Assembly: GCA_009840165.1 (NCBI GenBank)
Contig: VXOG01000067.1
Span: 406-64,405, forward strand
DNA: 64,000 nucleotides
Source: Chloroflexota bacterium
Lineage (GTDB): Bacteria; Chloroflexota; Dehalococcoidia; Lucifugimonadales; UBA3495
Reading direction: 5' to 3'
The position numbers and the translations under genes were made by a program. This document shows, in pieces, positions 1-64,000 of this stretch. The notes under the pieces were generated by a model, which was not told where the DNA came from, searched no databases, and worked only from the letters and a program-made list of their open reading frames with translations. Every line of letters begins with the position of its first letter. Positions within the stretch are counted from its first letter, which is position 1.

Positions 1-192
1 ACCCTCCCCTCCTTGCCCGTCCTTTTCCCTTTTACGATACACTGACGCTCGCCCCCAGCGGCCGCCCCGCCTACCCCCGGGGGGGCGGGCGGCCCCCCTC
101 CCCCCCCCGCGTCCATCTTCAGGATGCTCTCAATGGTCAGATTATATCCCTTGAGAGTTCATCACCTTCTCTCGGCAGGTTTCGACTTTGGC
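1..192. other. Window edge, G/C-homopolymer-rich non-coding stretch
   Basis: No gene is supported here. Bases 77-110 are runs of C and G broken by little else, which is unusual even for this GC-rich DNA and may mark a poorly assembled edge. The stretch lies downstream of the lipoprotein stop codon at 193. No convincing terminator hairpin followed by a T-run was found. Confidence 0.5.
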
Positions 193-1611
193 CTAGCCGC
201 CACCGCTCCGCTCGCCGCCGCCGCCACTGCCGTGCTCTCCACTGCCGGAGCCGTGTTCTCCGCCGCCGCCTTCGCCGCCGCTGCCAACCTCGGCATGGGC
301 AATCCACCCGGTGAACGGTTCCTGCGTTGAGGGCAGGTTGACTTGCATCACCTGGCCGGGGGCCATGTCCACCTGAGTGGTGGGGCCGAGTTCCGTGCCA
401 TTGGACAGGTGGACTTCGATCCTGACGTTGGTTAGAACGCTGCCCGTGGTGTTCTCAACGGTGCCTATGAAGGAATTGCTGGAGGGATCGTAGTTGAGGA
501 TCAGGCGGGTGCCGGCACGAACGGAGTCGAACGTTGCATCAGGGGCGAGGGTTGCGCCGCTGGCTTCTTCGCTGCCGCCCTCTTCACCGGGACCGTGACC
601 CTCACCGCCGGCTCCCTCGCTGCCGCCGGATTCGCCGCCCGTGTGAGGCATGGGGCCGGGGCCGCCGCAGTCGAACACTTCCAGGTGAATGACGTATCCG
701 TCGAAGGAAACTCCTGCGAGATTCGGTTCACTGGAGACTGAGATGCTGGAGGTAGCCTGTTGCCCAGGGTTCAAATCTCCCAACCGGTCGGGCCCCAGTT
801 CTCCGACGGTGTTGTTCCCAGACTTCAGGTGAGGTTCGGACTGGACGTAGCATTGCGTCTGTGAGAGTGTGTTCTGGACAGTTGAGTGGACGGTCTGGGT
901 GGTCGCGTCGTACCAGGCGGAAACCGCCAGTCCGCCGAGAACGCCGTTCCACGTCTGGTCGAGAGGGGTGATGGGGCTGGACATGGCGGCTTCCCTGGCA
1001 GCTTCACTGCCGGCTCCGCCGCTTTCGGGGCCATCCGGCCCACTCTCGCTGCCACCGCTTTCACCGCTCGACTGGTCGCTCTCGCCGCCGCTGCCAACCT
1101 CGGCATGGGCGACCCATCCGGTGAACGGTTCCTGCGTCGAAGGCAGGTTGACCGACATCACCTGGCCGGGGGCCATGTCCACCGGAGCGGTGGGTCCGAG
1201 TTCCATACCGTTGGACAGGTGCACTTCGATCCTGACCTGCGCCAGGGTATTGTTGGTGGTGTTCTCGACGGTGCCCTGGAAGGCATTGCCGGCAGGGTCG
1301 TAATTGAGGATCAGGCGGGCGCCGGAGCGAACCGCGTCGAAGGTTGCATCGGGGGCGAGGGTTGCGCCGCTGGCTTCTTCGCTGCCCGAACCGCGGGATG
1401 CACCGCCGCCTTCGCTGCCGCTCTCACCGCCGGGGCCGTGTTCGCCGGAGGATTCGCCGCCCGCCTGCTGGGCTGCGGCGGCTGCGGCTACATTTCCCGC
1501 CTCGTTGTGCCGGGATTCGCCGGAACAGCCGATCAGTATCCCAGCGCCGAGCAGCAGCGCCAGGACCGACCCGATCAGGAACGTCCGCTTCATCAGTTTG
1601 TTGCGTATCAT
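193..1611 (-). CDS. Repeat-containing secreted lipoprotein
   Basis: The product has 472 residues. An N-terminal Lys/Arg-rich stretch, a hydrophobic core and a lipobox ending LIGC indicate a lipoprotein exported by Sec and anchored in the membrane. The mature part holds three beta-rich modules of about 90-100 residues. The first and third are near copies, each opening with ATLAPDATFD and closing with EPFTGW(V/I)AHAEVGSGG; the middle one is diverged and has two Cys. They are joined by Gly/Ser/Glu-rich linkers. The ATG at 1611 is preferred over a GTG two codons upstream because GGAGGA lies 6 bases before it. The family is not recognised; an extracellular binding or adhesion role is only a guess. 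Confidence 0.8.
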   Translation of the reverse strand: MIRNKLMKRTFLIGSVLALLLGAGILIGCSGESRHNEAGNVAAAAAAQQAGGESSGEHGPGGESGSEGGGASRGSGSEEASGATLAPDATFDAVRSGARLILNYDPAGNAFQGTVENTTNNTLAQVRIEVHLSNGMELGPTAPVDMAPGQVMSVNLPSTQEPFTGWVAHAEVGSGGESDQSSGESGGSESGPDGPESGGAGSEAAREAAMSSPITPLDQTWNGVLGGLAVSAWYDATTQTVHSTVQNTLSQTQCYVQSEPHLKSGNNTVGELGPDRLGDLNPGQQATSSISVSSEPNLAGVSFDGYVIHLEVFDCGGPGPMPHTGGESGGSEGAGGEGHGPGEEGGSEEASGATLAPDATFDSVRAGTRLILNYDPSSNSFIGTVENTTGSVLTNVRIEVHLSNGTELGPTTQVDMAPGQVMQVNLPSTQEPFTGWIAHAEVGSGGEGGGGEHGSGSGEHGSGGGGERSGGG

Positions 1612-1952
1612 TTCCACTCCTCCTTTCGTGAAGTTTTCTTGTTGCTACTCACGATAGTGGTGAAATGTCGCAGAAATTTGTCAGGCCTTGTCTCCGGCGC
1701 TCAACGTGGTTGATACCCTCTACCATCGGGTAGCCTACGAAAAGTGGCGATATCATTGGCAGGGGCGACCGCCGGGGGGACATCGTTTCTATAGTCTTGC
1801 CTTCAATAAGCGCTCCGGAGATAATGCTCTTGAATCACCTTGGAGGTTCGCGCGTGGAGAGAAGGCTGGGGACCGAATGAAAGAACGTCCAACTTAGCGA
1901 AAAGGTTGATTCAATTGTCTCTGATTCTGCCGGAGGAAAGGTTTCGGACAAC
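1612..1952. other. Intergenic region between divergent genes
   Basis: These 341 bases separate the minus-strand lipoprotein from the plus-strand DUF1801 gene. They must hold both promoters, but no clear -35/-10 pair stands out. The visible elements are the lipoprotein ribosome-binding site (AAAGGAGGA on the minus strand) and a 5-bp inverted repeat, TACCC/GGGTA, near 1717-1731. Short reading frames here show no codon bias or motif. Confidence 0.4.
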
Positions 1953-2423
1953 ATGGCATCCCGCAAGACGCCCGACCGCTCAGGTGAGACCGCCCCCACG
2001 ATCTCAGGTGGGGAAATAACGCTTCTCTCGGGCGGCAACCCTCAAATTGCGAAAGCCGACGGCGACGCTCCGGTACAGCGGTACATAGCGGCCATGCCGG
2101 GCTGGAAGAGCGAAGTGGGACGCAGCATCGACGACCTCGTCATGCGTATCGTGCCTGATGTCCGTAAGGCGGTGCGGTGGAATTCCCCATTCTACGGTGT
2201 TGATGGCCAAGGCTGGTTCCTCAACGTCCACGTCTTCACTCGCTACGTCAAGATTACCTTTTTCCAGGGTACTTCCTTAGATCCTGTCCCGCCGGGCGCC
2301 GGCAAGGATCCTGATTCTCGCTGGTACAACGTCCACGAGGGACAACTGGACGAAGAGCAGCTGGAGGCGTGGGTACGGCAAGCCGCTGCTCTCCCTGGCT
2401 GGAAGGGCTTTGACAAACTGTAA
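1953..2423 (+). CDS. DUF1801 domain protein
   Basis: The product has 156 residues. From about residue 40 it follows the DUF1801 (YdhG-like) pattern: a helical stretch with PGWKSEVGRSIDDLV, then VRKAVRWNSPFYG and a beta strand with VKITFFQG, the usual core of this small domain. The first 35 residues are polar and probably disordered. DUF1801 proteins are soluble and poorly characterised, so no reaction can be assigned. A purine-rich GGAGGAAAGG lies upstream of the ATG at slightly long spacing. Confidence 0.8.
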   Translation: MASRKTPDRSGETAPTISGGEITLLSGGNPQIAKADGDAPVQRYIAAMPGWKSEVGRSIDDLVMRIVPDVRKAVRWNSPFYGVDGQGWFLNVHVFTRYVKITFFQGTSLDPVPPGAGKDPDSRWYNVHEGQLDEEQLEAWVRQAAALPGWKGFDKL

Positions 2424-2506
2424 ACCGTGATTGTCGTCGGTTGCGCGACGGTAGTTACGATCCTTTATATTCTGCGCGATTCAGAAACGCTGGGAGCTCG
2501 CATACC

Positions 2507-3697
2507 ATGCTGGAGCTGAGAAACATCACCCCCGACGAATTTGAGCGGTGGATGCGCGTGGAGTCGCGGGCCCACGGGAATCGTTTTAACCACGACCCGG
2601 AAGAATTGCGTCCGCATTTCGACTTGGCCCGTTCCATCGCCGTGGTCGAAGACGGCGAAATCGTCGGCGGGGCGCACTCTCACTTGCTGGAGATGTCGGT
2701 GCCTGGCGGCGTTGCCACCGTCGCCGGCGTGTCCAACGTGGAGGTGCAGCCTACCCACACCCGCCGCGGCATTATGACCACCATGATGCGCCACCAGCTC
2801 GACGGTATCCACGAGCGCGGCGAACCCCTGGCTGCTCTGTTCGCCACCGAGAGCGCTATCTACGGACGGTTCGGCTACGGCGTCGGGTCGGTGCATGAGC
2901 AGTGGAGCATCGAAAAAGGACATACCGCCTACGCCCGCCGCCGCGAAAGCCCCGGCCGCATCGTCTTCCTCAACCCGAAGGACATCGGTAAAGAACTGCC
3001 CGAAGTGATGCGCCGCAGCACTCAGGGCCGCCCTGCGGTGTTCCAGCGCGTTCCCCACCACTGGGAGCGGGATGCCCGTGATCCGATCCACTCCCAGGGT
3101 GGCTCCGGCGGCGTGTTCTACGCTGCTTACGTCGAGGACGGCCGGATCGAAGGCTATGTGAACTACCGCACCCAGCGTCCGACGGTAATTGTTAACGAGC
3201 TGATGGCGGCCACCCCCGAGGCCGGCGCGGCGCTGTGGCGGTTCTGCTTCGACCTGGACCTCTACGAACGAACGGAGGCAATCAAGCGCCCGTTGGACGA
3301 CCCAATGCCTTGGATGCTGTCCGACCCGCGCCGCCTGCAACGATCAACGCGCGATGGCCTTTGGGTGCGCATCGTCGATGTCGCTGCCGCCCTGGAAGTG
3401 CGCGAGTATCTCGCCAACGACCGCATAACCCTACAGGTGCAGGACGACTTCTGCTCGTGGAACTCCACCTGCTTCGAACTCGACGGTTCCCTGGAGGGCG
3501 CGACCTGCGGGCCGACGTCCGGCTCACCGGATTTGACCGTCACCGTCGCGGGTCTTGCCTCCGCCTACATGGGCGCCGCCACCTTTGCCACGCTGTCGAG
3601 AGCAGGATTGGCGGACGAGCACACTCAAGGCGCTCTCCATCGCGCCGACCGCATGTTTGCTGTCCAGCTGAAGCCGTGGACGCCGTATAACTTCTAG
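2507..3697 (+). CDS. Eis-like GNAT-family N-acetyltransferase
   Basis: The product has 396 residues, the usual length of the Eis family: an N-terminal GNAT fold, a second GNAT-like domain and a C-terminal sterol-carrier-like domain. The acetyl-CoA loop is visible at VQPTHTRRGIMTTMM (V-x5-RRG), followed by ATESAIYGRFGYG, a typical Eis signature. Eis enzymes transfer acetyl groups to amines, including aminoglycosides and peptides; the substrate here is unknown. The ATG at 2507, with GGGAG 10 bases upstream, is chosen over an in-frame ATG at 2441 because the domain begins at MLELRNI. Confidence 0.85.
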   Translation: MLELRNITPDEFERWMRVESRAHGNRFNHDPEELRPHFDLARSIAVVEDGEIVGGAHSHLLEMSVPGGVATVAGVSNVEVQPTHTRRGIMTTMMRHQLDGIHERGEPLAALFATESAIYGRFGYGVGSVHEQWSIEKGHTAYARRRESPGRIVFLNPKDIGKELPEVMRRSTQGRPAVFQRVPHHWERDARDPIHSQGGSGGVFYAAYVEDGRIEGYVNYRTQRPTVIVNELMAATPEAGAALWRFCFDLDLYERTEAIKRPLDDPMPWMLSDPRRLQRSTRDGLWVRIVDVAAALEVREYLANDRITLQVQDDFCSWNSTCFELDGSLEGATCGPTSGSPDLTVTVAGLASAYMGAATFATLSRAGLADEHTQGALHRADRMFAVQLKPWTPYNF

Positions 3698-3712
3698 GGG
3701 TGCGACAGCATG

Positions 3713-3742
3713 TGTAGGGGCGAGGCATGCCTCGCCCCTACA
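3713..3742. repeat. GTAGGGGC-type palindrome, copy 1
   Basis: A perfect 30-base palindrome with half-site TGTAGGGGCGAGGCA, lying between the convergent acetyltransferase and PhnB-like genes. It belongs to a family with copies at 12880, 14051, 15273 (degenerate) and 18338. It could serve as a bidirectional terminator-like hairpin, but no T-run follows. Confidence 0.85.
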
Positions 3743-3760
3743 TCCGCGAACAATACAGTG

Positions 3761-4186
3761 TTATTCGCTCGTCGTCTCGCAGCTCACCATCCAGTTGACG
3801 CCGAACTTGTCGGTGCACATCCCGAAGTACGCGCCCCAGAACATATCGGCTGGCGGCATCGCGACGTTTCCGCCTTCCGACAGCGCCGAAAACAGCCGGT
3901 CGGTTTCTTCCCTGCTGTCCGCCGAAACGCTGACCGAGTAGTTGTTGCCGACGTTGGGCGGCGGCCCAAAGGCAGAGGTAGTGTCGCTGCCCATCAGCAC
4001 GCTGTCCCCAATGTTCAACGACACGTGCATGATCAGTTCCTTTTCGTCGTCCGGCACGGGTGGCATTTCGGCCGGCCCATCGGCGAACGTCGCTATCCAG
4101 GAAAATTCGCCGCCAAACGCCGAGCGATAGAACTCGAAAGCCTCGCGGCAGTTGTCAGCAAAGTGCAGGTACGTGTTCAGTTGCAT
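3761..4186 (-). CDS. PhnB-like VOC-fold protein
   Basis: The product has 141 residues. MQLNTYLHFADNCREAFEFY followed by an FGG turn is the standard opening of PhnB-like (3-demethylubiquinone methyltransferase-like) members of the glyoxalase/VOC superfamily. The later HVSLNIGDSVLMGSD and the C-terminal WGAYFGMCTDKFGVNWM fit as well. These proteins are usually small metal-binding or substrate-binding modules of unknown reaction. The ATG at 4186 is chosen because the family begins there. The gene lies 7 bases downstream of the dehydrogenase at 4194-5150 and is probably cotranscribed with it. Confidence 0.85.
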   Translation of the reverse strand: MQLNTYLHFADNCREAFEFYRSAFGGEFSWIATFADGPAEMPPVPDDEKELIMHVSLNIGDSVLMGSDTTSAFGPPPNVGNNYSVSVSADSREETDRLFSALSEGGNVAMPPADMFWGAYFGMCTDKFGVNWMVSCETTSE

Positions 4187-4193
4187 TGGTGTT

Positions 4194-5150
4194 CTACTCC
4201 TCATCATCCGGGTGCGTTGTGATAAACCGGCCGGCCCGGGCCACGTCAATGTGCGGCGCGCGCACTTCTACCCCGGCCTGCTCTTCCTGTAGCCGCACCG
4301 TTACGCTGCTGTCCGATTCCGCCCAGCCTCGGTTCATGGCCTGCAACGCGATCTGTTCAGCCAAGGTGGACATGGGCATTGGCACGTCGTACTCCCGGGC
4401 CAGTTCCGTTGCCAACGAGATGTCCTTGTAGGCCAGGTTCAGCGCGAAACTCGCCGGCTCGAACTCGCCTCGGAACATCGTGCGCACCAATCCCTCATGC
4501 AGAACCCGCATCCGGCCCAGCGACCCCCGGCGCACACACTCCCACAGGGCTTCCGGCTCCACGCCGGCTTTCACGCCCAGGGTCAACCCTTCGGCGATGG
4601 CCTGCCGCACGCTGTGGCCGATCATGTTATGCACTAACTTGGCCACGCTCCCCGCGCCGACCTCTCCAGCGTAGAACACCTTGTCCCCAAATGAGTCGAG
4701 TATCGGCTTTACCCGGTCGAACACTTCCCGGTCGCCGCCGACCATCACCGCCAAGTTGCCCGATGCCGCGCCCGTCTTGCCGCCGCTCACCGGCGCGTCC
4801 AGCACGTGACAGCCCTTGGCGCGAAACTTCGGCTCAATCTCGCGGATCAACGTCGGCCGGCTGGATGATAGGTCGATGTACACGCTGCCCGGCTTGATGC
4901 CTTCCAGCACGCCCTCCGCTCCGGTCGAAACCGCTTCCACTTCGTAGGGTCCCGGCAGCGATGTAAACGTCACGTCGCTGGCTGCCGCTACCTCAGCCGG
5001 CGTGTTCGCCAAGCGGGCCCCACCTTCCAGGAGCGGCAACGCAGCCTCTTCCCGAAGGTCATAAACGATCATTGGATAGCCGGCTCGCTGTATGTTCGCC
5101 GACATGCCTCCGCCCATGTTGCCCAGCCCAATGAATCCCACGGTTTCCAT
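4194..5150 (-). CDS. NAD(P)-dependent beta-hydroxyacid dehydrogenase
   Basis: The product has 318 residues and belongs to the 3-hydroxyisobutyrate / tartronate-semialdehyde reductase family. The Rossmann motif GLGNMGGGMS begins at residue 7. DAPVSGGKTGA is the substrate-binding signature, and AKLVHNMIGH carries the likely catalytic Lys. The C-terminal helical domain is present to full length. Such enzymes interconvert beta-hydroxy acids and semialdehydes with NAD(P). The exact substrate cannot be read from sequence. It starts close to a divergent alcohol dehydrogenase. Confidence 0.88.
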   Translation of the reverse strand: METVGFIGLGNMGGGMSANIQRAGYPMIVYDLREEAALPLLEGGARLANTPAEVAAASDVTFTSLPGPYEVEAVSTGAEGVLEGIKPGSVYIDLSSSRPTLIREIEPKFRAKGCHVLDAPVSGGKTGAASGNLAVMVGGDREVFDRVKPILDSFGDKVFYAGEVGAGSVAKLVHNMIGHSVRQAIAEGLTLGVKAGVEPEALWECVRRGSLGRMRVLHEGLVRTMFRGEFEPASFALNLAYKDISLATELAREYDVPMPMSTLAEQIALQAMNRGWAESDSSVTVRLQEEQAGVEVRAPHIDVARAGRFITTHPDDEE

Positions 5151-5281
5151 AATGCAGTTTCACTCCGTTGTTTCCGCCCGCGGCGGGTGGTTGCGAACAG
5201 TATAACTACCCCCAATCGGCGTGTCACAATCGCTCTCCGGACTCCGGATGTCCGGGTTGCGCCGGATAGTTGGGTATAGCG

Positions 5282-5300
5282 AGATTACGTTGGGTAATCT
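5282..5300. promoter_or_regulatory. Inverted repeat, candidate operator
   Basis: AGATTAC and GTAATCT form a 7-base inverted repeat with a 5-base spacer. It lies in the 225-base gap between the divergent dehydrogenase genes, 76 bases before the plus-strand start. The size suits a dimeric repressor or activator. No regulator gene is adjacent, so this is a candidate only. Confidence 0.4.
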
Positions 5301-5375
5301 ACAATGGTCAAACGTCAAAATTTGAGGCGCTGCGCTTCGTAGAGTATTGCGCAGACCCGCCAGGAGGGACACGTT

Positions 5376-6476
5376 TTGAAGGTTAAAGCTGCTGTTTTGT
5401 GGGAAGTGGGTCAGCCGTTGGACATCTGCGAGGTTGACCTTGATGAGCCCAAGGCTGGTGAGGTGTTGGTCAAAGTGGGCGCGGCGGGAATCTGCCGCAG
5501 CGACCGCCACTTCATGCACGGCGACGCTCCTATCGCTATCCCGGTAGTGCTGGGACACGAGGGCGCGGGCACCGTGGTGCAGACCGGTCCCGGCGTCACG
5601 CTCGCCAGCGAAGGCGATCAGGTGATTCTTTCCTTCGTGCCCGCCTGCGGCCGTTGCCGGTCCTGTCTGGAGGGCTACAGCAACCTCTGCGACTTGCACG
5701 CCGCCACCGGCGCCAATCTTTTGGACGGAACTACTCGCCTCCATGCGGCCGGCAAGGATATCCACCACATGGGGAAGGTTGCCTGCTTTGCTGAGTACGC
5801 AGTGATTCCCGAAACCGGTGTTGTTCCTGTCACCGACAACGTGCCCATGGACAAGGCCGCGATGATCGGATGCTCGGTCACCACCGGCGTCGGCGCGGCC
5901 CTCTACAGCGCGGAAATCAAAGCCGGTAGCACCGTCGCCGTCATCGGCTGCGGCGGCGTCGGACTCAACGTGATTATGGGCGCGGCTCTGGCCAACGCAA
6001 GCCAGATTATCGCCGTGGACATCCGCGAGGCGCAGCTCGAGTTCGCCATGCGCTTCGGCGCCACCCATATGGTGAACGCCGCGGACCAGGACCCGGTGCA
6101 GCAGGTCAAAGGCCTCACCGGCGGACGCGGCGCCGACTATACCTTTGAAGTCTTCGGCGGCGCGGACACTACCAAGGCCGCCTACGACATGGCCGCCAAG
6201 CGCGGCGTCGTCACCGTCGTCGGCATCGCCCCATGGGGCCAGGAAGCCGCCATCAACGCCGTTGACCTGGTGCGCAACGAAAAGACGCTACGCGGTTCCT
6301 ACTACGGCTCTGCCCGCTCTCGCACGGACATGCCGGTAATGGTGGACATGTACCGCTCCGGCAAGCTGAATCTCGATGACCTGGTGGTGCGTCACTACAC
6401 CCTGGACCAGATCAACGAAGCCTACGCCGACCTCGACAACGGCGAAATAGGCCGCGGCGCGATCATGTTCGACTAG
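5376..6476 (+). CDS. Zinc-dependent alcohol dehydrogenase (MDR family)
   Basis: The product has 366 residues. Catalytic zinc ligands appear in CRSDRHFMHG and GHEGAG. The structural zinc site is CGRCRSCLEGYSNLC. The coenzyme motif is GCGGVGLNVI. The layout resembles class III/NDMA-type medium-chain dehydrogenases, which oxidise alcohols or formaldehyde adducts with NAD. The start is TTG, supported by AGGAGG 8 bases upstream; no ATG or GTG fits as well. Confidence 0.88.
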   Translation: MKVKAAVLWEVGQPLDICEVDLDEPKAGEVLVKVGAAGICRSDRHFMHGDAPIAIPVVLGHEGAGTVVQTGPGVTLASEGDQVILSFVPACGRCRSCLEGYSNLCDLHAATGANLLDGTTRLHAAGKDIHHMGKVACFAEYAVIPETGVVPVTDNVPMDKAAMIGCSVTTGVGAALYSAEIKAGSTVAVIGCGGVGLNVIMGAALANASQIIAVDIREAQLEFAMRFGATHMVNAADQDPVQQVKGLTGGRGADYTFEVFGGADTTKAAYDMAAKRGVVTVVGIAPWGQEAAINAVDLVRNEKTLRGSYYGSARSRTDMPVMVDMYRSGKLNLDDLVVRHYTLDQINEAYADLDNGEIGRGAIMFD

Positions 6477-6497
6477 GGTCTGTTGGCCAATACCGTC

Positions 6498-6543
6498 ATT
6501 CCCGCGAAAGAACGTCACCCCGTACTCGATACGGGGCGGGAAT
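6498..6543. repeat. Nested inverted repeat (ATTCCCGC / GCGGGAAT)
   Basis: An outer 8-base stem, ATTCCCGC/GCGGGAAT, encloses a perfect inner stem, CCCCGTA/TACGGGG, with a 5-base loop. The element fills the gap between the alcohol dehydrogenase and the selenoprotein gene. It resembles widespread intergenic repeats of the CATTCCCGCG...CGGGAATC type. It could also slow transcription between the two genes. Confidence 0.7.
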
Positions 6544-6573
6544 CCATTACCTGAGCATACCAGGAGACCGGCC

Positions 6574-7776
6574 ATGCCTCGCCTTGAAATCCTGTCCGAA
6601 GTCCAGCGCCAAATGCTGCAGTTCTTCCCTTGCATGGAATCCGATGATGTGCCCTGGTCTCCGCTGCAAAAGCCTCTTACGGAGAGTACCGTCGCCATTG
6701 TTACCACTGCCGGTCTGCACCTGCGCGATGACCAGCCGTTCAACCGCGATCACCCCGGCGGAGAATCGACCTACCGGATCTTGCCCAGTGACTCCAACAA
6801 CGCCGACATCGTCCAGAGCCATTTCAGCATCGGTTTCGACCGCACCGCCATTTATCGAGACATCAACATCACCTATCCCATCGACCGGATGCGCGAATTG
6901 GTCGAGCAGGGCGTCATGGGCAGTCTGGCGCCCAACAACTACTCGTTCATGGGCGCCCTGCGCGACTGCACCGTGGTTGCAGAGCAAACCGGGCCGGAGG
7001 TGGCCCAACGCCTCAAGGACGAGGGAGTTGACCTCGTGTTCCTTACCCCTACTTGACCGCTCTGCACGCACGCCGTGAGCGTGCTGGCGCGCGTGTTCGA
7101 ATCGGCAGGACTGACTACCGTAGCAATAGCCTTGGTGCGGGAACATGCCGAGCGCGTCAGGCCTCCGCGGGCCCTCTGGGTTCCCTTCTATTTCGGTTAC
7201 GCGCTTGGCAAGCCGGACGACCCCGACTTCCAGCATCTAGTCATTTCCGCAGCGATGGAGATGGTCCAAGCCGAGGAAGGCCCCGTGCTGGTCGATTATC
7301 CTGAAGAAGCCGGACCAATCGGCTTGCCCCAGGCGTCGGAGGCTTCAACTGCCGAAAACGGTAAGCCTGCCAAACCTCTGGACGCCGCCGGCGAAATCAC
7401 CGCCCTGCGAGGCTACTATGAACGGTGGCAGGAACAGCGTGGGCATACCGCCGTCGGCATTACCGGCATCCCGCAACGCCGGTTCCGAGGAATCATACGG
7501 TTTCTGGAAGCCTACGCTGCCAGCGACGCTGCCGACATGGACGAACGTCCCGCCGATGTTTCAGTGCCTCAGTTTGCTCGGTACTGCGCCGACGATCTCA
7601 AGGCGTTTTGCTACGAGGCGCGCATGGCTCAGCGACCGAACGACAGCGAACCGGACATCCACCGCTGGTTCTGGGGTGAGACTGCGGTGGGTACGTTGAT
7701 TGACAGCATTACCCAGCGCTTGAACGCAACGGGGGATCCGCAGTTGCAGGCAACGGCCTACGGGTTGTCGAGGTAG
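6574..7776 (+). CDS. Selenoprotein, GrdB/PrdB-like reductase family (in-frame TGA = Sec161)
   Basis: The frame is open from ATG 6574 to 7776 except for one TGA at 7054-7056. Reading it as selenocysteine gives 400 residues with Thr-Sec-Pro-Leu-Cys at 160-164, a UxxC redox pair. Homology continues on both sides. Before the TGA come LAPNNYSFMGALRD and GVDLVFLTPT; after it come a helix (VLARVFESAGL) and PPRALWVPF, typical of the glycine/sarcosine/betaine and D-proline reductase selenoprotein B family. Those enzymes reductively cleave C-N bonds. The partners GrdA/GrdC or PrdA are not nearby, so the substrate is open. A SECIS-like hairpin follows the TGA. Confidence 0.85.
7062..7086 (+). promoter_or_regulatory. 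Candidate bacterial SECIS hairpin for Sec161
   Basis: Six perfect pairs, GCACGC (7064-7069) with GCGTGC (7079-7084), close a 9-base loop, ACGCCGTGA, that has GT at +19/+20 from the TGA. A C-G pair below a U-U mismatch extends the stem. Known bacterial SECIS elements sit just downstream of the UGA with GU in the apical loop, which this matches. SelB binding is inferred. Confidence 0.7.
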
Positions 7777-7844
7777 GCGCTCAGGAACGATTACACCATC
7801 GAATCGCAGGGGCCATGAGGTGATTGGTCTTGGTTTGGTCTCTG

Positions 7845-9074
7845 CTAAACGTCCGGTCCGTCACCGCCGCCGGGAGTATCGGCCGGCAAGTGAGCATGAG
7901 GTTGCGGTTCGGGACGGGGCCGGGGTGTGCGCCGAGGAGCCTGTCCGCCCCCGGGCAACTGGCCGTCGGGCGTCCAGCCGTTGGGGAAGTGCAGCGTGCG
8001 GACCGGGTAGTTGATGGTGATGCCCTCGTCGGTCAGACGAGCGTGCAGCTGTTTGATTAGTTCCGTGCGTACCTCAAAGCTATTCAAACGACTGCTCGAC
8101 TGCATGAACAGCCAGAAGTCAATGTTGCTCTCGCCGAACGTGTCGTATCCAAAATAGACCCCGTAGTCCTTCACCACGCCGGGGTGGTCCCGCTCCACCT
8201 GTCTCATCACGTCCATGCTCACGGCTTCCACTTGTTGCAGGTCGCTTTCGTAGGCTACCCCGCACGTCAGGTACACGTTCACGTGCTCGTCGGGCTTGCT
8301 GTAGTTGGTGATGATGGTTTCCGCGAAACGCGAGTTGGGTATAACCACCAGGTTGTTGCTCCACGTCCGCAGCCGAGTGCTGCGCCAGTTGACGTCCACC
8401 ACGTAACCGACAACGCCGTTTTCCATTTCAACGTAATCGCCTTCGCTGACGACGCCCTCGGTGATGACATAGGTGCCTGCGAACAGGTTGGACAGTGTGG
8501 GTTGCAGCGCCAGAGCAATCGCCAGACCGCCAAGTCCCAATCCAGCGATGAGCGGGCTGATGTTGACACCTAGAATGTCCAGGGAAATCATAGCCGCCAT
8601 GGCGATGATAACGATGAGTATGCCCCGCCGGGCCAGGGGCAATGCCCAGCCGCCGGCGTTAGCTACGTCTCTGCTCTCGAGATGCTCCTCCAACCATAGC
8701 AAGACGGCTGACCCAACGGAGTTGATCAGATAAGCCCCGGTGATAACGGCTGCCAGAGTCGCTGCTTTGTTGACTACTGCCAAAGCGGTAGATGGCAGAC
8801 CCAATGGAACGGTTATGGCGAGGTAAATGCCCACCAAGATGATAAAAAGCGTGACCGGGCGGCGCAGGGCCGAAACGATGGTATCGTCGAGGTCGCCGGC
8901 GGAAAACCTGGTGGCACGCATCAGCAGCCGTGAAAACATGCGGCTGAACAGGAGCGCACAGATAACAGCTACCACCAGGATGATAGCGGTAACCAATAGG
9001 TCGGCCCAAGTTGCGTTAGTTCTGGCTGCCCAGTGTGAGAGGGTCTGCCACCAAGTTTGGATGTACTCGCTCAT
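7845..9074 (-). CDS. MscS-family mechanosensitive channel
   Basis: The product has 409 residues. Hydrophobic segments lie near residues 25-45, 70-90, 105-125 and 150-170. The pore helix and beta domain follow, with GLGLGGLAIALALQPTLSNLFAG, the MscS TM3 signature, then VSEGDYVEME and an alpha/beta C-terminal domain. The last 40 residues are Pro/Gly-rich and probably disordered. Such channels release solutes on osmotic downshock. It is a close paralog of the next gene upstream and was probably produced by tandem duplication. Confidence 0.9.
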   Translation of the reverse strand: MSEYIQTWWQTLSHWAARTNATWADLLVTAIILVVAVICALLFSRMFSRLLMRATRFSAGDLDDTIVSALRRPVTLFIILVGIYLAITVPLGLPSTALAVVNKAATLAAVITGAYLINSVGSAVLLWLEEHLESRDVANAGGWALPLARRGILIVIIAMAAMISLDILGVNISPLIAGLGLGGLAIALALQPTLSNLFAGTYVITEGVVSEGDYVEMENGVVGYVVDVNWRSTRLRTWSNNLVVIPNSRFAETIITNYSKPDEHVNVYLTCGVAYESDLQQVEAVSMDVMRQVERDHPGVVKDYGVYFGYDTFGESNIDFWLFMQSSSRLNSFEVRTELIKQLHARLTDEGITINYPVRTLHFPNGWTPDGQLPGGGQAPRRTPRPRPEPQPHAHLPADTPGGGDGPDV

Positions 9075-9145
9075 TTGTGATCAACCGCTCCGGTGATGTC
9101 CAACGTGGATTTTCGTAGTCGTAGCTGATACATGCGAGACCGTCG

Positions 9146-10339
9146 TTAAGCGCCCGAAGGGGGAACCTCCGCGCCCAGCGTATAGGCCGCCAGCGCCGCG
9201 GTCGTCGCATCGGGTAGGAGTTGTTCATTCTGCCGAGGCAGTATGCCATTTGGAAAATGCAAAGTGCGGGCTGGGTAGTTGATGGTAATGCCTTCGGCGG
9301 CAAAGCGGGAGTGGAGTCGTTTGATGAGTTCGCTGCGCACATTGAAGCCGGCGATGCGGTTCTGGGCCCGAATAACCACGACGAAATCGATGTTGCTGTC
9401 GCCAAAGGCCCGATAGATGAAGCGGGGTTCAAATTCACGCACTGCGCCCGGGTGCTCCTCGCGCACCGCGTTCGTTTCTTCCAAACCTATTCTTTCAACC
9501 TCAACAAGATCGCTCTCGTAAGCCACGCCGCAAGGTATTATCATATTCACCGGGTCTTCGGGCTTGTTGAAATTGGTGATGATAGTTTCGGCAAAGACGG
9601 AATTGGGGACCACGACCAGGTTGTTGGTTCTGGTGCGGAGGCGAGTGCTGCGCCAGTTGACATCCACCACGAAGCCGTCGATGCCGTTCGCCATTTCGAT
9701 ATAGTCGCCAACATTGATTACACCCTCGCTGATGACGTAGGTGCCGGCAAACAGGTTGCCGAGCGTGGGCTGCAAAGCCAGGGCGATGGCCAGGCCAGCG
9801 ATGCCGAGACCGGCGATCAACGGGCTGATGTTGAGGCCAAGAATGTCCAGAGAAACCATGACGGCGACGGCTACTACGAAGGCTAACACCCCGCGACGCA
9901 CCAGTGGAAACAGCCAACCGCTGGAACCGTCGGGGCGGGAATTCTGCGCACGGATTTCCAGCCAAAACAAGAACCCGGAAGCTAGTCCGTTGACCAGCAC
10001 GGCGCCAATCAGGATCGCGATAACGCTGCTGGCTTTGTTGAGTAGAATTTGGACCTGGGGTGGTGGCGAAAGAGCTATCAGCGCCAAGTAGAGGCCTGCC
10101 AACAAGACAAATGCCGCAATAGGAATTCTGATGGCGGCTACGGTCTTGACGTCGAAGTTGGCTCCGGCAACAATGCTCAATCTGAGCAGCCTACGGAATA
10201 CCAGCGTGCTGAACACCAGGGCCACTACGATTGAGACCGCCAGGATGATTCCGCTGACTACCAGGTCGGACCAGCCGATCGTGGCGCCGACAATCCACTC
10301 GTAAAGATCGTTCCACCAGGTACGACTCTCGCTCACCAT
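9146..10339 (-). CDS. MscS-family mechanosensitive channel (tandem paralog)
   Basis: The product has 397 residues, collinear with its neighbour at 7845-9074: four N-terminal hydrophobic segments, the pore signature GLGIAGLAIALALQPTLGNLFAG, INVGDYIEMANGIDGFVVDV and the shared VNWRSTRLRTR(T)NNLVV. The ATG at 10339 lies 1 base after the sir2 stop codon and has AGGAGG 6 bases upstream, so it is preferred over an ATG that overlaps sir2. It probably ends a recF-sir2-mscS transcript. Confidence 0.9.
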   Translation of the reverse strand: MVSESRTWWNDLYEWIVGATIGWSDLVVSGIILAVSIVVALVFSTLVFRRLLRLSIVAGANFDVKTVAAIRIPIAAFVLLAGLYLALIALSPPPQVQILLNKASSVIAILIGAVLVNGLASGFLFWLEIRAQNSRPDGSSGWLFPLVRRGVLAFVVAVAVMVSLDILGLNISPLIAGLGIAGLAIALALQPTLGNLFAGTYVISEGVINVGDYIEMANGIDGFVVDVNWRSTRLRTRTNNLVVVPNSVFAETIITNFNKPEDPVNMIIPCGVAYESDLVEVERIGLEETNAVREEHPGAVREFEPRFIYRAFGDSNIDFVVVIRAQNRIAGFNVRSELIKRLHSRFAAEGITINYPARTLHFPNGILPRQNEQLLPDATTAALAAYTLGAEVPPSGA

Positions 10340-10340
10340 T

Positions 10341-11156
10341 CTAATCCTCCTCACTTTTCAAGGGGCGCAAGGAACGCGCAATTGCCGGAAGAACATCTCC
10401 TGCCTGCCCAGTAAGCGCCAGGTGAACAGATGCGGTGAGCTGGGTTGATTCCGGGTTGACCTCGATGATTTGTGCGCCACCCTCGCGTGCCATCAGGGGA
10501 AACTGGGCCGCCGGGTTGACTGCACCAGACGTACCTACCAGCAACATTGCGTCGCACTTCTGCACTTCCTCAATGCAGGCATCCAGGGTAGCGCGTGGGA
10601 TCGGTTCCCCGAACATCACTGTATCCAGCTTGATCACGCCGCCGCACTCATTGCAAATTGGAGGCAGATCCGTAATTGCGTATCCGTCGCGGGGTTGTCG
10701 ATGCCCACAGCCCACGCAGCGGAGGTAGTTGCGGTTGCCATGTATTTCAAGAACTGATTTCGAACCTTCCCTGGTGTGCAGCCCGTCAACGTTCTGCGTG
10801 ATCACCGCTCGCAGGATTCCCAGCTCCTCCAGCTCCGCCATGGCAGCGTGCCCGGGGTTGGGCATCGCCCGGTCCACCGCATCCTTGAGGTCATAAGTCG
10901 GATTGCCTGGGGTTGATTCATCGCGCAGGCGTTGTTCCCACCAAGCTTGTGGATCTTGGGAGAAAACCCGGTAGGACAGGTTGGACGGCTGACCGTAGCG
11001 TGTCCACAGTCCATCGGGACCCCGAAACGACGGGATGCCGCTTTCCACCGAAAGCCCCGCTCCGGTCAATGCAATGGCATACCTGGCATCGGCAAGAATG
11101 TCGGCGGCGGTAAGCAGGGCCTTTTCAAAGTCGCAGGATGTTGACATTTGTGCCAT
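10341..11156 (-). CDS. Sir2-family NAD-dependent protein deacylase
   Basis: The product has 271 residues. The NAD site is GAGLSVESGIPSFRG near residue 33. TQNVDGLH with the following HGN carries the catalytic His. Four zinc cysteines appear as CVGC and CNEC. Late motifs GTSGAVNPAA and EVNPE complete the fold. Sirtuins remove acyl groups from lysines at the cost of NAD. The ATG directly abuts the recF stop codon, implying coupled expression. Confidence 0.92.
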   Translation of the reverse strand: MAQMSTSCDFEKALLTAADILADARYAIALTGAGLSVESGIPSFRGPDGLWTRYGQPSNLSYRVFSQDPQAWWEQRLRDESTPGNPTYDLKDAVDRAMPNPGHAAMAELEELGILRAVITQNVDGLHTREGSKSVLEIHGNRNYLRCVGCGHRQPRDGYAITDLPPICNECGGVIKLDTVMFGEPIPRATLDACIEEVQKCDAMLLVGTSGAVNPAAQFPLMAREGGAQIIEVNPESTQLTASVHLALTGQAGDVLPAIARSLRPLKSEED

Positions 11157-12335
11157 TCAATCTACACGGGTAACCAAACCAGCGCAAACTTGGAAATAGG
11201 TCGCCTCGTTCCCCAGCGTGGACCGAGCCAAGTCCGCATCCGTTGTTGTAATCAGAATCTGGTGGTAGGCGGTTGTCTTGTGCAAGACTCGTTCTCTACG
11301 TCCCGCGTCCATTTCCGAAAACACGTCGTCGAGCAGAATTATTGGGGAGTCGCTCCGCGCATCCGACAGGTAGTCGGCTTCAGCCAGCCGCAACGAGAGT
11401 GCGATGGTGCGCGCTTCACCCCGCGAGGCGTAAGAATTTGCATCCAGCCCATTGACGATAATGGCGATATCATCGCGGTGCGGGCCAGTGGCGGTGATTG
11501 CGGTAGCTTGTTCGCGCGGCGCACGCTGATGCAACCACCGCCGGAACTCCGCCTCGGTATCGGCCGCAGTATGCTCCGGGGGCAGGTTGGGGCGGTATTC
11601 GATTTCAAGAACGGCGTTGGGTTCCGCGAGTTCGCGATGGTGGAATTCCGCAAACCCTGCCAACCGTTGTATTGCATCGCTGCGCCGCAGAATGATCTGG
11701 ACACCGGCCGCAACCAACTGATTGTCCCAATATGCCATTTCGTCCGGGTCAACGTAGTTTTGCCGTTGACGGCGGAGCAGACCGTTACGATTGCGAAGGG
11801 CCGACTGATACCGTTGCAGCGCTTCCAGGTATTCCCGGTGGGCTTGGGAAATCAGCACATCCAGATAGCGCCGTCGGTGTGAGGGGGAACCCAGGACCAG
11901 GTCCAGGTCGTCCACTACGAAAAGCGTTGCCCCTATCCGCCCCACCAGCCCGGATGCAGTGGAAGGTTGGCGATTGACCCGGATCTGCTTGGCAACTGCC
12001 GGTACAGCAGGGCCCCCGTCTTCGTGGCCCTCTCGTGTGCGAACTGGCGCGGCAGGTTGGTAGCCAACTACTACCGTGATGTCCTGTCCACCGTCAACTG
12101 CTACGCCCGTGATGTACGCGGCTTCACCGTTTCTGACTGCTTCAAAGTTCACCACTTCCCGCTCACGTTCGGCTCGAAAGGCTCGGCCTACGGCCAGAGT
12201 ATAGGCAGCTTCCAGTAATGCAGTCTTCCCCTGGGCATTTGCCCCGTGAAACACGGAAATACCGGGCGCCAGTTCGATGTCCGTCTGCCGGAAGACGCGG
12301 AAATTAGTAAGGCTCAGTCGTGAAAGGTATGCCAA
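11157..12335 (-). CDS. recF: DNA replication and repair protein RecF
   Basis: The product has 392 residues. LTNFRVF and the Walker A GANAQGKTALLEA are at the N-terminus. DDLDLVLGSPSHRRRYLD is in the middle. The ABC signature SRGEARTIALSLRLAEA and the Walker B ILLDDVFSEMD are near the end, all diagnostic of RecF. RecF binds ssDNA-dsDNA junctions and with RecOR loads RecA at gaps. It is not beside dnaA/dnaN, its usual place, but sits upstream of a sirtuin. Confidence 0.92.
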   Translation of the reverse strand: MAYLSRLSLTNFRVFRQTDIELAPGISVFHGANAQGKTALLEAAYTLAVGRAFRAEREREVVNFEAVRNGEAAYITGVAVDGGQDITVVVGYQPAAPVRTREGHEDGGPAVPAVAKQIRVNRQPSTASGLVGRIGATLFVVDDLDLVLGSPSHRRRYLDVLISQAHREYLEALQRYQSALRNRNGLLRRQRQNYVDPDEMAYWDNQLVAAGVQIILRRSDAIQRLAGFAEFHHRELAEPNAVLEIEYRPNLPPEHTAADTEAEFRRWLHQRAPREQATAITATGPHRDDIAIIVNGLDANSYASRGEARTIALSLRLAEADYLSDARSDSPIILLDDVFSEMDAGRRERVLHKTTAYHQILITTTDADLARSTLGNEATYFQVCAGLVTRVD

Positions 12336-12362
12336 ATGCGATCAACACGCAGGGAGCCTGAT

Positions 12363-12791
12363 TTACTTATCCTTGGCGCAGCCTTCGCAGTATCCGTAGA
12401 AATCAACCCGTTGGGAAGACACACGAAAATCCGTGCGTCGGCTGATCGATTGTTCCAGCTCGGCCACGCGTTCCTGTCCCACGTCGGCATCGACCACTGA
12501 CCCACATCCCAGGCACACCAGGTTGGCGTGCGGCGATAGGTTGGCATCGTAACGGGACAGTTTCTGAAAGGGAAGCTCACGGACTATGCCAGCCTGCTCC
12601 AGCAGTCCCAGGGTGGAATACACCGTAGCCAGCGTGACATAAGGAAAGAAATCGCGAACCCTCTCGAAAATCTCGCGGACCGTGGGGTGGTCCGCAGAGT
12701 TCACAACCACTTCGGCAATCGCCAGCCGTTGCGGAGTTAGTCGTATCCCGAGAGGTTTCAGTTGTGCTGCTAAGTGTTCTTGAGTAGTCAA
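12363..12791 (-). CDS. Fur-family metal/peroxide-responsive regulator
   Basis: The product has 142 residues. The winged helix includes RLTPQRLAIAEVV and TLATVYSTLGLLEQAGIV. The dimerisation half has the HANLVCLGCGSVVD segment and the C-terminal CEGC, giving two CxxC pairs for a structural zinc. The sequence resembles PerR more than Fur or Zur, but the metal cannot be decided. It lies 27 bases upstream of recF in the same direction. No clear Fur/PerR box was seen upstream of it. Confidence 0.88.
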   Translation of the reverse strand: MTTQEHLAAQLKPLGIRLTPQRLAIAEVVVNSADHPTVREIFERVRDFFPYVTLATVYSTLGLLEQAGIVRELPFQKLSRYDANLSPHANLVCLGCGSVVDADVGQERVAELEQSISRRTDFRVSSQRVDFYGYCEGCAKDK

Positions 12792-12879
12792 AACGCTACG
12801 TCCGATGTGGAAGAATTATAGTAAACCAGTATAGCATTCCCCAGCAGGGCTTAGAGCATCCAGCCGGCGGTTTTAGAAA

Positions 12880-12907
12880 GTAGGGGCGAATGATTATTCG
12901 CCCCTAC
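12880..12907. repeat. GTAGGGGC-type palindrome, copy 2
   Basis: A 28-base palindrome with left arm GTAGGGGCGAATGA, differing by one base from the copy at 14051. It lies just downstream of the NHL gene stop codon, between it and the Fur gene. Confidence 0.85.
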
Positions 12908-12929
12908 GAAATGAGCCACACGCGGGATT

Positions 12930-14003
12930 CTAGAGGCGGCCGCCGCCCCCGGATACGCGCTCGTTGACGCCGTAGAAAACGGAATCCTGCTTCTGGAAGA
13001 CTTGGATTCGAGAACGAGCGGTTTCTACCACGAATACCCGACCCTCGTCGTCGCACTCAACGGCGATGGGCCCCCAGAACAGTTTTTCCCGTTCTACGCC
13101 CTGGGCAATCTTGCGCTCCTCCCACATCTCGGGATTAGCGTCCAGTTTGCCAACGCCCCACTGGGAGATAGTCGCCTCCCCGTAGGTCATGCCCGCGAAG
13201 GAGCCGTCGGGGTGGAATATCTGCATCCGGTCGTTGTTCCAGTCGGCGACATAGATGGTGCCTTCATTGTCCACGGCGACGTCGGTGGGCCGGTTGAACT
13301 GACCATCGCCGTCTCCAGTTTCACCGAACTCCATCAGGAACTTGCCGTCCGCGGTGAACTTCTGGATGCGGTCGTTCCGCCAGTCGGCAACGTAAACGTT
13401 GCCGGCGGAGTCGGTGTCAATCCCGAAGGGCATGTTGAATTGGCCGGGGCCTGATCCAAACTCGCCCCACTGGCCGATGTACTCGCCGTCGGCGCTGAGC
13501 ATCTGTACCCGGTGATTGTTGCAGTCCACCAGGTACAGCACGTCATCCTTGCCGAAGACCAGGCCGCTGGGCTTGTTCCACTGGCCGTCGCTATCGCCGG
13601 AGCGCTCCCACTTGGTCAGGTACTCGCCGTCCGGTGAATAGATGCTGATGCGGTCCAGGTATTCATCCGCGAGGTAAACGTTGCCGTTGGGCCCCACGGT
13701 GATGGCGGTGGGCCAGATGATGGCACCGTCGGTTGAAACGGCTTCACCGTCGCCCTGCTCGAACACGCCCTTGGCGAACTCGCTGATGAACTCTTCGCCG
13801 ACGGTACACATGGTGATGCGCTTGCCGTCCGGGCGATAATCATAGGAGCGGTTGGCGACATACATGATGTCGTCTTCGGCCCGGGCCATGGCGGTAGGGT
13901 TTCGGAATCCCGGCCCGGAGAACTCGGCTCTGCCGATGGTATGGGTGTATTGCAACGAAATGCCGAGAGTGGGCAATCCGGTGCGATCAATAGTAGTGGT
14001 CAT
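12930..14003 (-). CDS. NHL-repeat six-bladed beta-propeller protein
   Basis: The product has 357 residues. At least five repeats of the form G-x-F-x-x-P-x-x(V/I)A-VD-x-x-G-x-(V/I)YVADWxNDRIQ are visible, typical NHL blades. No signal peptide is seen, so it is either cytoplasmic or exported by an unrecognised route. NHL propellers bind ligands or act as lactonases/lyases; no catalytic set can be named. It is third in the DUF1800-DUF1501-NHL transcript. GGAGGAATTTGT precedes the ATG. Confidence 0.85.
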   Translation of the reverse strand: MTTTIDRTGLPTLGISLQYTHTIGRAEFSGPGFRNPTAMARAEDDIMYVANRSYDYRPDGKRITMCTVGEEFISEFAKGVFEQGDGEAVSTDGAIIWPTAITVGPNGNVYLADEYLDRISIYSPDGEYLTKWERSGDSDGQWNKPSGLVFGKDDVLYLVDCNNHRVQMLSADGEYIGQWGEFGSGPGQFNMPFGIDTDSAGNVYVADWRNDRIQKFTADGKFLMEFGETGDGDGQFNRPTDVAVDNEGTIYVADWNNDRMQIFHPDGSFAGMTYGEATISQWGVGKLDANPEMWEERKIAQGVEREKLFWGPIAVECDDEGRVFVVETARSRIQVFQKQDSVFYGVNERVSGGGGRL

Positions 14004-14050
14004 ACAAATTCCTCCGTTGGAACGGACGCTGGGTCTGCCGGATGCGCGTC

Positions 14051-14078
14051 GTAGGGGCGAATAATTATTCGCCCCTAC
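14051..14078. repeat. GTAGGGGC-type palindrome, copy 3
   Basis: A perfect 28-base palindrome with half-site GTAGGGGCGAATAA, between the DUF1501 and NHL genes inside the presumed operon. Confidence 0.88.
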
Positions 14079-14093
14079 ACAGGCCGCAATCCT

Positions 14094-15227
14094 TTAGATC
14101 AAATTGAACTTTTCGAACTGGCCGTTCACCAACGGCTGCGCGTCAAGTTTCATCCAGTTTTCCAACAGGTCGGTGTAGATGCTGCGGAAATCGTTGTTGA
14201 AGTGCAGGTCGCCCTCCAGCAACTTGTCCTCTTCCAGCGAAGGATACTCGCCGTACAGCCCGCCCTTCACGTTGTCGCCAACTACGAAGGCAACGCCGCC
14301 GCTGCCGTGGTCGGTTCCGGAGCCGTTGTCGTGGACCCGGCGGCCGAACTCGGTGAAGACCAGCACCGTTACATTGTCGCTGGCGTCGTGTTCGCGCAGG
14401 TCGTCGATGAAGTCGGCGATGGCGTTGGACGTGTTGCCCCACAGGCTGGCGTGGGCCGCCAGTTCGCCGGCATGGGTGTCGAAGCTGTTGTACGGCGCGG
14501 TGGTGTACAGGATGCGGGTGCCGAACCCGGCCAGATGCACCTGGGCAATGTTCTTCATGTATTGCGCGACCACGTCGTCACCATATTCGACACTGGAGCT
14601 GTACATTTCGGGAGCGGTGCTGAGGATGTCGGCTCCCTTGAGGGCGTCCATGCCGGTCTGGGAGAGGTAGTCCACCACGGCGCTGCGCCCGATGGTCGGT
14701 GAGTACATCTTGGAGAAGATGTCCAGAGCCTCGGTGCGCTGCTCGTCGGCTTCGATGCCGGTCAGTACGCCGTAAGTGGCCAGGTTGCCGACAGAGGCAA
14801 CGGGGACGCCGGGCGCGGCCAGGGCGCGGGGGAGTCCTCGCCCGAAGTTCACGCCGGTCAGCACGTTTTCCTTGTTGGGGTCAATCTCGCGGATGGCGCG
14901 ACCCAGCCAACCTTCCGTGCCCTGCTTGTCGGGCTCGCAGGTGTGCCAGATGTCCATGCTGCGGAAGTGGCTGCGGTTGGGGTTGGCGTACCCGACGCCC
15001 TGGATGACTGCGACCTTGCCTTCATCGTAGAGCCTCTTCAACGGGCCCATGTTGGGGTTCAATCCGACGTACCCGTCCAGGTCGAGCGCCTGCCCTTCGG
15101 GAACGCGCACGGATGGACGGTTGTCATAATACAAGGGGTCGCCGTGGGGCACCAACGTGTTCAGCGCGTCGTTGCCGCCGGAAAGCTGGAGTACCACCAG
15201 CACCGGGTCTTTCTTGGTTGCGGTCAT
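14094..15227 (-). CDS. DUF1501 family protein
   Basis: The product has 377 residues. LVVLQLSGGNDALNTLVPHGDPLYY near the N-terminus, then GVGYANPNRSHFRSMDIWHT, VLVFTEFGRRVHDNGSGTDHGSGG and the C-terminal NDFRSIYTDLLENWM are the DUF1501 hallmarks, related to the sulfatase/alkaline phosphatase fold. Most family members carry a Tat signal peptide; this one starts directly with the domain. AAGGAGATACAAA precedes the ATG at 15227. The pairing with DUF1800 immediately upstream is common in this family, but their joint function is unknown. Confidence 0.88.
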   Translation of the reverse strand: MTATKKDPVLVVLQLSGGNDALNTLVPHGDPLYYDNRPSVRVPEGQALDLDGYVGLNPNMGPLKRLYDEGKVAVIQGVGYANPNRSHFRSMDIWHTCEPDKQGTEGWLGRAIREIDPNKENVLTGVNFGRGLPRALAAPGVPVASVGNLATYGVLTGIEADEQRTEALDIFSKMYSPTIGRSAVVDYLSQTGMDALKGADILSTAPEMYSSSVEYGDDVVAQYMKNIAQVHLAGFGTRILYTTAPYNSFDTHAGELAAHASLWGNTSNAIADFIDDLREHDASDNVTVLVFTEFGRRVHDNGSGTDHGSGGVAFVVGDNVKGGLYGEYPSLEEDKLLEGDLHFNNDFRSIYTDLLENWMKLDAQPLVNGQFEKFNLI

Positions 15228-15272
15228 TTTGTATCTCCTTGTAGTTCGGTAAAAGCACAACGATTGACGTTA

Positions 15273-15307
15273 CACGCGGGGGGCGAATAGTTATCCGCCG
15301 CCCGCGT
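15273..15307. repeat. Degenerate GTAGGGGC-type palindrome, copy 4
   Basis: An imperfect inverted repeat, ACGCGGG-GGGCGAATA with TATCCGCC-GCCCGCGT, between the DUF1800 and DUF1501 genes. Its core, GGGCGAATA, matches the copies at 12880 and 14051, so it is read as a decayed member. Confidence 0.6.
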
Positions 15308-15315
15308 GGGGTGTG

Positions 15316-16722
15316 TTACGCGAACTGGTACTCCTGGGTGCTGACGATGAGCTGCAGCGTCTGGGCGATGGTCTCCGAGTATTCCGGTGTGCCGATGGCA
15401 GGGTTGCCGTTGCTGCTGGCGTAGGCGATGAGCTGGTCGCGGGTCTCCGGGGCCAACTCGTAAGCGCCGACCATTTCCAGGCAGCGGTCAACGATGTTCT
15501 CGGCGCCGGCCACTTCTTCACTGCCCAGGCGAGAGACGATGTCCCGGATGCCGGGCAGGCCGGTGTTGCCCACCTGGTCGGCGGCGAAGTTGATGCGCTC
15601 CACCAGCGTGCCGGAGTCGATCCACTCGGCGCCGGTGTGCCAGCCCTCCACGGTGGGTGGATTCATCAGATCCTGGCCCATGTAGCGGATGGTGTTGGCC
15701 AGCGGCTGTAGGCCGAGCTTGGGGGACGTGAAGTCCTGTACCAAGCGCATGGTGCCGATCACCACTTCGGTGGGGCTCTTCACCTTTTCAAAGCGGGCAT
15801 TCTTGAAGAAGTCCGAGTTGAACATAACCCGCAGCATGGCGGTGAGGTCGTAACCGGAATCGAAGTAGGTTTGTTCCAGCAGTGCGATGGCTTCCGGATC
15901 CCGCGGCGGCGTGTTCTGCCAGGCCGGAACCTGAACTTCGTCGGCCACGAAGAAGTTGTACAGATGGCGGGAGACGAAACGGGCGGCCGACTGTTGGCGA
16001 CAGATGATGTTGACGATGTCGTCGCCGTTGAAGTTGCCGGTTTCGCCGAGGAACGTCTTGTCCTCTTCGTCGTGGTCGTAGGGGTTATAAATGAAGTTGG
16101 ACTCGTACCGGCCGTAGGGGTAGCGGGGCACGGCGTTGGTGATGGTCCAGCCGGTGAAGGCGCGAGCCGCTTCCTTGACGTCGTCTTCGGAGTAGTTGGC
16201 CTGGCCGTCCATGCCCACGCCCATGGAGAACAGTTCCAGCAACTCGCGGCCCCAGTTCTCGTTGATGGCGCCCTTGTGGCTCATGCAGTTGTCGAGGTAG
16301 AACACCATGGCCGGGTCGCGGGACAGTCCTTGGAGCAGCGTCTCAAAGCTGCCCATGCCCAACTCGCGGAACATGTCGAGCTGGAGTTGAATCTGGCGGC
16401 CGTGCTCGCATTTGGAGTTGCCGGTGCAGAGTATGCCATGCCAGAACAGGGCCATCTTCTCCTGCAGCGGGCGCTTGGTGTTGATCATCCGATAGGTGAG
16501 ATACGCCTGGTTCACTTCCAGGGCGTTCATCTCTTTCCAGTCCACGAAGTGACGCTCAAGGATGTCCATTTCCAGGTCCGGCTGGTTGCCGGGACTCAGC
16601 AGTTCCTCAACGGTTGCTTCGTAGCCATTGGCGGCGCGCTCTTCCAGCTCGGCATAGGTGGCGCCGAAGCCGGCCCGACGCATCAGATGCGCCATCTGGG
16701 CGATTTCCTGGTTGGTGGGCAT
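15316..16722 (-). CDS. DUF1800 family protein
   Basis: The product has 468 residues. HLMRRAGFGATYAELEERA is the typical DUF1800 opening. ALFWHGILCTG, YLDNCMSHKGAINENWGRELLELFSMG, YSEDDVKEAARAFTGWTI and NPPTVEGWHTGAEWI follow in the family order. AGGAGGTATCCGC precedes the ATG at 16722, favouring it over an ATG 12 codons upstream. No signal peptide is visible. It is the first gene of the DUF1800-DUF1501-NHL set. Its biochemical role is unknown. Confidence 0.88.
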   Translation of the reverse strand: MPTNQEIAQMAHLMRRAGFGATYAELEERAANGYEATVEELLSPGNQPDLEMDILERHFVDWKEMNALEVNQAYLTYRMINTKRPLQEKMALFWHGILCTGNSKCEHGRQIQLQLDMFRELGMGSFETLLQGLSRDPAMVFYLDNCMSHKGAINENWGRELLELFSMGVGMDGQANYSEDDVKEAARAFTGWTITNAVPRYPYGRYESNFIYNPYDHDEEDKTFLGETGNFNGDDIVNIICRQQSAARFVSRHLYNFFVADEVQVPAWQNTPPRDPEAIALLEQTYFDSGYDLTAMLRVMFNSDFFKNARFEKVKSPTEVVIGTMRLVQDFTSPKLGLQPLANTIRYMGQDLMNPPTVEGWHTGAEWIDSGTLVERINFAADQVGNTGLPGIRDIVSRLGSEEVAGAENIVDRCLEMVGAYELAPETRDQLIAYASSNGNPAIGTPEYSETIAQTLQLIVSTQEYQFA

Positions 16723-16931
16723 TGCGGATACCTCCTGCGGTTGTTTCAACGGTTTCAATTACAAAACCGGGGTGTTAATTGCGGAAACCGTAACAAACAG
16801 CGCAGTACGCGTTGCCCGCACAGCCACCGCGTCGGATGCCCGAATACTACTCGCCGGGCAGCGTAGGTGTCAAGAAAAACAACGGCCGGCAGAGGGCATG
16901 GCAATGTTGCCGGTGGGAGCCTCTGAGATCA

Positions 16932-17870
16932 TTAGCGGCGGAAAACGATCGCTCGGTTGTCGCGCAAACCCCGCAGTGGATCCCATTCGGTTGGCCGCGT
17001 CAGTCTCGGTTCGTCTTTGAGTCCCAACTCGTGAGCCAAACTACGCCGCCATTCATTTACCAGTGTCAGTTCTCCCGACAGCAGCAACGGCCCGATTTCG
17101 GCGGGTATTCCCGCTCCAGCAAACGGTGAAACGTAATCAATCCCTTCGCGGTTGGCGTGGTGGAAGGTCATCAGGCCAAGTCGAGGGTTGAAGTTGTTGC
17201 GGATTTCCATAAGTTCCCGTCGGATGCCCTCCGCACAGTCCCTATAGTAGGCGTGCATCGACACCAGCCAACGGTCGGCGTCGCACGAGGTTTCAATATC
17301 CGAAGGATCAGCGATGCAGCGCAATCGCATGGATGAAGCACCCAGACTCCTGGCAGCCGGCCCGGATGCTAAGTCCATGGCAACGTCTTCTCGGGTGGCG
17401 ATTATGAATCGTTGCCAGAGGCCGAATCCGATGCGCGTCATAGCGTCGGACGGTTCGATTAGATAAACATTGATCTCGGGAACCCCGATCCCGCGTCCCT
17501 GCGCATCGAAAACCGCGAACGCGAGGCCGAATTCCATTGCCAGCGCGCCGCTGCCGAAGTCCACGATGTCCAACCGCCGTTTTTCCGCCAAGCGCGGCTG
17601 TCGCTCCCCCATAATCCGGCTGATGAGAGAGAATGCGGAGTTGATCTGGAACGGCTGGTACCATACGCTGTAGAACAACGCCACCAGGTCCGCGGCGTAC
17701 TCCGGCATTTCCAGCCGGGGGATCGAACCGTGGAGCGAATCCAGTGCGCGCACCACTAACGTCGCTTTCTCATGACGGCTGAGGCCCCTCGTAACGCGGG
17801 TGAATTCGGATGCCGCAGTGTCAGAGATCACGGCGTCGAGAGCGGCGGTGTCCGAAAGACCGTTTGCCAT
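16932..17870 (-). CDS. Unknown protein with possible methyltransferase-like fold
   Basis: The product has 312 residues. A segment near residues 100-140, DIVDFGSGALAMEFGLAFAVF then INVYLIEPSDAM, looks like motif I and the acidic post-I strand of a Rossmann methyltransferase. The rest matches nothing I recognise. The C-terminal half has HANREGIDYVSPFAG and a basic end. It is probably a soluble enzyme. The gene stands alone between the DUF1800 operon and the CoA-binding protein. Confidence 0.6.
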   Translation of the reverse strand: MANGLSDTAALDAVISDTAASEFTRVTRGLSRHEKATLVVRALDSLHGSIPRLEMPEYAADLVALFYSVWYQPFQINSAFSLISRIMGERQPRLAEKRRLDIVDFGSGALAMEFGLAFAVFDAQGRGIGVPEINVYLIEPSDAMTRIGFGLWQRFIIATREDVAMDLASGPAARSLGASSMRLRCIADPSDIETSCDADRWLVSMHAYYRDCAEGIRRELMEIRNNFNPRLGLMTFHHANREGIDYVSPFAGAGIPAEIGPLLLSGELTLVNEWRRSLAHELGLKDEPRLTRPTEWDPLRGLRDNRAIVFRR

Positions 17871-17892
17871 ATCGAATTGAGCCGCCCTACGG

Positions 17893-18315
17893 TTACGCTC
17901 GCCGCTGCTTGTGCTGCCGCAGGATGCAGTCGTCCATCACGACGCCCATTCCGGCTGCCCGCGCCCGTTCTGCTGCCGCCTCATCCACGACGCCGTCCTG
18001 CATCCATACGTATTCCGCACCGATGGCGATGGCATCATCGGTCACGCCGCCGGCGAACTCGCTGCGACGAAAAACGTCCACCAGGTCGATTTTCACGCCC
18101 TGTTCCTGCGCCGCCGCGGATGCCGACGCCAGATCGTCGTAAGATTGCTCTCCCAGTACCTCCGAGCGATTCAGCGCTGGGTTCACCGGAATGATGCGGT
18201 ATCCCTGAGACTGCATGTATGCCGAAACCCCATGGCTGTCCCGTGCCGTGTTGTCGGACAGTCCTACCACCGCGATGGTTTTCACGTTGTCCAGTATTTC
18301 GTCGATGAGGTCCAT
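17893..18315 (-). CDS. CoA-binding domain protein (YccU-like)
   Basis: The product has 140 residues and is a single Rossmann CoA-binding domain: KTIAVVGLSDNTARDSHGVSAYM, GYRIIPVNPA, KIDLVDVFRR and VWMQDGVVDEAAAERARAAG in order. Homologs bind CoA or a nucleotide; their role is unclear. The ATG at 18315, with GGAG upstream, is chosen because an ATG at 18354 would lie inside the palindrome at 18338-18366 and add 13 residues read from the repeat. Confidence 0.88.
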   Translation of the reverse strand: MDLIDEILDNVKTIAVVGLSDNTARDSHGVSAYMQSQGYRIIPVNPALNRSEVLGEQSYDDLASASAAAQEQGVKIDLVDVFRRSEFAGGVTDDAIAIGAEYVWMQDGVVDEAAAERARAAGMGVVMDDCILRQHKQRRA

Positions 18316-18337
18316 ATCGATACTCCAGTTACTATCG

Positions 18338-18366
18338 GTAGGGGCAGGTTTCAAACCTGCCCCTAC
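18338..18366. repeat. GTAGGGGC-type palindrome, copy 5
   Basis: A perfect inverted repeat with arms GTAGGGGCAGGTTT / AAACCTGCCCCTAC around a single central C. It lies between the cupin and CoA-binding genes. The ends match copies 1-3; the centre differs. Confidence 0.87.
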
Positions 18367-18389
18367 GCCGGCTCAACTTGCAGGTGGAT

Positions 18390-18764
18390 TCACCGGCTGG
18401 CCGTGCTGTCGTTGGTGGTGATGGTGATGTGGCCCATGTAGCCGTTGGCGGTGGCGCCGTGCCAGTGGTTTTCACCGGCCTTGACCTGGACGACGTCGCC
18501 GACGCCCACGTGGTGCTCTTCCGTCTCCGTGGCAACAATGCCGTTCCCGACCGTGATTACCAGGATCTGATCGCTGCTGTGGCGGTGCCAGCCCGTTTGC
18601 GCTCCCTTCTGAAAGTTGACGACGCTGGCGTTGAAGAAGTCGCTCTCGCCCTCGGGAATGATGGGCTGGCGGGTTCGATGCACTTCACCGCCGTCCCAGC
18701 CGGGCACCGGCTCGGCCGGTCCCAGGGGTACGTGCTCCACGTTGGCAATTCGTACTACGCGCAT
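18390..18764 (-). CDS. Cupin-domain protein
   Basis: The product has 124 residues forming one cupin barrel. The metal-binding motifs are GWHRHSSDQ...G (motif 1, His-His) and GDVVQVKAGENHWHGA (motif 2, His). Small cupins of this kind act as metal-dependent enzymes or ligand sensors; the substrate is unknown. AGGAGGCTTAACC precedes the ATG. Confidence 0.85.
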   Translation of the reverse strand: MRVVRIANVEHVPLGPAEPVPGWDGGEVHRTRQPIIPEGESDFFNASVVNFQKGAQTGWHRHSSDQILVITVGNGIVATETEEHHVGVGDVVQVKAGENHWHGATANGYMGHITITTNDSTASR

Positions 18765-18807
18765 GGTTAAGCCTCCTTGTGTTTTTGTGTAGATAGTGGC
18801 GCCAGCA

Positions 18808-19047
18808 TCAGGCCAGAATGGATTCCCGCAATTGTGCGAGCAGTTCCTCGTCAGTGCTGAAATCTAACTCCAGCAGTCCTCGCGCCATACGATGACCTAC
18901 TCTGCGGTCCTCGTCATTGCCGGTAGCGAGCAGATCTTGTATGTCCTCTGCTATCCCAACTCGGAGCTCAGGGTTGCGAGCGATCATCTCTCTCGCGCCA
19001 ATTTTCCAGTCTTCAGACCGCTGAATTGTCATGTTCGGTATCCTCAT
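18808..19047 (-). CDS. Unknown 79-residue partner of the toxin gene (possible antitoxin)
   Basis: The product has 79 residues, is acidic and is predicted to be helical. No helix-turn-helix or other known antitoxin motif is recognised. Its ATG overlaps the stop codon of the RelE/HigB-like gene (ATGA), so the two are translationally coupled. In higBA-type systems the antitoxin follows the toxin in this way, which suggests but does not prove that role. An internal ATG five codons in is an alternative start. Confidence 0.6.
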   Translation of the reverse strand: MRIPNMTIQRSEDWKIGAREMIARNPELRVGIAEDIQDLLATGNDEDRRVGHRMARGLLELDFSTDEELLAQLRESILA

Positions 19048-19358
19048 CGACTTCGGTATTCATGCCAACGTTCTCTGGCCCTGTCGATGTCGTTGCGTTG
19101 TGTGCTTTTGTCCCCGCCGCCCAACAGAATGATCAACCTGGGGCCGTCCCAGCCGAAGTAAACTCTGTAACCGGGGCCAAAATCGACCCGACGCTCCATT
19201 ACGCCTTCTCCTACTCCACGAACGTCGCCCAGATTTCCTTCTTCCATCCGAGCAACTATCCGAAGGATGCGGCGTTGTGTTGACAAAGACAGTTCTTCTA
19301 ACCACAGATAGAACGGGCGTCGCCCACGATGATCTGAATATGCCCGAACTTCCGGCAT
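19044..19358 (-). CDS. RelE/HigB-like toxin (phage Gp49-like family)
   Basis: The product has 104 residues with the family layout: RGRRPFYLWLEELS, RRILRIVARMEEGNLGDVR, VMERRVDFGPGYRVYFG and LIILLGGGDKSTQRNDIDRARERW. The late GGGDKSTQxxDIxxA is typical of the COG3657 addiction-module killer group. Such proteins are ribosome-dependent or free mRNA interferases. The C-terminal domain encoded at 40614-41357 in this window is a clear paralog. No strong ribosome-binding site precedes it. Confidence 0.82.
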   Translation of the reverse strand: MPEVRAYSDHRGRRPFYLWLEELSLSTQRRILRIVARMEEGNLGDVRGVGEGVMERRVDFGPGYRVYFGWDGPRLIILLGGGDKSTQRNDIDRARERWHEYRSR

Positions 19359-19392
19359 AGTGGCATTCTAACACTCTGCTCGCGATGCCAGC

Positions 19393-20295
19393 TCACTTCA
19401 CCGGCACGGGCGTGCCGGCGATCTTGATGGGTACGCTGCCCAGGGTGTTGCGGCTGGTGAAGTACAGGGTCTTCCAGTCGTCGCCGCCAAAGCAGAGGTT
19501 GGTGGTGGCCGGCTGCCCGTGGACCACGATGCCCAACGTCTCGCCGCCCGCGTTCATAATGTGCAAGCCGCCGGCGCCGCCGCAATAGACGTTGCCCTCG
19601 GCGTCCACCTTCATGCCGTCGGGCACGCCCTCCCGCTCGCCGAGCATTTCCGCGAACACGCGCTGGGTCGCCAGCGATACCGTGCCGTCATCCTGGACGT
19701 CGAAAGCGCGGATGATGCCCTTGCGCGAGTCGTTGACGTAGAGCACGCTTTCGTCCGGCGAGAACGCCAGCCCGTTGGGCACAACAAAGTCGCCAACCAG
19801 CAGTGTCAGCGTGCCCAAGTCCGCGGACAGACGATAGACGCCGGAGATGGTCTGCTCCCACTGCTCCCGGGGACGTCGGAAAGTCCACGGATCGGTGAAA
19901 TAGATGCTTCCGTCGGATTTCACCACCACGTCGTTGGGGCGGTTGAGCTGCCGGCCCTGGAACTGGTTGGCCAGCACGGTGGTAGATCCGTCGTGCTCCA
20001 GGCGGCTGATCCGGCGACCGTCGTGCTCGGCGGCGAGCAACCGGCCTTGCAGGTCGCGGGTGAGGCCGTTGTGCCGGTTGACCGGTTCCGCCTCAACGGT
20101 AACGCCTGAACCTGGCGTATAGCGCATGCGGCGGTTGTTGTGGATGTCGCTAAACAGCAGGTATCCGCCGTCGCTCCACCACAGCGGGCCCTCGGCAGGG
20201 CCTTCGGAGCCGCCATAACCGGAGCCGTGCTCTTCGATGGGCGCGTCGGTGTCGATTATGGCGTCGAGGGCTGGGGAAAGCTTTTCAATGGGCAT
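19393..20295 (-). CDS. SMP-30/gluconolactonase-like beta-propeller
   Basis: The product has 300 residues. EGPLWWSDGGYLLFSDI, NGLTRDLQGRLLAAEHDGRR, NRPNDVVVKSDGSIYFTDP, PNGLAFSPDESVLYVND and GVPDGMKVDAEGNVYCGG are the ordered blades of the SMP-30 fold, with the conserved Glu, Asn and Asp metal ligands. Family members hydrolyse sugar lactones or related esters. AGGAGGCGCAACC precedes the ATG. Confidence 0.9.
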   Translation of the reverse strand: MPIEKLSPALDAIIDTDAPIEEHGSGYGGSEGPAEGPLWWSDGGYLLFSDIHNNRRMRYTPGSGVTVEAEPVNRHNGLTRDLQGRLLAAEHDGRRISRLEHDGSTTVLANQFQGRQLNRPNDVVVKSDGSIYFTDPWTFRRPREQWEQTISGVYRLSADLGTLTLLVGDFVVPNGLAFSPDESVLYVNDSRKGIIRAFDVQDDGTVSLATQRVFAEMLGEREGVPDGMKVDAEGNVYCGGAGGLHIMNAGGETLGIVVHGQPATTNLCFGGDDWKTLYFTSRNTLGSVPIKIAGTPVPVK

Positions 20296-20501
20296 GGTTG
20301 CGCCTCCTGATGTCGTTTGGCTTGCGGGGAATGGTTTCAGAGTGCGATTTGGGTTATCAGCGCCATTGTAGGCGGCGGGTTGACAGCGCGCAACGGCGGA
20401 TTAGGCAAAAGTCGCCGGCCTATCGCTAGGCGAAAGCATTGTCCTTTCGTGTTCAATACAGCGTACTGCTTTGATTAATTTTATGAAACTCGCCAAAGTG
20501 T

Positions 20502-21332
20502 ATGCGTAACTGGATAAACCGGATACATCAGGGCGATTGCCTCACCCTACTGGCGGAGATGCCGGACGCCTCCGTCAATCTGGTAGTGACGTCCCCTCCG
20601 TACAACCTGCTGAACAGCAGCGGCAACGGCATGAAGAACGGCAATGGCGGCAAGTGGTCGCGGGCCGCATTGATGCAGGGCTACGTTGACCACGGCGATG
20701 CCATGCCCCACTCCGACTACGTTGAATGGCAGCGGCGCTGCCTGAACGAAATGCTGCGCGTACTCGCTCCGGACGGCGCGATTTTCTACAATCACAAGTG
20801 GCGGGTGCAAAAGGGGTTGCTGCAAGACCGGGCGGACATCATCGATGGGTTTCCGGTGCGTCAGATCATCATCTGGCAGCGGTCCGGCGGTTTCAATCAC
20901 AATCCGGGCTACTTCCTGCCGACATATGAGGTCATCTACCTGATCACCAAACCGCAATTCAGGCTCGCCCCGAAAGCGGGAGGGATAGGAGACGTTTGGA
21001 GCATACGCCAGGATCGTGGCAATCCGCACCCGGCGTCCTTCCCGGTGGAGCTGGCTCGGCGCGCTATCGCTGCCACCACCGCCGAAATAGTGCTGGACCC
21101 GTTCATCGGCAGCGGAACCACCGCGGTCGCCGCGCTTATGGAGGGCCGCCAGTACGTGGGAATCGACTTGTCCGAAGAATACTGCCAGTTCGCGCGGCAG
21201 CGCGTTTCCGACGTGGCCAGGGAGATGGAACGGAGTTCAGAGGCGCCCGAAATCCCGTCGGCGCTTGAAGTAAGAGCAATGCTTGAACGCACATCGGAGC
21301 CACAGCCGGCGCGGCAGAATTTCCGCCCATAG
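20502..21332 (+). CDS. Orphan site-specific DNA methyltransferase (beta group)
   Basis: The product has 276 residues. The catalytic motif TSPPYN comes first (about residue 30) and the AdoMet-binding DPFIGSGTTAVAA comes last (about residue 200), the order of beta-group amino-methyltransferases. A Ser/Thr-Pro-Pro-Tyr motif is more common in N4-cytosine enzymes than in N6-adenine ones. No restriction enzyme or specificity gene is adjacent, so it may act in regulation or be a remnant of an R-M system. Confidence 0.88.
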   Translation: MRNWINRIHQGDCLTLLAEMPDASVNLVVTSPPYNLLNSSGNGMKNGNGGKWSRAALMQGYVDHGDAMPHSDYVEWQRRCLNEMLRVLAPDGAIFYNHKWRVQKGLLQDRADIIDGFPVRQIIIWQRSGGFNHNPGYFLPTYEVIYLITKPQFRLAPKAGGIGDVWSIRQDRGNPHPASFPVELARRAIAATTAEIVLDPFIGSGTTAVAALMEGRQYVGIDLSEEYCQFARQRVSDVAREMERSSEAPEIPSALEVRAMLERTSEPQPARQNFRP

Positions 21333-21409
21333 CGGCCGGCAGTGGTACAATCACCGGGAATTGCCTGCGGCAACTGAACCGATTTCCATCCTAGTAGAGA
21401 GGTTTCCCG

Positions 21410-22336
21410 GTGCCTGACCAAGAATTCGACGTACTAATCATCGGCGGTGGCATGGCCGGCCTGACCGCCGGCATTTACGCTTCCCGCTACGGTTTGAACA
21501 CCGCCATCGTTGAGCAGATGATGGCCGGCGCTCAGATCATCAACCTTGAGAAGATCGAGAACTTTCCCGGATTCCCCCAGGGAATAGCGGGCTACGAGTT
21601 GGGGCCGGCAACCCAGGAACAGGCCATGAATGCGGGCGTCGAGGTTCTGATGGACACCGTCACCGAAGTTTCGGTCGATGGTGATTACCTGCGCGTTACC
21701 GGGGACATGGGCGGCAGTTATCTCGGCAAAGCCGTCATCATGGCGGCCGGCTCGTCGCTGCGATCCCTTGGGATCCCCGGCGAGGAGGAGTTCGAGGGAC
21801 GCGGCGTGTCCCACTGCGCAACCTGCGACGGACCCCTTTACATGGGCCAAACCGTAGCCGTGGTCGGCGGCGGGGATTCCGCGGCCGACGAAGCCCTAAC
21901 CCTAACCGAGTACACCGAGCGGGTTATTCTCTTCGTTCGTGGCGATTCACTGGGGGCCCAGCAGGTGTTGCAGGATCGAATCGCCGCCAATCCGAAGTTG
22001 GAAGTGCGATACGGCGCCGAGGTGTTGGAGATAGTCGGCGAGGACACCGTGACCGGCGTCAGGGTCCGCACCGCCGACGGTGAAACCGTAGAGCCGCTCA
22101 GCGGCCTGTTCATATATGTCGGCCTTGACCCGAACTCGGCGTCGGTGGCGGACTTGGTTCCGCTGGACAACGCCGGGCACATCCCGGTGGGTTTGTCCAT
22201 GGACACGCCGCAGCCGGGCCTGTTCGCGGCGGGTGACATCCGGCAACAGTCCGCTGCCCAGTTGGTGGCTTCAGCCGGAGACGGCGCGACGGCAGCCATC
22301 GCGGCTTTCCGATATATCAAAGGTAAGGAGTGGTAG
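21410..22336 (+). CDS. trxB: Thioredoxin reductase-like FAD-dependent oxidoreductase
   Basis: The product has 308 residues. It has the FAD motif IIGGGMAGLTAG, the redox-active CATC in SHCATCDGPLY, the NAD(P) motif VVGGGDSAADEA and the C-terminal AGDIRQQSAAQLVASAGDG. It would pass electrons from NAD(P)H to thioredoxin-like proteins. The start is GTG with GAGAGG upstream. Unlike the three selenoproteins here, its active site is ordinary Cys. It could support the Sec-containing TlpA-like and peroxiredoxin-like proteins, but no operon link exists. Confidence 0.9.
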   Translation: MPDQEFDVLIIGGGMAGLTAGIYASRYGLNTAIVEQMMAGAQIINLEKIENFPGFPQGIAGYELGPATQEQAMNAGVEVLMDTVTEVSVDGDYLRVTGDMGGSYLGKAVIMAAGSSLRSLGIPGEEEFEGRGVSHCATCDGPLYMGQTVAVVGGGDSAADEALTLTEYTERVILFVRGDSLGAQQVLQDRIAANPKLEVRYGAEVLEIVGEDTVTGVRVRTADGETVEPLSGLFIYVGLDPNSASVADLVPLDNAGHIPVGLSMDTPQPGLFAAGDIRQQSAAQLVASAGDGATAAIAAFRYIKGKEW

Positions 22337-22361
22337 GTGGTTGTCGCCCCCGCGCTTTGGC

Positions 22362-22388
22362 ATCCTTCGACAGGCTCAGGATGAGCGG
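22362..22388. repeat. Intergenic repeat, CTTCGACAGGCTCAGGATGAGCGG type
   Basis: The stretch reading TCCTTCGACAGGCTCAGGAT followed by GAGCGG is a repeat seen between genes in many bacterial genomes. It lies in the 112-base gap after the thioredoxin reductase gene. A related copy forms a hairpin at 23512-23546. Confidence 0.6.
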
Positions 22389-22448
22389 GCGTATCAGCAG
22401 TACGAGCGGACGTATTCAGGATGACCGTATGTATCAGGCAGTTTAATC

Positions 22449-23279
22449 ATGCAGATTACCGAGCACGTGTACAGCACGCATATTGCTGAAGACCCCAACG
22501 CCTATGGCGCAATGCACCCGGGCGGCACACAGATCTACTTCGTTGGCGACCCCGCGGACAGCATGGTGATGATCGACTCCGGGGAACCGTACCGACACTG
22601 GCGTTACCAGATCCTGGAATACTGGGAGGAACTGGGCAGCCCGAATATCGACGCCATCCTCATCACCCACGGCCACGGGGACCATATTGGAGGGTTGGAC
22701 CGTCTGCAAGAGGCGTTCGGCTGTCCGGTTCGTTGCCATCCCAAGCTGGCGCCGAGGTTGCAGCACATCCTGGGGGGCGATTCCGTTGTGGCTCTATCGG
22801 CGCGGGAAATCGTCCGCACCAGCGGCGACGTCGCCCTGCGTCCTCTGTTCACGCCGGGCCACGAGGAAGACCACGTTTGCTACTTCCTGCGGCCCGACCG
22901 GGTGCTGTTCAGCGGTGACAACCTCTTGGGCAACTCGTCGTCCAGCGTGCGCAACCTGAAGCAGTACATGAACTCACTGACCCGCATGGCGAGCACGCGG
23001 CCAACGGTGGTTTGCCCCGGACACGGCAACACCATCATGCGCGGCGAGCAGCGCATTCAGCAGCAGATTGCACACCGTCAAGGCAGGGAAGACCAGGTTA
23101 TCGCCGCGTTGACAGAAGGAGCGACTACCGTGGATGAGGTGGTGTCGGCGGTGTATCCGCGCAATCTGCGAAAATCCTTGCGTGAGGCGGCCGGCAGGAA
23201 CGTGCGGACCCACCTCGAAAAGCTGAAACAAGACGGCTTTATCGAGGAGCGGCAGGCCATCTACGCGCTAGTTGAGTAA
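22449..23279 (+). CDS. MBL-fold metallo-hydrolase (LACTB2-like)
   Basis: The product has 276 residues. The dinuclear metal motif is THGHGDHIGG near residue 77; later ligands are FTPGHEEDH, FSGDN and CPGHG. The C-terminal winged-helix-like tail, with TTVDEVVSAVYP and RTHLEKLKQDG, is typical of the LACTB2/RNase-like subgroup, so the substrate may be RNA or a thioester. The ribosome-binding site is weak. Confidence 0.88.
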   Translation: MQITEHVYSTHIAEDPNAYGAMHPGGTQIYFVGDPADSMVMIDSGEPYRHWRYQILEYWEELGSPNIDAILITHGHGDHIGGLDRLQEAFGCPVRCHPKLAPRLQHILGGDSVVALSAREIVRTSGDVALRPLFTPGHEEDHVCYFLRPDRVLFSGDNLLGNSSSSVRNLKQYMNSLTRMASTRPTVVCPGHGNTIMRGEQRIQQQIAHRQGREDQVIAALTEGATTVDEVVSAVYPRNLRKSLREAAGRNVRTHLEKLKQDGFIEERQAIYALVE

Positions 23280-23287
23280 ACGGGGCA

Positions 23288-23494
23288 ATGCGCGATCCCG
23301 GCCCCATCATGTTCCGAGCAGCCGGGCCTACCGGCGCTCTGGGTTGCGGTCTTGCATTAGTTTTCCTGGGGTTGTTCCTGCTAACTCCCGTCGCCGTGTT
23401 TCTGATCAAGGGAATCGGCTGGGCGTTGATCGTGATCGGTATTCTATTGTCCGCGCTGGCGCTCTGGGCATGGTTCCGGAGGCGTGGACTATGA
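23288..23494 (+). CDS. Small two-helix membrane protein
   Basis: The product has 68 residues. Two hydrophobic helices lie at about residues 17-37 and 42-60, followed by a basic C-terminus ending in RRRG, which suggests a cytoplasmic tail. It starts 9 bases after the MBL hydrolase stop codon and is probably cotranscribed. No family is recognised. Confidence 0.6.
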   Translation: MRDPGPIMFRAAGPTGALGCGLALVFLGLFLLTPVAVFLIKGIGWALIVIGILLSALALWAWFRRRGL

Positions 23495-23511
23495 CCTGAC
23501 CGGTCGAAGGA

Positions 23512-23546
23512 CCCGCTCATGGCGAGCCTGTCGAACCATGAGCGGG
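23512..23546. repeat. Perfect 11-bp hairpin (CCCGCTCATGG / CCATGAGCGGG)
   Basis: The arms at 23512-23522 and 23536-23546 pair perfectly around a 13-base loop containing GAGCCTGTCGA. It sits between the convergent small membrane protein and VOC genes. It shares the CGACAGGCTC and GAGCGGG cores with the element at 22362. Confidence 0.75.
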
Positions 23547-23558
23547 ATATGTACCGGG

Positions 23559-23981
23559 CTATTCTTCCATCAAGCCCGACCCGTCGCGTTGCAGCAACTC
23601 AATTCGCACGTCGTCCGGCCCGCGCACGAACGCGATGCGGACGCCGGGGCGGATGGTGCGCGGCTCCGTGTAGATCTCCACACCCTTGCCGCGCAGGTCC
23701 TCCACCGCTCCGTCGATGTCGTCAACGCGGAACCCGAAGTGGTCCAGACCGATGTGCGGGTCGCGCGGACTGAGGTCAATGTGCTCTTGCGGCGGCACTG
23801 AAGCGATGAAGATAGCCAGCCCGTTGATGTCCAGGTCAACGCGGGGAACGCCGTCGCTCTGGATCAGGCGGAGCACCTTTGCCCCGAACATGGTCTCGAA
23901 GAAATTTGCCATCCCCTCGGGATCCTTGGTGCGGACGTGGATATGGTCGTAGGTATAGGTGTACACGGGGGCAGTGAACAT
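23559..23981 (-). CDS. VOC-family protein (glyoxalase-like)
   Basis: The product has 140 residues. Two beta-alpha-beta-beta-beta modules are visible: DHIHVRTKDPEGMANFFETMFG, then HIGLDHFGFRVDDIDGAVEDL. Putative metal ligands are the His of DHIHV and HFGF and the Glu of RIELLQRDG. It could be a lyase, dioxygenase or epimerase; the substrate is unknown. AGGAGTCTTGTCAA precedes the ATG. Confidence 0.88.
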   Translation of the reverse strand: MFTAPVYTYTYDHIHVRTKDPEGMANFFETMFGAKVLRLIQSDGVPRVDLDINGLAIFIASVPPQEHIDLSPRDPHIGLDHFGFRVDDIDGAVEDLRGKGVEIYTEPRTIRPGVRIAFVRGPDDVRIELLQRDGSGLMEE

Positions 23982-24090
23982 TTGACAAGACTCCTAGATC
24001 GGGAATTTCCAAATAATCCTACTATATCCACCACGTGAACGGCGCCGATGTAACGCGGTCCCTTTCAGGCAGCATCTGGTTGGCCCCAAT

Positions 24091-24118
24091 TTGACACCGT
24101 TCCGATCCGCACTACAAT
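24091..24118 (+). promoter_or_regulatory. Sigma70-like promoter of the aminotransferase gene
   Basis: TTGACA at 24091-24096 and TACAAT at 24113-24118 are 16 bases apart. The GTG start of the aminotransferase lies 31 bases downstream. Confidence 0.7.
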
Positions 24119-24148
24119 CACGTCAACTCGACTTACTGGAGGCCATTT

Positions 24149-25453
24149 GTGGCGGACAATTACTCGGAAGAAGAACTTCTTGAATTGGCGCGGAGGTACA
24201 GTTTCCGCAGCCGAATGGATCGCAGCGGCGTAACCGGCCCGATATTCGTGTGGGGCCGCGGTTCGGTGGTACGCGACATCAACGGCAAGGAATACCTGGA
24301 TTTTAACTCGGGCCAGATGTGCGCCGCGCTTGGTCACAACCATCCGCGAATCGTGCAGGCGTTGCAGGAAAGCGCCGAGTCGTTGATCCACAGCCACATG
24401 ACGATGTTCAACGACCGGGAGATCATCCTGGCCAGTCGCCTTGCTGAGATTACGCCAGAGGGACTAAACCGCAGCATGTTCCTGACGTCGGGCAGCGATT
24501 CCAACGAAGCCGCCATGGCCATTGCCAAACGCTACACCGGCGGGTATGAAGTGGCCAGCCCGGTGGTCAGCTTCCACGGCATGAGCGACGCGGCTCGCGC
24601 CGTTACCTTTGCGGGTTGGCACGGCGGATACGGGCCCTATGCGCCCGGCAACTACCCGATTATCGCGCCTTATCGCTACCGTTGCGCCTTCTGCCAGGAC
24701 CGGCCGGCGTGCGACTATACCTGCCTGGACACCAGCTTCGAGTTGCTGGACGCGCAGGCCGACGGTCGCATGGCTGCTGTGATAACTGAGCCGCTGTTCA
24801 GCGCCGGCGGGGTGATTGAGCCGCCACCCGGCTGGCTCCTGGAGCTCAAGCTGCGCTGTGAAAGGCGGGGGATGCTGTTGATCCTGGACGAGGCGCAAAC
24901 GGGACTGGCCAAGTTAGGGTCAATGTGGGCGTCCGAACAGGAAGGAGTCGTGCCGGACATTTTCACCATCTCAAAGCATTTCGGCGGGGGCATCGCCATC
25001 AGCGCGACCATCACCACCGACGAGATTGAGGAACACGCAGTGGAAACCGGGCTGGTCGTCGCCCACTCCCATTCCAACGACCCGCTGACCTGCAACGCCG
25101 CCATCGCCAGCCTGGACATCATCCTGGAGGAAAACCTGGTTGGCGTGGCCGAGCGCATGGGCCAATACTGGCGCGGACACCTGGAGCGACTGCAAGAGCG
25201 GCACGAGCTCATCGGCGACGTGCGCGGACGGGGCCTGTTACAGGGGATTGAGTTCGTAACCGACCGGGAGACCAAGGAGCCGGCCAACAGCCAGGGTCAA
25301 CAGATTGGGCGCATCTGCCTGGAAAACGGTCTGATAATGAGCATCCGCCGGCGCGGGTCGGCTTTGCGTTTCGTGCCGCCGTTCACGACCACCGAGGATC
25401 AGATGGACCTGGCGGCGGACATACTGGACCACGCCATCGCGTCGGTTACGTAA
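24149..25453 (+). CDS. Class III PLP-dependent aminotransferase (dialkylglycine decarboxylase-like)
   Basis: The product has 434 residues. FLTSGSDSNEAAMAIAKR binds the PLP phosphate, ILDEAQTGLAKLG carries the PLP Asp, and SKHFGGG carries the Schiff-base Lys. The order and the N-terminal ARRYSFRSR fit 2,2-dialkylglycine decarboxylase-like members. A Cys-rich insertion (RCAFCQDRPACDYTC, about residue 175) is noteworthy and could bind a metal. The start is GTG with GGAGG nearby. The substrate is not determined. Confidence 0.87.
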   Translation: MADNYSEEELLELARRYSFRSRMDRSGVTGPIFVWGRGSVVRDINGKEYLDFNSGQMCAALGHNHPRIVQALQESAESLIHSHMTMFNDREIILASRLAEITPEGLNRSMFLTSGSDSNEAAMAIAKRYTGGYEVASPVVSFHGMSDAARAVTFAGWHGGYGPYAPGNYPIIAPYRYRCAFCQDRPACDYTCLDTSFELLDAQADGRMAAVITEPLFSAGGVIEPPPGWLLELKLRCERRGMLLILDEAQTGLAKLGSMWASEQEGVVPDIFTISKHFGGGIAISATITTDEIEEHAVETGLVVAHSHSNDPLTCNAAIASLDIILEENLVGVAERMGQYWRGHLERLQERHELIGDVRGRGLLQGIEFVTDRETKEPANSQGQQIGRICLENGLIMSIRRRGSALRFVPPFTTTEDQMDLAADILDHAIASVT

Positions 25454-25486
25454 CCCAATGGCGCTGGTACTATACTATAGGACTGT

Positions 25487-26209
25487 ATGATTGCTTCGGG
25501 TTGGACATTGCTCAGCGCCTGGCGTTCGCTGCCGCTCATCTTGGCGGCATTTGCCATCTTGCCGCTCGGCTGTGCCGGGCCGCAGTCTCAGCCGGCCGAT
25601 TCCAGCGGGAGCGCAGTGGTGGCCTCCTTGCGCCCCTTGGCCACGTCAGAACCCGCTTACCTACAGTATGAGAGCTGTCGGATTGACTTGGCGATGGTGG
25701 CCCCCGCGGAGCCGGAGTTGCTGGCCGGCAGCGCGGCGGCGCCAAGCCCACCGAAGGATGCGAACCGTGCGCCGACTGGCGCCGGCGAGCGGGAACAGTC
25801 AATCCCGTTTCAAGCTCAAGCGCTGGATGGCCGCAGCATATCTCTGAGCGATACGTTGGGCGCACCTACCCTGCTGGTGTTCTGGGCTCCCTGGTGACCG
25901 CACTGTGGGCGGGAGTTGCCCGCCGTCGCCGATTTACACCGGGAGAAGCTGCGGGCTGCCGGCGTGCATGTCATCGGCGTTTCCCAATACAGCACCACGA
26001 TGGCGGATACTGTAGCCTTCGCCGAACGCAATCGGCTGACATTTCCCAACCTGTACGACGCGAACGCGGAACTGGCCGCAGCCTACGACGTCCAGGCGCT
26101 GCCGGGCTACGTTTTCCTGGACCGGCAGGGAAGAATATCCCAGCGCAGTTCCGGGGCACGGGGCGTCGGTTTCATCGAAAGCAGGCTCAACGAACTCCTG
26201 GCAGAATAG
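25487..26209 (+). CDS. Selenoprotein, TlpA/ResA-like thiol-disulfide oxidoreductase (in-frame TGA = Sec137)
   Basis: Open from ATG 25487 to 26209 except for a TGA at 25895-25897, exactly where thioredoxins have the first active-site Cys: FWAPW-Sec-PHC-GRELP. With Sec the product has 240 residues. The N-terminus is a hydrophobic signal ending LPLGC, a slightly atypical lipobox. A low-complexity linker follows, then the redoxin fold from about residue 105, ending with the cis-Pro segment ALPGYVFLD. It probably acts outside the membrane, reducing disulfides or other oxidised groups. A SECIS-like hairpin follows the TGA. Standard calling would split this gene. Confidence 0.9.
25908..25924 (+). 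promoter_or_regulatory. Candidate bacterial SECIS hairpin for Sec137
   Basis: GGCGGG (25908-25913) pairs perfectly with CCCGCC (25919-25924) around the loop AGTTG, which has the GU needed by SelB. The loop occupies +17 to +21 from the TGA, exactly as in the peroxiredoxin-like gene at 54010-54501. Confidence 0.8.
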
Positions 26210-26244
26210 CGCGGCCAATTTTGATAGCGCCCGAGCGTGGGCGG

Positions 26245-26874
26245 TCACCGCTCCCACGCCCGCACCACGCCGCTGATGTGAGATGTGTCGTTGTACAGGT
26301 GCATCACCGAGTTATCGGTGTAGGTGTAGATCACTGTCAACGAGCAGTTGGACATGGCAAATTTCCAGTTGGCTTCCAATGGTAAACCGAGCAGCGAGAC
26401 AATGCCCGCTCGCAAGCTTCCGCCGTGTCCGACGATCAAGGCGCTCTCATCCATGTGGGCGTCTTTGACCCTTTGTATGATCCCAGCCAAGCGAGCGCTG
26501 GTGTCCCGGATGGTCTCGCCGCCGGGCGGAGCGAAATCCAGGTCATTGGCCATGGAAGGCTCATACAGCTCGGGGTACTTGTCGCGGTATTCGGCTTCGG
26601 TCAGACCCTCGAATACACCCTTGTTGTACTCGCGCAGTTCCTCGGTGAACGTTACGGGAACGTCTCTTTCGCCAACGGCAACGCGGGCGGTTTCCGCCGC
26701 GCGGGACAGGTCGGATGAATATACCGCGTCGATGGGAATTGAGGCCAACCGCCGCGCCAGCATCCCCGCCTGTTCGCGCCCGCGTTCCGACAACGATACG
26801 TCGGTATGCCCTTGAATTCGTCCGGCTACGTTCCATTCGGTTTCGCCGTGGCGGGTGATATAGATGATTCCCAT
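26245..26874 (-). CDS. cobC: Histidine phosphatase, probable alpha-ribazole phosphatase
   Basis: The product has 209 residues. The catalytic motif ITRHGETEWN is at the N-terminus and the second His is in IVGHGGSLRAG; both are diagnostic of the phosphoglycerate-mutase-like branch. Its place as last gene of the cobamide operon suggests CobC, which removes the 5'-phosphate from alpha-ribazole phosphate or adenosylcobalamin phosphate. A general phosphatase cannot be excluded. The start at 26874 is where the fold begins. Confidence 0.8.
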   Translation of the reverse strand: MGIIYITRHGETEWNVAGRIQGHTDVSLSERGREQAGMLARRLASIPIDAVYSSDLSRAAETARVAVGERDVPVTFTEELREYNKGVFEGLTEAEYRDKYPELYEPSMANDLDFAPPGGETIRDTSARLAGIIQRVKDAHMDESALIVGHGGSLRAGIVSLLGLPLEANWKFAMSNCSLTVIYTYTDNSVMHLYNDTSHISGVVRAWER

Positions 26875-26906
26875 GCTTCTCCTCTGCTGTGCAAGGCGTC
26901 TAAAGG

Positions 26907-26945
26907 CTCCCTCTCCCCTAGTGGAAGAGGCTTGGGGTGGGGGCC
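26907..26945. repeat. CCCTCTCC-type intergenic repeat, overlapping the CobD 3' end
   Basis: The sequence is CTCCCTCTCCCCTAGTGGAA followed by GAGGCTTGGGGTGGGGGCC. It resembles the copies at 31716 and 33738. It overlaps the CobD reading frame, so the last residues (APTPSLFH) are encoded by repeat DNA. Confidence 0.55.
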
Positions 26946-28090
26946 ATTTCCCCGGCGATAGCATCGGCCAAACGGATACAGTCGTCCACGGGTCTGAGGC
27001 CGATGCGTATGCAGTCCGGCAGGCCGAACGAGGCGCAGTCCCGCACGAATAGCCCACGCCGGGCCAGCCGGTCACGCAGAGCAGCGGCATCACCAACCTG
27101 GGCCAGGACAAAATTGGCCGCGGTCGGGTAGCACTGGATCCCCAACGCTTCCAGGCGTTCGACGATACAGTCGCGCGAGGCTGCCACCGCCTGCCGCGCA
27201 CGCTCCAGGTATCCTTCGTCTGCCAACGCCACCATGCCGGCCGCCTGCGCCAGTCCGTTCACGCTCCAGTCGGGTTGCAACGCCTGCAAACGAGCAATCA
27301 CCGGGCGCGCAGCGACAGCGTAGCCCAATCGCAAAGCGGTGAGGGCATAATCCTTGGTCATGGAGCGCAGCGCCACCACAGAGTCCAGACTGGCGGCCAT
27401 GCCAACGACACTGCCTTCCATCCACTGATCGGACAGGTTGATATATGCCTCATCCACCACCAGCAGCCCTTGGACTCCGGCTGCTGCCCCGGCCAGGATT
27501 TCAAGCTCATTCCGACCCATCAGCGCGCCCGTTGGGTTGTTGGGATTGCACACAAAAGTCAGCGCGGGCTTTTCGGCAGCAATCAGCTCAGCGGCGATGC
27601 CCACGTCCCACGAAAATCCCTGGGAGCATCGGGTCGCCGTCAGAGTTGTGATTCCTCCTCCTGAGATGCGAACGGCGCCATCATACTCACCGTAGGTGGG
27701 AGTCAGCAGGAGGGCAGCAGGCGAGTGGGCAACGGATGTCCCGATGTATGCTCGCGTCAACAGGTGGATGATTTCCGTGGAGCCGTTGCCCACGATAACG
27801 TTATTCACGTTTACCCCATCTACCTTGTGATGGGCGGCTATAGCCTCAGTCAAACCCAGGCAGTGGGGGTCGGGGTATGCGGCCAGATCAACGGCGGCGA
27901 TGGTTTCAACAACGCCGGCCGGCGGGCCCAGGGGGCTCACGCTGGCTGAGAAGTCCAAGCAGTCTTCCAAGCGAAGGCCCAGGGCGCGCAGTTCCGCCTC
28001 CTTGATGCCGCCGTGGACGGGGCGGGTAGGTGGGGCAACATTGCTTTGACAGTCGGCGGTGGGCATATGGAACGTCTGGCTGTATGACAA
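26918..28090 (-). CDS. cobD: L-threonine-O-3-phosphate decarboxylase-like PLP enzyme
   Basis: The product has 390 residues. VHGGIKEAELRALGL and CLDFSASVSPLGPP are the usual CobD opening. GNGSTEIIHLL, FVCNPNNPTGALM and the Schiff-base Lys in SMTKDYALTALRLGYA follow, as in class I/II histidinol-phosphate aminotransferase relatives. In cobamide synthesis it makes (R)-1-aminopropan-2-ol phosphate for the nucleotide loop. The operon context separates it from HisC. The C-terminal residues are encoded in an intergenic-type repeat. Confidence 0.87.
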   Translation of the reverse strand: MSYSQTFHMPTADCQSNVAPPTRPVHGGIKEAELRALGLRLEDCLDFSASVSPLGPPAGVVETIAAVDLAAYPDPHCLGLTEAIAAHHKVDGVNVNNVIVGNGSTEIIHLLTRAYIGTSVAHSPAALLLTPTYGEYDGAVRISGGGITTLTATRCSQGFSWDVGIAAELIAAEKPALTFVCNPNNPTGALMGRNELEILAGAAAGVQGLLVVDEAYINLSDQWMEGSVVGMAASLDSVVALRSMTKDYALTALRLGYAVAARPVIARLQALQPDWSVNGLAQAAGMVALADEGYLERARQAVAASRDCIVERLEALGIQCYPTAANFVLAQVGDAAALRDRLARRGLFVRDCASFGLPDCIRIGLRPVDDCIRLADAIAGEMAPTPSLFH

Positions 28091-28101
28091 AGATGCGGGA
28101 C

Positions 28102-28692
28102 TTACTGGCGACCTTGCGGCAGGCGACGCCCGGGGTTATTGAAAAGACTCTCCAGTGAGAGCGAAAAACCGGGAATCGACAGCGTAGTCAATGTGTCTCC
28201 ACGCTGCAAGAATGCCGTCGTTGCATATTCCGTCCCGGACAAATTCAATATCGTCAGGGAGTCGTTGGCCGGATCCAGTATCCAGTACTCGGGGACTCCG
28301 GCCTCTGCGTACCATTGCCGCTTCATCACCAAATCCCGCCCCCGGTCACTGGACAGAGCTTCAAGGACGATGTCTGGGATGCCCTCAACGAAACTGCCTT
28401 GTATCAGGTGAGCGCGTTCAGCCCGCAGATACACCATGTCCGGTGTGGGCGCGCGTCGCTCGTCAAGGGCGACGCCGATGCCGGAAACGGCCCAACCTAT
28501 GGGCGTCGGCAACCCCAGTTGGAAAAGGTTAATCATGCTCACCAGAAAATCAATCAGGTTCTGGTGATCGAAGGTTGGCGGGGGCATTTGCTCCAAGACT
28601 CCATCTACCAGTTCCCATACGCCATCTACTGTTTCATTCAGAGCGCGGTACTCGGCCAGCGTCATCTGCGTTCCGTGTTGTATGGTGGTCAT
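28102..28692 (-). CDS. Uma2-family (DUF820) putative endonuclease
   Basis: The product has 196 residues. MTLAEYRAL, VWELVDGVLEQMP, PDMVYLRAERA, PDIVLEALSSDRGRDLVMKRQWYAEAGVPEYWILDP are the ordered Uma2 motifs, with the Asp/Glu/Lys set of the PD-(D/E)XK fold. The family is abundant in cyanobacteria and Chloroflexota, but its role is unknown. It lies inside the cobamide operon between cbiB and cobD, with no obvious link to B12. Confidence 0.88.
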   Translation of the reverse strand: MTTIQHGTQMTLAEYRALNETVDGVWELVDGVLEQMPPPTFDHQNLIDFLVSMINLFQLGLPTPIGWAVSGIGVALDERRAPTPDMVYLRAERAHLIQGSFVEGIPDIVLEALSSDRGRDLVMKRQWYAEAGVPEYWILDPANDSLTILNLSGTEYATTAFLQRGDTLTTLSIPGFSLSLESLFNNPGRRLPQGRQ

Positions 28693-28728
28693 CTCGCACC
28701 TCTCCCCGGTTGGATGGGCGCCCTCATT

Positions 28729-29694
28729 CTACCACCACGGCCAGAACGACCACCGCAGCCAAATGAGGCCGATTGCTACCCCTGCGGACAGCGCGGTAGT
28801 GCCGTATAGCGCGCGGGTTGCGACGCCAATGTGTTTCGGCATCGGTTCGGGCGCGGGGTCTCCCAGGCGATAGTGGCCTACTTTCTCAAGGGTAACACCC
28901 AACCCGCCGGCCATGGCCGCCATGGTCCAACCGGCGTTGGGCGATTCGGTGCGCCCGCGGTGCGCCAGCATGATCCGGACGGTGCGGCCGGCGGCCATGC
29001 CTGGCAGAATGGCAGTAGCGATCCAAAGGAGCATTGCGGCCAGCCGCGCCGGAATCAGGTTCACCAGATCGTCCACGCGGGCCGATGCTTTGCCCAAGTA
29101 TTCGTAGCGACCGTGATAGCCGACCATGCTGTCCAGCGTGTTGATGGCGCGGTAGGCCACTGCGCCGGGGAGACCAAACAAGGCGAAGGCCAGCAGAGGG
29201 CCTACGACGCTGTCGGTGATATTTTCGGCAACCGACTCGATTGCGCCGGCGGCCATCTGCCCCACGGTGAGTTGAGAGGTGTCGCGGCTGACCAGCGAGG
29301 ACATCTGACGACGAGCTTCATCGATGTCGCCCGACGACAAAATCCGGCCAATGTCGGCGGCGACCCGATGCAGCATCCGCACCGAGAACGTGGACTTGAG
29401 CAACGCTGCGACCACTACCAGATACGCCAACGGATGCAGTTGCATCAACCCGAAACTTACCGCCCATGCCGCAGCGGCCCATGCCGCCGGTATCAGCAAG
29501 GCCATCACCGCGCCGGCGGCCAGTTGGACGGTTGATGACGAATGCGGGCCCGGGGCGATGCGCTCGGCCAGCGCTACGGTCTTTCCGATCCAGACGGTGG
29601 GATGCAGCCGGTTGGGCGGCTCGCCCAGCGCCAGGTCCAGCAGCAGGGCCAGCACCAGGACCAGCGCGTCCAGAGGTACGGGCAGCGTGTTCAT
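28729..29694 (-). CDS. cbiB: Adenosylcobinamide-phosphate synthase
   Basis: The product has 321 residues and is a polytopic membrane protein. LDLALGEPPNRLHPTVWIGK is the CbiB signature. DTSQLTVGQMAAGAIESVAENITDSVVGPLLAFA and YRAINTLDSMVGYHGRYEYLGKASARVDDLVNLIPAR follow in the expected order. It attaches aminopropanol (or its phosphate) to adenosylcobyric acid. The ATG at 29694 overlaps the cobS stop codon (ATGA), so the two are translationally coupled. Confidence 0.93.
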   Translation of the reverse strand: MNTLPVPLDALVLVLALLLDLALGEPPNRLHPTVWIGKTVALAERIAPGPHSSSTVQLAAGAVMALLIPAAWAAAAWAVSFGLMQLHPLAYLVVVAALLKSTFSVRMLHRVAADIGRILSSGDIDEARRQMSSLVSRDTSQLTVGQMAAGAIESVAENITDSVVGPLLAFALFGLPGAVAYRAINTLDSMVGYHGRYEYLGKASARVDDLVNLIPARLAAMLLWIATAILPGMAAGRTVRIMLAHRGRTESPNAGWTMAAMAGGLGVTLEKVGHYRLGDPAPEPMPKHIGVATRALYGTTALSAGVAIGLIWLRWSFWPWW

Positions 29695-30587
29695 TGCGCT
29701 GAATAGCTCCACCATCCCCCGGACTCGGGAGGGAGACCGATGGCGATGCGAATTGGGATGGAGTTAACGACCCCGCTGCCGTATCCAACGTGAACCGGAT
29801 CCAGGCCGTAATACGGCAACGCTAACAAGGCCATCAGCATTGTCAGAGACACCGTCTCCATGATCTCATTGGTCGCCCCGTAGCAGTCGCCGGTCAACCC
29901 GCCACCCAGCCGTCTTACTGACCACCACCCCAGCAGCAAGGCCAAGAAGGAGACTACAATCAGGACTGCCATGCCAGCCGGCCCCAGCAAGAGCCACGCC
30001 GCCGCCGATACGCTCAACAGAGCGAATCCGGTAGCCAGCCAGGGCCGGTTGCCCTGGGCGAACGCGCTGCCGATGCCCTGCTGCCGGCCGTATGGAAACG
30101 CGGTCAACAGCAAGGTCATCGTCCACCGGGAAACAATGGGAAACAGCAGAAGAGCGCCAATCTCCCAGCCGGTTAACCGCACCGAATCCAAAGCGGCGAA
30201 CTTGACCAGCAGGATGCAGAGACAACCCGCCACGGCAAAGGAACCGACCCGGGAATCGCGCATTATTTCAAGGCGTCGCTCCGCTGTCCGCCCGCCCCAC
30301 ATCGCATCGCAAAAGTCCATCAACCCGTCCAGGTGGAGGAAGCGATTGACCAATGCCGGAACTGCCACCAGCAGTGCAGGCGGCAGCAAGCTGAGAGCAA
30401 ATCGCGGAGCCAATAGGTAACATAACACCGACAATACCACCAGCAACAGCCCGTACAAAAAGCCCACGAAGGGATACCAACCGCGGGAGCGGGAAATTTC
30501 GGCGTCGGTTGGTTCTCGCACGCCAACGGGCAGCAGCGTGAGAAACGACAGCGCCACCAAAAGAGGGGCGAACAGGTAGCGTAACAA
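29691..30587 (-). CDS. cobS: Adenosylcobinamide-GDP ribazoletransferase
   Basis: The product has 298 residues with several membrane helices. HLDGLMDFCDAMWGGRTAERRLEIMRDSRVGSFAV is the diagnostic metal and substrate site of CobS. It joins alpha-ribazole(-phosphate) to adenosylcobinamide-GDP, the last step of the lower-ligand assembly. It lies downstream of cobT and overlaps cbiB by 4 bases. Confidence 0.93.
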   Translation of the reverse strand: MLRYLFAPLLVALSFLTLLPVGVREPTDAEISRSRGWYPFVGFLYGLLLVVLSVLCYLLAPRFALSLLPPALLVAVPALVNRFLHLDGLMDFCDAMWGGRTAERRLEIMRDSRVGSFAVAGCLCILLVKFAALDSVRLTGWEIGALLLFPIVSRWTMTLLLTAFPYGRQQGIGSAFAQGNRPWLATGFALLSVSAAAWLLLGPAGMAVLIVVSFLALLLGWWSVRRLGGGLTGDCYGATNEIMETVSLTMLMALLALPYYGLDPVHVGYGSGVVNSIPIRIAIGLPPESGGWWSYSAQ

Positions 30588-30594
30588 CTTTGGC

Positions 30595-30642
30595 GCTCGC
30601 TCCCCGACCTTGACGAGAGACGGTTGGGGTGAGGGTAAACCT
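30595..30642. repeat. Degenerate CCCTCTCC-type repeat between cobT and cobS
   Basis: CGCTCCCCGACCTTGACGAG followed by AGACGGTTGGGGTGAGGGT keeps the TTGGGGTGAGGG end of the family but has a poorer hairpin. It fills the short gap between the two genes. Confidence 0.45.
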
Positions 30643-31711
30643 ACTCGTCGTCGCGGTCAGAGACGCCGGCCTCGGCGAAGGTTGCCATTTCGGACAGAAT
30701 CTTCGCGGATGCCTCCACGATGTGCATCGCCAGGGCCGCGCCGGTGCCCTCGCCCAGACGCATGTCCATGTTGAGCAAGGGGGAAAGTCCCATCGCCTGC
30801 AAACCAACGTTGTGCCCCGGCTCCACGGAGCGATGGGCGGCGATGTAGCGTTGGGCGATTTCCGGGCAGAGCCGCCAGGCGATCAACGCCGCCGCTCCGC
30901 TAATGAATCCGTCCACGATGACGGCGCAGTTGCGGGCTGCCGCGCCCAACATCACGCCGGCCAGGACGCCAATCTCGTAACCGCCCACCTTGGTCAGCAC
31001 GTCCAGGCCATCCTCGCCGTCCGGTTCATTGACATCCAGCGCACGGCGGATGGTGGCGATTTTGCCCTCGAGAGCTTCGTAGTCCACGCCGGTGCCGCGG
31101 CCGGTGACGGTGGCTACATCCGCGCCGGTGATGGCGGCAGTGATGGCAGCGGATGGCGTGGTGTTGCCGATGCCCATGTCCCCGCCGGCGATGAGGTTTG
31201 CTCCCGCGTCAGCGCTGGCGTTGGCGGCGTTGATCCCGATTTCCAGGCACCGTACCGCATCGTCGCGGCTCATGGCCGGACCGGTGGCGATGTTGCCCGC
31301 GCCGTACCCGACCTTGGCGATGGTGAGCCCGGGTTGAGGTTCCAGGTCAACGGCGACCCCGGCATCGATGACGGTAATGTCCGCTCCGGCGTGGCGGGCG
31401 AGGGCGTTGATGGCCGCGCCGCCGGCCAGAAAGTTGAACACCATCTGAGGCGTAACTTCAGCAGGATAGGCAGATACACCCTCGGAAGCGACGCCGTGAT
31501 CGCCGGCGCACACAATGACGGCCTTGCCGGTGACCTGCGGGATCGGTTGACCGAATATCCCGGCGAGCCGGACGGATAGGGATTCGAGCCGACCCAGGCT
31601 GCCCGGCGGTTTGGTTAACAGACCCTGTCGAGATTCTGCGGCGGTCACTGCATCAGCGTCCAACGGGCCGATGGCGGCGATGGTTTGATCAACCAATGTG
31701 GAGATGGTCAT
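30641..31711 (-). CDS. cobT: Nicotinate-nucleotide--dimethylbenzimidazole phosphoribosyltransferase
   Basis: The product has 356 residues, the normal CobT length. LTKPPGSLGRLESLSV is the substrate-binding start, VCAGDHGVASEGVSAYP and GGDMGIGNTTPSAAI are the core motifs, and the end has LNMDMRLGEGTGAALA with the catalytic Glu. It makes alpha-ribazole phosphate from a benzimidazole and nicotinate mononucleotide. No bluB or bza genes are in the window, so the base may be imported. Confidence 0.93.
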   Translation of the reverse strand: MTISTLVDQTIAAIGPLDADAVTAAESRQGLLTKPPGSLGRLESLSVRLAGIFGQPIPQVTGKAVIVCAGDHGVASEGVSAYPAEVTPQMVFNFLAGGAAINALARHAGADITVIDAGVAVDLEPQPGLTIAKVGYGAGNIATGPAMSRDDAVRCLEIGINAANASADAGANLIAGGDMGIGNTTPSAAITAAITGADVATVTGRGTGVDYEALEGKIATIRRALDVNEPDGEDGLDVLTKVGGYEIGVLAGVMLGAAARNCAVIVDGFISGAAALIAWRLCPEIAQRYIAAHRSVEPGHNVGLQAMGLSPLLNMDMRLGEGTGAALAMHIVEASAKILSEMATFAEAGVSDRDDE

Positions 31712-31715
31712 GCTG

Positions 31716-31755
31716 TCACCCTAACCCTCTCCTGTATGGGAGAGGGGAAAATTTT
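31716..31755. repeat. CCCTCTCC-type hairpin between cobO and cobT
   Basis: TCACCCTAACCCTCTCCTGT and ATGGGAGAGGGGAAAATTTT. CCCTCTCC pairs with GGGAGAGGG. On the plus strand an A/T-rich tract follows, but the operon runs on the minus strand, where the hairpin lies just before the cobT start and is followed by TTAGGGTGA. Confidence 0.65.
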
Positions 31756-32324
31756 CAGAACTCGATGCCGGGTTGGGCCTTGATGCCGGCGTCGTAGGGA
31801 TGCTTCACCACGTTCATTTCGGTGACCAGGTCGGCATATTCCACCAGGCCCTCCGGAGCATGGCGGCCGGTGATGATGACGTGCTGCATCTGGGGGCGGG
31901 CTTTCAGGGCCTCGACTACATCCTCGACAGGCAACCAGCCGTAGTGCATTGGATAGGTGAACTCGTCCAGGATTACCAGGTCGTGTTCGCCGGAAGCGAT
32001 TACTTCCTTGGCATCTTCCCACAGGGCGCGGGCCAGGTCGGCGCTGGCTTCCAGATCCTGGGATCGCCAGGTGAAACCGTCGCCCATGGCACGCACGGTG
32101 ACGCCCATCTTTTCGGCGGCGCGCTGCTCGCCGAAATTGGCGGTGGTGTGCTTGATGAACTGGAGCATGATAACCTTCATGTCCCGGCCCCAGGACCGCA
32201 TGAGCACGCCCATGGCGGCGGTGGTCTTGCCCTTGCCGTTGCCGGTGTTGACGATCACCAGGCCCTTGTTGATGCGAGGGCCGCGCACGGACTGGGGGCC
32301 GTGCCGGGCTTCTTGTGTTGTCAT
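31755..32324 (-). CDS. cobO: Cob(I)yrinic acid a,c-diamide adenosyltransferase
   Basis: The product has 189 residues. The P-loop GNGKGKTTAAMGVLMRSWG binds ATP. MLQFIKH, DLVILDEFTYPMHYGW and VIITGRHAPEGLVEYADLVTEM complete the CobA/CobO/BtuR pattern. It transfers the adenosyl group of ATP to the corrinoid cobalt. It lies 25 bases downstream of the cobyrinate synthase gene. Confidence 0.93.
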   Translation of the reverse strand: MTTQEARHGPQSVRGPRINKGLVIVNTGNGKGKTTAAMGVLMRSWGRDMKVIMLQFIKHTTANFGEQRAAEKMGVTVRAMGDGFTWRSQDLEASADLARALWEDAKEVIASGEHDLVILDEFTYPMHYGWLPVEDVVEALKARPQMQHVIITGRHAPEGLVEYADLVTEMNVVKHPYDAGIKAQPGIEF

Positions 32325-32349
32325 TTGGAGGTCTCCTTATGCGAGGAAA

Positions 32350-33723
32350 TCATCCGCCGGATGCGGTGGCGCAGGTGTCAACAAATCGCTTGGCGAGGCC
32401 CGGTCGGCTGCCCAGGTGAATGTGGATGTAGGAGGCCCAAACGCTCCCGCTTCTGAAACCCTCCGGGCGACCGGCCTGGTTGACTACCCGGTAGGCGGCA
32501 GATTCTTCGCCGGGCGGGTTTTGAAGCACCGACCAGTGGAACTCGTGGCCGCGCACCTGCTCGCCGGCGCGGAGCAATGGCCCCTCGGCGCAAGTTTCCA
32601 CCTCGCGGTAGCCGAGATGCAGGCGCCGGCCCTCCATCGAGGACACCACCGGAATGGCGCCTAACATGGGGAACTGCTGCCCATCCAGGTCGGAAAGGCT
32701 CGAACCCAGATACATCAAGCCGCCGCATTCGCCGTACACCGGCACGCCGCGTTGGATCGCGGACCGGATTGAATGGAGCATGCCGTCGTTGCGGGAAAGG
32801 TCCTCCGCGAACAATTCGGGAAACCCGCCGCCGAGATAGATACCGCCGACGCCGCCCGGTAGGGCGTCATCATCCAGGGGGGAGAATGGGATGACCTCCG
32901 CCCCCCACTCTGAGAGCAAGTCTAGGGAATCCTGATAGTAGAAGGAGAAAGCGCGATCCTGCGCCACGGCGATGGCAGCGCGGGCCGGCTGACGTTTATC
33001 GGGGAACACCTGTGAAACGGAATTGGACGGGCGACCGGCGGTTTTTGCGATGCGGATGATGGCGTCCAAGTCGATGGTCTGCTCGATCTGGGTGTTCAGG
33101 GCATCGTACCAGTCGCTCATCACCGTGCCCTCAACGGTTGGTATCAAGCCCAGGTGACGTTCGGGCTGGACTAAATCCTCACGACGGGGTAGCCAGCCGA
33201 CGACCGGCAAGCCGGTAGTGGCCTCGATCTGCGGTTGGCAGAATTCCAGGTGCCGCTCGCTGCCCACTCCGTTCAGGATCACGCCGGCGATACGAAGGTC
33301 GGGGTCGAACTGCTGGTAGCCCAACACCTCGGCGGCGACGCTGCGGGCAACCTTGCCGGCGTCGGCGATGAGTATCACCGGGGCGTCCAGCAACTTGGCT
33401 AGCTCGGCGGTGGAGCCATCCTCATCAAGGGAAGAATGGCCGTCAAAGATGCCCATGACGCCCTCAACTACGGCGATGTCCGCCGCGCCGGCGGCGCGAT
33501 GGAACAGCTCAGCAACTACCGGATGGGGCAGCAGCCAGGTGTCGAGATTGCGGGATGGGACACCGCAAGCGATGGTGTGGTAGGTGGGATCGATGTAGTC
33601 GGGGCCGGCCTTGAAGGGCTGCACGCGCATACCGCGACGGGACAACGCTCCCATGACGCCGCTGGCGATGGTGGTCTTGCCCACACCGGAACGGACGCCG
33701 GCTATGACGATAGCGGAGGTCAT
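32350..33723 (-). CDS. cbiA: Cobyrinate a,c-diamide synthase
   Basis: The product has 457 residues. The N-terminal P-loop-like GVRSGVGKTTIASGVMGAL belongs to the ATP-dependent synthetase domain; VEGVMGIFDG and ILNGVGSERH follow. The C-terminal class I glutamine amidotransferase-like domain has YGECGGLMYLG with the catalytic Cys. It amidates the a and c side chains of cobyrinate using glutamine. Hydrogenobyrinate-specific CobB is the alternative, depending on the pathway. Confidence 0.92.
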   Translation of the reverse strand: MTSAIVIAGVRSGVGKTTIASGVMGALSRRGMRVQPFKAGPDYIDPTYHTIACGVPSRNLDTWLLPHPVVAELFHRAAGAADIAVVEGVMGIFDGHSSLDEDGSTAELAKLLDAPVILIADAGKVARSVAAEVLGYQQFDPDLRIAGVILNGVGSERHLEFCQPQIEATTGLPVVGWLPRREDLVQPERHLGLIPTVEGTVMSDWYDALNTQIEQTIDLDAIIRIAKTAGRPSNSVSQVFPDKRQPARAAIAVAQDRAFSFYYQDSLDLLSEWGAEVIPFSPLDDDALPGGVGGIYLGGGFPELFAEDLSRNDGMLHSIRSAIQRGVPVYGECGGLMYLGSSLSDLDGQQFPMLGAIPVVSSMEGRRLHLGYREVETCAEGPLLRAGEQVRGHEFHWSVLQNPPGEESAAYRVVNQAGRPEGFRSGSVWASYIHIHLGSRPGLAKRFVDTCATASGG

Positions 33724-33737
33724 CTCTTCCCCTCCAA

Positions 33738-33777
33738 TTTCCCTCTCCTTGCATGGGAGAGGGTTGAGGTGAGGGTG
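33738..33777. repeat. CCCTCTCC-type hairpin upstream of cbiA
   Basis: CCCTCTCC and GGGAGAGGG pair around TTGCAT, followed by TTGAGGTGAGGGTGA. It lies in the gap between the first operon gene (33789-34238) and cbiA and closely matches the copy at 31716. Confidence 0.65.
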
Positions 33778-33788
33778 ATTTGTTCCAT

Positions 33789-34238
33789 CTACGGATGCTC
33801 GCCCGCTGCGTCAAACTCATCGGCGGAAAGCGCGATTTTGTCGGGGTACTTGCCCAGCAGTCCCATGAAAAACTCATGGCGCGGCGGGTTGGCAGCATCC
33901 ACATCGGACTTACGCAGGTAGATGCGCATGGCGGGGTTGCCTTCGCCGTCGCGCATCCACAGCTGGTAGGAAGGCAGCCCCTGGTCGTTGGTGGTGTGGA
34001 CAAATTCGGCCTCGCGGATCTTGGACATGTCCAGGTGCATGTGGGTGCCGCCGGGAACCATGAGGGTGACAATCCGTCCATCGGGAGTGAACCTAAGGTC
34101 GTCGAAGTCCATGTAAACCTCGGCGGAGGCGGCAGTGCTTTCGAGCATCACTACGACCTCGTTGAAGCCGATTCCATCGTCGCCGTCGCGACATTCTTCA
34201 AGTATGTTCTGGAGGGTGGAAACGGTGCGTTCAGGCAT
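33789..34238 (-). CDS. First gene of the B12 operon; possible ChuX/HemS-like protein
   Basis: The product has 149 residues. From about residue 35 it shows alternating strands, with VTLMVPGGTHMHLDMSKIREAEFV and SYQLWMRDGEGNPAMRIYLRKSD. The pattern of a His-containing strand, an Arg/Ile helix and then a 'D-G-x-x-x-(x)-(R/K)-(I/V)-Y' strand recalls ChuX/HutX/HemS heme-handling proteins. That is a weak resemblance made by eye. Its place directly after the B12 riboswitch suggests a corrinoid-binding or tetrapyrrole-handling role. The ATG at 34238 has AGGAG 8 bases upstream. Confidence 0.65.
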   Translation of the reverse strand: MPERTVSTLQNILEECRDGDDGIGFNEVVVMLESTAASAEVYMDFDDLRFTPDGRIVTLMVPGGTHMHLDMSKIREAEFVHTTNDQGLPSYQLWMRDGEGNPAMRIYLRKSDVDAANPPRHEFFMGLLGKYPDKIALSADEFDAAGEHP

Positions 34239-34410
34239 GGGCGGCACTCCTGCTTGGGTGTGGGAAAAGCGGCGCAGTGGGTTTGACAGATTATAACAGC
34301 GGCGGCGAGAGGCCGAGCGCCCCGGTAGCAATAGGAATGCGCGCCCCGGCGAGTCGGCGGAGGAGGCAACCGACCCACCGGAGCAGCGCAAGAGAGATGT
34401 CTGGCGCCGG

Positions 34411-34445
34411 AAAAACAAAAACCCGGCTGTGCTATTACAGTCGGG
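34411..34445 (-). terminator. Intrinsic terminator of the B12 riboswitch expression platform
   Basis: On the minus strand CCCGACTGT pairs with ACAGCCGGG (one A-C mismatch) around AATAGC and is followed by TTTTTGTTTTT. It lies between the riboswitch aptamer and the first gene, so high adenosylcobalamin would end transcription here. A second hairpin-forming stretch at about 34455-34495 (GGCTTTAGCC, GTCTCCAACGAGAC) may be part of the antiterminator. Confidence 0.85.
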
Positions 34446-34529
34446 GAACGATTGGGGGTCGGTCTCGTTGGAGACTCGGCTAAAGCCGGGTACGTCCGCC
34501 CACTCGTTCCACGAAGTGCAGCTGGATCA

Positions 34530-34740
34530 CACCCGCAGGCAGGCCTCCTGGCTGATGGCTAATAGCGACGCTCCTCCGCCTTCCCATCCGTCTGAAAACG
34601 GACAGTGGCTTGAACCGGGAATTGATTGTCAATTCCCTCCTGGAGGGCGTCTCGCCAATTACAGTGGCGGGACCGCACCGGATTTGCACCGGATTTCCTT
34701 TTCAGCTCGTGGTTGGTCGCAACGGTGCGACAACGAACGA
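34530..34740 (-). promoter_or_regulatory. Cobalamin (B12) riboswitch
   Basis: The minus strand reads GGTGCAAATCCGGTGCGGTC then CCGCCACTGTAATTGG at about 34693-34658, the invariant aptamer core. It then has AAGCCACTG and the B12 box AGCCAGGAGGCCTGCC at 34553-34538. Order and spacing fit the class I cobalamin aptamer. It controls the cobamide operon to its left. Confidence 0.95.
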
Positions 34741-34781
34741 ACCACCGGCGGGAGTTAGTAGATTCGATTGTTAACAGCTCA

Positions 34782-34810
34782 AAGTTAGCAATAACGGATC
34801 ATTTTGTCAA
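34782..34810 (-). promoter_or_regulatory. Promoter of the cobamide operon
   Basis: On the minus strand TTGACA (34810-34805) and TAACTT (34787-34782) are separated by 17 bases. Transcription would start near 34775, about 35 bases before the riboswitch. Bases 34239-34410 between the terminator and the first gene hold nothing else that I can identify. Confidence 0.75.
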
Positions 34811-34924
34811 ATGGGATTTCTGGCTCACGCGTACCCACTTTGCATAATCCGTTAATCCGGCTTGCCCCTGCCGGGAGCGGATGCTAGAATTTGCCCATCC
34901 CAAACCTTCGTCCTGGAAGACGTA

Positions 34925-36163
34925 ATGCTGGTCGCTGCCGACGCCTGTCCCGTCGGTATTTTTTTGAATACCGATTCCCCGCTGACCGCATTGCTCGGCC
35001 AAGTTCAACGACTGGCCGACGAGTCCGGGGTGTCCGCGTACCTGGTGGGCGGGCCCGTTCGGGACAGCCTCCTGGGCCTTCCGGTCAAGGACCTTGACAT
35101 CTCCGTGGTAGGCGACGCTCCCGCACTGGCCGCCCGACTGGCGGACGCGGCCGGGGGGCGTCTGACCGCCCATCAACGCTTCGGGACGGCAACCGTGGCA
35201 GCCGAGGGCGCGGTGGTCGATCTCGTTACTGCGCGTCGGGAAACCTATCATCGGCCCGGTTCATTGCCAGACGTTCAACCTGGCGACATCACCGATGATC
35301 TGGCGCGCCGCGATTTCACCGTAAATGCCATGGCGGTTCCATTGTGCGGCGACGTTGGGCAACTCGTTGACCCCCACGGTGGCCAGGACGACCTGCGCGC
35401 CAAGGTAATCCGGGTTTTGCATCAGCGGAGTTTTGTTGATGACCCGACCCGCATCGTGCGGGCTGCCCGTTATTCCGGGAGGCTCGGGTTTCCCATTGCC
35501 GACGACACCTTGCCGGCGTTGAACAAGGCCCTGCCCGGCGCGATGTCCACTGTATCACGGGATCGCGTGCGTCATGAAATGGAGCGGATCTTCCAAGAAG
35601 ACCGCCCCCTGCGGGTTCTCCGACTTGCTGGCGAACTTGGGATACTCACCTCGATACACCCGTCGTTATCTGTTAACCATCTGCCCGAGGTCATCCATCC
35701 CGACCATCCAGAGGCTCCTCTGGTTTGGCTGGCGGCCCTCGCGTGGGTATTGCGGCGGTGCGAAGCGTCGGCGTTCTGCGTCGGTATCAACGCCCCTTCG
35801 GACTGGGCCCGCGTTATCGACGACACAGTTGCGCTAAGGGGTAAGGTTGACCAACTCGGCCAACCGCAATTATCTCCGTCGGTAGTATGTGCCTTGCTCG
35901 ATGGGTTGTCGCCAGATTCTCTATCAGCCGCTTGCCTGCTGTCCTCACCGACGGTGGCGGAACGCATCGGCCGTTACCTGAGCGAATGGCGGTCGATTGC
36001 GCCTCTCCTGCGTGGCACGGACCTGCTGGAGTTGGGCGTACCAGCCGGTCCTGCGGTAGGTGAAGCTTTACGAGCGTTGCGAAAGGCGCGGCTGGATGGC
36101 GAAACCCACAGCGTTGAAGACGAGCAACGCCTCGCCCGGAAATGGGCATCCGCAACAGACTAA
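34925..36163 (+). CDS. cca: CCA tRNA nucleotidyltransferase / poly(A) polymerase family
   Basis: The product has 412 residues. The class II nucleotidyltransferase head has [13 protein letters not shown] and the metal-binding KDLDISV (DxD). [19 protein letters not shown] and [18 protein letters not shown] follow; the C-terminal helical tail is present. It adds or repairs the 3' CCA of tRNAs, though a poly(A) polymerase role cannot be excluded. The ATG at 34925 with GGAAG upstream is chosen over a TTG at 34862. Confidence 0.9.
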
Positions 36164-36209
36164 TCCCGTGTTGACCACCGCCTCCCCAGGCGGCATGTGA
36201 GGAAGTGAA

Positions 36210-36443
36210 GTGACAACAGCATTCCAGATACCCGGCCCCGTTTTCTGTGTCGTCTGCAACGAAGAGCTCGACGGTCCCCATCGTTCGACCTGCCAGATGT
36301 GCGGCGGACCATTCCATCAGCCATGGCTGCCTGACAGTGATTCTCCCAGGTGCGGCCGCGTCGCGAGTCATGACGAAACCCTTGCCGTGGTTTTCCTCTG
36401 TACCGATTGCTACGAGAACCGCCGGCCACAGACTCAAAGTTGA
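36210..36443 (+). CDS. Small Cys-rich zinc-ribbon protein
   Basis: The product has 77 residues. Three CxxC pairs (CVVC, CQMC, CTDC) with an intervening PFHQPW His and an isolated Cys could bind two zinc ions, in a RING-like or treble-clef arrangement. It starts with GTG after GAGGAAGTGAA and ends 16 bases before the quinone oxidoreductase gene, so the two are probably cotranscribed. The family is not recognised. Confidence 0.65.
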   Translation: MTTAFQIPGPVFCVVCNEELDGPHRSTCQMCGGPFHQPWLPDSDSPRCGRVASHDETLAVVFLCTDCYENRRPQTQS

Positions 36444-36459
36444 GGAGTAGAAGTTACCG

Positions 36460-37497
36460 ATGAAAGCCGTCTATATCGAGTCCCACGGCGATGTGGAAGT
36501 CCTGCAATACGGTGAGCGGCCCGACCCATCGCCCGGCCCGAGCGACGTGGTGGTTCGGGTTGGCGCCAGCGCGCTCAACCGTCTCGACATATTCACCCGC
36601 GAGGGTCAGCGAGGGTTGGAGCGTGAGTTCCCGCCGCCGCTGATTCTGGGTGGGGACACCGCCGGCGACGTGGTTGCGGCCGGAGCTAACGTTAGCAGCC
36701 TCGGCGTCGGCGACCGTGTGGTGGTTAACCCTCGCCTCAGTTGCGGGGTATGCCAGTGGTGTGGCTCGGGACGCGATGAGTTGTGCCGGCGCAGCCGCTT
36801 CCTGGGCACGGCAATGGACGGCAGTTACGCCGAACTCGTTACCGTGCCGGAAGTCAATGCCTACCGCCTGGATGATACGGTGTCGTTTGCCGACGCCGCG
36901 GCCGTTCCCACCACCTACCTGCCGGTGTGGAACATGGCGGTGCGTCGGGCCGCGCTGCAACCGTGGGAAACTGCGCTGGTGTTTTCAGCGTCGGCCGGCG
37001 TGGGGGCGGCGGCGATTCAGGTATTCAAAAACGTCGTAGGCGCCACCGTCATCGCCACCACGAGCACGCCAGAAAAGATGGAACTGGCCCGCAACCTGGG
37101 CGCCGATCACGTCATCAACTATAACGAAGAGGACATCGCCCAGCGCGTGCGTGAAATCACCGGCGGCGCGGGGGTTGACCTGCTGGTTGATCACGTGGGC
37201 GCTGACGTTTGGGCCCACGGCTTCCGGTCTCTTCGCGCCGGCGGACGCTACTGCATCTGCGGAGCCACCAGCGGCCTGCGCGCCGAGTTGCATCTCGGCC
37301 TGCTTTTCAGCCGACAGATTGAAGTGTACGGCGGTTACATGGGTTCACGGGAGGACATGCGGCAGATCGTCGCCAGCCTCAACCGTGGCGTCATCAAGCC
37401 CGCCATTCACCAGACCTACCCGCTGGCCCAAGCCGCCGATGCGCATCGCGCGATGGAGGCCACCAACTTCTTCGGCAAACTGCTGTTACAGCCGTAA
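36460..37497 (+). CDS. Zinc-binding MDR dehydrogenase / quinone oxidoreductase-like
   Basis: The product has 345 residues. The GroES-like half has RLDIFTREGQRG and GGDTAGDVVAAG. The structural zinc site is CGVCQWCGSGRDELC. The Rossmann half has FSASAGVGAAAIQVF. The catalytic zinc ligand pattern is not the alcohol dehydrogenase one, so reduction of quinones or enones with NAD(P)H is more likely. GAGGAG precedes the ATG. Confidence 0.87.
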   Translation: MKAVYIESHGDVEVLQYGERPDPSPGPSDVVVRVGASALNRLDIFTREGQRGLEREFPPPLILGGDTAGDVVAAGANVSSLGVGDRVVVNPRLSCGVCQWCGSGRDELCRRSRFLGTAMDGSYAELVTVPEVNAYRLDDTVSFADAAAVPTTYLPVWNMAVRRAALQPWETALVFSASAGVGAAAIQVFKNVVGATVIATTSTPEKMELARNLGADHVINYNEEDIAQRVREITGGAGVDLLVDHVGADVWAHGFRSLRAGGRYCICGATSGLRAELHLGLLFSRQIEVYGGYMGSREDMRQIVASLNRGVIKPAIHQTYPLAQAADAHRAMEATNFFGKLLLQP

Positions 37498-37557
37498 TAC
37501 CAGCAGGATCGTTTCCTGCTAGCCTACCTTCCGCAGTTACTCGCAAAGGAGAGTGAA

Positions 37558-37836
37558 TTGGACACGTTGCCCCCCCGACTTTGGAACGTCAAAACCCTGA
37601 GTAGGCCGGCACATCGGCTCTTTGGGACACTGCTCGTTGCTGGCGCGCTCACCCTGCTGGCTTGCACGAGCGCCGCGCCTTCTGAATGTGTCAAAGCCGC
37701 TGAAGACGCCGGTCTGCCGGAAAACGTCATCGAGCAACTCAAAAAGCCCGGCGATCTGAACGCCATTGAGCGGGTTGCCCTGCGTGAAGTTCTCAAGAAA
37801 GCCGGCCTGGACGACGTCTGCGACCAGATTAACTGA
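37558..37836 (+). CDS. Small lipoprotein
   Basis: The product has 92 residues. A basic N-terminus, a hydrophobic stretch and the lipobox LLAC mark it for lipid attachment. The mature 58 residues are helical and contain two more Cys (SECVKAA and DDVCDQIN), which could form a disulfide. It starts at TTG with AAAGGAGAGTGAA upstream and overlaps the next gene by one base (TGATG). Family unknown. Confidence 0.7.
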   Translation: MDTLPPRLWNVKTLSRPAHRLFGTLLVAGALTLLACTSAAPSECVKAAEDAGLPENVIEQLKKPGDLNAIERVALREVLKKAGLDDVCDQIN

Positions 37837-38153
37837 TGCGAACCCTTGTGACCTTTGCCAAGTGGGTTGCTCTGTATGTGGCGATTCTTACGCTTCTAGG
37901 TATCGCCTGCCATCACCTGCCGACCCCCATAAACACGTGGGCGGTCGTCGCCATAGTGGGATTGCTCATCGCAGCTCTGCACGGAATATTCATCCCGGAT
38001 GTAATCAACTGGTTTCGGTTCGCGTTCAAATGCGTTCGGATGGCAATCAAATGGGCACGGATTGCGCTCAATTGGCTGTTCACTCAACTCTGGGCGAAGG
38101 TTAAGGGAAGGCGAAAACTGGAGGAGGCCCCGCCGTTCAACAGAGAGGTGTAA
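37836..38153 (+). CDS. Small membrane protein
   Basis: The product has 105 residues. Two hydrophobic helices lie at about residues 5-25 and 33-53, followed by an amphipathic Trp/Lys-rich stretch and a basic tail. It is translationally coupled to the upstream lipoprotein. The pair may form a small envelope complex. No family is recognised. It ends directly at the convergent proS stop codon. Confidence 0.65.
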   Translation: MRTLVTFAKWVALYVAILTLLGIACHHLPTPINTWAVVAIVGLLIAALHGIFIPDVINWFRFAFKCVRMAIKWARIALNWLFTQLWAKVKGRRKLEEAPPFNREV

Positions 38154-39857
38154 TTAGGCTGCCCTCAGCAGCCCCTTTACCGCGCCTAACACATCGTTCA
38201 GCGCCACCATCTCCGCCTCAGCCTCGGTCCGCCCGCGCATCTCTACTGCTGATTGGCGCAGGTTGCGGGGGCTGACTACCAACCGGACCGGCAGGCCCAT
38301 CAGGTCGGCGTCGTTGAACTTGACGCCGGCCGCCGCGTCCGTGCGGTCGTCGAACAGCGTTTGGATTCCGGCGGCCCACAGCCGGTCATACAGGTCGCCG
38401 GCGGCTTCCGCCACGGCATCGTCGGACATGTTCAATCCCACCAGGTGGACCTGGTACGGCGCGATGGGCGGCGGGAACACAATGCCGCGCTCGTCGTGGT
38501 TCTGCTCGATGGCCGCGGCCAGGATGCGACTCACCCCGATGCCATAGCAACCCATGGTGATCGGCTGCTGCTGCCCGTCGGTGTCAAGGTAGTAGGCGCC
38601 CAGCGCCTCGCTGAAGAAGGTTCCCAGCTTGAAAATGTGCCCAACCTCAACGCCGCGAGTTGATGCCAGCGTGGCGCCACATTGGGCACAGCGGTGCCCC
38701 GGCTTGGTCAGGGCGATGTCGGTGATGATGTCGGCGTCGAAGTCTCTGGGATAGTTGGCGTTGCGGTAGTGGGTGTCCGGGTTGTTCGCGCCCACCACGA
38801 AGTTGCCGCCGTTGCTGATGGACGGGTCGGCGATCTTCCGGATACCGGTCAGCCCGATAGCGGACGCCGAGCCGGCCACCAAGCCGGCCGCGGCCACTTC
38901 GTCGTCATCGGCAAGGCGCAACTCGTTGCAGTGCAGCGCGTTCTTCAGCTTGATCTCGTTGACATCCAGGTCGCCCCGGATGGTTACGAACACCACCTCG
39001 CCATCTGCGGAATAGAACACCGCCTTCAACGTTTGCGCCTCAGTGATTCCCAAGAACTCTGCCAGCGTGGCGATGGTCTTGATGCCCGGCGTGGCTACCT
39101 CTTCCAGCGGCAATGGATCCGGGGTTTCCAGGTTCAGGTACACCCCTTCGGCTTTTTCAGCGTTGGCCGCGTAGCCGCAACGGGAGCAGGTGATTACCGT
39201 ATCCTCGCCGGTGTCGGTGGGCAGGAGGAACTCGTGGGAGTCCTTGCCGCCGATGGCCCCGCTGTCGGCTTCGGCCATCACCACCGGGATGCTGCACCGA
39301 CGGAACACGTTGCGATACGCCTGGGCCATGGCCTGGTAGGATTCATCCAGCCCAGCATCATCTGCATCGAAGGAATAGGCGTCCTTCATGGTGAACTCGC
39401 GCACTCGCACCAGTCCGGCGCGGGGGCGCGGTTCGTCACGAAACTTGGTCTGCATCTGGTACAGGATGACCGGCAAATCCCGGTAGCTCTGCACGTTGCC
39501 TTTGACGATGTTGGTGACCACTTCCTCATGGGTGGGGGCCAATGCCAACGGACGCCCGCGGCGGTCCTCCAGCGAAAACATATTGTCGCCAAATGCGGCG
39601 GCTCGTCCGGTCTGCTGCCACAGTTCCATGGGCTGCAAAGCCGGCATCCGTAGCTCCTGGCCGGCGGCGGCGTCCATTTCCTCGCGGACGATCTGCTCAA
39701 TCTTCTGCAACGACCGCCAGGCCAGCGGCAGGTAGGCATAGACGCCGGCCGCGACCTGCTGGATCAGGCCGGCCCGCAGCATCAGGCGGTGGCTGGTGGT
39801 CTCAGCCTCCGGCGGGTCGTCGCGGAGGGTGCGGGTGACGAGTCGGGAGATACGCAT
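38154..39857 (-). CDS. proS: Prolyl-tRNA synthetase (bacterial type)
   Basis: The product has 567 residues, the full bacterial length. Class II motifs are AGVYAYLPLAWRSLQKIEQIV (motif 1 region), the FRDEPRPRAGLVRVREF segment (motif 2) and GCYGIGVSRILAA (motif 3). The INS editing domain (about residues 230-380) is present, with ATLAEFLGITEAQTLKAVFY. The anticodon-binding domain is at the C-terminus. It charges tRNA-Pro and clears Ala-tRNA-Pro. Its start is 3 bases from the VapC-like stop codon. Confidence 0.95.
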   Translation of the reverse strand: MRISRLVTRTLRDDPPEAETTSHRLMLRAGLIQQVAAGVYAYLPLAWRSLQKIEQIVREEMDAAAGQELRMPALQPMELWQQTGRAAAFGDNMFSLEDRRGRPLALAPTHEEVVTNIVKGNVQSYRDLPVILYQMQTKFRDEPRPRAGLVRVREFTMKDAYSFDADDAGLDESYQAMAQAYRNVFRRCSIPVVMAEADSGAIGGKDSHEFLLPTDTGEDTVITCSRCGYAANAEKAEGVYLNLETPDPLPLEEVATPGIKTIATLAEFLGITEAQTLKAVFYSADGEVVFVTIRGDLDVNEIKLKNALHCNELRLADDDEVAAAGLVAGSASAIGLTGIRKIADPSISNGGNFVVGANNPDTHYRNANYPRDFDADIITDIALTKPGHRCAQCGATLASTRGVEVGHIFKLGTFFSEALGAYYLDTDGQQQPITMGCYGIGVSRILAAAIEQNHDERGIVFPPPIAPYQVHLVGLNMSDDAVAEAAGDLYDRLWAAGIQTLFDDRTDAAAGVKFNDADLMGLPVRLVVSPRNLRQSAVEMRGRTEAEAEMVALNDVLGAVKGLLRAA

Positions 39858-39860
39858 AGG

Positions 39861-40295
39861 TCAGGCGGTTCCCTCCGTTGACCAGGGGTTGATGAGTTCT
39901 ACGCCGCAGTCGGTGAAATCGCTGGTGTTTCGGGTGGCCACGGCCATGTTTTGGGAGCGGGCGATGGCGGCGATTTGGCAATCACCCTGCTCAATGCGCC
40001 GCCCCATAGCACGCCGGCTGGCGTATATTTCGGCATAAATCTGTGCAGCAGCGCTGTCAAAAGGAAGGATGCGGTCTTCAAAGTACACTCGGAGCAGGTA
40101 ATCAGTTCGCAGAGACAGTCCGTTTCGCCGATGTCCCGCCGGCATAATGGCAAGACCGCGACGCATTTCTGCTTCGGTTACGGCGGTGGTGAACATCTCC
40201 TGAATAACTTGCCGACGCCACCAAGCCAGAACTGGGGGATGGATACGCTCTCTCACCAATTCCGACGTTACATTAGTGTCAAGAATCGTCGTCAT
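39861..40295 (-). CDS. VapC-like PIN-domain toxin (FitB type)
   Basis: The product has 144 residues. The PIN acidic residues are visible in ILDTNVTSEL (Asp), TEAEMRRGLA (Glu) and GDCQIAAIARSQNMAVATRNTSDF (two Asp). These coordinate Mg in an RNase active site; VapC enzymes cut initiator tRNA or other RNAs. It overlaps the antitoxin gene upstream by 17 bases. The start MTTILDTN is preferred over an ATG four codons earlier. Confidence 0.88.
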   Translation of the reverse strand: MTTILDTNVTSELVRERIHPPVLAWWRRQVIQEMFTTAVTEAEMRRGLAIMPAGHRRNGLSLRTDYLLRVYFEDRILPFDSAAAQIYAEIYASRRAMGRRIEQGDCQIAAIARSQNMAVATRNTSDFTDCGVELINPWSTEGTA

Positions 40296-40560
40296 CGGAG
40301 ACAGCATCCTTGAAAATGAATTGTATTGGCTCCCCAGTGCTTCGCGGCGGGACTACCACATCCACGACGCCGAGGTCTTTGAACAGCTCGTGTATGGCAG
40401 CGGCATGGTCCTTGGGAAGCGGCAACACTCCCGGCTTGTCCAGCGCTATGTGGAGGACGTTCAACGCTTCCTCCTCAATGGAGCAACCGTTGCCAACGGC
40501 CCGAGCGCGCAGACGCACCGCCGTTTCTTCGTCGAGGTCGTCTAGATTTATGCTGGCCAC
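40279..40560 (-). CDS. FitA-like ribbon-helix-helix antitoxin
   Basis: The product has 93 residues. The N-terminal 40 residues, INLDDLDEETAVRLRARAVG then SIEEEALNVLHIAL, are the FitA/VapB ribbon-helix-helix pattern. The C-terminus would bind the PIN toxin encoded just downstream. It ends in a run of Asp. As in other systems it probably represses its own promoter, though no operator was located. Confidence 0.85.
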   Translation of the reverse strand: MASINLDDLDEETAVRLRARAVGNGCSIEEEALNVLHIALDKPGVLPLPKDHAAAIHELFKDLGVVDVVVPPRSTGEPIQFIFKDAVSDDDDS

Positions 40561-40613
40561 CGCGCCACCTCCGTCAGAGGCATTGGGCTATTTTAGCACG
40601 GCGGGCGTTGGGG

Positions 40614-41357
40614 TTATTTCGGATGGCGCGCTCGCCAATCGGCTAGTCGTTCCGCCGCGATGTCAATATCGCTCTGCTGGTCCGACTTGTCGCCACCTTG
40701 CAGGATTAGGATAGACGAGTCCGGCAGTTTGGCAAGGTAAATGCGCTGTCCGGAGTCCAGGCGGCGCTCAAACAAACCAGGGCAATTTTGCAAAGGTTTG
40801 TAGTCGCCCAAATTGCCCCTTCGCATTTGGGTGATAACATCCCGCACACGTTGGTTAGGTGTCCGGCTCAGTCCACTTAGCCAATCGGTGTATGGTTCGC
40901 GCCCCTGACGATCGCTGTAATATTGGACTCGGATAGCCTCTAGATTCAGGGGAGTATCTGCTGTTATTTGTTCCTTGTCGGCTAGGGCTTTGGAAAGCTG
41001 TTCAAGCTGCGCTAGCAACTGGTATTGTTCGCCTTCGGCGGCTTCAGTACGACGTTTTTGCTCCTGTCTTTCCTCTTCGGACATTTCTAGCAATTGGTCC
41101 ATCTCGGATTGAACTCTTGACCGTTCTGCCGCACGCGCGACTCGCTCTTTTACGTCGTAGAATAAGCGTCCTGCATTTGTCCCCAGAGCATAATCTACGC
41201 CGATGACGATGGCCTTTTCAAAATCGGCGGTGGCCCCGTCAAGATCTTCTATCTCCGCTTTTGCAGTGCCACGTTCAATGCAAGCAAATACGTTGCCAGA
41301 ATTCAAGGTCAAAGCTCGGTCAAAGTCAGCGATAGCTCCCTCATGATCTCCATTCAA
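40614..41357 (-). CDS. C-terminal part of frameshifted gene: TPRs, coiled coil and RelE/HigB-like domain
   Basis: This frame (247 residues from TTG 41357) is the continuation of 41423-42538. It is open further up, to about 41442, where adding one A to an AAAA run would join the halves as ...QDSPEKSISVLDRAIDQNP. It has a further TPR (GDHEGAIADFDRALTLN), a Glu/Arg/Gln-rich coiled coil, then a 105-residue domain, VQYYSDRQGREPYTDWLSGL through LILQGGDKSDQQSDIDIA. That domain closely parallels the toxin at 19044-19358. A TPR array joined to a RelE-fold domain is unusual. The base composition is lower in G+C than the neighbours. Confidence 0.7.
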   Translation of the reverse strand: MNGDHEGAIADFDRALTLNSGNVFACIERGTAKAEIEDLDGATADFEKAIVIGVDYALGTNAGRLFYDVKERVARAAERSRVQSEMDQLLEMSEEERQEQKRRTEAAEGEQYQLLAQLEQLSKALADKEQITADTPLNLEAIRVQYYSDRQGREPYTDWLSGLSRTPNQRVRDVITQMRRGNLGDYKPLQNCPGLFERRLDSGQRIYLAKLPDSSILILQGGDKSDQQSDIDIAAERLADWRARHPK

Positions 41358-41422
41358 TCGCTTGGATTGGCCCCGAGCGATATAAGCGTCCTCATCATCA
41401 GGATTCTGATCTATAGCTCGGT

Positions 41423-42538
41423 CTAGAACGGAGATGGATTTTCAGGACTGTCTTGCGCCATCTCGACTAGGGCCAAGTTGTGGCGGGCAGATTCGTGGTT
41501 AGGATCTAAAACTATAGCTTGCTCGAAGTCGACAATCGCTCCGCTAAAATCTCCATTAGCTAGTTTAGCTGTTCCTCTGCTATACCAAATGTCTGCGCGG
41601 TTTGGGTCCAACGTGATCGCGTGGCTGTAATCTGCCATCGCTGCTTCATAATCTTGCAGATGCCATTTGACGGTGCCTCGATAGATGTATGCATCAACCA
41701 AATCCGGATCTAAGCCAATCGCACGATCGTAATCAGCAATGGCTAGTTCGTTATTGCCTTCCTCCATCATGACATTTCCGCGTTCAAGAAAAACGTTGGC
41801 ATCTTTGGGATCCAAAGGAGTGTGGCGGATAACATCAGAAGAATCGAGAATGAAATCGATGCGACCGTCTCTCAACTCTTCAGCAGCTTTTTTGTTTTCC
41901 CGAGCTCTCCAGTAAGTTGGGTCTAAAGCTAGAGCCCGCTCGTAATCCACGATGGCCCCGTCATAGTCTCCCTGGCGCCGTTTGGCAATACCTCGATTGC
42001 CATAGGCTTTTGTGTAATCGGGATTCAGTCTAATGGCTCGGTTATAGTGCTCTATGGCACTGTCATGGTTCCCTGCTCGTAGGTCAGCATTGCCGCGATT
42101 GTAATAAAATTCTGCTTCATTTCTGGGTCCATTTTGGATGCTGTGGACGGTGTATCTTGACGCAGTGTTCCGCGGATTGTGGGCAGGCCGATCAGCGGTA
42201 ACCGGGGTTAGCTTATAGGCTCGCTCATAATCCCCGCGTGCCCTGTCGTGGTCTCCATCGTTAGCTTTAGCGTCGCCCCGCTTGCGGTAAGCGGTCGCTA
42301 CGTTGCCCCGGTTGTGGTAGCTGAGAGCGGTGTTACGGTCAGCCGCGATGGCGAGCTCATAGTAGGTGATCGCCTCTTCGTAGTCTCCGGCATCGAGACG
42401 GGCGTTGCCTAATCCGACTAACTCTGCGGCTTCCTGCTTGGCCGCTGCCCGACCAACCGGAGGTGATGCAGGCTGGCCTTGATTCAGTTTTCTGGCCGAG
42501 CTTTTGCGATTACGCTTACTATATTTCCGCTTTGCCAT
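41423..42538 (-). CDS. N-terminal TPR part of frameshifted TPR-RelE gene
   Basis: The product has 371 residues before a premature stop. A basic N-terminus (KRKYSKRNRKSSARK) precedes about seven tetratricopeptide repeats of the type YNRGNADLRAGNHDSAIEHYNRAIRLNPDY. The reading frame is lost at AAAA (41439-41442); a single-base deletion or a -1 slip would explain it. One sampled 60-base line (41461-41520) has 29 G/C, clearly below the surrounding genes, which suggests recent acquisition. TPRs mediate protein-protein contacts, perhaps controlling the RelE-like domain. Confidence 0.75.
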   Translation of the reverse strand: MAKRKYSKRNRKSSARKLNQGQPASPPVGRAAAKQEAAELVGLGNARLDAGDYEEAITYYELAIAADRNTALSYHNRGNVATAYRKRGDAKANDGDHDRARGDYERAYKLTPVTADRPAHNPRNTASRYTVHSIQNGPRNEAEFYYNRGNADLRAGNHDSAIEHYNRAIRLNPDYTKAYGNRGIAKRRQGDYDGAIVDYERALALDPTYWRARENKKAAEELRDGRIDFILDSSDVIRHTPLDPKDANVFLERGNVMMEEGNNELAIADYDRAIGLDPDLVDAYIYRGTVKWHLQDYEAAMADYSHAITLDPNRADIWYSRGTAKLANGDFSGAIVDFEQAIVLDPNHESARHNLALVEMAQDSPENPSPF

Positions 42539-42548
42539 ACAGGGAATA

Positions 42549-43790
42549 TTACCCCATCGCATTCACATTCGCCATGCCCAGCCGGAACTGCCCCAGGTTG
42601 TCGTAGGCGCTGGTGTTGACCATGAAGTGCTGCGCGGCGGCGTTGATGTCGCGTATGCAGCGCTGCAGGACGCGGTCGTTGTAGATGGCGTTGCCCCCGC
42701 CGTATCGGAACGCAGTGGTCGCCACCTGGCAGGCGATGTCCGTGGCATATACACAGGCGCCGCGCAGACGCAGTTGACTTTCCAGGTCCGGCCGTTCGTT
42801 GCGCAGGCAGAACTCCCAGGCGTCTTCCAGCGCCTCCCGACACAGCGCCCGTGCCGCCCGCAACTGCTGGTCGCACTTGCCGAGGTCGTGCTGCAAAGCC
42901 CCGCGCAGGCCGATGGGGGAGGCCAGATAACCCCGCTGGTATGACCCTGCCTGTAGCGAAATCTCGTCTAGCGCCCGCCTCGCCACGCCCAGGGCGAAGG
43001 CCGCGTGGTCAGGAGTAACAAACCCGGGCCTCCCCATCCAGAACATCGGCCCGCCCTTGCGGGGATCCGTGGTCGGCAGGTCGAATGCCATGTCCTCCGA
43101 AACGAAGTAGTCCGTCACCACGAAGTCCCGGCTGCCCGTGCCCTGTAGCCCCATCACCTGCCAGTTGTTCAGAAATTGAACGTCCTCTACCGGGCAGGCC
43201 ATGATCATGTGCTCCGGCCCCGGTTCGTCGTCCCGCACGATGCGAAACCCAGCCAGCAGCCAGGACGAATGCGCGGAACCGCTGGCGAACGGCCACCGTC
43301 CGCTGACCCTCCACCCGCCCTCCACCGGCGTCGCCAGACCACGGGGTATGAGCGCGCCCGATGCTATGGGCATCCGGTCGCCTGGGAATATCCGCCCCAC
43401 ACCCGCTTCGGGAATAAATGCACCGCACAGGGCGGTGCTGGTGCTGTTGATGAACGCGCACCATCCCGCCGAAGTGTTGATGTACGAAAGCTCGTCGATC
43501 AACTCCAGGTACAGGAGCGGGTCCACTTCCGGCCCACCCAGTTCCCGAGGCACCTTTAGCGACAGCAGCCCCTCATGGTACAGCGCTTCTACGGACGACC
43601 ACTCCAGCGTCTCGGTCACGTCGTTGGCTTCGGCGTCGCCTTCCAGTGTCGGGCGAACTCGATCTATGGCGGTCAGCAGGCTCTCCCGCAGGGTTTCCCG
43701 ATCCAACGGCAACTCCGGTATCCCGGCGCTCTCCAGCGCCGAAACGTCGAATGGCTGGATAAAGTCTTCTGTGCTGGTTGCGGTGGTCAT
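42549..43790 (-). CDS. Acyl-CoA dehydrogenase family flavoprotein
   Basis: The product has 413 residues. The N-terminal helical domain has LKVPRELGGPEVDPLLYLELIDELSY. The middle beta domain has GGWRVSGRWPFASGSAHSSW. The C-terminal helical domain has AFALGVARRALDEI and FRYGGGNAIYN. The layout resembles the HpaB/DszC-like monooxygenase branch as much as true acyl-CoA dehydrogenases; no catalytic Glu is evident. A flavin-dependent hydroxylase is therefore possible. Confidence 0.85.
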   Translation of the reverse strand: MTTATSTEDFIQPFDVSALESAGIPELPLDRETLRESLLTAIDRVRPTLEGDAEANDVTETLEWSSVEALYHEGLLSLKVPRELGGPEVDPLLYLELIDELSYINTSAGWCAFINSTSTALCGAFIPEAGVGRIFPGDRMPIASGALIPRGLATPVEGGWRVSGRWPFASGSAHSSWLLAGFRIVRDDEPGPEHMIMACPVEDVQFLNNWQVMGLQGTGSRDFVVTDYFVSEDMAFDLPTTDPRKGGPMFWMGRPGFVTPDHAAFALGVARRALDEISLQAGSYQRGYLASPIGLRGALQHDLGKCDQQLRAARALCREALEDAWEFCLRNERPDLESQLRLRGACVYATDIACQVATTAFRYGGGNAIYNDRVLQRCIRDINAAAQHFMVNTSAYDNLGQFRLGMANVNAMG

Positions 43791-43824
43791 GCCTTATCCC
43801 TGTATTCTTGGAACATCGTGCCGT

Positions 43825-44967
43825 TTATGCCTTCACTGGGGTCTTCTCTATCTCCTCCATCAGCGCCTCCAGCATCTCGGCTTCCGGAACCACCCGGACC
43901 TTCTCGCCCTTGCGGAAGATAATCGCCCGGCCGGCGCCGGCCGCGATGCCCACGTCGGCGTCCTTAGCCTCGCCGGGGCCGTTCACCTCGCAGCCCATCA
44001 CGGCCACCTTGACGTTCTTGTCCGTCCCTTTCAGCAGGGCGTCCACGTCGTTGGCGAGCTTGCGTATGTCCACGTCGGCGCGGCCGCAGCTGGGGCAGGC
44101 CACCATCACGGCGCCCTTGTCCCGCAGGTTCAGGGATTTCAGAATCTCGTAGCCGGCGATAACCTCCTCCACGCTGTCGTCGCTAAGCGACACCCGGATG
44201 GTGTCGCCGATGCCCTCGTACAGCAGCACTCCCAAGCCGACGGCGGTGCGAATCGACCCCGACTTCGCCGTGCCCGCCTCGGTGATGCCCAGGTGCAGCG
44301 GGTACGGAACCATCTCGCTGAGCTGGCGATAGGCTTCCACCGTAGTCGGCACGTCGAAGGCTTTCATGGAGATTTTGATCTGCTCGAAGTCCTGCTGCTC
44401 CAACAGGCTGATCTCCCACAGCGCCGTCGCGACCATATGGTCAACGACGCTGTAATCTCCCTCCTGGGCCTCGTCGGCCTTGGGCAGTTGGTTGACCAGG
44501 TCCATGTGCCGCGAGAACCCGCGTGTCCGACCAATGCCGCCCACCGGCGGCAGGCTGCCGAAGTTCACGCCGATGCGGATGGGGATGTTGCGTTCTTTGG
44601 CGACCTTCACCACTTCGCGCACCTGGTCTTCGTTGCGCAGGTTCCCTGGATTCAGACGCAGGCAGTCCACCCCGCCGGCCGCGCACTCCAGCGCCAGTTG
44701 ATAGTGGAAGTGTATGTCGGCAACCAGCGGGATGTTGATCTGCTTCTTGATTTCCGCCATGGCCTTGGCGGCTTCCATGTCCGGCACAGCGGAGCGGATG
44801 ATTTCGCAGCCGGCCTCTTCCAGCTCGTGAATCTGCCGAACCGTGGCACTGACGTCGCGGGTGTCAGTCTTGGTCATCGACTGCACCGTGATGTCGGCTC
44901 CGCCGCCGACCTTGACGCCGCCTAGGTACACAGGCTTGGTAACGCGCCGCTTGGTCATCGTCATCAT
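43825..44967 (-). CDS. ispG: 4-hydroxy-3-methylbut-2-enyl diphosphate synthase
   Basis: The product has about 380 residues. RRVTKPVYLGGVKVGGGADITVQSMTKTDTRDV is the IspG opening. The [4Fe-4S] cysteines are in CPSCGRADVD and GCEVNGPGEA. It converts MEcPP to HMBPP in the MEP isoprenoid pathway, using ferredoxin or flavodoxin. Several ATGs lie close together (44967, 44964, 44958), and a TTG lies at 44997; no ribosome-binding site decides among them, so the start is uncertain by some 10 residues. Confidence 0.93.
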   Translation of the reverse strand: MMTMTKRRVTKPVYLGGVKVGGGADITVQSMTKTDTRDVSATVRQIHELEEAGCEIIRSAVPDMEAAKAMAEIKKQINIPLVADIHFHYQLALECAAGGVDCLRLNPGNLRNEDQVREVVKVAKERNIPIRIGVNFGSLPPVGGIGRTRGFSRHMDLVNQLPKADEAQEGDYSVVDHMVATALWEISLLEQQDFEQIKISMKAFDVPTTVEAYRQLSEMVPYPLHLGITEAGTAKSGSIRTAVGLGVLLYEGIGDTIRVSLSDDSVEEVIAGYEILKSLNLRDKGAVMVACPSCGRADVDIRKLANDVDALLKGTDKNVKVAVMGCEVNGPGEAKDADVGIAAGAGRAIIFRKGEKVRVVPEAEMLEALMEEIEKTPVKA

Positions 44968-45059
44968 CGCACCGCCATTCGGGGTTGTAGCAATCAACTA
45001 TTCTATTGGCCGCAATCATACACGATTGCCGGTTCCCCTTACCAGCAACCTTCCTGTCC

Positions 45060-45096
45060 GGGCCGTTGGCTCAGGGGAAGAGCGCACGAAGTGCTA
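45060..45096 (+). pseudogene. tRNA-like 5' half (probable remnant)
   Basis: GGGCCGTTGGCTCAGGGGAA then GAGCGC matches the acceptor 5' strand, D-stem (GCTC/GAGC) and D-loop of a typical tRNA. The following anticodon stem does not pair, the T-arm is disrupted, and no matching acceptor 3' strand (ACGGCCC) follows. The sequence then runs into the 3' end of the MFS gene. It is either a decayed tRNA or chance. Confidence 0.3.
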
Positions 45097-45110
45097 AATT
45101 CGCATGGGGT

Positions 45111-47156
45111 TCAGGATGAATCCCGCCGGACATCCTCCAACTCAGCAGGCAGATTCTCCCGAACCGAATCCAGAATCTCCGCATCGGAGTCTGCGGCAGC
45201 ATTCATGGCCCCCTGGGCAACTGCCCTGGTTGCCTCGTCCTCGGTAATGCCCAGTTCGGAAGCCATGCTGCGTGCAGCCGCGAGGGCGGCGCGCATGGCT
45301 CTGACCGGGTCGTTTCCCGATTCCAGCGCGCCCTGTAGGACGCCGTAGCCCGTGCCGTACAGGGACTGGACCGGGTCCACCGCAACACGATCAAGAGCGC
45401 GCAGGGATCCCGCCATCGACGACTGGATAACCCCTTCCATTTGGTCCACTAAATCGTCGCCGACATGCAGAGCTCCGCGGGTAGCATGCCTCGCCAGTTC
45501 GATGCCGTATTCCCCGGCGTCTCCCACGCGGTCTATCGCCGCCCCGAGGGCCCTCCCTACCAGGGACTCCGCGTCTTCCGCCAGGCGGCGTCCACGCCCG
45601 GCGGATGCCACGGCTGCCTGGGTGGATGATGCAAGCTCGTAGGCCATGACACCAAGGGCCACGTCGGCGCCGGGAACCCGTTTGACGTAACCGTATGACG
45701 CAGCCGTAACAATGCCGGCGCCAGGCACCGAACTTACTGCCCGCAGCACCGGGTCCATGCCTCCGATCAGATCCCGCATCGCAACTTCCCGGTCGGAGGC
45801 CCCCTCTTCTCTCAACTGCGCCAGCAGGTTCAGCGTCACAATGCCCAGACAGAAAGATAGAACGAAGAGGAAATCAATGCCCGTCAGCGTGAGGGCGGAC
45901 AGTTCAAGCGCTCCGCCTGCGGAAGTCCAGCTCAGGTCGATGCGGAACAGGTGATTGTCGAAGAAATCGGCCAGGGCGCCGCCTACAATTGGCCCGATCC
46001 CGGCCCCCAAACCGGTGCCGATCCCAGCGATGCCGACGTATGGTGTGACGCTGCCTGTGGGTGCCGTCTTCAGGGCAATGGTCTGGACGGTGAGTTGGAC
46101 GCCGGCGGTGGCAACGCCGGCGAAAACGTGCAACACGGTCACGAGCGGGATGGTGAGCAAGTGGCGCTCCGGGTTGGTGGTGAACACCCATCCGATGATG
46201 ACCAGCAGGAACAAGGAGGCCGACAGCGACAGAACCGTCTTGCTGCCGAAACGGTCGGCCATGGCGCCCCAAACCCGGATGAACAGCACGTTGGCGACCT
46301 GGCTCACCATAGTGAAGCCGATGACCATGGGCAGAGAGAAGTCCATTCGGGTCAGCATATAGACCGCGAAGAAAGGCACCGCCAGGTTCATGGCGAAGTT
46401 CCACAAGAAAAGGAATCGGAACAGGCGGCGGAAGTCGGCGTCGCGCAGCGGTTCCCAAAGAATGGACCACGCCGAGCGGTTGGACTCCGGCGCCGGCGGC
46501 ATCAGCGGTTCCCTGCTAAACCCTACCAGGACCGGGCCGATGATGCCGAAGGTGACCCATCCGCCAAGAAGCAGGAACGAATAGGCGTAGATGGCCTGAT
46601 CGGACGGCGCGAAGTCCTGCCACCACTGGACGAAGAAGGACCCGGCCAGGCCGACGAGCACGATGACAGCAGTCATGGTTCCCAGGCGGCGGCTGAAGAA
46701 TCGCCCCAGCAACTCCGTAGGTATCAGGTCTCGCATCCAGCTGTTCTGAGCAGTGACCCACACGGGGTTGAACAGACCGCGCAGGGCCAACAGGACGATG
46801 ACGGCGGAGATTGCCAGGGATCCCGGCGTGTCCAGCACAAAGGGAACGGCGGCGATAAGGAGCCATACCAACTGTCCCAGGAACCAGGCGGGCAATCCAA
46901 TGGCCTTCCGCTTACGGAACCCCTCCACCGCCAGGATGGCCGGCAGTTGCACCACCTGGGACACGGGCGGCAACGCGGCCAGGATGCCCACCTGGAGGTT
47001 GTTGGCGCCTAAAGCCAGAGCATAGGCCGCCATGAACCCGCCGCTGCCCAGGCTGAACAAGGCGCCGCCGCTGACGGCGCCCCACATCATGAGTTGCTGG
47101 CTGCGCCGGGTTTCCTGTGGCGTCAGGGTTGGGCTGGGGCGGAGGAATCCGAGCAT
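45111..47156 (-). CDS. MFS transporter with long cytoplasmic tail
   Basis: The product has 681 residues. The first 450 or so form a 12-helix major facilitator with WMRDLIPTELLGRFFSRRLG between helices 4 and 5 and VIGFTMVSQVANVLFIRVWGAMADRFG (motif A-like) in the second half. The remaining 230 residues are soluble and helical, rich in Ala, Asp and Arg, with no known domain. The substrate is unknown. Tails of this length are rare in MFS proteins. Confidence 0.85.
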   Translation of the reverse strand: MLGFLRPSPTLTPQETRRSQQLMMWGAVSGGALFSLGSGGFMAAYALALGANNLQVGILAALPPVSQVVQLPAILAVEGFRKRKAIGLPAWFLGQLVWLLIAAVPFVLDTPGSLAISAVIVLLALRGLFNPVWVTAQNSWMRDLIPTELLGRFFSRRLGTMTAVIVLVGLAGSFFVQWWQDFAPSDQAIYAYSFLLLGGWVTFGIIGPVLVGFSREPLMPPAPESNRSAWSILWEPLRDADFRRLFRFLFLWNFAMNLAVPFFAVYMLTRMDFSLPMVIGFTMVSQVANVLFIRVWGAMADRFGSKTVLSLSASLFLLVIIGWVFTTNPERHLLTIPLVTVLHVFAGVATAGVQLTVQTIALKTAPTGSVTPYVGIAGIGTGLGAGIGPIVGGALADFFDNHLFRIDLSWTSAGGALELSALTLTGIDFLFVLSFCLGIVTLNLLAQLREEGASDREVAMRDLIGGMDPVLRAVSSVPGAGIVTAASYGYVKRVPGADVALGVMAYELASSTQAAVASAGRGRRLAEDAESLVGRALGAAIDRVGDAGEYGIELARHATRGALHVGDDLVDQMEGVIQSSMAGSLRALDRVAVDPVQSLYGTGYGVLQGALESGNDPVRAMRAALAAARSMASELGITEDEATRAVAQGAMNAAADSDAEILDSVRENLPAELEDVRRDSS

Positions 47157-47166
47157 GGCAGTTTGC

Positions 47167-48543
47167 TTAAACTATCAGCGTTATGGCAGCGCTGGCGATG
47201 CCCAGGAATAGCACGAAGCCGCACACGTCAGTGACGGTGGTGACCACCACCGCCGATGCCACCGCCGGGTCAACCCCGATGCGTCGCAGCAACAGCGGCA
47301 CCCCGGCTCCGACCACGCCGGCCATGGCCATGTTGCCCAGCATCGCCACCCCCAGCACCACCGCCAGGGCCAGGTTCTGCTTCCACAGAGCGGCAATGAC
47401 CGCCACCAATACGCCCAGCCACACGCCATGAATCAGCCCCAGGATCAACTCACGGGTTAACAGTCGCCTGGCCCGCATACCAACCAGTTCGCCTAAAGCC
47501 ATGGCCCGTATGATGAGGGTCAAGGTTTGAGTGCCGCCGATGCCGCCCTGGCCGGCGACCACCGGCAGGAAGGCGGCTAACACCACCACTCTCGCCAGGG
47601 TAGATTCAAACAGCGATACCGTGAATGCGGCGAGGAATGTGGTTGCAAGATTGATAGTGAGCCACGGAAGGCGGGTGCGTATCGAGCCCAGCAGCGGCCC
47701 GTCGGGGCTGTCCCCGGCCACGTTGGCCACCTGCAAAATCTGTTCCGTGTCCTGAGCGACGGACGCGCTGAGGAGGAACGTGGAGGGTATGACTCCGATC
47801 AGCCGACCGTCTTCCACCACGGGCAGTTGGGTCAGGTTGTAATGCCTTTGGAGCCGGGCGCACTCCTCCCGGGGCGTTTCGGGAGATACCGGAGCCATGC
47901 TGGGCATGATCAGTTCCGTTATCGGCGCATCGTCGGCCGACATTGCCAGGTCGATCATGGTCACCTGGCCGACTAGTTGGTTGTCGCCGTCAATAACGAA
48001 AACGTGGGTGAAGTTGTGATCGTCACGGGCCAGTAGTCGTAAATTCGTGCGGGCAGACTCCACCCGCTGATCGGGATGCACGGTGGGGAACCGGGTCACC
48101 ATGAACCCGGACGCGGTATCCAACGGGGTTGTTTCAACCGCCGGGTCGTCCGGAGGTTGCCCGATGGCTTCGGCGACTTGGCGGGCGCGGGAACCGGGCA
48201 CGAGCCTCAGGATATCCAGGGCGGTTCGCGGGTTGACTCGGGTTAGCGCTGTGGAAAGTATGCCCGTGCTCAACCTGGCGCTAACCCGAGCGGCCTGCAC
48301 CGGGTTCATGTGGCGGAACATCCAGGCTACCGCATCGGGCGACATCACCGCAACGATGGCCTCGCGGCTGGTGCGAGGCAGGGCCGCCACGATGTTGCCC
48401 ATGTCGGCGGGGTGCAAATGCCGCAGTTGCTCCCAGGCGGACCGCTCGTCTCCTTCCCGGATGAGGCGGCGCACCTCTCGGGCGATGACCGCGGCCTCAT
48501 CCGCCGAGATGATGGTTTCCTGGTAAGCCGCCGGTTCTACCAT
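47167..48543 (-). CDS. mgtE: Magnesium transporter MgtE
   Basis: The product has 458 residues. An N-terminal helical MgtE_N domain (HLHPADMGNIVAALP) is followed by two CBS domains (about residues 135-260) and five membrane helices, including VVLAAFLPVVAGQGGIGGTQTLTLIIRAMALGE, the Mg-selective pore signature. MgtE gates Mg2+ uptake by sensing internal Mg. AGGAGTCTCCCT precedes the ATG. The MFS gene lies 10 bases downstream. Confidence 0.93.
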   Translation of the reverse strand: MVEPAAYQETIISADEAAVIAREVRRLIREGDERSAWEQLRHLHPADMGNIVAALPRTSREAIVAVMSPDAVAWMFRHMNPVQAARVSARLSTGILSTALTRVNPRTALDILRLVPGSRARQVAEAIGQPPDDPAVETTPLDTASGFMVTRFPTVHPDQRVESARTNLRLLARDDHNFTHVFVIDGDNQLVGQVTMIDLAMSADDAPITELIMPSMAPVSPETPREECARLQRHYNLTQLPVVEDGRLIGVIPSTFLLSASVAQDTEQILQVANVAGDSPDGPLLGSIRTRLPWLTINLATTFLAAFTVSLFESTLARVVVLAAFLPVVAGQGGIGGTQTLTLIIRAMALGELVGMRARRLLTRELILGLIHGVWLGVLVAVIAALWKQNLALAVVLGVAMLGNMAMAGVVGAGVPLLLRRIGVDPAVASAVVVTTVTDVCGFVLFLGIASAAITLIV

Positions 48544-48844
48544 AGGGAGACTCCTGGGCGCTTGGCACGTCTGTGATATGTAACCTTTGTCGTCACGACG
48601 GACGACGCAATTCTTTGGACCAGATCATAAACACGATTGTAGCATTGGCGTAGTCCGCCACATCCCATTGCTGTTCGTTCGTGAGGGACAACCGGGAAAC
48701 AAAAGCGGCGCTCTCCGTTCATGCTGTGGAACGTCCGCGTATAAGGGGTAGCTGGCGCCTGGCTATTTTTGCATTCTCAAACCTGCATTGGAGTATAATG
48801 GCGAGTGTTAACCCCGCCGAATCAGGTCCCAGGCAGGTGATGTC
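48544..48844. other. Divergent promoter region between mgtE and xdhC
   Basis: These 301 bases hold no gene. On the plus strand TATAAT at 48794-48799 is a good -10 for xdhC, with a poor TTGCAT -35 at 48769 (19-base spacer). The mgtE promoter is not obvious. No Mg-sensing riboswitch (M-box or ykkC-like) is recognised. Confidence 0.5.
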
Positions 48845-49981
48845 GTGCGTGAAGTAATCCAGGAAGCCGTTAATCAACTGGACTCGGGGAGCCCCTGTGT
48901 CCTTGCTACAGTGGTTCGTACCAAGGGGTCAACCCCGCAAAAGTCCGGCGCCATGCTCCTCGTGCGCGAGGACGGCACCGCCGTGGGCACGCTGGGCGGC
49001 GGTTGTGTCGAGGGAGACATCTGGTTTGCCGCTCGCGAGATCCTTCGCAACCAGGGCGGACCGGAGTTCAAGGACTACTACCTCAATGAGGATATTGCCG
49101 CTCGCGATGGCCTGGTCTGCGGCGGCACCATGTACTTTTACCTGGAACCGTTCTGGGACACGGATGACTTCACCGACATCGGCAACGAACTCATCGGAGC
49201 CTACGACGGCGCAGAGCCGGCCGCCCTGGCTACTATCGTAAGGTCTGACGGCGATACCGCTCAACTGGGCGCCAAGTTGCTGCTCAGGTCCGATGGCTCG
49301 ATTGCGGGCAGTATCGGAACCGCCGAACTCGATGAAATGGCTCTTGAAGTAGCCTCCCGTGTCGCTGCCGTTGGCGCAAACGAATCGGTCACCATCGATG
49401 ACCAAACCGAGATGTTCGTGGAGGGCTTTACCACTCCGCCTACTCTGGTCATGGTCGGCGGAGGTCACGTAGGCAAAGCTACCGCTGATCTAGCTCACCG
49501 GTTGGGATACCGTGTTTACATAATCGATGACCGCGAGGATTTCTCCAACTCCGAGCGTTTCCCCTACGCCGAGGAAACCATCGTCACTCCCTACACCAAC
49601 TGGGCCGAACACCTGGACATCAACGTCAACAGCTTCATCGTCGTCGCATCCCGCGGCCATTGGTTCGACGATGTGGCGCTGGAATCGGCGTTGACTACTC
49701 GCGCCCGCTACATTGGTCTGCTGGGCAGTCGCCGCAAGACCTTGATGATCTACCAGCGCCTGCTCCAGGAAGGCGTCCCCCGCGAGCGGCTGGCCGAAGT
49801 TCGAGCCCCCATCGGCCTGGACATCGGCGCGCTGGAACCTGAGGAACTGGCCGTCAGCATCATGTCCGAGGTTATCATGGCTCGTCGCGGCGGCAAGGGC
49901 AGCCCCATGACCATGGATGACTGGTACCTGGAGCGCGCCGAGCGCCGGGCCAACCGGGCCATGGGCCTGCCGGCAGACTGA
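48845..49981 (+). CDS. XdhC/CoxI-family molybdenum hydroxylase maturation protein
   Basis: The product has 378 residues. The N-terminal XdhC domain has GSPCVLATVVRTKGSTPQKSGAMLLV and GTLGGGCVEGD. The C-terminal Rossmann domain has MVGGGHVGKATADLAHRLGYRVYIIDDRE. XdhC proteins bind molybdopterin and help sulfurate and insert it into xanthine dehydrogenase or CO dehydrogenase-type enzymes. The start is GTG. mocA follows two genes on, but no Mo enzyme is in the window. Confidence 0.9.
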   Translation: MREVIQEAVNQLDSGSPCVLATVVRTKGSTPQKSGAMLLVREDGTAVGTLGGGCVEGDIWFAAREILRNQGGPEFKDYYLNEDIAARDGLVCGGTMYFYLEPFWDTDDFTDIGNELIGAYDGAEPAALATIVRSDGDTAQLGAKLLLRSDGSIAGSIGTAELDEMALEVASRVAAVGANESVTIDDQTEMFVEGFTTPPTLVMVGGGHVGKATADLAHRLGYRVYIIDDREDFSNSERFPYAEETIVTPYTNWAEHLDINVNSFIVVASRGHWFDDVALESALTTRARYIGLLGSRRKTLMIYQRLLQEGVPRERLAEVRAPIGLDIGALEPEELAVSIMSEVIMARRGGKGSPMTMDDWYLERAERRANRAMGLPAD

Positions 49982-50021
49982 TCCTCAGTTGGCCTGGCCG
50001 ACGAGATCGTAGGTTTTACAC

Positions 50022-50294
50022 ATGGATCCGCAGGACGAATACGCTGAAATGCCCGAAGGCATCCGGGAGTTTCTGCGTGAGTTGAGGGACGATCCGGACG
50101 CGCTCTCCCTCATGCAGTCTCTCTGCATAATCCCCGATGTCCGGGATTTGAATTACGATCTCCGGCGGGCGAACCTGTCCGCCGATTCGGTGGTACAGCA
50201 GATCATCTATGATGTCATCGACGATGTAACGCTTCGCGACCAGTTCGTGGATCTGCTGTTTCGCGACTATATCCCTCCGGAATCCGATTCCTGA
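50022..50294 (+). CDS. Hypothetical acidic protein between xdhC and mocA
   Basis: The product has 90 residues and is strongly acidic. It is predicted to be helical, with no Cys pair and no signal. It begins 41 bases after xdhC and is followed by mocA, so it probably belongs to the same operon. No family recognised. Confidence 0.6.
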   Translation: MDPQDEYAEMPEGIREFLRELRDDPDALSLMQSLCIIPDVRDLNYDLRRANLSADSVVQQIIYDVIDDVTLRDQFVDLLFRDYIPPESDS

Positions 50295-50369
50295 ACCCCT
50301 CGCCGGTTTGCGGAAGCCGGCAGGTGACGTGAGCTGCGGCAACATTCGGCGACACCGACGCGCGAACTC

Positions 50370-51020
50370 GTGGAAAATTCCAGCGAACTGCCATTTACTT
50401 CCGCCATACTCCTCGCCGCCGGGGTGTCTCGGCGCATGGGCACGCTGAAAGCCCTGCTCGACTGGCAGGGGCGCCCCCTCATCATGCACCAGATCGCCAC
50501 CCTCCGCGCCGCCGGCGCTGACGAGGTTGTCGTCGTTCTGGGGCACCGCGCCGACGAGCTTCAGGCCCGTATCGGGGCAAATAGCGATGTGTACGCGGCC
50601 GGCAACGTGCGCTGCGTGATCAACACCCGCTACGCCGAAGGCAAGACCACGTCCATCAAGACGGGGCTGCGCGGGATTTCCACGGACCCGGAACATGCCG
50701 GCCCGATCCTGATGCTCAACGTTGACCAACCCCGCAGTGTCAAAGTGGTTCACGCCGTTCTTGCCGCTCATGCGGAAGGAGGCGCACTGATCACCATCCC
50801 CACCTGCGGCGGCAAAGGCGGCCACCCTATCGCCATTGGCCGCGCGTTGTACCCGGAGCTGCTGGAAATAACCGAAGCGACCCAGGGAATGCGCGCTGTA
50901 ACCGAACGCCACAAACCCGCGACTCAAAGGGTGGAGTTGAGCGCCCCCGAGCTACTGTGGGATGTGAACACTCCCGAACAGTATCGAGCGGCGCTGGCCG
51001 AATCCGGGTCAGTCAAATAG
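50370..51020 (+). CDS. mocA: MocA-like molybdenum cofactor cytidylyltransferase
   Basis: The product has 216 residues. LLAAGVSRRMGTLKALLDW is the nucleotidyltransferase start, VVVVLGH and LMLNVDQPRS (metal-binding Asp) follow, with GHP later. MocA/NTP_transf_3 proteins add CMP to molybdopterin for XDH-type enzymes, which fits the xdhC partner. The start is GTG; no ATG is near. A strong terminator follows. Confidence 0.85.
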   Translation: MENSSELPFTSAILLAAGVSRRMGTLKALLDWQGRPLIMHQIATLRAAGADEVVVVLGHRADELQARIGANSDVYAAGNVRCVINTRYAEGKTTSIKTGLRGISTDPEHAGPILMLNVDQPRSVKVVHAVLAAHAEGGALITIPTCGGKGGHPIAIGRALYPELLEITEATQGMRAVTERHKPATQRVELSAPELLWDVNTPEQYRAALAESGSVK

Positions 51021-51049
51021 TCCGGCTTTCCCGACCGCACAAACTTCGA

Positions 51050-51091
51050 GGCCGGAACCCGATAAACAGTCGGTGTTCCGGCCCCTCTTTT
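51050..51091 (+). terminator. Intrinsic terminator after mocA
   Basis: GGCCGGAAC (51050-51058) pairs with GTTCCGGCC (51075-51083), extended inward by CCGA/TCGG with one bulged T, around the loop TAAACAG. CCTCTTTTCT follows. Confidence 0.75.
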
Positions 51092-51099
51092 CTCCCATC

Positions 51100-51399
51100 G
51101 ATGTTGCCGCTGGATCCGTCTGTGCCCGGTCCTTTCCGCCTTTTCGGGAGCGCCTTGGCTGCGCTGCTTTGCGGCGGTCTGGCGTTGTCAGCGCCAGTTG
51201 CGGCCCGCTCGATGCGGTTTCGCCCCGGTTGGCGGCTCCGCGGTGTCGTCACACTACGTCGGTTCCGCCAACGGGGCGGTTACAAGGGAATTGCCAACTA
51301 TGGTTCAGCGTTATCAGCGAAACCACTTCTAGCCTCCTGTGATGACGACGGCGGCTTGCCATCGGGTTTCCGGTGTGTGGGGGTTCCCTGCAACCCCAG
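51100..51399 (-). other. Structured intergenic region, possible non-coding RNA
   Basis: About 300 bases with no supported gene, rich in inverted repeats. The largest, CCCCGGTTGGCGG with CCGCCAACGGGG at about 51222-51279, is near-perfect. GGCGTTGTCAGCGCC and, near the promoter end, GGGGTT/GAACCCC also fold. A promoter points leftward into it. I tested it by eye against tmRNA, RNase P, SRP and 6S consensus elements and found no match. It may be a novel RNA or only a structured spacer. Confidence 0.4.
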
Positions 51400-51411
51400 C
51401 ACCTTGAATAT

Positions 51412-51440
51412 ATACTATAACGTATCGTGATGTTTGTCAA
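51412..51440 (-). promoter_or_regulatory. Sigma70-like promoter, minus strand
   Basis: On the minus strand TTGACA at about 51440-51435 is followed by TAGTAT at about 51417-51412, 17 bases on. The direction is away from the flavin monooxygenase gene and into a region with no minus-strand gene until well past mocA. Confidence 0.55.
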
Positions 51441-51541
51441 CACCCGCTGACGGCCAATTTGCTATGAATTTGGGCCGATTTTTCCGCAGAAATCGCCAAA
51501 TACGCTAGACTACCCGCCAATCGGCGAAAGGCGGGGAAGCA

Positions 51542-52747
51542 ATGGCAATGAGCGATAGCACGGGCAACGGCGCGGCTCCTGAGTTCGGGGCGCCCAGCGT
51601 GTACGGCGATGATGGCGTGACCATCATCGGTATGATCGGCGTGGTGCGGGCAGCCGCCGCCAATCAGGGCGCCACCCTCAGCCTCTTCGGCGGCGGCATC
51701 AACCCCGGCGCTGAGGTCCCGTCAGGCGTTGATCCCGACTACATCCTAGATTTCGCTCGCACCCACGAGGATGCCGGGTTCGACATGGTGTTGACCGGCT
51801 ACTCGTCCTCAACCCCGGACGGTTTTGAAGTCGCCGGCTACGCTGCCGCCCACACCGAACGCCTGGGCTACCTGATCGCGCATCGCCCCGGCTTCGTCGC
51901 GCCGACGCTGGCCGCCCGCAAAGCCGCGACTTTGGACCAGCTCACCAACGGACGCATCGCGTTGCACATCATCACCGGCGGCAATGACGTGGAGCAGCGT
52001 CAGGACGGCGACTGGCTGGACCATGATGCCCGCTACCGCCGCACCGATGAATATCTGTCCGTGATGCGCCGCATCTGGATCGAACACGAGCCCTTCGACC
52101 ATGAGGGGGAGTTCTACCGTTTTCAGGATGCATACAGCCAGGCTCGATGCCGGCAGCAGCCTCACGTTCCGCTGTTTTTTGGCGGCGCATCCGACATAGC
52201 ATTGGACGTCGCCAGTCGGCGCGCGGACCTTTTTGCCCTGTGGGGAGAACCTCGCGCTTCCATTGCTCAGCGCATTTCGGATGTCAAAGGCCGCGTTGCC
52301 GCTGCCGGCCGTGATCCGTCGGAGATCAGGTTCAGTTTGTCGGCGCGCCCGATACTTGCGGAGACCGAAGAAAAGGCTTGGGAACGTGCGGGGCAAATTC
52401 TGAACCGGGTGAAAGAGGCTACTGCCGGTAGAATCACACCGGGAGTTCCCACCCGTCCCCAGTCCGAAGGGGCGTGGCGTCTGTTGCGCTTTGCCGCGGA
52501 GGGCAATGTCCACGACGAACGCCTATGGATGCCGATAGCCGCCGCCAGCGGAGCATCCGGCAGTACCACCTGTCTGGTCGGCACGCCTCGCCAGGTCGCC
52601 GATTCGCTGCTGGCCTACTACGACCTGGGCTGTTCCGCCTTCATAATTCGCGGATTCGACCCTCTGGCCGACGCGGCGGAGTATGGCCGCGAGCTAATCC
52701 CCCTGCTCCGCGAAGGCGTAGCCGCCCGCCGCAAGGGACGGGTATAA
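51542..52747 (+). CDS. LLM-class flavin-dependent monooxygenase (SsuD-like)
   Basis: The product has 401 residues. DPDYILDFARTHEDAGFDMVLTGY, AAHTERLGYLIAHRPGFVAPTLAARKAATLDQLTNGRIALHIITGG and the H/R-containing FYRFQDAYSQ are the alkanesulfonate monooxygenase pattern. Such enzymes use FMNH2 from a partner reductase to cleave C-S or oxidise other bonds. A flavin reductase-like gene occurs at 59632, but in another transcript. Confidence 0.88.
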   Translation: MAMSDSTGNGAAPEFGAPSVYGDDGVTIIGMIGVVRAAAANQGATLSLFGGGINPGAEVPSGVDPDYILDFARTHEDAGFDMVLTGYSSSTPDGFEVAGYAAAHTERLGYLIAHRPGFVAPTLAARKAATLDQLTNGRIALHIITGGNDVEQRQDGDWLDHDARYRRTDEYLSVMRRIWIEHEPFDHEGEFYRFQDAYSQARCRQQPHVPLFFGGASDIALDVASRRADLFALWGEPRASIAQRISDVKGRVAAAGRDPSEIRFSLSARPILAETEEKAWERAGQILNRVKEATAGRITPGVPTRPQSEGAWRLLRFAAEGNVHDERLWMPIAAASGASGSTTCLVGTPRQVADSLLAYYDLGCSAFIIRGFDPLADAAEYGRELIPLLREGVAARRKGRV

Positions 52748-52785
52748 TCACCCCCTGGAATCAGAGCAGACCGGAGGCTCAGAAA

Positions 52786-53997
52786 ATGGTTGACTACTCC
52801 ACCCTCTTCTCCCGCAACCTCCCCCGCGCCGTCGCGGTGCCGCCCGGCATCGACGCGGCGGTCAAGTATATCTTCTCCATCACCAACGCCGTCCCGGAAG
52901 TTATCGGCTTCGACGAGTATCTCGCCGCCGCCCGCGCCGGCCTGGACGCAGGCGGCCCCAACTCCCTGGCCGCGTACCCGCCACCCGGCGGCCATTTCGG
53001 CCTGCGCGAGCTGATTGCCGAGCGGCTGGCCGCCAACCGGGGTTTCAACGTATCCCCGGACAACGTGCTCATCTCCGACGGCGCCGGCGGCGCCATCCAC
53101 CTCCTCCTGGAAGTCTTCATCAATCCCGGCGACGCGGTATTGGTGGAGGAGTTCACCTATCTGGGCAGCCTCCGCGTGATGCTGGAACGTGGCGCCGAGC
53201 CCATCCACGTAGCCTGCGACGAAGACGGTATGCTGCCCGACGCGCTGGAAGACGCCCTGCGTTCCCTAGACGCAGCCGGCCGCCGCGCCAAGTTCGTCTG
53301 GATGATTCCGGTGTACCAGAACCCACTGGGCTTTACCGTGTCCGAACCCCGCCGGCGCGCCCTGCTGGACGTTGCCCAGCGCTACGACGTTCCCATCCTG
53401 GAAAACGAGTCCTACGCCGATTTCCGCATCGACGGCGCGCCGCTCCCCACCGCCTTCTCCGGCCTCACCGACCGGGACGACGTGATGTACGTGTCGTCCT
53501 TCACCAAACTGCTGGGCTGCGGCTTGCGCGTCGGGTTTGGAGTGATGCCGCCGGCAGTCGGGCAGGCTTTGCAGCAGGTCAACGGTGGTGTGCTGCCCCG
53601 GCGCGGCGTCAGCCACTTGGCCACCATGATGGTGTACGAATACCTGCGCGAACACGGGGCCGAGCACGTCGAGGCCGTCCGCCAGGCGTTGGAAGCTCGC
53701 CGCGACGCCATGGTGGATGCCCTGGAACAGAACTTCCCGTCTTTCTGCCAGTGGCCCCATCCCCAGGGCGGTATGCTGATCTTCGTCCGCCTGCCGGAAA
53801 ACGCGGACACCTGGGCCACGCTGCCCAAGGCCGTGGCCCGCGGCGTGAAGTACAACCCCGGCGGAATGTTCCGCGCCGACCGCGACCGCAACAACTACCT
53901 GCGCCTGGCCTACAGCCACAACACCCCCGAAGAAATCCGCGAGGGCATCGCTCGCCTGGCCGAGCTTTTCCGGGAAGAGGGTTACTTTGAGGGGTAG
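52786..53997 (+). CDS. PLP-dependent aminotransferase (2-aminoadipate/MocR-like class I)
   Basis: The product has 403 residues. YPPPGGHFGLRELIAERLAANRG, LISDGAGGAIHLLLEVF, PVYQNPLGFTVSEPRR and the Schiff-base Lys in SSFTKLLGCGLRVGFGVMP are typical of LysN/ARO8-like fold I enzymes. The winged-helix domain of MocR regulators is absent, so it is a plain aminotransferase. GGAGG lies 9 bases before the ATG. Confidence 0.88.
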   Translation: MVDYSTLFSRNLPRAVAVPPGIDAAVKYIFSITNAVPEVIGFDEYLAAARAGLDAGGPNSLAAYPPPGGHFGLRELIAERLAANRGFNVSPDNVLISDGAGGAIHLLLEVFINPGDAVLVEEFTYLGSLRVMLERGAEPIHVACDEDGMLPDALEDALRSLDAAGRRAKFVWMIPVYQNPLGFTVSEPRRRALLDVAQRYDVPILENESYADFRIDGAPLPTAFSGLTDRDDVMYVSSFTKLLGCGLRVGFGVMPPAVGQALQQVNGGVLPRRGVSHLATMMVYEYLREHGAEHVEAVRQALEARRDAMVDALEQNFPSFCQWPHPQGGMLIFVRLPENADTWATLPKAVARGVKYNPGGMFRADRDRNNYLRLAYSHNTPEEIREGIARLAELFREEGYFEG

Positions 53998-54009
53998 CGC
54001 CGGCCGACG

Positions 54010-54501
54010 CTAGCCGCTGCGCAGACGCGCCCGCTCCCTTCCCTCAATGAAATGGATTGCCTCGTCCGCATTGATCCGTCCCACGGGGCCACTCGCGTAC
54101 ATGGCGCCCAGCACAGTACCGCCACGTCCCAGCAGGAATTCAGTGGGCTGAATGTAGCCGCCGCGATCTTCGGACCACCAGGAACCCAATAGATCCGCTT
54201 CTTCTCTGGTGACGCCGTAGGCCATGGGGAACGTAACGCCGGACTTTTCGGCCATCTCTTGCACGACTTCCTTCGGTTCGACGCTGGCGCCGATCATCGT
54301 AAGCCCCATCTCGGCCAGCACATCCTTTTGCGATTCCCAGGCGGCCAACTGCCGCGAGCAGTAGGGTCACCACACTCCACGGTAGAACATCACCGCCAAA
54401 TACCGCGAGGACATGTCCCCCGGCAACTCCAGCGTGCTCCCGTCAATCAGGTTGAACGTAATTGGAGGCAGTCGGTCGCCCTGCTGTAATTTTTCGTTCA
54501 C
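54010..54501 (-). CDS. Selenoprotein, peroxiredoxin-like / AhpC-TSA family (in-frame TGA = Sec45)
   Basis: The minus-strand frame is open from GTG 54501 to 54010 except for TGA at 54369-54367. Reading it as Sec gives 163 residues with FYRGVW-Sec-PYC at the catalytic site of the peroxiredoxin-like family (usual form RGxWCPYC). After it come LAAWESQKDVLAEMGL and IGASVEP, the redoxin core. It probably reduces peroxides or acts as a thiol oxidoreductase. GGAGGGAGGAA precedes the GTG, which overlaps the stop codon of the HEPN-like gene (GTGA). A SECIS-like hairpin follows the TGA. Confidence 0.88.
54341..54355 (-). promoter_or_regulatory. Candidate bacterial SECIS hairpin for Sec45
   Basis: On the minus strand GCGGC (54355-54351) pairs with GCCGC (54345-54341) around the loop AGTTG. 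The loop is at +17 to +21 after the TGA, with GU at +18/+19. Loop sequence and offset are identical to the TlpA-like selenoprotein. Confidence 0.8.
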
Positions 54502-54983
54502 GATTGCGTTCCTCCCTCCGGCCAAAACAGTTCGTAAAGCCTCTCCGACAGTTCCTCGCACAGTTCCAAACCGCCGGTCACTTCGACATGGTCCGCTTCA
54601 TCTTCATAGAAGTTTGAATGTAAACCCCGGGCGACCATAAATGAGTTGTTAATCCAGTGGCGTGTGTGGATATCTCCAGACTCTCCCACCAAGCTGGACA
54701 ACTGTCGAACCACCTCCCAAATCGAACGATGCTGGTGGATGATCCCACCATGCCGCGCACTGACCGCCTTCACGGTTTCAGCCACCATACCCCACGCCTT
54801 GTTGGACGCTTGCGGCAAGTCGCCGTCCTCTCTCAGGTGTTTCCACGCGCCGGCGCGGAAGTCCCTGCCGAGATCGGCGTATTTTTCTGGAGTCCGGCCG
54901 ACATCGTCAGGCTGCGCGCGATCACGAGCGGCGTCCAGCCCTCGGGCTACGGCGGCGGCGATGTCGTCATCGGCGAATGGCAC
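54498..54983 (-). CDS. PaREP1/HEPN-like helical protein
   Basis: The product has 161 residues. A central helical segment, SNKAWGMVAETVKAVSARHG then HRSIWEVVRQL, with the late LHSNFYEDEADHVEV, follows the PaREP1 branch of the HEPN superfamily. An R-x5-H string lies at residues 77-83; HEPN RNases use an R-x4-6-H motif, though many PaREP1 proteins are not proven nucleases. It starts at GTG 54983, two bases after the monooxygenase stop codon, and overlaps the selenoprotein gene by 4 bases. Confidence 0.65.
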   Translation of the reverse strand: MPFADDDIAAAVARGLDAARDRAQPDDVGRTPEKYADLGRDFRAGAWKHLREDGDLPQASNKAWGMVAETVKAVSARHGGIIHQHRSIWEVVRQLSSLVGESGDIHTRHWINNSFMVARGLHSNFYEDEADHVEVTGGLELCEELSERLYELFWPEGGTQS

Positions 54984-54985
54984 GG

Positions 54986-56209
54986 CTAATCCCCAACCGC
55001 TTCGGCGGTCTCGGACTTGAGCTTTTCCGGCCACCACGGGTCATCATATTCGTTGAACAGATCCTTCATGTGGGGCATGACTTCGTTGGCGAACAGGTCC
55101 GTGTTCTTCTTCACCAGTTCGGGCGGCATGCTGCCGATTTGCAGCAGCACCATCAGGTGACCGATGCGCAGTAACTCACACGCTTCCGTCAACTTGCGGC
55201 GCACGGTTTCCGGGCTCCCGCCAATCACGTGTCCCTGTTCGATGTAGTCCTTCCAGCTGTTTTCCTTGGCCGTCCGCTGCGCCTCTTCGCCCATCTGAGG
55301 CCGCAACGACTTGCGGATGGAATCCAGCGAACGGTAGCCAGGGGATTCGGCGAAGGGTGGGTACACGCGCAACATCTTTTCGTAGAAGTATTTGACGTGT
55401 TCCTCGTAGTCCTTCTCCGCCTGCTCGTCCGTTTCGGAAACGCATACCAGTTGCAGGAAGCCCAAGCGGTGCGGGTTATCGTCAATACCCCGCTCGGCGA
55501 CCCGTTCCCAGTAGCCTTTCACGATGTTGTAGCCGCGCAGGTAGCCGTAGTACGACAGGTAGCAGTACACGTAGTCCCGGTCCAGCACCCAGTCCCACGT
55601 TTCCAGGCTGCCGGATCCGGGCACCCAAACCGGCGGGTGTGGCTCCTGCATTGGCCGGGGCCAGATGCTGATGTAGCGCAGCTTGTTGTATTTGCCGTTG
55701 AAAATGGTGGGATGGTGCTGCGTCCAGGCTTGCATCACCACGTCGTGCGCTTCCGTGTGCCGGTCGCGCAGCGTGATCGGCACCTGCCCGTAGGAGAACG
55801 TGGTATCCATGGAGGTTCCCACCGGGAATCCGGCCACCAGGCGCCCGCCGGAGATCACGTCGATCATCGCCATCTCTTCAGCAACCCGCACCGGCGGGTT
55901 GTAGAGGGCAAGGCTGTTGCCCAGGACGATGACCGCGCCGTTGTTGGTGCTGTTGGCAAGTACCGAAGCGATGAGGTTGGGCGACGGCATGATGCCGTAG
56001 GCGTTGTTGTGGTGCTCGTTGACGCAGATGCCATCGAAACCCACTTCGTCGGCGTACCGCAACTGGTCGATGTATTGCGCGTAATACTCGTTGCCTTTGG
56101 CGGGATCGAAGTTCTCGTTGGGCAGGTCCACCCACGCGGAGTGATGCTGTTCGGCGAAGTCGTCAGGCAGGTCCTGGTATGGCATCAGGTGGAAAAAGGA
56201 AACTTTCAT
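54986..56209 (-). CDS. LLM-class flavin-dependent monooxygenase (luciferase-like)
   Basis: The product has 407 residues. DQLRYADEVGFDGICVNEHHNNAYG, VIVLGNSLALYNPPVRVAEEMAMIDVISGGRLVAGFPVG and the late GGSPETVRRKLTEACELL are the bacterial luciferase-like fold with FMN- and substrate-binding loops. The substrate is not predictable. The ATG at 56209 is chosen because MKVSFFHLMPY begins the fold. It heads a transcript with the HEPN-like and selenoprotein genes. Confidence 0.88.
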   Translation of the reverse strand: MKVSFFHLMPYQDLPDDFAEQHHSAWVDLPNENFDPAKGNEYYAQYIDQLRYADEVGFDGICVNEHHNNAYGIMPSPNLIASVLANSTNNGAVIVLGNSLALYNPPVRVAEEMAMIDVISGGRLVAGFPVGTSMDTTFSYGQVPITLRDRHTEAHDVVMQAWTQHHPTIFNGKYNKLRYISIWPRPMQEPHPPVWVPGSGSLETWDWVLDRDYVYCYLSYYGYLRGYNIVKGYWERVAERGIDDNPHRLGFLQLVCVSETDEQAEKDYEEHVKYFYEKMLRVYPPFAESPGYRSLDSIRKSLRPQMGEEAQRTAKENSWKDYIEQGHVIGGSPETVRRKLTEACELLRIGHLMVLLQIGSMPPELVKKNTDLFANEVMPHMKDLFNEYDDPWWPEKLKSETAEAVGD

Positions 56210-56261
56210 GGTTGCGAATCCTAACCGTCCAAATGGGTCTTTCCGGGGATGGATGGATTTT

Positions 56262-56296
56262 AGCACAACGGCCCGGCATCACCGGGCCGTCGTGTT
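56262..56296 (-). terminator. Probable intrinsic terminator after the alpha/beta hydrolase gene
   Basis: CGGCCCGG and CCGGGCCG pair perfectly around a 5-base loop; flanking bases lengthen the stem. On the minus strand it is followed by TTGTGCTAAAATCC, a poor T-run, so termination may be partial. Confidence 0.5.
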
Positions 56297-56314
56297 TGGC
56301 CGAGCGTTGATTGC

Positions 56315-57157
56315 TCAGGAGTTCAACCAATTTTTCGCCGCCGCGATGAAGTCGGCGGGGTTGTCCTCGAAGACCATGTGCCCGGCTCGCTCGATCTCCA
56401 CCAGAGTGCCCTGGGCCAGGGTGTCGATCATCTGCCGCGCCGTTTCCTCGGTCAGCAGGTCGGTTTCCGTGCCGCGTACTACCAGCGTGGGACAGGTGAT
56501 GCGTTCCAGGGATGGCCACAGATCCGCGGCGGGCGCGGCCGTACCGTTGATGCGCTGCTCGCGGATGGCCGGATCGAACTTCCAGCCGATCTTGCCGCCG
56601 GAGGTTTCGTAGGTCTGTCCACCCAGGCGTCGCCGCATGACTGCTTCGGATGCGAACCGGTTGCCGGTCTGGACGTGAGCCAGGGCGTCCTCAAAATTGT
56701 CGAATTGGGGCGGAAGGTTCCGTAATTCCTCGGTGATGCGGTTTCCGCCGGTTGGCTCGATACGCGGCCCGATGTCCACGATACAGAGGCGTTCCAGCCT
56801 CTCCGGGTATTGGCCGGCGAAAGCCATGCTGTTCCGGCCGCCCATGGAATGCCCGAACAGAATGAACTTGTCCAGGCCAATGGCGTCCAGGAATCCCACG
56901 AGGTCCGCTACGAAGGCGTCCGTGGAATAGTCGCCACCCGGAGCGTGATCAGTATCTCCGCGGCCGCGCTGGTCGAGAGCGTACACATGGTAGTCACCGC
57001 ACAACGCTTCCGCCACATCTTCCCAAACATGGGCGTGACCGCGCAGGCCGTGCAATAGCACTAGTGGTGGCGCGCTTTCAGCGCCCCATTCTAGGTAGTG
57101 GATGTTTATGCCATTGGCGGTGACGGTTTTGCTGTTGGGTTGCACTTGGGTAGTCAT
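56315..57157 (-). CDS. Alpha/beta hydrolase
   Basis: The product has 280 residues. LVLLHGLRGHAHVWEDV forms the oxyanion region, LFGHSMGGRNSMAFAG holds the nucleophile Ser (GHSMGG), VVRGTETDLLTEE carries the likely Asp, and IERAGHMVFEDNP the His. Substrate unknown; esters or C-C cleavage products are typical. AAAGGAGTAACCGCT precedes the ATG. It follows the enoyl-CoA hydratase gene by 13 bases. Confidence 0.9.
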   Translation of the reverse strand: MTTQVQPNSKTVTANGINIHYLEWGAESAPPLVLLHGLRGHAHVWEDVAEALCGDYHVYALDQRGRGDTDHAPGGDYSTDAFVADLVGFLDAIGLDKFILFGHSMGGRNSMAFAGQYPERLERLCIVDIGPRIEPTGGNRITEELRNLPPQFDNFEDALAHVQTGNRFASEAVMRRRLGGQTYETSGGKIGWKFDPAIREQRINGTAAPAADLWPSLERITCPTLVVRGTETDLLTEETARQMIDTLAQGTLVEIERAGHMVFEDNPADFIAAAKNWLNS

Positions 57158-57170
57158 AGCGGTTACTCCT

Positions 57171-57959
57171 TTACTTTAGTTGCCAGTTCGGGCGACGCTT
57201 CTCCGCAAACGCGCGTGGCCCTTCCTTGCTGTCCTGGGTGGTCAGGATGTAGTCGTAGGCCACGTAGGTCTTGGCGCTGACTTCGGCGATGGACATGTCC
57301 AGGCTGCTGTAAGCCAGTTCTTTGATGGTTCGGACTGCTAACGGCGCATTCTGCGCGATGCTTTCTGCCATCCTGATTGCTTCCGGCACCAGTTCATCCG
57401 CGGGAACCACTTTGTTCAGGAAACCCATTTCCTTGACGCGCTCCGCGGGCAGCAGGTCGGCGGTCATCACGAGTTCCAGCACGTTTGATATGCCGATCAT
57501 CTTGGTGAGTTCTACCGCGAAGGGTGGCATCAAGCTCCATTTGGTTTCGGTGATGCCCAAGCGGGCGTTGTCGGCGGCGAGGCGGACGTCGCACATCTGG
57601 GCGATGGACCATCCGCCGGCGGCGGCGGCGCCGTTCACCGCAGCCACCAGCGGTTTTGCCGGACGTTCCCACATGTGCGGCTTGTTCGGAGACATGCTGT
57701 TTTCGGCGCGCGCCTGTACGCCTTCGGCGTTATCCGCCGCACGCTCCTTCAGGTCTCTCCCAGCGCAGAAATTGCGGCCGGATCCGGTGACGACCGCCAC
57801 CCAAGCCTCATCATCCTCGTTGTCGAAGTGGTTGATGACTTCCTGGAGTTCTCGCCGCAGTTGGCGGTTGATGGCGTTGGAAGCTTCCGGCCGGTTCAGC
57901 GTGATGACGGCGACGTGGTTGTCAGTCCCAGTCTTTTCGTAGAGTATGGTTTCAGGCAT
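57171..57959 (-). CDS. Enoyl-CoA hydratase/isomerase family protein
   Basis: The product has 262 residues. ITLNRPEASNAINRQLRREL, GSGRNFCAGRDLKERA and KPLVAAVNGAAAAGGWSIAQMCDVRLAADNARLGITETKW are the crotonase oxyanion-hole motifs. Acyl-CoA hydration, isomerisation or hydrolysis are all possible. It is the first gene of a pair with the alpha/beta hydrolase, suggesting breakdown of an acyl-CoA ester. Confidence 0.9.
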   Translation of the reverse strand: MPETILYEKTGTDNHVAVITLNRPEASNAINRQLRRELQEVINHFDNEDDEAWVAVVTGSGRNFCAGRDLKERAADNAEGVQARAENSMSPNKPHMWERPAKPLVAAVNGAAAAGGWSIAQMCDVRLAADNARLGITETKWSLMPPFAVELTKMIGISNVLELVMTADLLPAERVKEMGFLNKVVPADELVPEAIRMAESIAQNAPLAVRTIKELAYSSLDMSIAEVSAKTYVAYDYILTTQDSKEGPRAFAEKRRPNWQLK

Positions 57960-58012
57960 TGTGGCGAGGTCTCCTTGCTCAGACTGATCGTAGTAATGCT
58001 ACCTGCCAATCA

Positions 58013-58372
58013 TCAGGCGTAGTGGCCCAGATATTGGCCTCCGATGACGTGCAGGTGGCCGTGGGATTGGCTTTGCAACCCATCATAGCCGAAATTGGAC
58101 AGGATACGAAAACCGTTGGGGCAATACATGCAACCCAGGGTCGCCGCCACGTCACCGATCCTGGTCAGGACACCGCTGCTCCATAGTTCCAGCTGGCTCA
58201 TGTGTCGCCGGGGCATCACCAACAGCATGATGGGCACCCAGGTCAGCCGGTTTACGATGGCGATTATGTCATTGTCCAGATACCTGATGCGAGCCGGTTC
58301 GCGGCCGGCGACTATCTCGCAGAATACGCAATAGGGTGTGGCTGGTGATGGTGTGGAGTTGCTGCTGGTCAT
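58013..58372 (-). CDS. HIT-family nucleotide-binding protein
   Basis: The product has 119 residues. YCVFCEIVAGREPARIRYLDNDIIAI opens the HIT domain, and SQSHGHLHVIGG holds the HxHxH catalytic triad. HIT enzymes hydrolyse dinucleotides or nucleoside phosphoramidates. The ATG at 58372 is chosen because residues upstream have no homology. Confidence 0.88.
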   Translation of the reverse strand: MTSSNSTPSPATPYCVFCEIVAGREPARIRYLDNDIIAIVNRLTWVPIMLLVMPRRHMSQLELWSSGVLTRIGDVAATLGCMYCPNGFRILSNFGYDGLQSQSHGHLHVIGGQYLGHYA

Positions 58373-58505
58373 GTTGCTTCTTGTAAACCCTTGGTCGATG
58401 CGTTGGTGGTATGTATCGATTCTGCGTGATTGTAACGCATTTCCAAGCGTCAGCATTGACGGTAATCTGCTGACATTGTACGCACTGGAACAGTCGTGGG
58501 AACGG

Positions 58506-58511
58506 TATAAT
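58506..58511 (+). promoter_or_regulatory. -10 element of the TolB-like gene
   Basis: TATAAT lies 49 bases before the ATG at 58560. No good -35 at a 16-18 base spacing was found. Confidence 0.4.
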
Positions 58512-58559
58512 ACTAACGAGAGCATGGTTCACCGCTGCGATTGTCCATAGTCATGAGAA

Positions 58560-59618
58560 ATGAAACTGCGCATTGACAACCTACCTGTCAGTCTAGGCGC
58601 CTCGGTATTACACTGGCTGGCTGTCTTTTTTGTAGCGATAGTGTGCGGCGCGGTGACAGCCGGCTGCTTCGTTGGACAGTGGTTCGGCGGCGGCGATCTA
58701 CCGCAAATCGCCTACATCTCTTCCGACGGGCAACATGCCCAGGCGTGGATCAGCGAACCCGGTGGTGATGATCCCGTTAGCATATCTCCCCCTAACGCCG
58801 TCGCTAAGTCCATTCGCTGGTCTCCGGAACAGCGCTACCTCGCCTGGGTAGCTGGCGGCGATGTTCCGCTGTTAATGCTGTACGACATCGAAACGAAAGA
58901 AACTCAGTTACTGGTTTCCGGCGTGGACGAATCCCAGCCGCCGGTCTGGGCGCCGGAAGCCGACCGAATTGCGTACGTGTCAGACGCTGCGGATTCTCCG
59001 GACATATACATGGTGGAATTAGGCACCGGCGACCAAACCCGGCTGACGTTTAGCGACGAACGGGAAAAGATCGGAGATTGGTCGCCGGACGGCCAATGGC
59101 TGGTCTTCACTCAGGAAGGCCGCGATGGGCTATTGCTTCGCAATCCTACCGGGGTTAATCTCATCGAACTGACCGACGGCCAAGACGACAATCCGCTGTG
59201 GTCGCCCAAAGGAGACCGGATCGCCTTTTTACGCGACACAGGGGAAGGGCAGGATATCTACGTTCTCCGTCCCACTAAAGATGATTGGGCCGACGACACC
59301 GACGAGTTGGCGGTCGCGGACACTGAGTATGATGAGACCGATCCCTCCTGGTCGGGCGATGGCCGCCGTCTTGCCTTCGTAGTACATTTCGATGACCAAT
59401 CGGAGATTTTCACAGTGTTAGTGGATGGCTCTGAACGCAAACAGCTTACCTATAACACGGCAAACGATCTGATGCCCGATTGGTCTCAATCCGGGGACAA
59501 AATCGTGTTCGTCTCTTTGGCCTACGGAAACCCCGAGATTCTATACATGAACCGTGACGGCACGGAACAGACCCGGTTGACCACCAGCGAAGGCGCCGAT
59601 ACTCAACCCGATTGGTAG
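58560..59618 (+). CDS. TolB-like beta-propeller lipoprotein
   Basis: The product has 352 residues. A signal region with lipobox TAGC anchors it in the membrane. About six PD40/TolB blades follow, with repeats such as PVWAPEADRIAYVSDAADSPDIYMVELGTGDQTRLT, DWSPDGQWLVF and DPSWSGDGRRLAFV. Such propellers bind partner proteins or peptidoglycan; no Tol/Pal genes are near. Confidence 0.87.
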   Translation: MKLRIDNLPVSLGASVLHWLAVFFVAIVCGAVTAGCFVGQWFGGGDLPQIAYISSDGQHAQAWISEPGGDDPVSISPPNAVAKSIRWSPEQRYLAWVAGGDVPLLMLYDIETKETQLLVSGVDESQPPVWAPEADRIAYVSDAADSPDIYMVELGTGDQTRLTFSDEREKIGDWSPDGQWLVFTQEGRDGLLLRNPTGVNLIELTDGQDDNPLWSPKGDRIAFLRDTGEGQDIYVLRPTKDDWADDTDELAVADTEYDETDPSWSGDGRRLAFVVHFDDQSEIFTVLVDGSERKQLTYNTANDLMPDWSQSGDKIVFVSLAYGNPEILYMNRDGTEQTRLTTSEGADTQPDW

Positions 59619-59631
59619 CGGGCGCTCTTCT

Positions 59632-60273
59632 GTGGTCAATGCGCGCCCAACTTTCTCGATGCTTACGCCAGCTCCTGATATTGACCCTGCCGATTGCGGA
59701 CCGATGCTCGCCGGGTTGAGCGCTCCTTTGGCGGCTGTATCAGTCCGTTCGGGCGATATTGTAAATGCCCAAATCGCAGTGGCGATCACTGCTGCTTCCA
59801 TAGTTTTGCATCGCCCCCGGCTGATTGTCCAGATCTACCACACCAATTACACCCACGACCTCATTGCCGCCAGCGGTGTTCTCGCCGTCAACTTTCTGGA
59901 CCAGGGACAGCTGCCGCTCATTTGGGAGTTGGGGATGCGGTCAGGGCGTGATTCTGACAAGCTCGAGTATGTTCCGTACACAACCGCACTCACAGGCAGT
60001 CCTCTGCTGGAAGGTTGTTTTGGCTATCTCGACTGCCGCGTCGTCAACGCCATGGATGGCGGCGATATGACTGCGTTCCTGGTGGAAGCGCTGCTGGCCC
60101 AAACCGTTGGCGGCGAACGCATGACGTGGCGGGATGTGCGCCCGCGACTGCCTCAGCGATGGGCCGAAGAGTGGGATCGCAAAATCGCGGGCGAAGTGGA
60201 TGTTTCGTTGGAGAACATGGGCCAGATTGAGCCAGGGGCGTGGGCCAACCCAGCCAGTACCCTGCCTCGCTAA
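59632..60273 (+). CDS. Flavin reductase-like FMN-binding protein
   Basis: The product has 213 residues. AAVSVRSGDIVNAQIAVAITAASIVLHRPRLIVQIYHTNYTHDLI and GVLAVNFLDQGQLPLIWELG are the split-barrel FMN-binding pattern of the flavin reductase family. It could supply reduced FMN to the two luciferase-like enzymes in the window. The start is GTG 59632; an ATG at 59659 is an alternative. Confidence 0.82.
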   Translation: MVNARPTFSMLTPAPDIDPADCGPMLAGLSAPLAAVSVRSGDIVNAQIAVAITAASIVLHRPRLIVQIYHTNYTHDLIAASGVLAVNFLDQGQLPLIWELGMRSGRDSDKLEYVPYTTALTGSPLLEGCFGYLDCRVVNAMDGGDMTAFLVEALLAQTVGGERMTWRDVRPRLPQRWAEEWDRKIAGEVDVSLENMGQIEPGAWANPASTLPR

Positions 60274-60321
60274 GAATGCTACAATTACGATGTCGTTGGC
60301 TGGTCCTTTTCGGATTTCATA

Positions 60322-61491
60322 ATGAGCAATCACCCTGTTGACACAGTTATGGACGACGCCATTGCCGGTGTCGTCGCGCGCATTCACGGTACCCCCGAAC
60401 AATCCGTCCTGGCAGTTGCCGGCGCCGGCAACTATGCCCTGGCCTGGTTGCTCGGCGTCGGCGGTGCGTCCCGCACGGTTCTGGAAACTCGCGTCCCCTA
60501 TGGTTACCTGGCAATGACGGATTTTCTGGGCGGGTACGCACCCGACCAGACCGTTTCGACCGACACCGCGCGTCGCATGGCTAAATCGGCCTGGCAGCGA
60601 GGGATGGCTTTGCGCGAGGGCGATGCTCCCATAGTAGGGTTGGGCTGCACCGCGACCATCGCTACTGACCGCACGAAGCGTGGCGACCACCGGGCCTTCA
60701 TTGCCACTTGGGACGAGGCCGGCGTCGTAACCGATGCTGTGACCCTGGAAAAAGGGCTGCGAGACCGGGCCGGCGAAGAAGATGTCGTAAGCCGGCTGGT
60801 AATCGCCGCTTTAGCCCGTGCGTGCGGCGTTGATGCGGAAATCGACCTCCGCTTGGCGCCCGGAGAGAACGTGTCCACGCAGAGGAGCGCCCATGCGGGT
60901 TCCATTCAACTGCTGTTAGACGGTGAAGTCGAGTGGGTGACTGTCCGTCCCGATGGCAGCATAGGCGCGGAGGACGAACCGCCCGTCGCTTTGCTGTCGG
61001 GTTCGTTCAACCCACTACATCGCGGACACATGGAGTTGGCTTCGGCTGCGTCCCAAGCATTAGGCGTTCCGGTATCCTATGAGCTGGCGGTGGTCAACGT
61101 GGATAAGCCACCGCTGGAATTGGATGAGGTTCAACGCCGGGTGGCCCAGTTCCAAGATGCTGGTACGGTGGTGTTGACCAGGGCTGAAACCTTCCACAAA
61201 AAAGCGCAACTTTTCCCGGGTTGCAGGTTCGTACTGGGTTGGGATACCGCTACCCGTTTGATCCAACCCCGATACTACGGCGACTCTGAGTCGGCAATGC
61301 TTACCGCATTGGCGGAAATGTGGGGTTCCGGCTGCCGGTTTTCCGTGGCAGGCAGAATAGATGGTGCGGGCGTGTTTCGTACACTGGCAGACGTAAACCT
61401 GCCGGCGGGTTTCCACCCCCTGTTCGCAGACATACCGGAAAGCGCCTTCCGGTCAGACTTATCATCCACCGCCATTCGTGACGCCGGGTAA
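60322..61491 (+). CDS. CinA/PncC-like domain fused to a nucleotidyltransferase
   Basis: The product has 389 residues. The N-terminal 160 residues resemble the CinA C-terminal (nicotinamide-nucleotide amidase) domain, with VAGAGNYALAWLLGVGGASRT and GLGCTATIATDRTKRGDHRAFIATW. From residue 225, LLSGSFNPLHRGHMELASAA is the HxGH-type nucleotidyltransferase motif; the end has SDLSSTAIRDAG (S-x-T-x-I-R), as in NMN adenylyltransferases. Together they suggest NAD salvage or repair. This two-domain arrangement is seen in scattered lineages. Confidence 0.82.
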   Translation: MSNHPVDTVMDDAIAGVVARIHGTPEQSVLAVAGAGNYALAWLLGVGGASRTVLETRVPYGYLAMTDFLGGYAPDQTVSTDTARRMAKSAWQRGMALREGDAPIVGLGCTATIATDRTKRGDHRAFIATWDEAGVVTDAVTLEKGLRDRAGEEDVVSRLVIAALARACGVDAEIDLRLAPGENVSTQRSAHAGSIQLLLDGEVEWVTVRPDGSIGAEDEPPVALLSGSFNPLHRGHMELASAASQALGVPVSYELAVVNVDKPPLELDEVQRRVAQFQDAGTVVLTRAETFHKKAQLFPGCRFVLGWDTATRLIQPRYYGDSESAMLTALAEMWGSGCRFSVAGRIDGAGVFRTLADVNLPAGFHPLFADIPESAFRSDLSSTAIRDAG

Positions 61492-61500
61492 TCGGGTGAT

Positions 61501-61529
61501 TTGACACCCCAAACGGGCGTTGGTACGAT
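61501..61529 (+). promoter_or_regulatory. Promoter of the nuo operon
   Basis: TTGACA at 61501-61506 and TACGAT at 61524-61529 are 17 bases apart. nuoA starts 37 bases downstream. Confidence 0.75.
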
Positions 61530-61565
61530 TTCGCCGCTTGAGCCTCCATTATTGTACGGCACAGA

Positions 61566-61988
61566 ATGTTGATCCCGACAAGCATCCCGATTCTCCAGGC
61601 CTTTAACCCCACCGCCTACGCCGGCAACTGGCTGGCAGTGGTTATTGCTGTCGTCATCGCCTTGGCTGCCATCGGCGCTATGTTCGCGGGATCGCAGCTT
61701 CTTTCTGCCCGGCGGCGTTCCGCGGAGAAGTTGACGACCTACGAGTGCGGCATTCCGCCCACGCCGTTTGCCTGGTCCAACATCAACATTCGTTTTTACA
61801 TCTTCGCCATCCTGTTCCTCATATTTGACGTGGAGGCGGTGTTCCTGTTCCCGTGGGCGGTGGTGTTCATTAAGGAACAGGCCGCCGGCAACCCGATCCC
61901 GTTCTACGCTATGATCCTCTTCCTGGCGATGTTGTTCTTCGCGGTGATCTACGGGTGGCGCAAGGGGGTGCTCGATTGGCAGAAGTGA
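61566..61988 (+). CDS. nuoA: NADH-quinone oxidoreductase subunit A
   Basis: The product has 140 residues with three membrane helices. [47 protein letters not shown] is the NuoA signature, with the conserved ECG and FDVE. It forms part of the membrane arm of complex I near the quinone site. It overlaps nuoB. Confidence 0.95.
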
Positions 61989-62578
61989 CTTCACAGTCCG
62001 GTGAGACTCCATCACCGTTGTCTCTACCCCCGCAGCCAACCGAGATTATCCTCGGCTCCGGCAACCGGCCCGGCCCCAGCCTGCTCAATCAGGCCACCGA
62101 GGGACGGGTGCCCGGCGTTATCACTACGACCACGGATCAGCTATTTGCCATGGCGCGCAAATCATCCCTGTGGACGTTGAGCTTCGGGCTGGCATGCTGC
62201 GCCATCGAGATGATCTCCACCTACATGGCGCACCATGATTTTGACCGCTTTGGCGTCGTTACCTGGCCATCGCCCCGCCAGGCGGACGTGATGATCGTCG
62301 CCGGCACCGTGGTCAAGAAGATGGCCGAGCCCATTCGCCTGCTCTACGAACAAATGCCGGATCCAAAATGGGTAATTGCAATGGGCAGTTGCGCCACCAA
62401 CGGCGGCCCTTATTACCGTTCCTACTCGGTGGTGATGGGCGTTGACCACATAATTCCGGTGGACGTGTACGTGCCGGGTTGCCCGCCGCGCCCCGAGGCG
62501 TTGCTGTACGGCATCCTCAAACTCCAGGAAAAGATCATGGCCGACGCAGGAGACCATAGTGCCTCGACCGAGACGTAA
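61976..62578 (+). CDS. nuoB: NADH-quinone oxidoreductase subunit B
   Basis: The product has about 200 residues. The N2 [4Fe-4S] cysteines are in [17 protein letters not shown] and [26 protein letters not shown] precedes them. The start is probably TTG 61976 with GGGGGTG upstream, overlapping nuoA; GTG at 61955 or 61985 are alternatives. It passes electrons to quinone. Confidence 0.95.
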
Positions 62579-63089
62579 CGCTCCTGACACCGACGCGGAA
62601 CCACCTCCTGATCCTGTCGAACTCTTGTCGGCGGGCCGGCGTGCTACTCTCGATCACGCCATGCGCGTTTTGGACGCTTGGGCCCCCGCTCCCGGCGCTC
62701 TCAGCGATCTGCCCCAGGTAACCGTTCCTGCTGATTCTATAGAGTCTGTTTGTCAGGCTTGTCGAGAAGATCCTGAACTGGACTCCCGGATGCTCCTTTG
62801 CCTGGCGTGCGTGGATTATGAGGAACGGTTTGAGTTGGTGTACTTCCTGCAATCTCTAGCACGAGAGCGTTCGTTGGTTATCAAAACCTCGGTGCCGTAT
62901 GATGCTCCCGCGTTACCTTCAGTCTGCGCCGTCTGGCCTGCCGCAGATTGGTACGAACGGGAAGCACACGACCTGTTCGGAGTTTCCTTCGTAGGAAATC
63001 CCGATCTCTCTCCGTTGCTGCTCTACCCGGAGTTTGAAGGTTTCCCAGGCCGGAAGGAGTACGACTTTTACGACTACCGGGAGTTTTAG
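62559..63089 (+). CDS. nuoC: NADH-quinone oxidoreductase subunit C
   Basis: The product has 176 residues. [40 protein letters not shown] is the NuoC C-terminal signature, in a slightly diverged form (AHDLFG, GNPDL). The N-terminal 40 residues are Pro-rich and variable. It overlaps nuoB by 20 bases and starts at GTG. It belongs to the hydrophilic arm of complex I. Confidence 0.92.
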
Positions 63090-63090
63090 T

Positions 63091-63393
63091 TTGACCGGGA
63101 CCCGCGAAAATAACTCCGAGCAGGCGGATGTACCTGTACAGTTGACGGCCCATGTATCGCCCGACGGCCATCGTTTTATCGCCACTGTAGATGGCCTCGA
63201 CTTGGAAGGCAAGGGCAACACCCCTGATGCCGCCCAGGAATCCTTGGTGCAGACAATGCGCAGTTGGCTCGAGCGACTCGACACCACCGGTAAGTTAGGG
63301 GATGCCCTCGGGGTTGACGGTTTGAGCGAAGATACCGAAATCGTCTTGCACTTTGTAGCCGGTAACGAAGAGAATGGGGCGGCTTCCCAATAG
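63091..63393 (+). CDS. Small HicB-like protein inside the nuo operon (first)
   Basis: The product has 100 residues. TTG at 63091, one base after the nuoC stop codon, has GGGAG 8 bases upstream. PVQLTAHVSPDGHRFIATVDGLDLEGKGNTPDAAQESLVQTM follows the strand-strand-strand-helix order of the HicB partial-RNase-H-like fold, but only loosely. No catalytic residues or DNA-binding domain are seen. Its place inside a complex I operon is unusual. Confidence 0.6.
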   Translation: MTGTRENNSEQADVPVQLTAHVSPDGHRFIATVDGLDLEGKGNTPDAAQESLVQTMRSWLERLDTTGKLGDALGVDGLSEDTEIVLHFVAGNEENGAASQ

Positions 63394-63396
63394 GTC

Positions 63397-63687
63397 ATGG
63401 ATCGCATCGTGTACCAAATTGAAGAGTCGCGGGCCGGGTCGGGCTGGTCGGCCCATTGTCCTGAACTTGAAGTGTCCGCTTTCGGGGACAGCCGCGACGA
63501 AGCCCGAATCGCGTTGCGCCGTCAGGTGGGCGATTATTTGGAAGACTGCGAAGAATTGGGGATTCTGGAAGATACGTTGATTGAGGCCGGGTTTTACGAT
63601 AATGGAGAGGTGTGGATGAGCAGTCTGGTGGAACCGCCCGATCCCAGCATTAGGTTCATAGGCTCTCCTTTCCCCACCGGCAAATAA
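63397..63687 (+). CDS. Small HicB-like protein inside the nuo operon (second)
   Basis: The product has 96 residues. [47 protein letters not shown] closely follows the HicB/UPF0150 pattern, with the G-W-x-A-x-(C)-P-E-L motif. The usual HicA toxin is absent. It begins 3 bases after the previous gene and lies 34 bases before nuoD. It may be a paralog of its neighbour. Confidence 0.7.
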
Positions 63688-63721
63688 CATATTCTTGGGC
63701 TCTGCTCGGTTACCTGTTCGC

Positions 63722-64000
63722 ATGCTTGAACCAACTAATGCACAAGGAGCGCTTGCTGAACGCGTTGATGCGCAGCCGGTGGAGATGCTGCTCAACATGG
63801 GGCCGCAGCATCCCTCGACCCACGGCGTATTCCGTATGGTCCTCTGGGTTGACGGCGAAAAGGTCGTGGATGTGGAACCCCACATCGGGTACTTGCACCG
63901 GGGCTCCGAGAAACTCTGCGAGGGCGAACAGTACCACCAGATCGTGACGCTGTTTGACCGGATGGATTACATCGGCAACTTCAACAACGAGTTGGCTTAT
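63722..64000 (+). CDS. nuoD: NADH-quinone oxidoreductase subunit D (5' part)
   Basis: 93 codons are present before the window ends. [44 protein letters not shown] and [21 protein letters not shown] are the NuoD N-terminal signatures, including the quinone-pocket His. It is the 49-kDa-type subunit at the quinone site. The first ATG (63722) is used; the first 20 residues are variable. Confidence 0.95.

Follow-up and report, generated by a model that had tools for sequence, protein, structure and literature searches.

Peroxiredoxin-like (Prx-like) selenoproteins with a UxxC motif are known from marine metagenomes. In the passages cited here, the Sargasso Sea study of 2005 describes a Prx-like family of 22 sequences in which UXXC replaces the TXXU of the selenocysteine (Sec) peroxiredoxins (PMC1088965), and the GOS study of 2008 gives Prx-like 1 (pfam00578, UxxC) with 225 Sec versus 2,740 Cys sequences (PMC2398784). 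Passages of two reviews, from 2022 and 2026, likewise describe a Prx-like thiol:disulfide oxidoreductase of PF00578 with UxxC or UxxU (PMC9312934, PMC13188914). Most of the Sargasso Sea selenoproteins were sporadic, as opposed to their widespread Cys homologues, and the bacterial SECIS element is characterized in the same source as a stem-loop immediately 3' of the UGA with a small apical loop that contains a G (PMC1088965, in part). The use of Sec in the class Dehalococcoidia is already known, as Sec formate dehydrogenases were reported from deep-sea Chloroflexi genomes (passage in PMC5736913), and SelA and SelB were reported for most bins of sponge symbionts, which belong to various phyla (passage in PMC5649159). 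The word "Chloroflexi" does not occur in the main text of PMC13188914 or of PMC9312934, and neither "Chloroflexi" nor "SAR202" occurs in that of PMC2398784 or of PMC9402790. Among the open-access literature matches listed, no title or start of an abstract concerned a Prx-like UxxC family in Chloroflexota, SAR202 or Dehalococcoidia.

Here, we analyzed a TGA-interrupted gene in a 64,000-nucleotide stretch of Chloroflexota DNA (the window). The initial annotation had read it as a selenoprotein gene, and our analysis bears this out: it is very probably a genuine selenoprotein gene, and we put the probability that it encodes a selenoprotein with UxxC redox chemistry, irrespective of the substrate, at about 93%. 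The gene resembles the Prx-like UxxC selenoproteins of marine metagenomes, as partly described (PMC1088965, PMC2398784, PMC9312934, PMC13188914), in its PF00578 domain, its UxxC motif, the hairpin after the UGA and a predicted thiol redox role. The Chloroflexota subfamily has GYIQPxEF- and SGPVGRM-type signatures, and it is likened to the published Prx-like set by description, not by sequence identity. It is a largely expected member of a known selenoprotein family, in that nearly all of the close relatives examined use Sec.

Table 1. Coordinates of the predicted selenoprotein gene, its parts and its upstream neighbors in the window.
Feature	Position	Strand	Details
Predicted selenoprotein gene, Prx-like (AhpC/TSA family) UxxC protein	54010..54501	minus	GTG start, TAG stop, 163 aa; PF00578/PF08534 matches
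TGA, in frame, predicted to be read as Sec45	54367..54369	minus	TGA at the same codon in 95/101 distinct relatives
Cys48 codon (TGC), second residue of the UxxC pair	54358..54360	minus	Invariant in alignment A2; aligned to the peroxidatic Cys of 6q5v and 5xbq
Predicted SECIS hairpin	54341..54355	minus	5-bp stem +12..+16/+22..+26 after TGA, loop AGUUG, loop G 54349 (+18)
Shine-Dalgarno-like GGAGG	54511..54515	minus	9 nt 5' of GTG
PaREP1-like ORF, upstream, start overlap GTGA	54498..55037	minus	PF05942 E 8.8e-10; own start uncertain
Luciferase-like (LLM) flavin monooxygenase, upstream, same strand	54986..56266	minus	PF00296 E 4.1e-32

The read-through translation runs from the GTG at 54501–54499 to the TAG at 54012–54010, and its only other in-frame stop is the TGA at 54369–54367, which places Sec at residue 45 of the 163-residue protein. 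The frame, the ribosome-binding site and the start overlap proposed in the initial annotation were all recovered, the upstream ORF ending in a TGA that shares bases with the selenoprotein start (GTGA). So was the splitting of the gene by ordinary gene calling: mechanical ORF calling yields a 64-aa 5' ORF and a 112-aa 3' ORF, and the latter lacks the UxxC motif because its TTG start at 54348 falls after Cys48. Besides this gene, a filtered and non-exhaustive search of the window turned up four TGA-interrupted frames, which we judged by eye to be chance frames and discarded.

Could the two mechanical ORFs be two separate short proteins, the second starting at TTG 54348? The family matches argue against it. 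The read-through protein matches PF00578 (AhpC-TSA; E 8.9e-17, 61.6 bits against a curated cut-off of 26) over residues 8–130 and PF08534 (Redoxin) at E 8.3e-11, so the PF00578 domain spans both parts, the 3' part would be left without Cys48, and relatives with Cys or Ser at the site have no stop inside the match. We therefore rejected two separate genes, an arrangement that we regard as extremely improbable, and the halves are not independently conserved genes, the outcome that the initial annotation had named as telling against a single frame. Both families were also matched by all 59 members of A2, an alignment of 59 of the 101 relatives that was used as a profile (59/59, E 0.001). Of the two families suggested for the protein search, AhpC/TSA was thus recovered and Prx_like2 was not: PF13911 (AhpC-TSA_2/PRX_like2) had no match at E 0.001 with the read-through protein or the A2 members. 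The gene is accordingly like the UxxS peroxiredoxin-like family (cd02970 in a passage of PMC13188914, pfam13911 in one of PMC9312934) in being Prx-like with a Sec motif, but differs from it in having UxxC and no PF13911 match at that threshold. All NCBIfam matches of the selenoprotein were under the cut-off.

The closest named relatives by protein were Chloroflexota, Dehalococcoidia and SAR202 records. A first genome scan with six peptide patterns did not favor TGA genes because the only pattern covering the Sec site was written with Cys; it gave 14 loci, and the 13 relatives among them all had TGA at the same codon (13/13), an agreement far exceeding what chance would produce. The 14th locus (L034) was judged a false match and dropped. 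The class search (profile, E 1e-10) found matches in 31 of 294 genomes, and the order search (E 1e-30) matched 103 of 250 genomes at 111 places, with TGA inside 108 of the 111, the TGA position being verified in the fetched sequences, to which 60 more regions were added after this search. Two of its unfetched places, G402 and a second, partial match of G491, were listed with two TGA. In the phylum search (E 1e-25), 24 of 400 genomes matched; TGA stood at the site in all 19 matches of one family (f125), and Cys in 4/4 of the large-genome family f132 and 2/2 of genome G561.

Before filtering, the 134 profile hits comprised 121 with TGA, 8 with Cys, 2 with Thr, and 1 each with Ser, Tyr or no site. 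After hits duplicated in the 78-nt region of the site were dropped, those of at least 110 bits amounted to 101 distinct relatives; at the Sec site, 95 of them have TGA, 5 a Cys codon and 1 a Ser codon. The comparison of the TGA site across related genomes that had been suggested for this gene hence came out for recoding, and the opposite outcome, homologs lacking both Cys and Sec, did not occur (Cys or Sec in 100/101). Every listed relative also has a Cys at +3 from the site, and the listed relatives show no second TGA within 110 codons downstream of the Sec TGA, further TGAs preceding the start. One Sec copy (L156, genome G431) stops early, at a TAG lying 73 codons downstream of its Sec codon, and is either broken or affected by an assembly error.

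The dominance of Sec over rare Cys and Ser is less usual and mildly surprising. The 95 Sec and 5 Cys among 101 relatives contrast with the 225 Sec and 2,740 Cys of GOS Prx-like 1 (passage in PMC2398784), a wider family whose ratios are not strictly comparable, and our ratio describes the subfamily near the Sec seeds, as Sec members were the main source of the search profiles and the score cuts were high. Compared with the Sargasso Sea selenoproteins, as partly described (PMC1088965), the Sec/Cys balance is reversed here.

The same comparison bears on whether the UGA is a plain stop in a pseudogene or a product of sequencing or assembly error. The assembly is indeed in many contigs and the mechanical ORFs break at the TGA, but 95 distinct relatives have the same TGA and the same frame before and after it, and both halves are under purifying selection, with dN/dS of 0.06–0.21 before the TGA and 0.02–0.34 after it (28 of 33 segments with computable dS; 11 pairs, the window gene in every pair). 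A pseudogene or assembly error is contradicted by this conservation; we rejected it and assign it a negligible chance. A changed genetic code, with UGA read as Trp or another residue, would also leave the frame open. However, where TGA is missing the residue is Cys (5 members) or Ser (1 member) and never Trp, the overlapping upstream ORF terminates in TGA, and the genome carries complete Sec machinery. On these three grounds we rejected a changed code as well, and it would be most surprising if it applied.

The machinery was searched for in the source genome (3.76 Mb, 115 contigs), where selA (551.8 bits), selB (363.4) and selD (373.5) all scored over their curated cut-offs. A tRNA-Sec with anticodon tca was present, by a model that also gives a tRNA-Ser at 47.2 bits, just above the cut-off. 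Among the 31 class-search genomes, 24 had the TGA gene at the homologous codon; selA or selB was found in all 24 and both in 20, versus selA or selB in 3 of the 7 genomes without a TGA match at E 1e-10. The association has a one-sided Fisher p of ~0.001, which is indicative only, as the genomes are related. Among the 24 TGA-bearing genomes, selA was not found in 3, selB in 1 and tRNA-Sec in 3, the assemblies concerned all being in several contigs. A tRNA-Sec was detected in 25 of the 31 class-search genomes (E 1e-9), and one genome without selA or selB (G091) had a tRNA-Sec match of 52.1 bits. The selD gene of the source genome (L065, genome G000, contig C7) has an in-frame TGA within the motif HCAGUAAK and is itself a predicted selenoprotein.

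The predicted SECIS hairpin starts 11 nt downstream of the UGA, within the coding sequence, and the E. coli SECIS has a similar spacing from its UGA. Like the bacterial elements, the hairpin is a stem-loop right after the UGA whose small apical loop has a G, although a competing stem exists. We compared codon choice at codons +5 to +8 after the TGA with that elsewhere in the same Sec genes. The Arg codon was CGG in 83/94 versus 190/805 elsewhere, the Gln codon CAG in 94/94 versus 315/446, the Leu codon TTR in 91/95 versus 213/1261, and the Ala codon GCC in 83/87 versus 536/1251. Furthermore, synonymous change in codons +3..+9 was 0.18 per site, compared with 0.61 elsewhere (11 pairs, the window gene in all). 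A bacterial SECIS element, which we describe here as predicted, would be expected to constrain the codons after the TGA in this way.

Pairing in the stem was examined across the family. The +12/+26 pair was standard in 79 of 95 Sec genes (GC 41, TA 23, CG 10, TG 4, GT 1). When six pairs were scored across 94 sequences, 86% of the cells were paired, compared with a mean of 74% and a maximum of 77% in 500 shuffles and with at most 44% when the pairing was slid; the two most variable pairs on their own reached 74% (shuffle mean 39%, maximum 51%; at most 51% slid). A tree-based independence test of +12/+26 gave three pairs on supported branches (on average 2.5 changing the same way and 0 the opposite way), too few for significance. 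The loop, AGUUR, has its G (+18) in 94/95 Sec genes versus 0/6 Cys/Ser genes. This G is the third base of the Gln codon, and the contrast is partly an amino-acid change because His replaces the Gln in 4 of the 6 Cys/Ser genes. On its own, the window hairpin is not unusually stable (z +0.57 for 41 nt, −1.44 for 20 nt). RNAalifold on the 95 Sec sequences favors the competing 4-bp stem, +6..+9/+15..+18, which is complete in 87 of 95, consists mostly of amino-acid-fixed bases and shows no two-sided change. A SECIS-type match was not found in Rfam.

With recoding well supported, the substrate becomes the next question. The best solved-structure profile matches are peroxiredoxins (6q5v, E 2e-13), which score 53.6 bits against 40.8 bits for ResA-type oxidoreductases. 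When the profile is aligned with 6q5v and 5xbq, R41, U45, C48 and Pro119 fall, in this order, on the Pro, Thr, Cys and Arg that we take to be the peroxiredoxin catalytic residues, Cys being the peroxidatic one. The canonical PxxxTxxC active site is consequently absent, with R41, U45 and C48 at the aligned positions, and Pro119 stands in place of the conserved Arg. The initial annotation had the TGA replacing the catalytic Cys; in these alignments it is Cys48 that occupies the peroxidatic position, and Sec45 lies three residues earlier, at the catalytic Thr. The protein thus shares the AhpC/TSA family and an active-site Sec with the TxxU Sec-peroxiredoxins (Eubacterium acidaminophilum type; PxxxTxxU in a passage of PMC13188914), but differs from them in that their U is peroxidatic, whereas here U takes the place of the Thr and the peroxidatic position is occupied by Cys.

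On the other hand, the protein is like the ResA-type oxidoreductases in that WCPHC of the ResA match aligns with W-U-P-Y-C, and the Pro of the "iPT" motif in a related chain (3or5) aligns with Pro119, although the profile score is weaker than that of the peroxiredoxins. Pro119, at profile position 120, is invariant in A2, as is Cys48. The active site looks thioredoxin-like (UxxC), with the peroxiredoxin triad replaced. Because the triad is replaced and a thioredoxin-like UxxC is left, the protein is more likely, by about two to one, a Sec-dependent thiol:disulfide oxidoreductase than a classical peroxidase, and a disulfide would be its substrate over a hydroperoxide at the same odds. The earlier description as a Sec peroxidase-like enzyme accordingly holds for the Sec, the single frame and the AhpC/TSA relationship, which are strongly supported, and less well for the peroxidase, given the replaced Pro, Thr and Arg.

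The proposed mechanism would run as follows. SelB and a Sec-tRNA(UCA) would recode the UGA as Sec45 in vivo, directed by the hairpin inside the coding sequence. The product would have a peroxiredoxin-type thioredoxin fold with an active site turned thioredoxin-like, R41-x-x-W-U45-P-Y-C48, and the invariant Pro119 at the likely cis-Pro position. The Sec45 selenolate would attack the oxidized substrate, Cys48 would resolve the attack to give a Sec45–Cys48 selenenylsulfide, and a reductase of the thioredoxin type would recycle it. This redox chemistry, along with the substrate and the partner, we infer from the residues and alignments.

Alternatively, the same selenoprotein might be a hydroperoxidase that mainly reduces H2O2 or organic hydroperoxides and in which Sec45 is the peroxidatic residue. 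Selenols react quickly with peroxides, peroxiredoxins lead the structure matches, and flavin enzymes, which are able to leak H2O2, lie nearby in some lineages: an LLM monooxygenase hit occurs at 19 of 100 loci, the locus studied here included, and in 8 loci there is an upstream cluster whose single annotated member is of the old-yellow-enzyme type. Against this, the peroxiredoxin catalytic Pro, Thr and Arg are all replaced, and the LLM neighbor is weak evidence because the source genome has 84 LLM matches in its 3.76 Mb (in the window, for example, at 51542–52747 and 54986–56266). Moreover, 16 of the 19 LLM hits are 67–100% identical, which amounts to synteny in kin, the other three being 27–32% identical. 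Because of these genome-wide matches and neighbors shared mostly through synteny in close kin, we did not read a function from the LLM gene and treat it as a hint only. Overall, we consider a hydroperoxidase rather unlikely, and the thiol:disulfide oxidoreductase remains our preferred assignment.

The PaREP1-like ORF was rejected as a stable partner of the selenoprotein gene, being hit at only 11 of 100 loci, its own included. It lies between the LLM and selenoprotein genes in only part of the close relatives, several being without a match, and flank lengths differ among loci, so that these absences are partly unseen. Nine of the 19 LLM loci have no PaREP1 hit, and in seven of these nine (L022, L024, L070, L095, L096, L098, L122) the LLM match ends at most ~300 nt before the Sec codon. 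A PADLOC search with the PaREP1-like ORF gave nothing at E 0.01. Elsewhere in the window, a cobalamin riboswitch was found at 34521–34764 on the minus strand (93.5 bits).

How did the Cys and Ser copies arise? On a tree built with the site masked from 94 Sec, 5 Cys and 1 Ser rows (100 in all), three changes are needed, and the Cys and Ser rows fall in one supported group of 29 alongside 23 Sec rows. The tree is a quick, unrooted one with 37 weak inner branches out of 97, and it excludes L156 as too short. Cys and Ser are rare and apparently derived. Because the tree is unrooted and has these weak branches, and because a flagged long-branch join placed one of the Cys rows (L042), the direction from Sec to Cys is an inference. 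It is conceivable, though we would put it at somewhat below even odds, that in this Chloroflexota subfamily Sec is ancestral and near-fixed, with Cys and Ser as rare derivatives, and that the peroxiredoxin Pro-Thr-Arg was rebuilt as Arg-Sec-Pro, giving flavoenzyme-rich bacteria a Sec-dependent redox carrier that is seldom managed with Cys.

Sec-blind gene calling would split the gene of a redox protein that is common in one Chloroflexota order, as the order search indicates, and in gene catalogues this protein is probably absent or cut short. The 95 Sec, 5 Cys and 1 Ser relatives make an unusually clean set in which to study why Sec is retained and what course the decay of the SECIS hairpin takes once Sec is lost. 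One genome (G257) has a tandem pair at about 1498–2535 of its locus (L038), a Sec copy (W-U-P-Y-C) followed by a Ser copy (W-S-P-Y-C), and the latter has lost the SECIS loop G.

The f125 loci (L164–L182), which belong to a different Chloroflexota lineage, have W-U-S-H-C at the same TGA site, followed by similar downstream bases (CGGCAGTTGGCCG and variants). More distant Prx-like genes of the class (L049–L057, L059, L061–L063, L184–L191) also carry a TGA in a UxxC motif, and at L188 two such genes are neighbors. By eye, some of the distant TGA genes seem to have a different hairpin (GCAGCTC..GAGCTGC). In a further distant relative (L047, 377–820), Tyr replaces the first active-site residue, giving W-Y-P-I-C.
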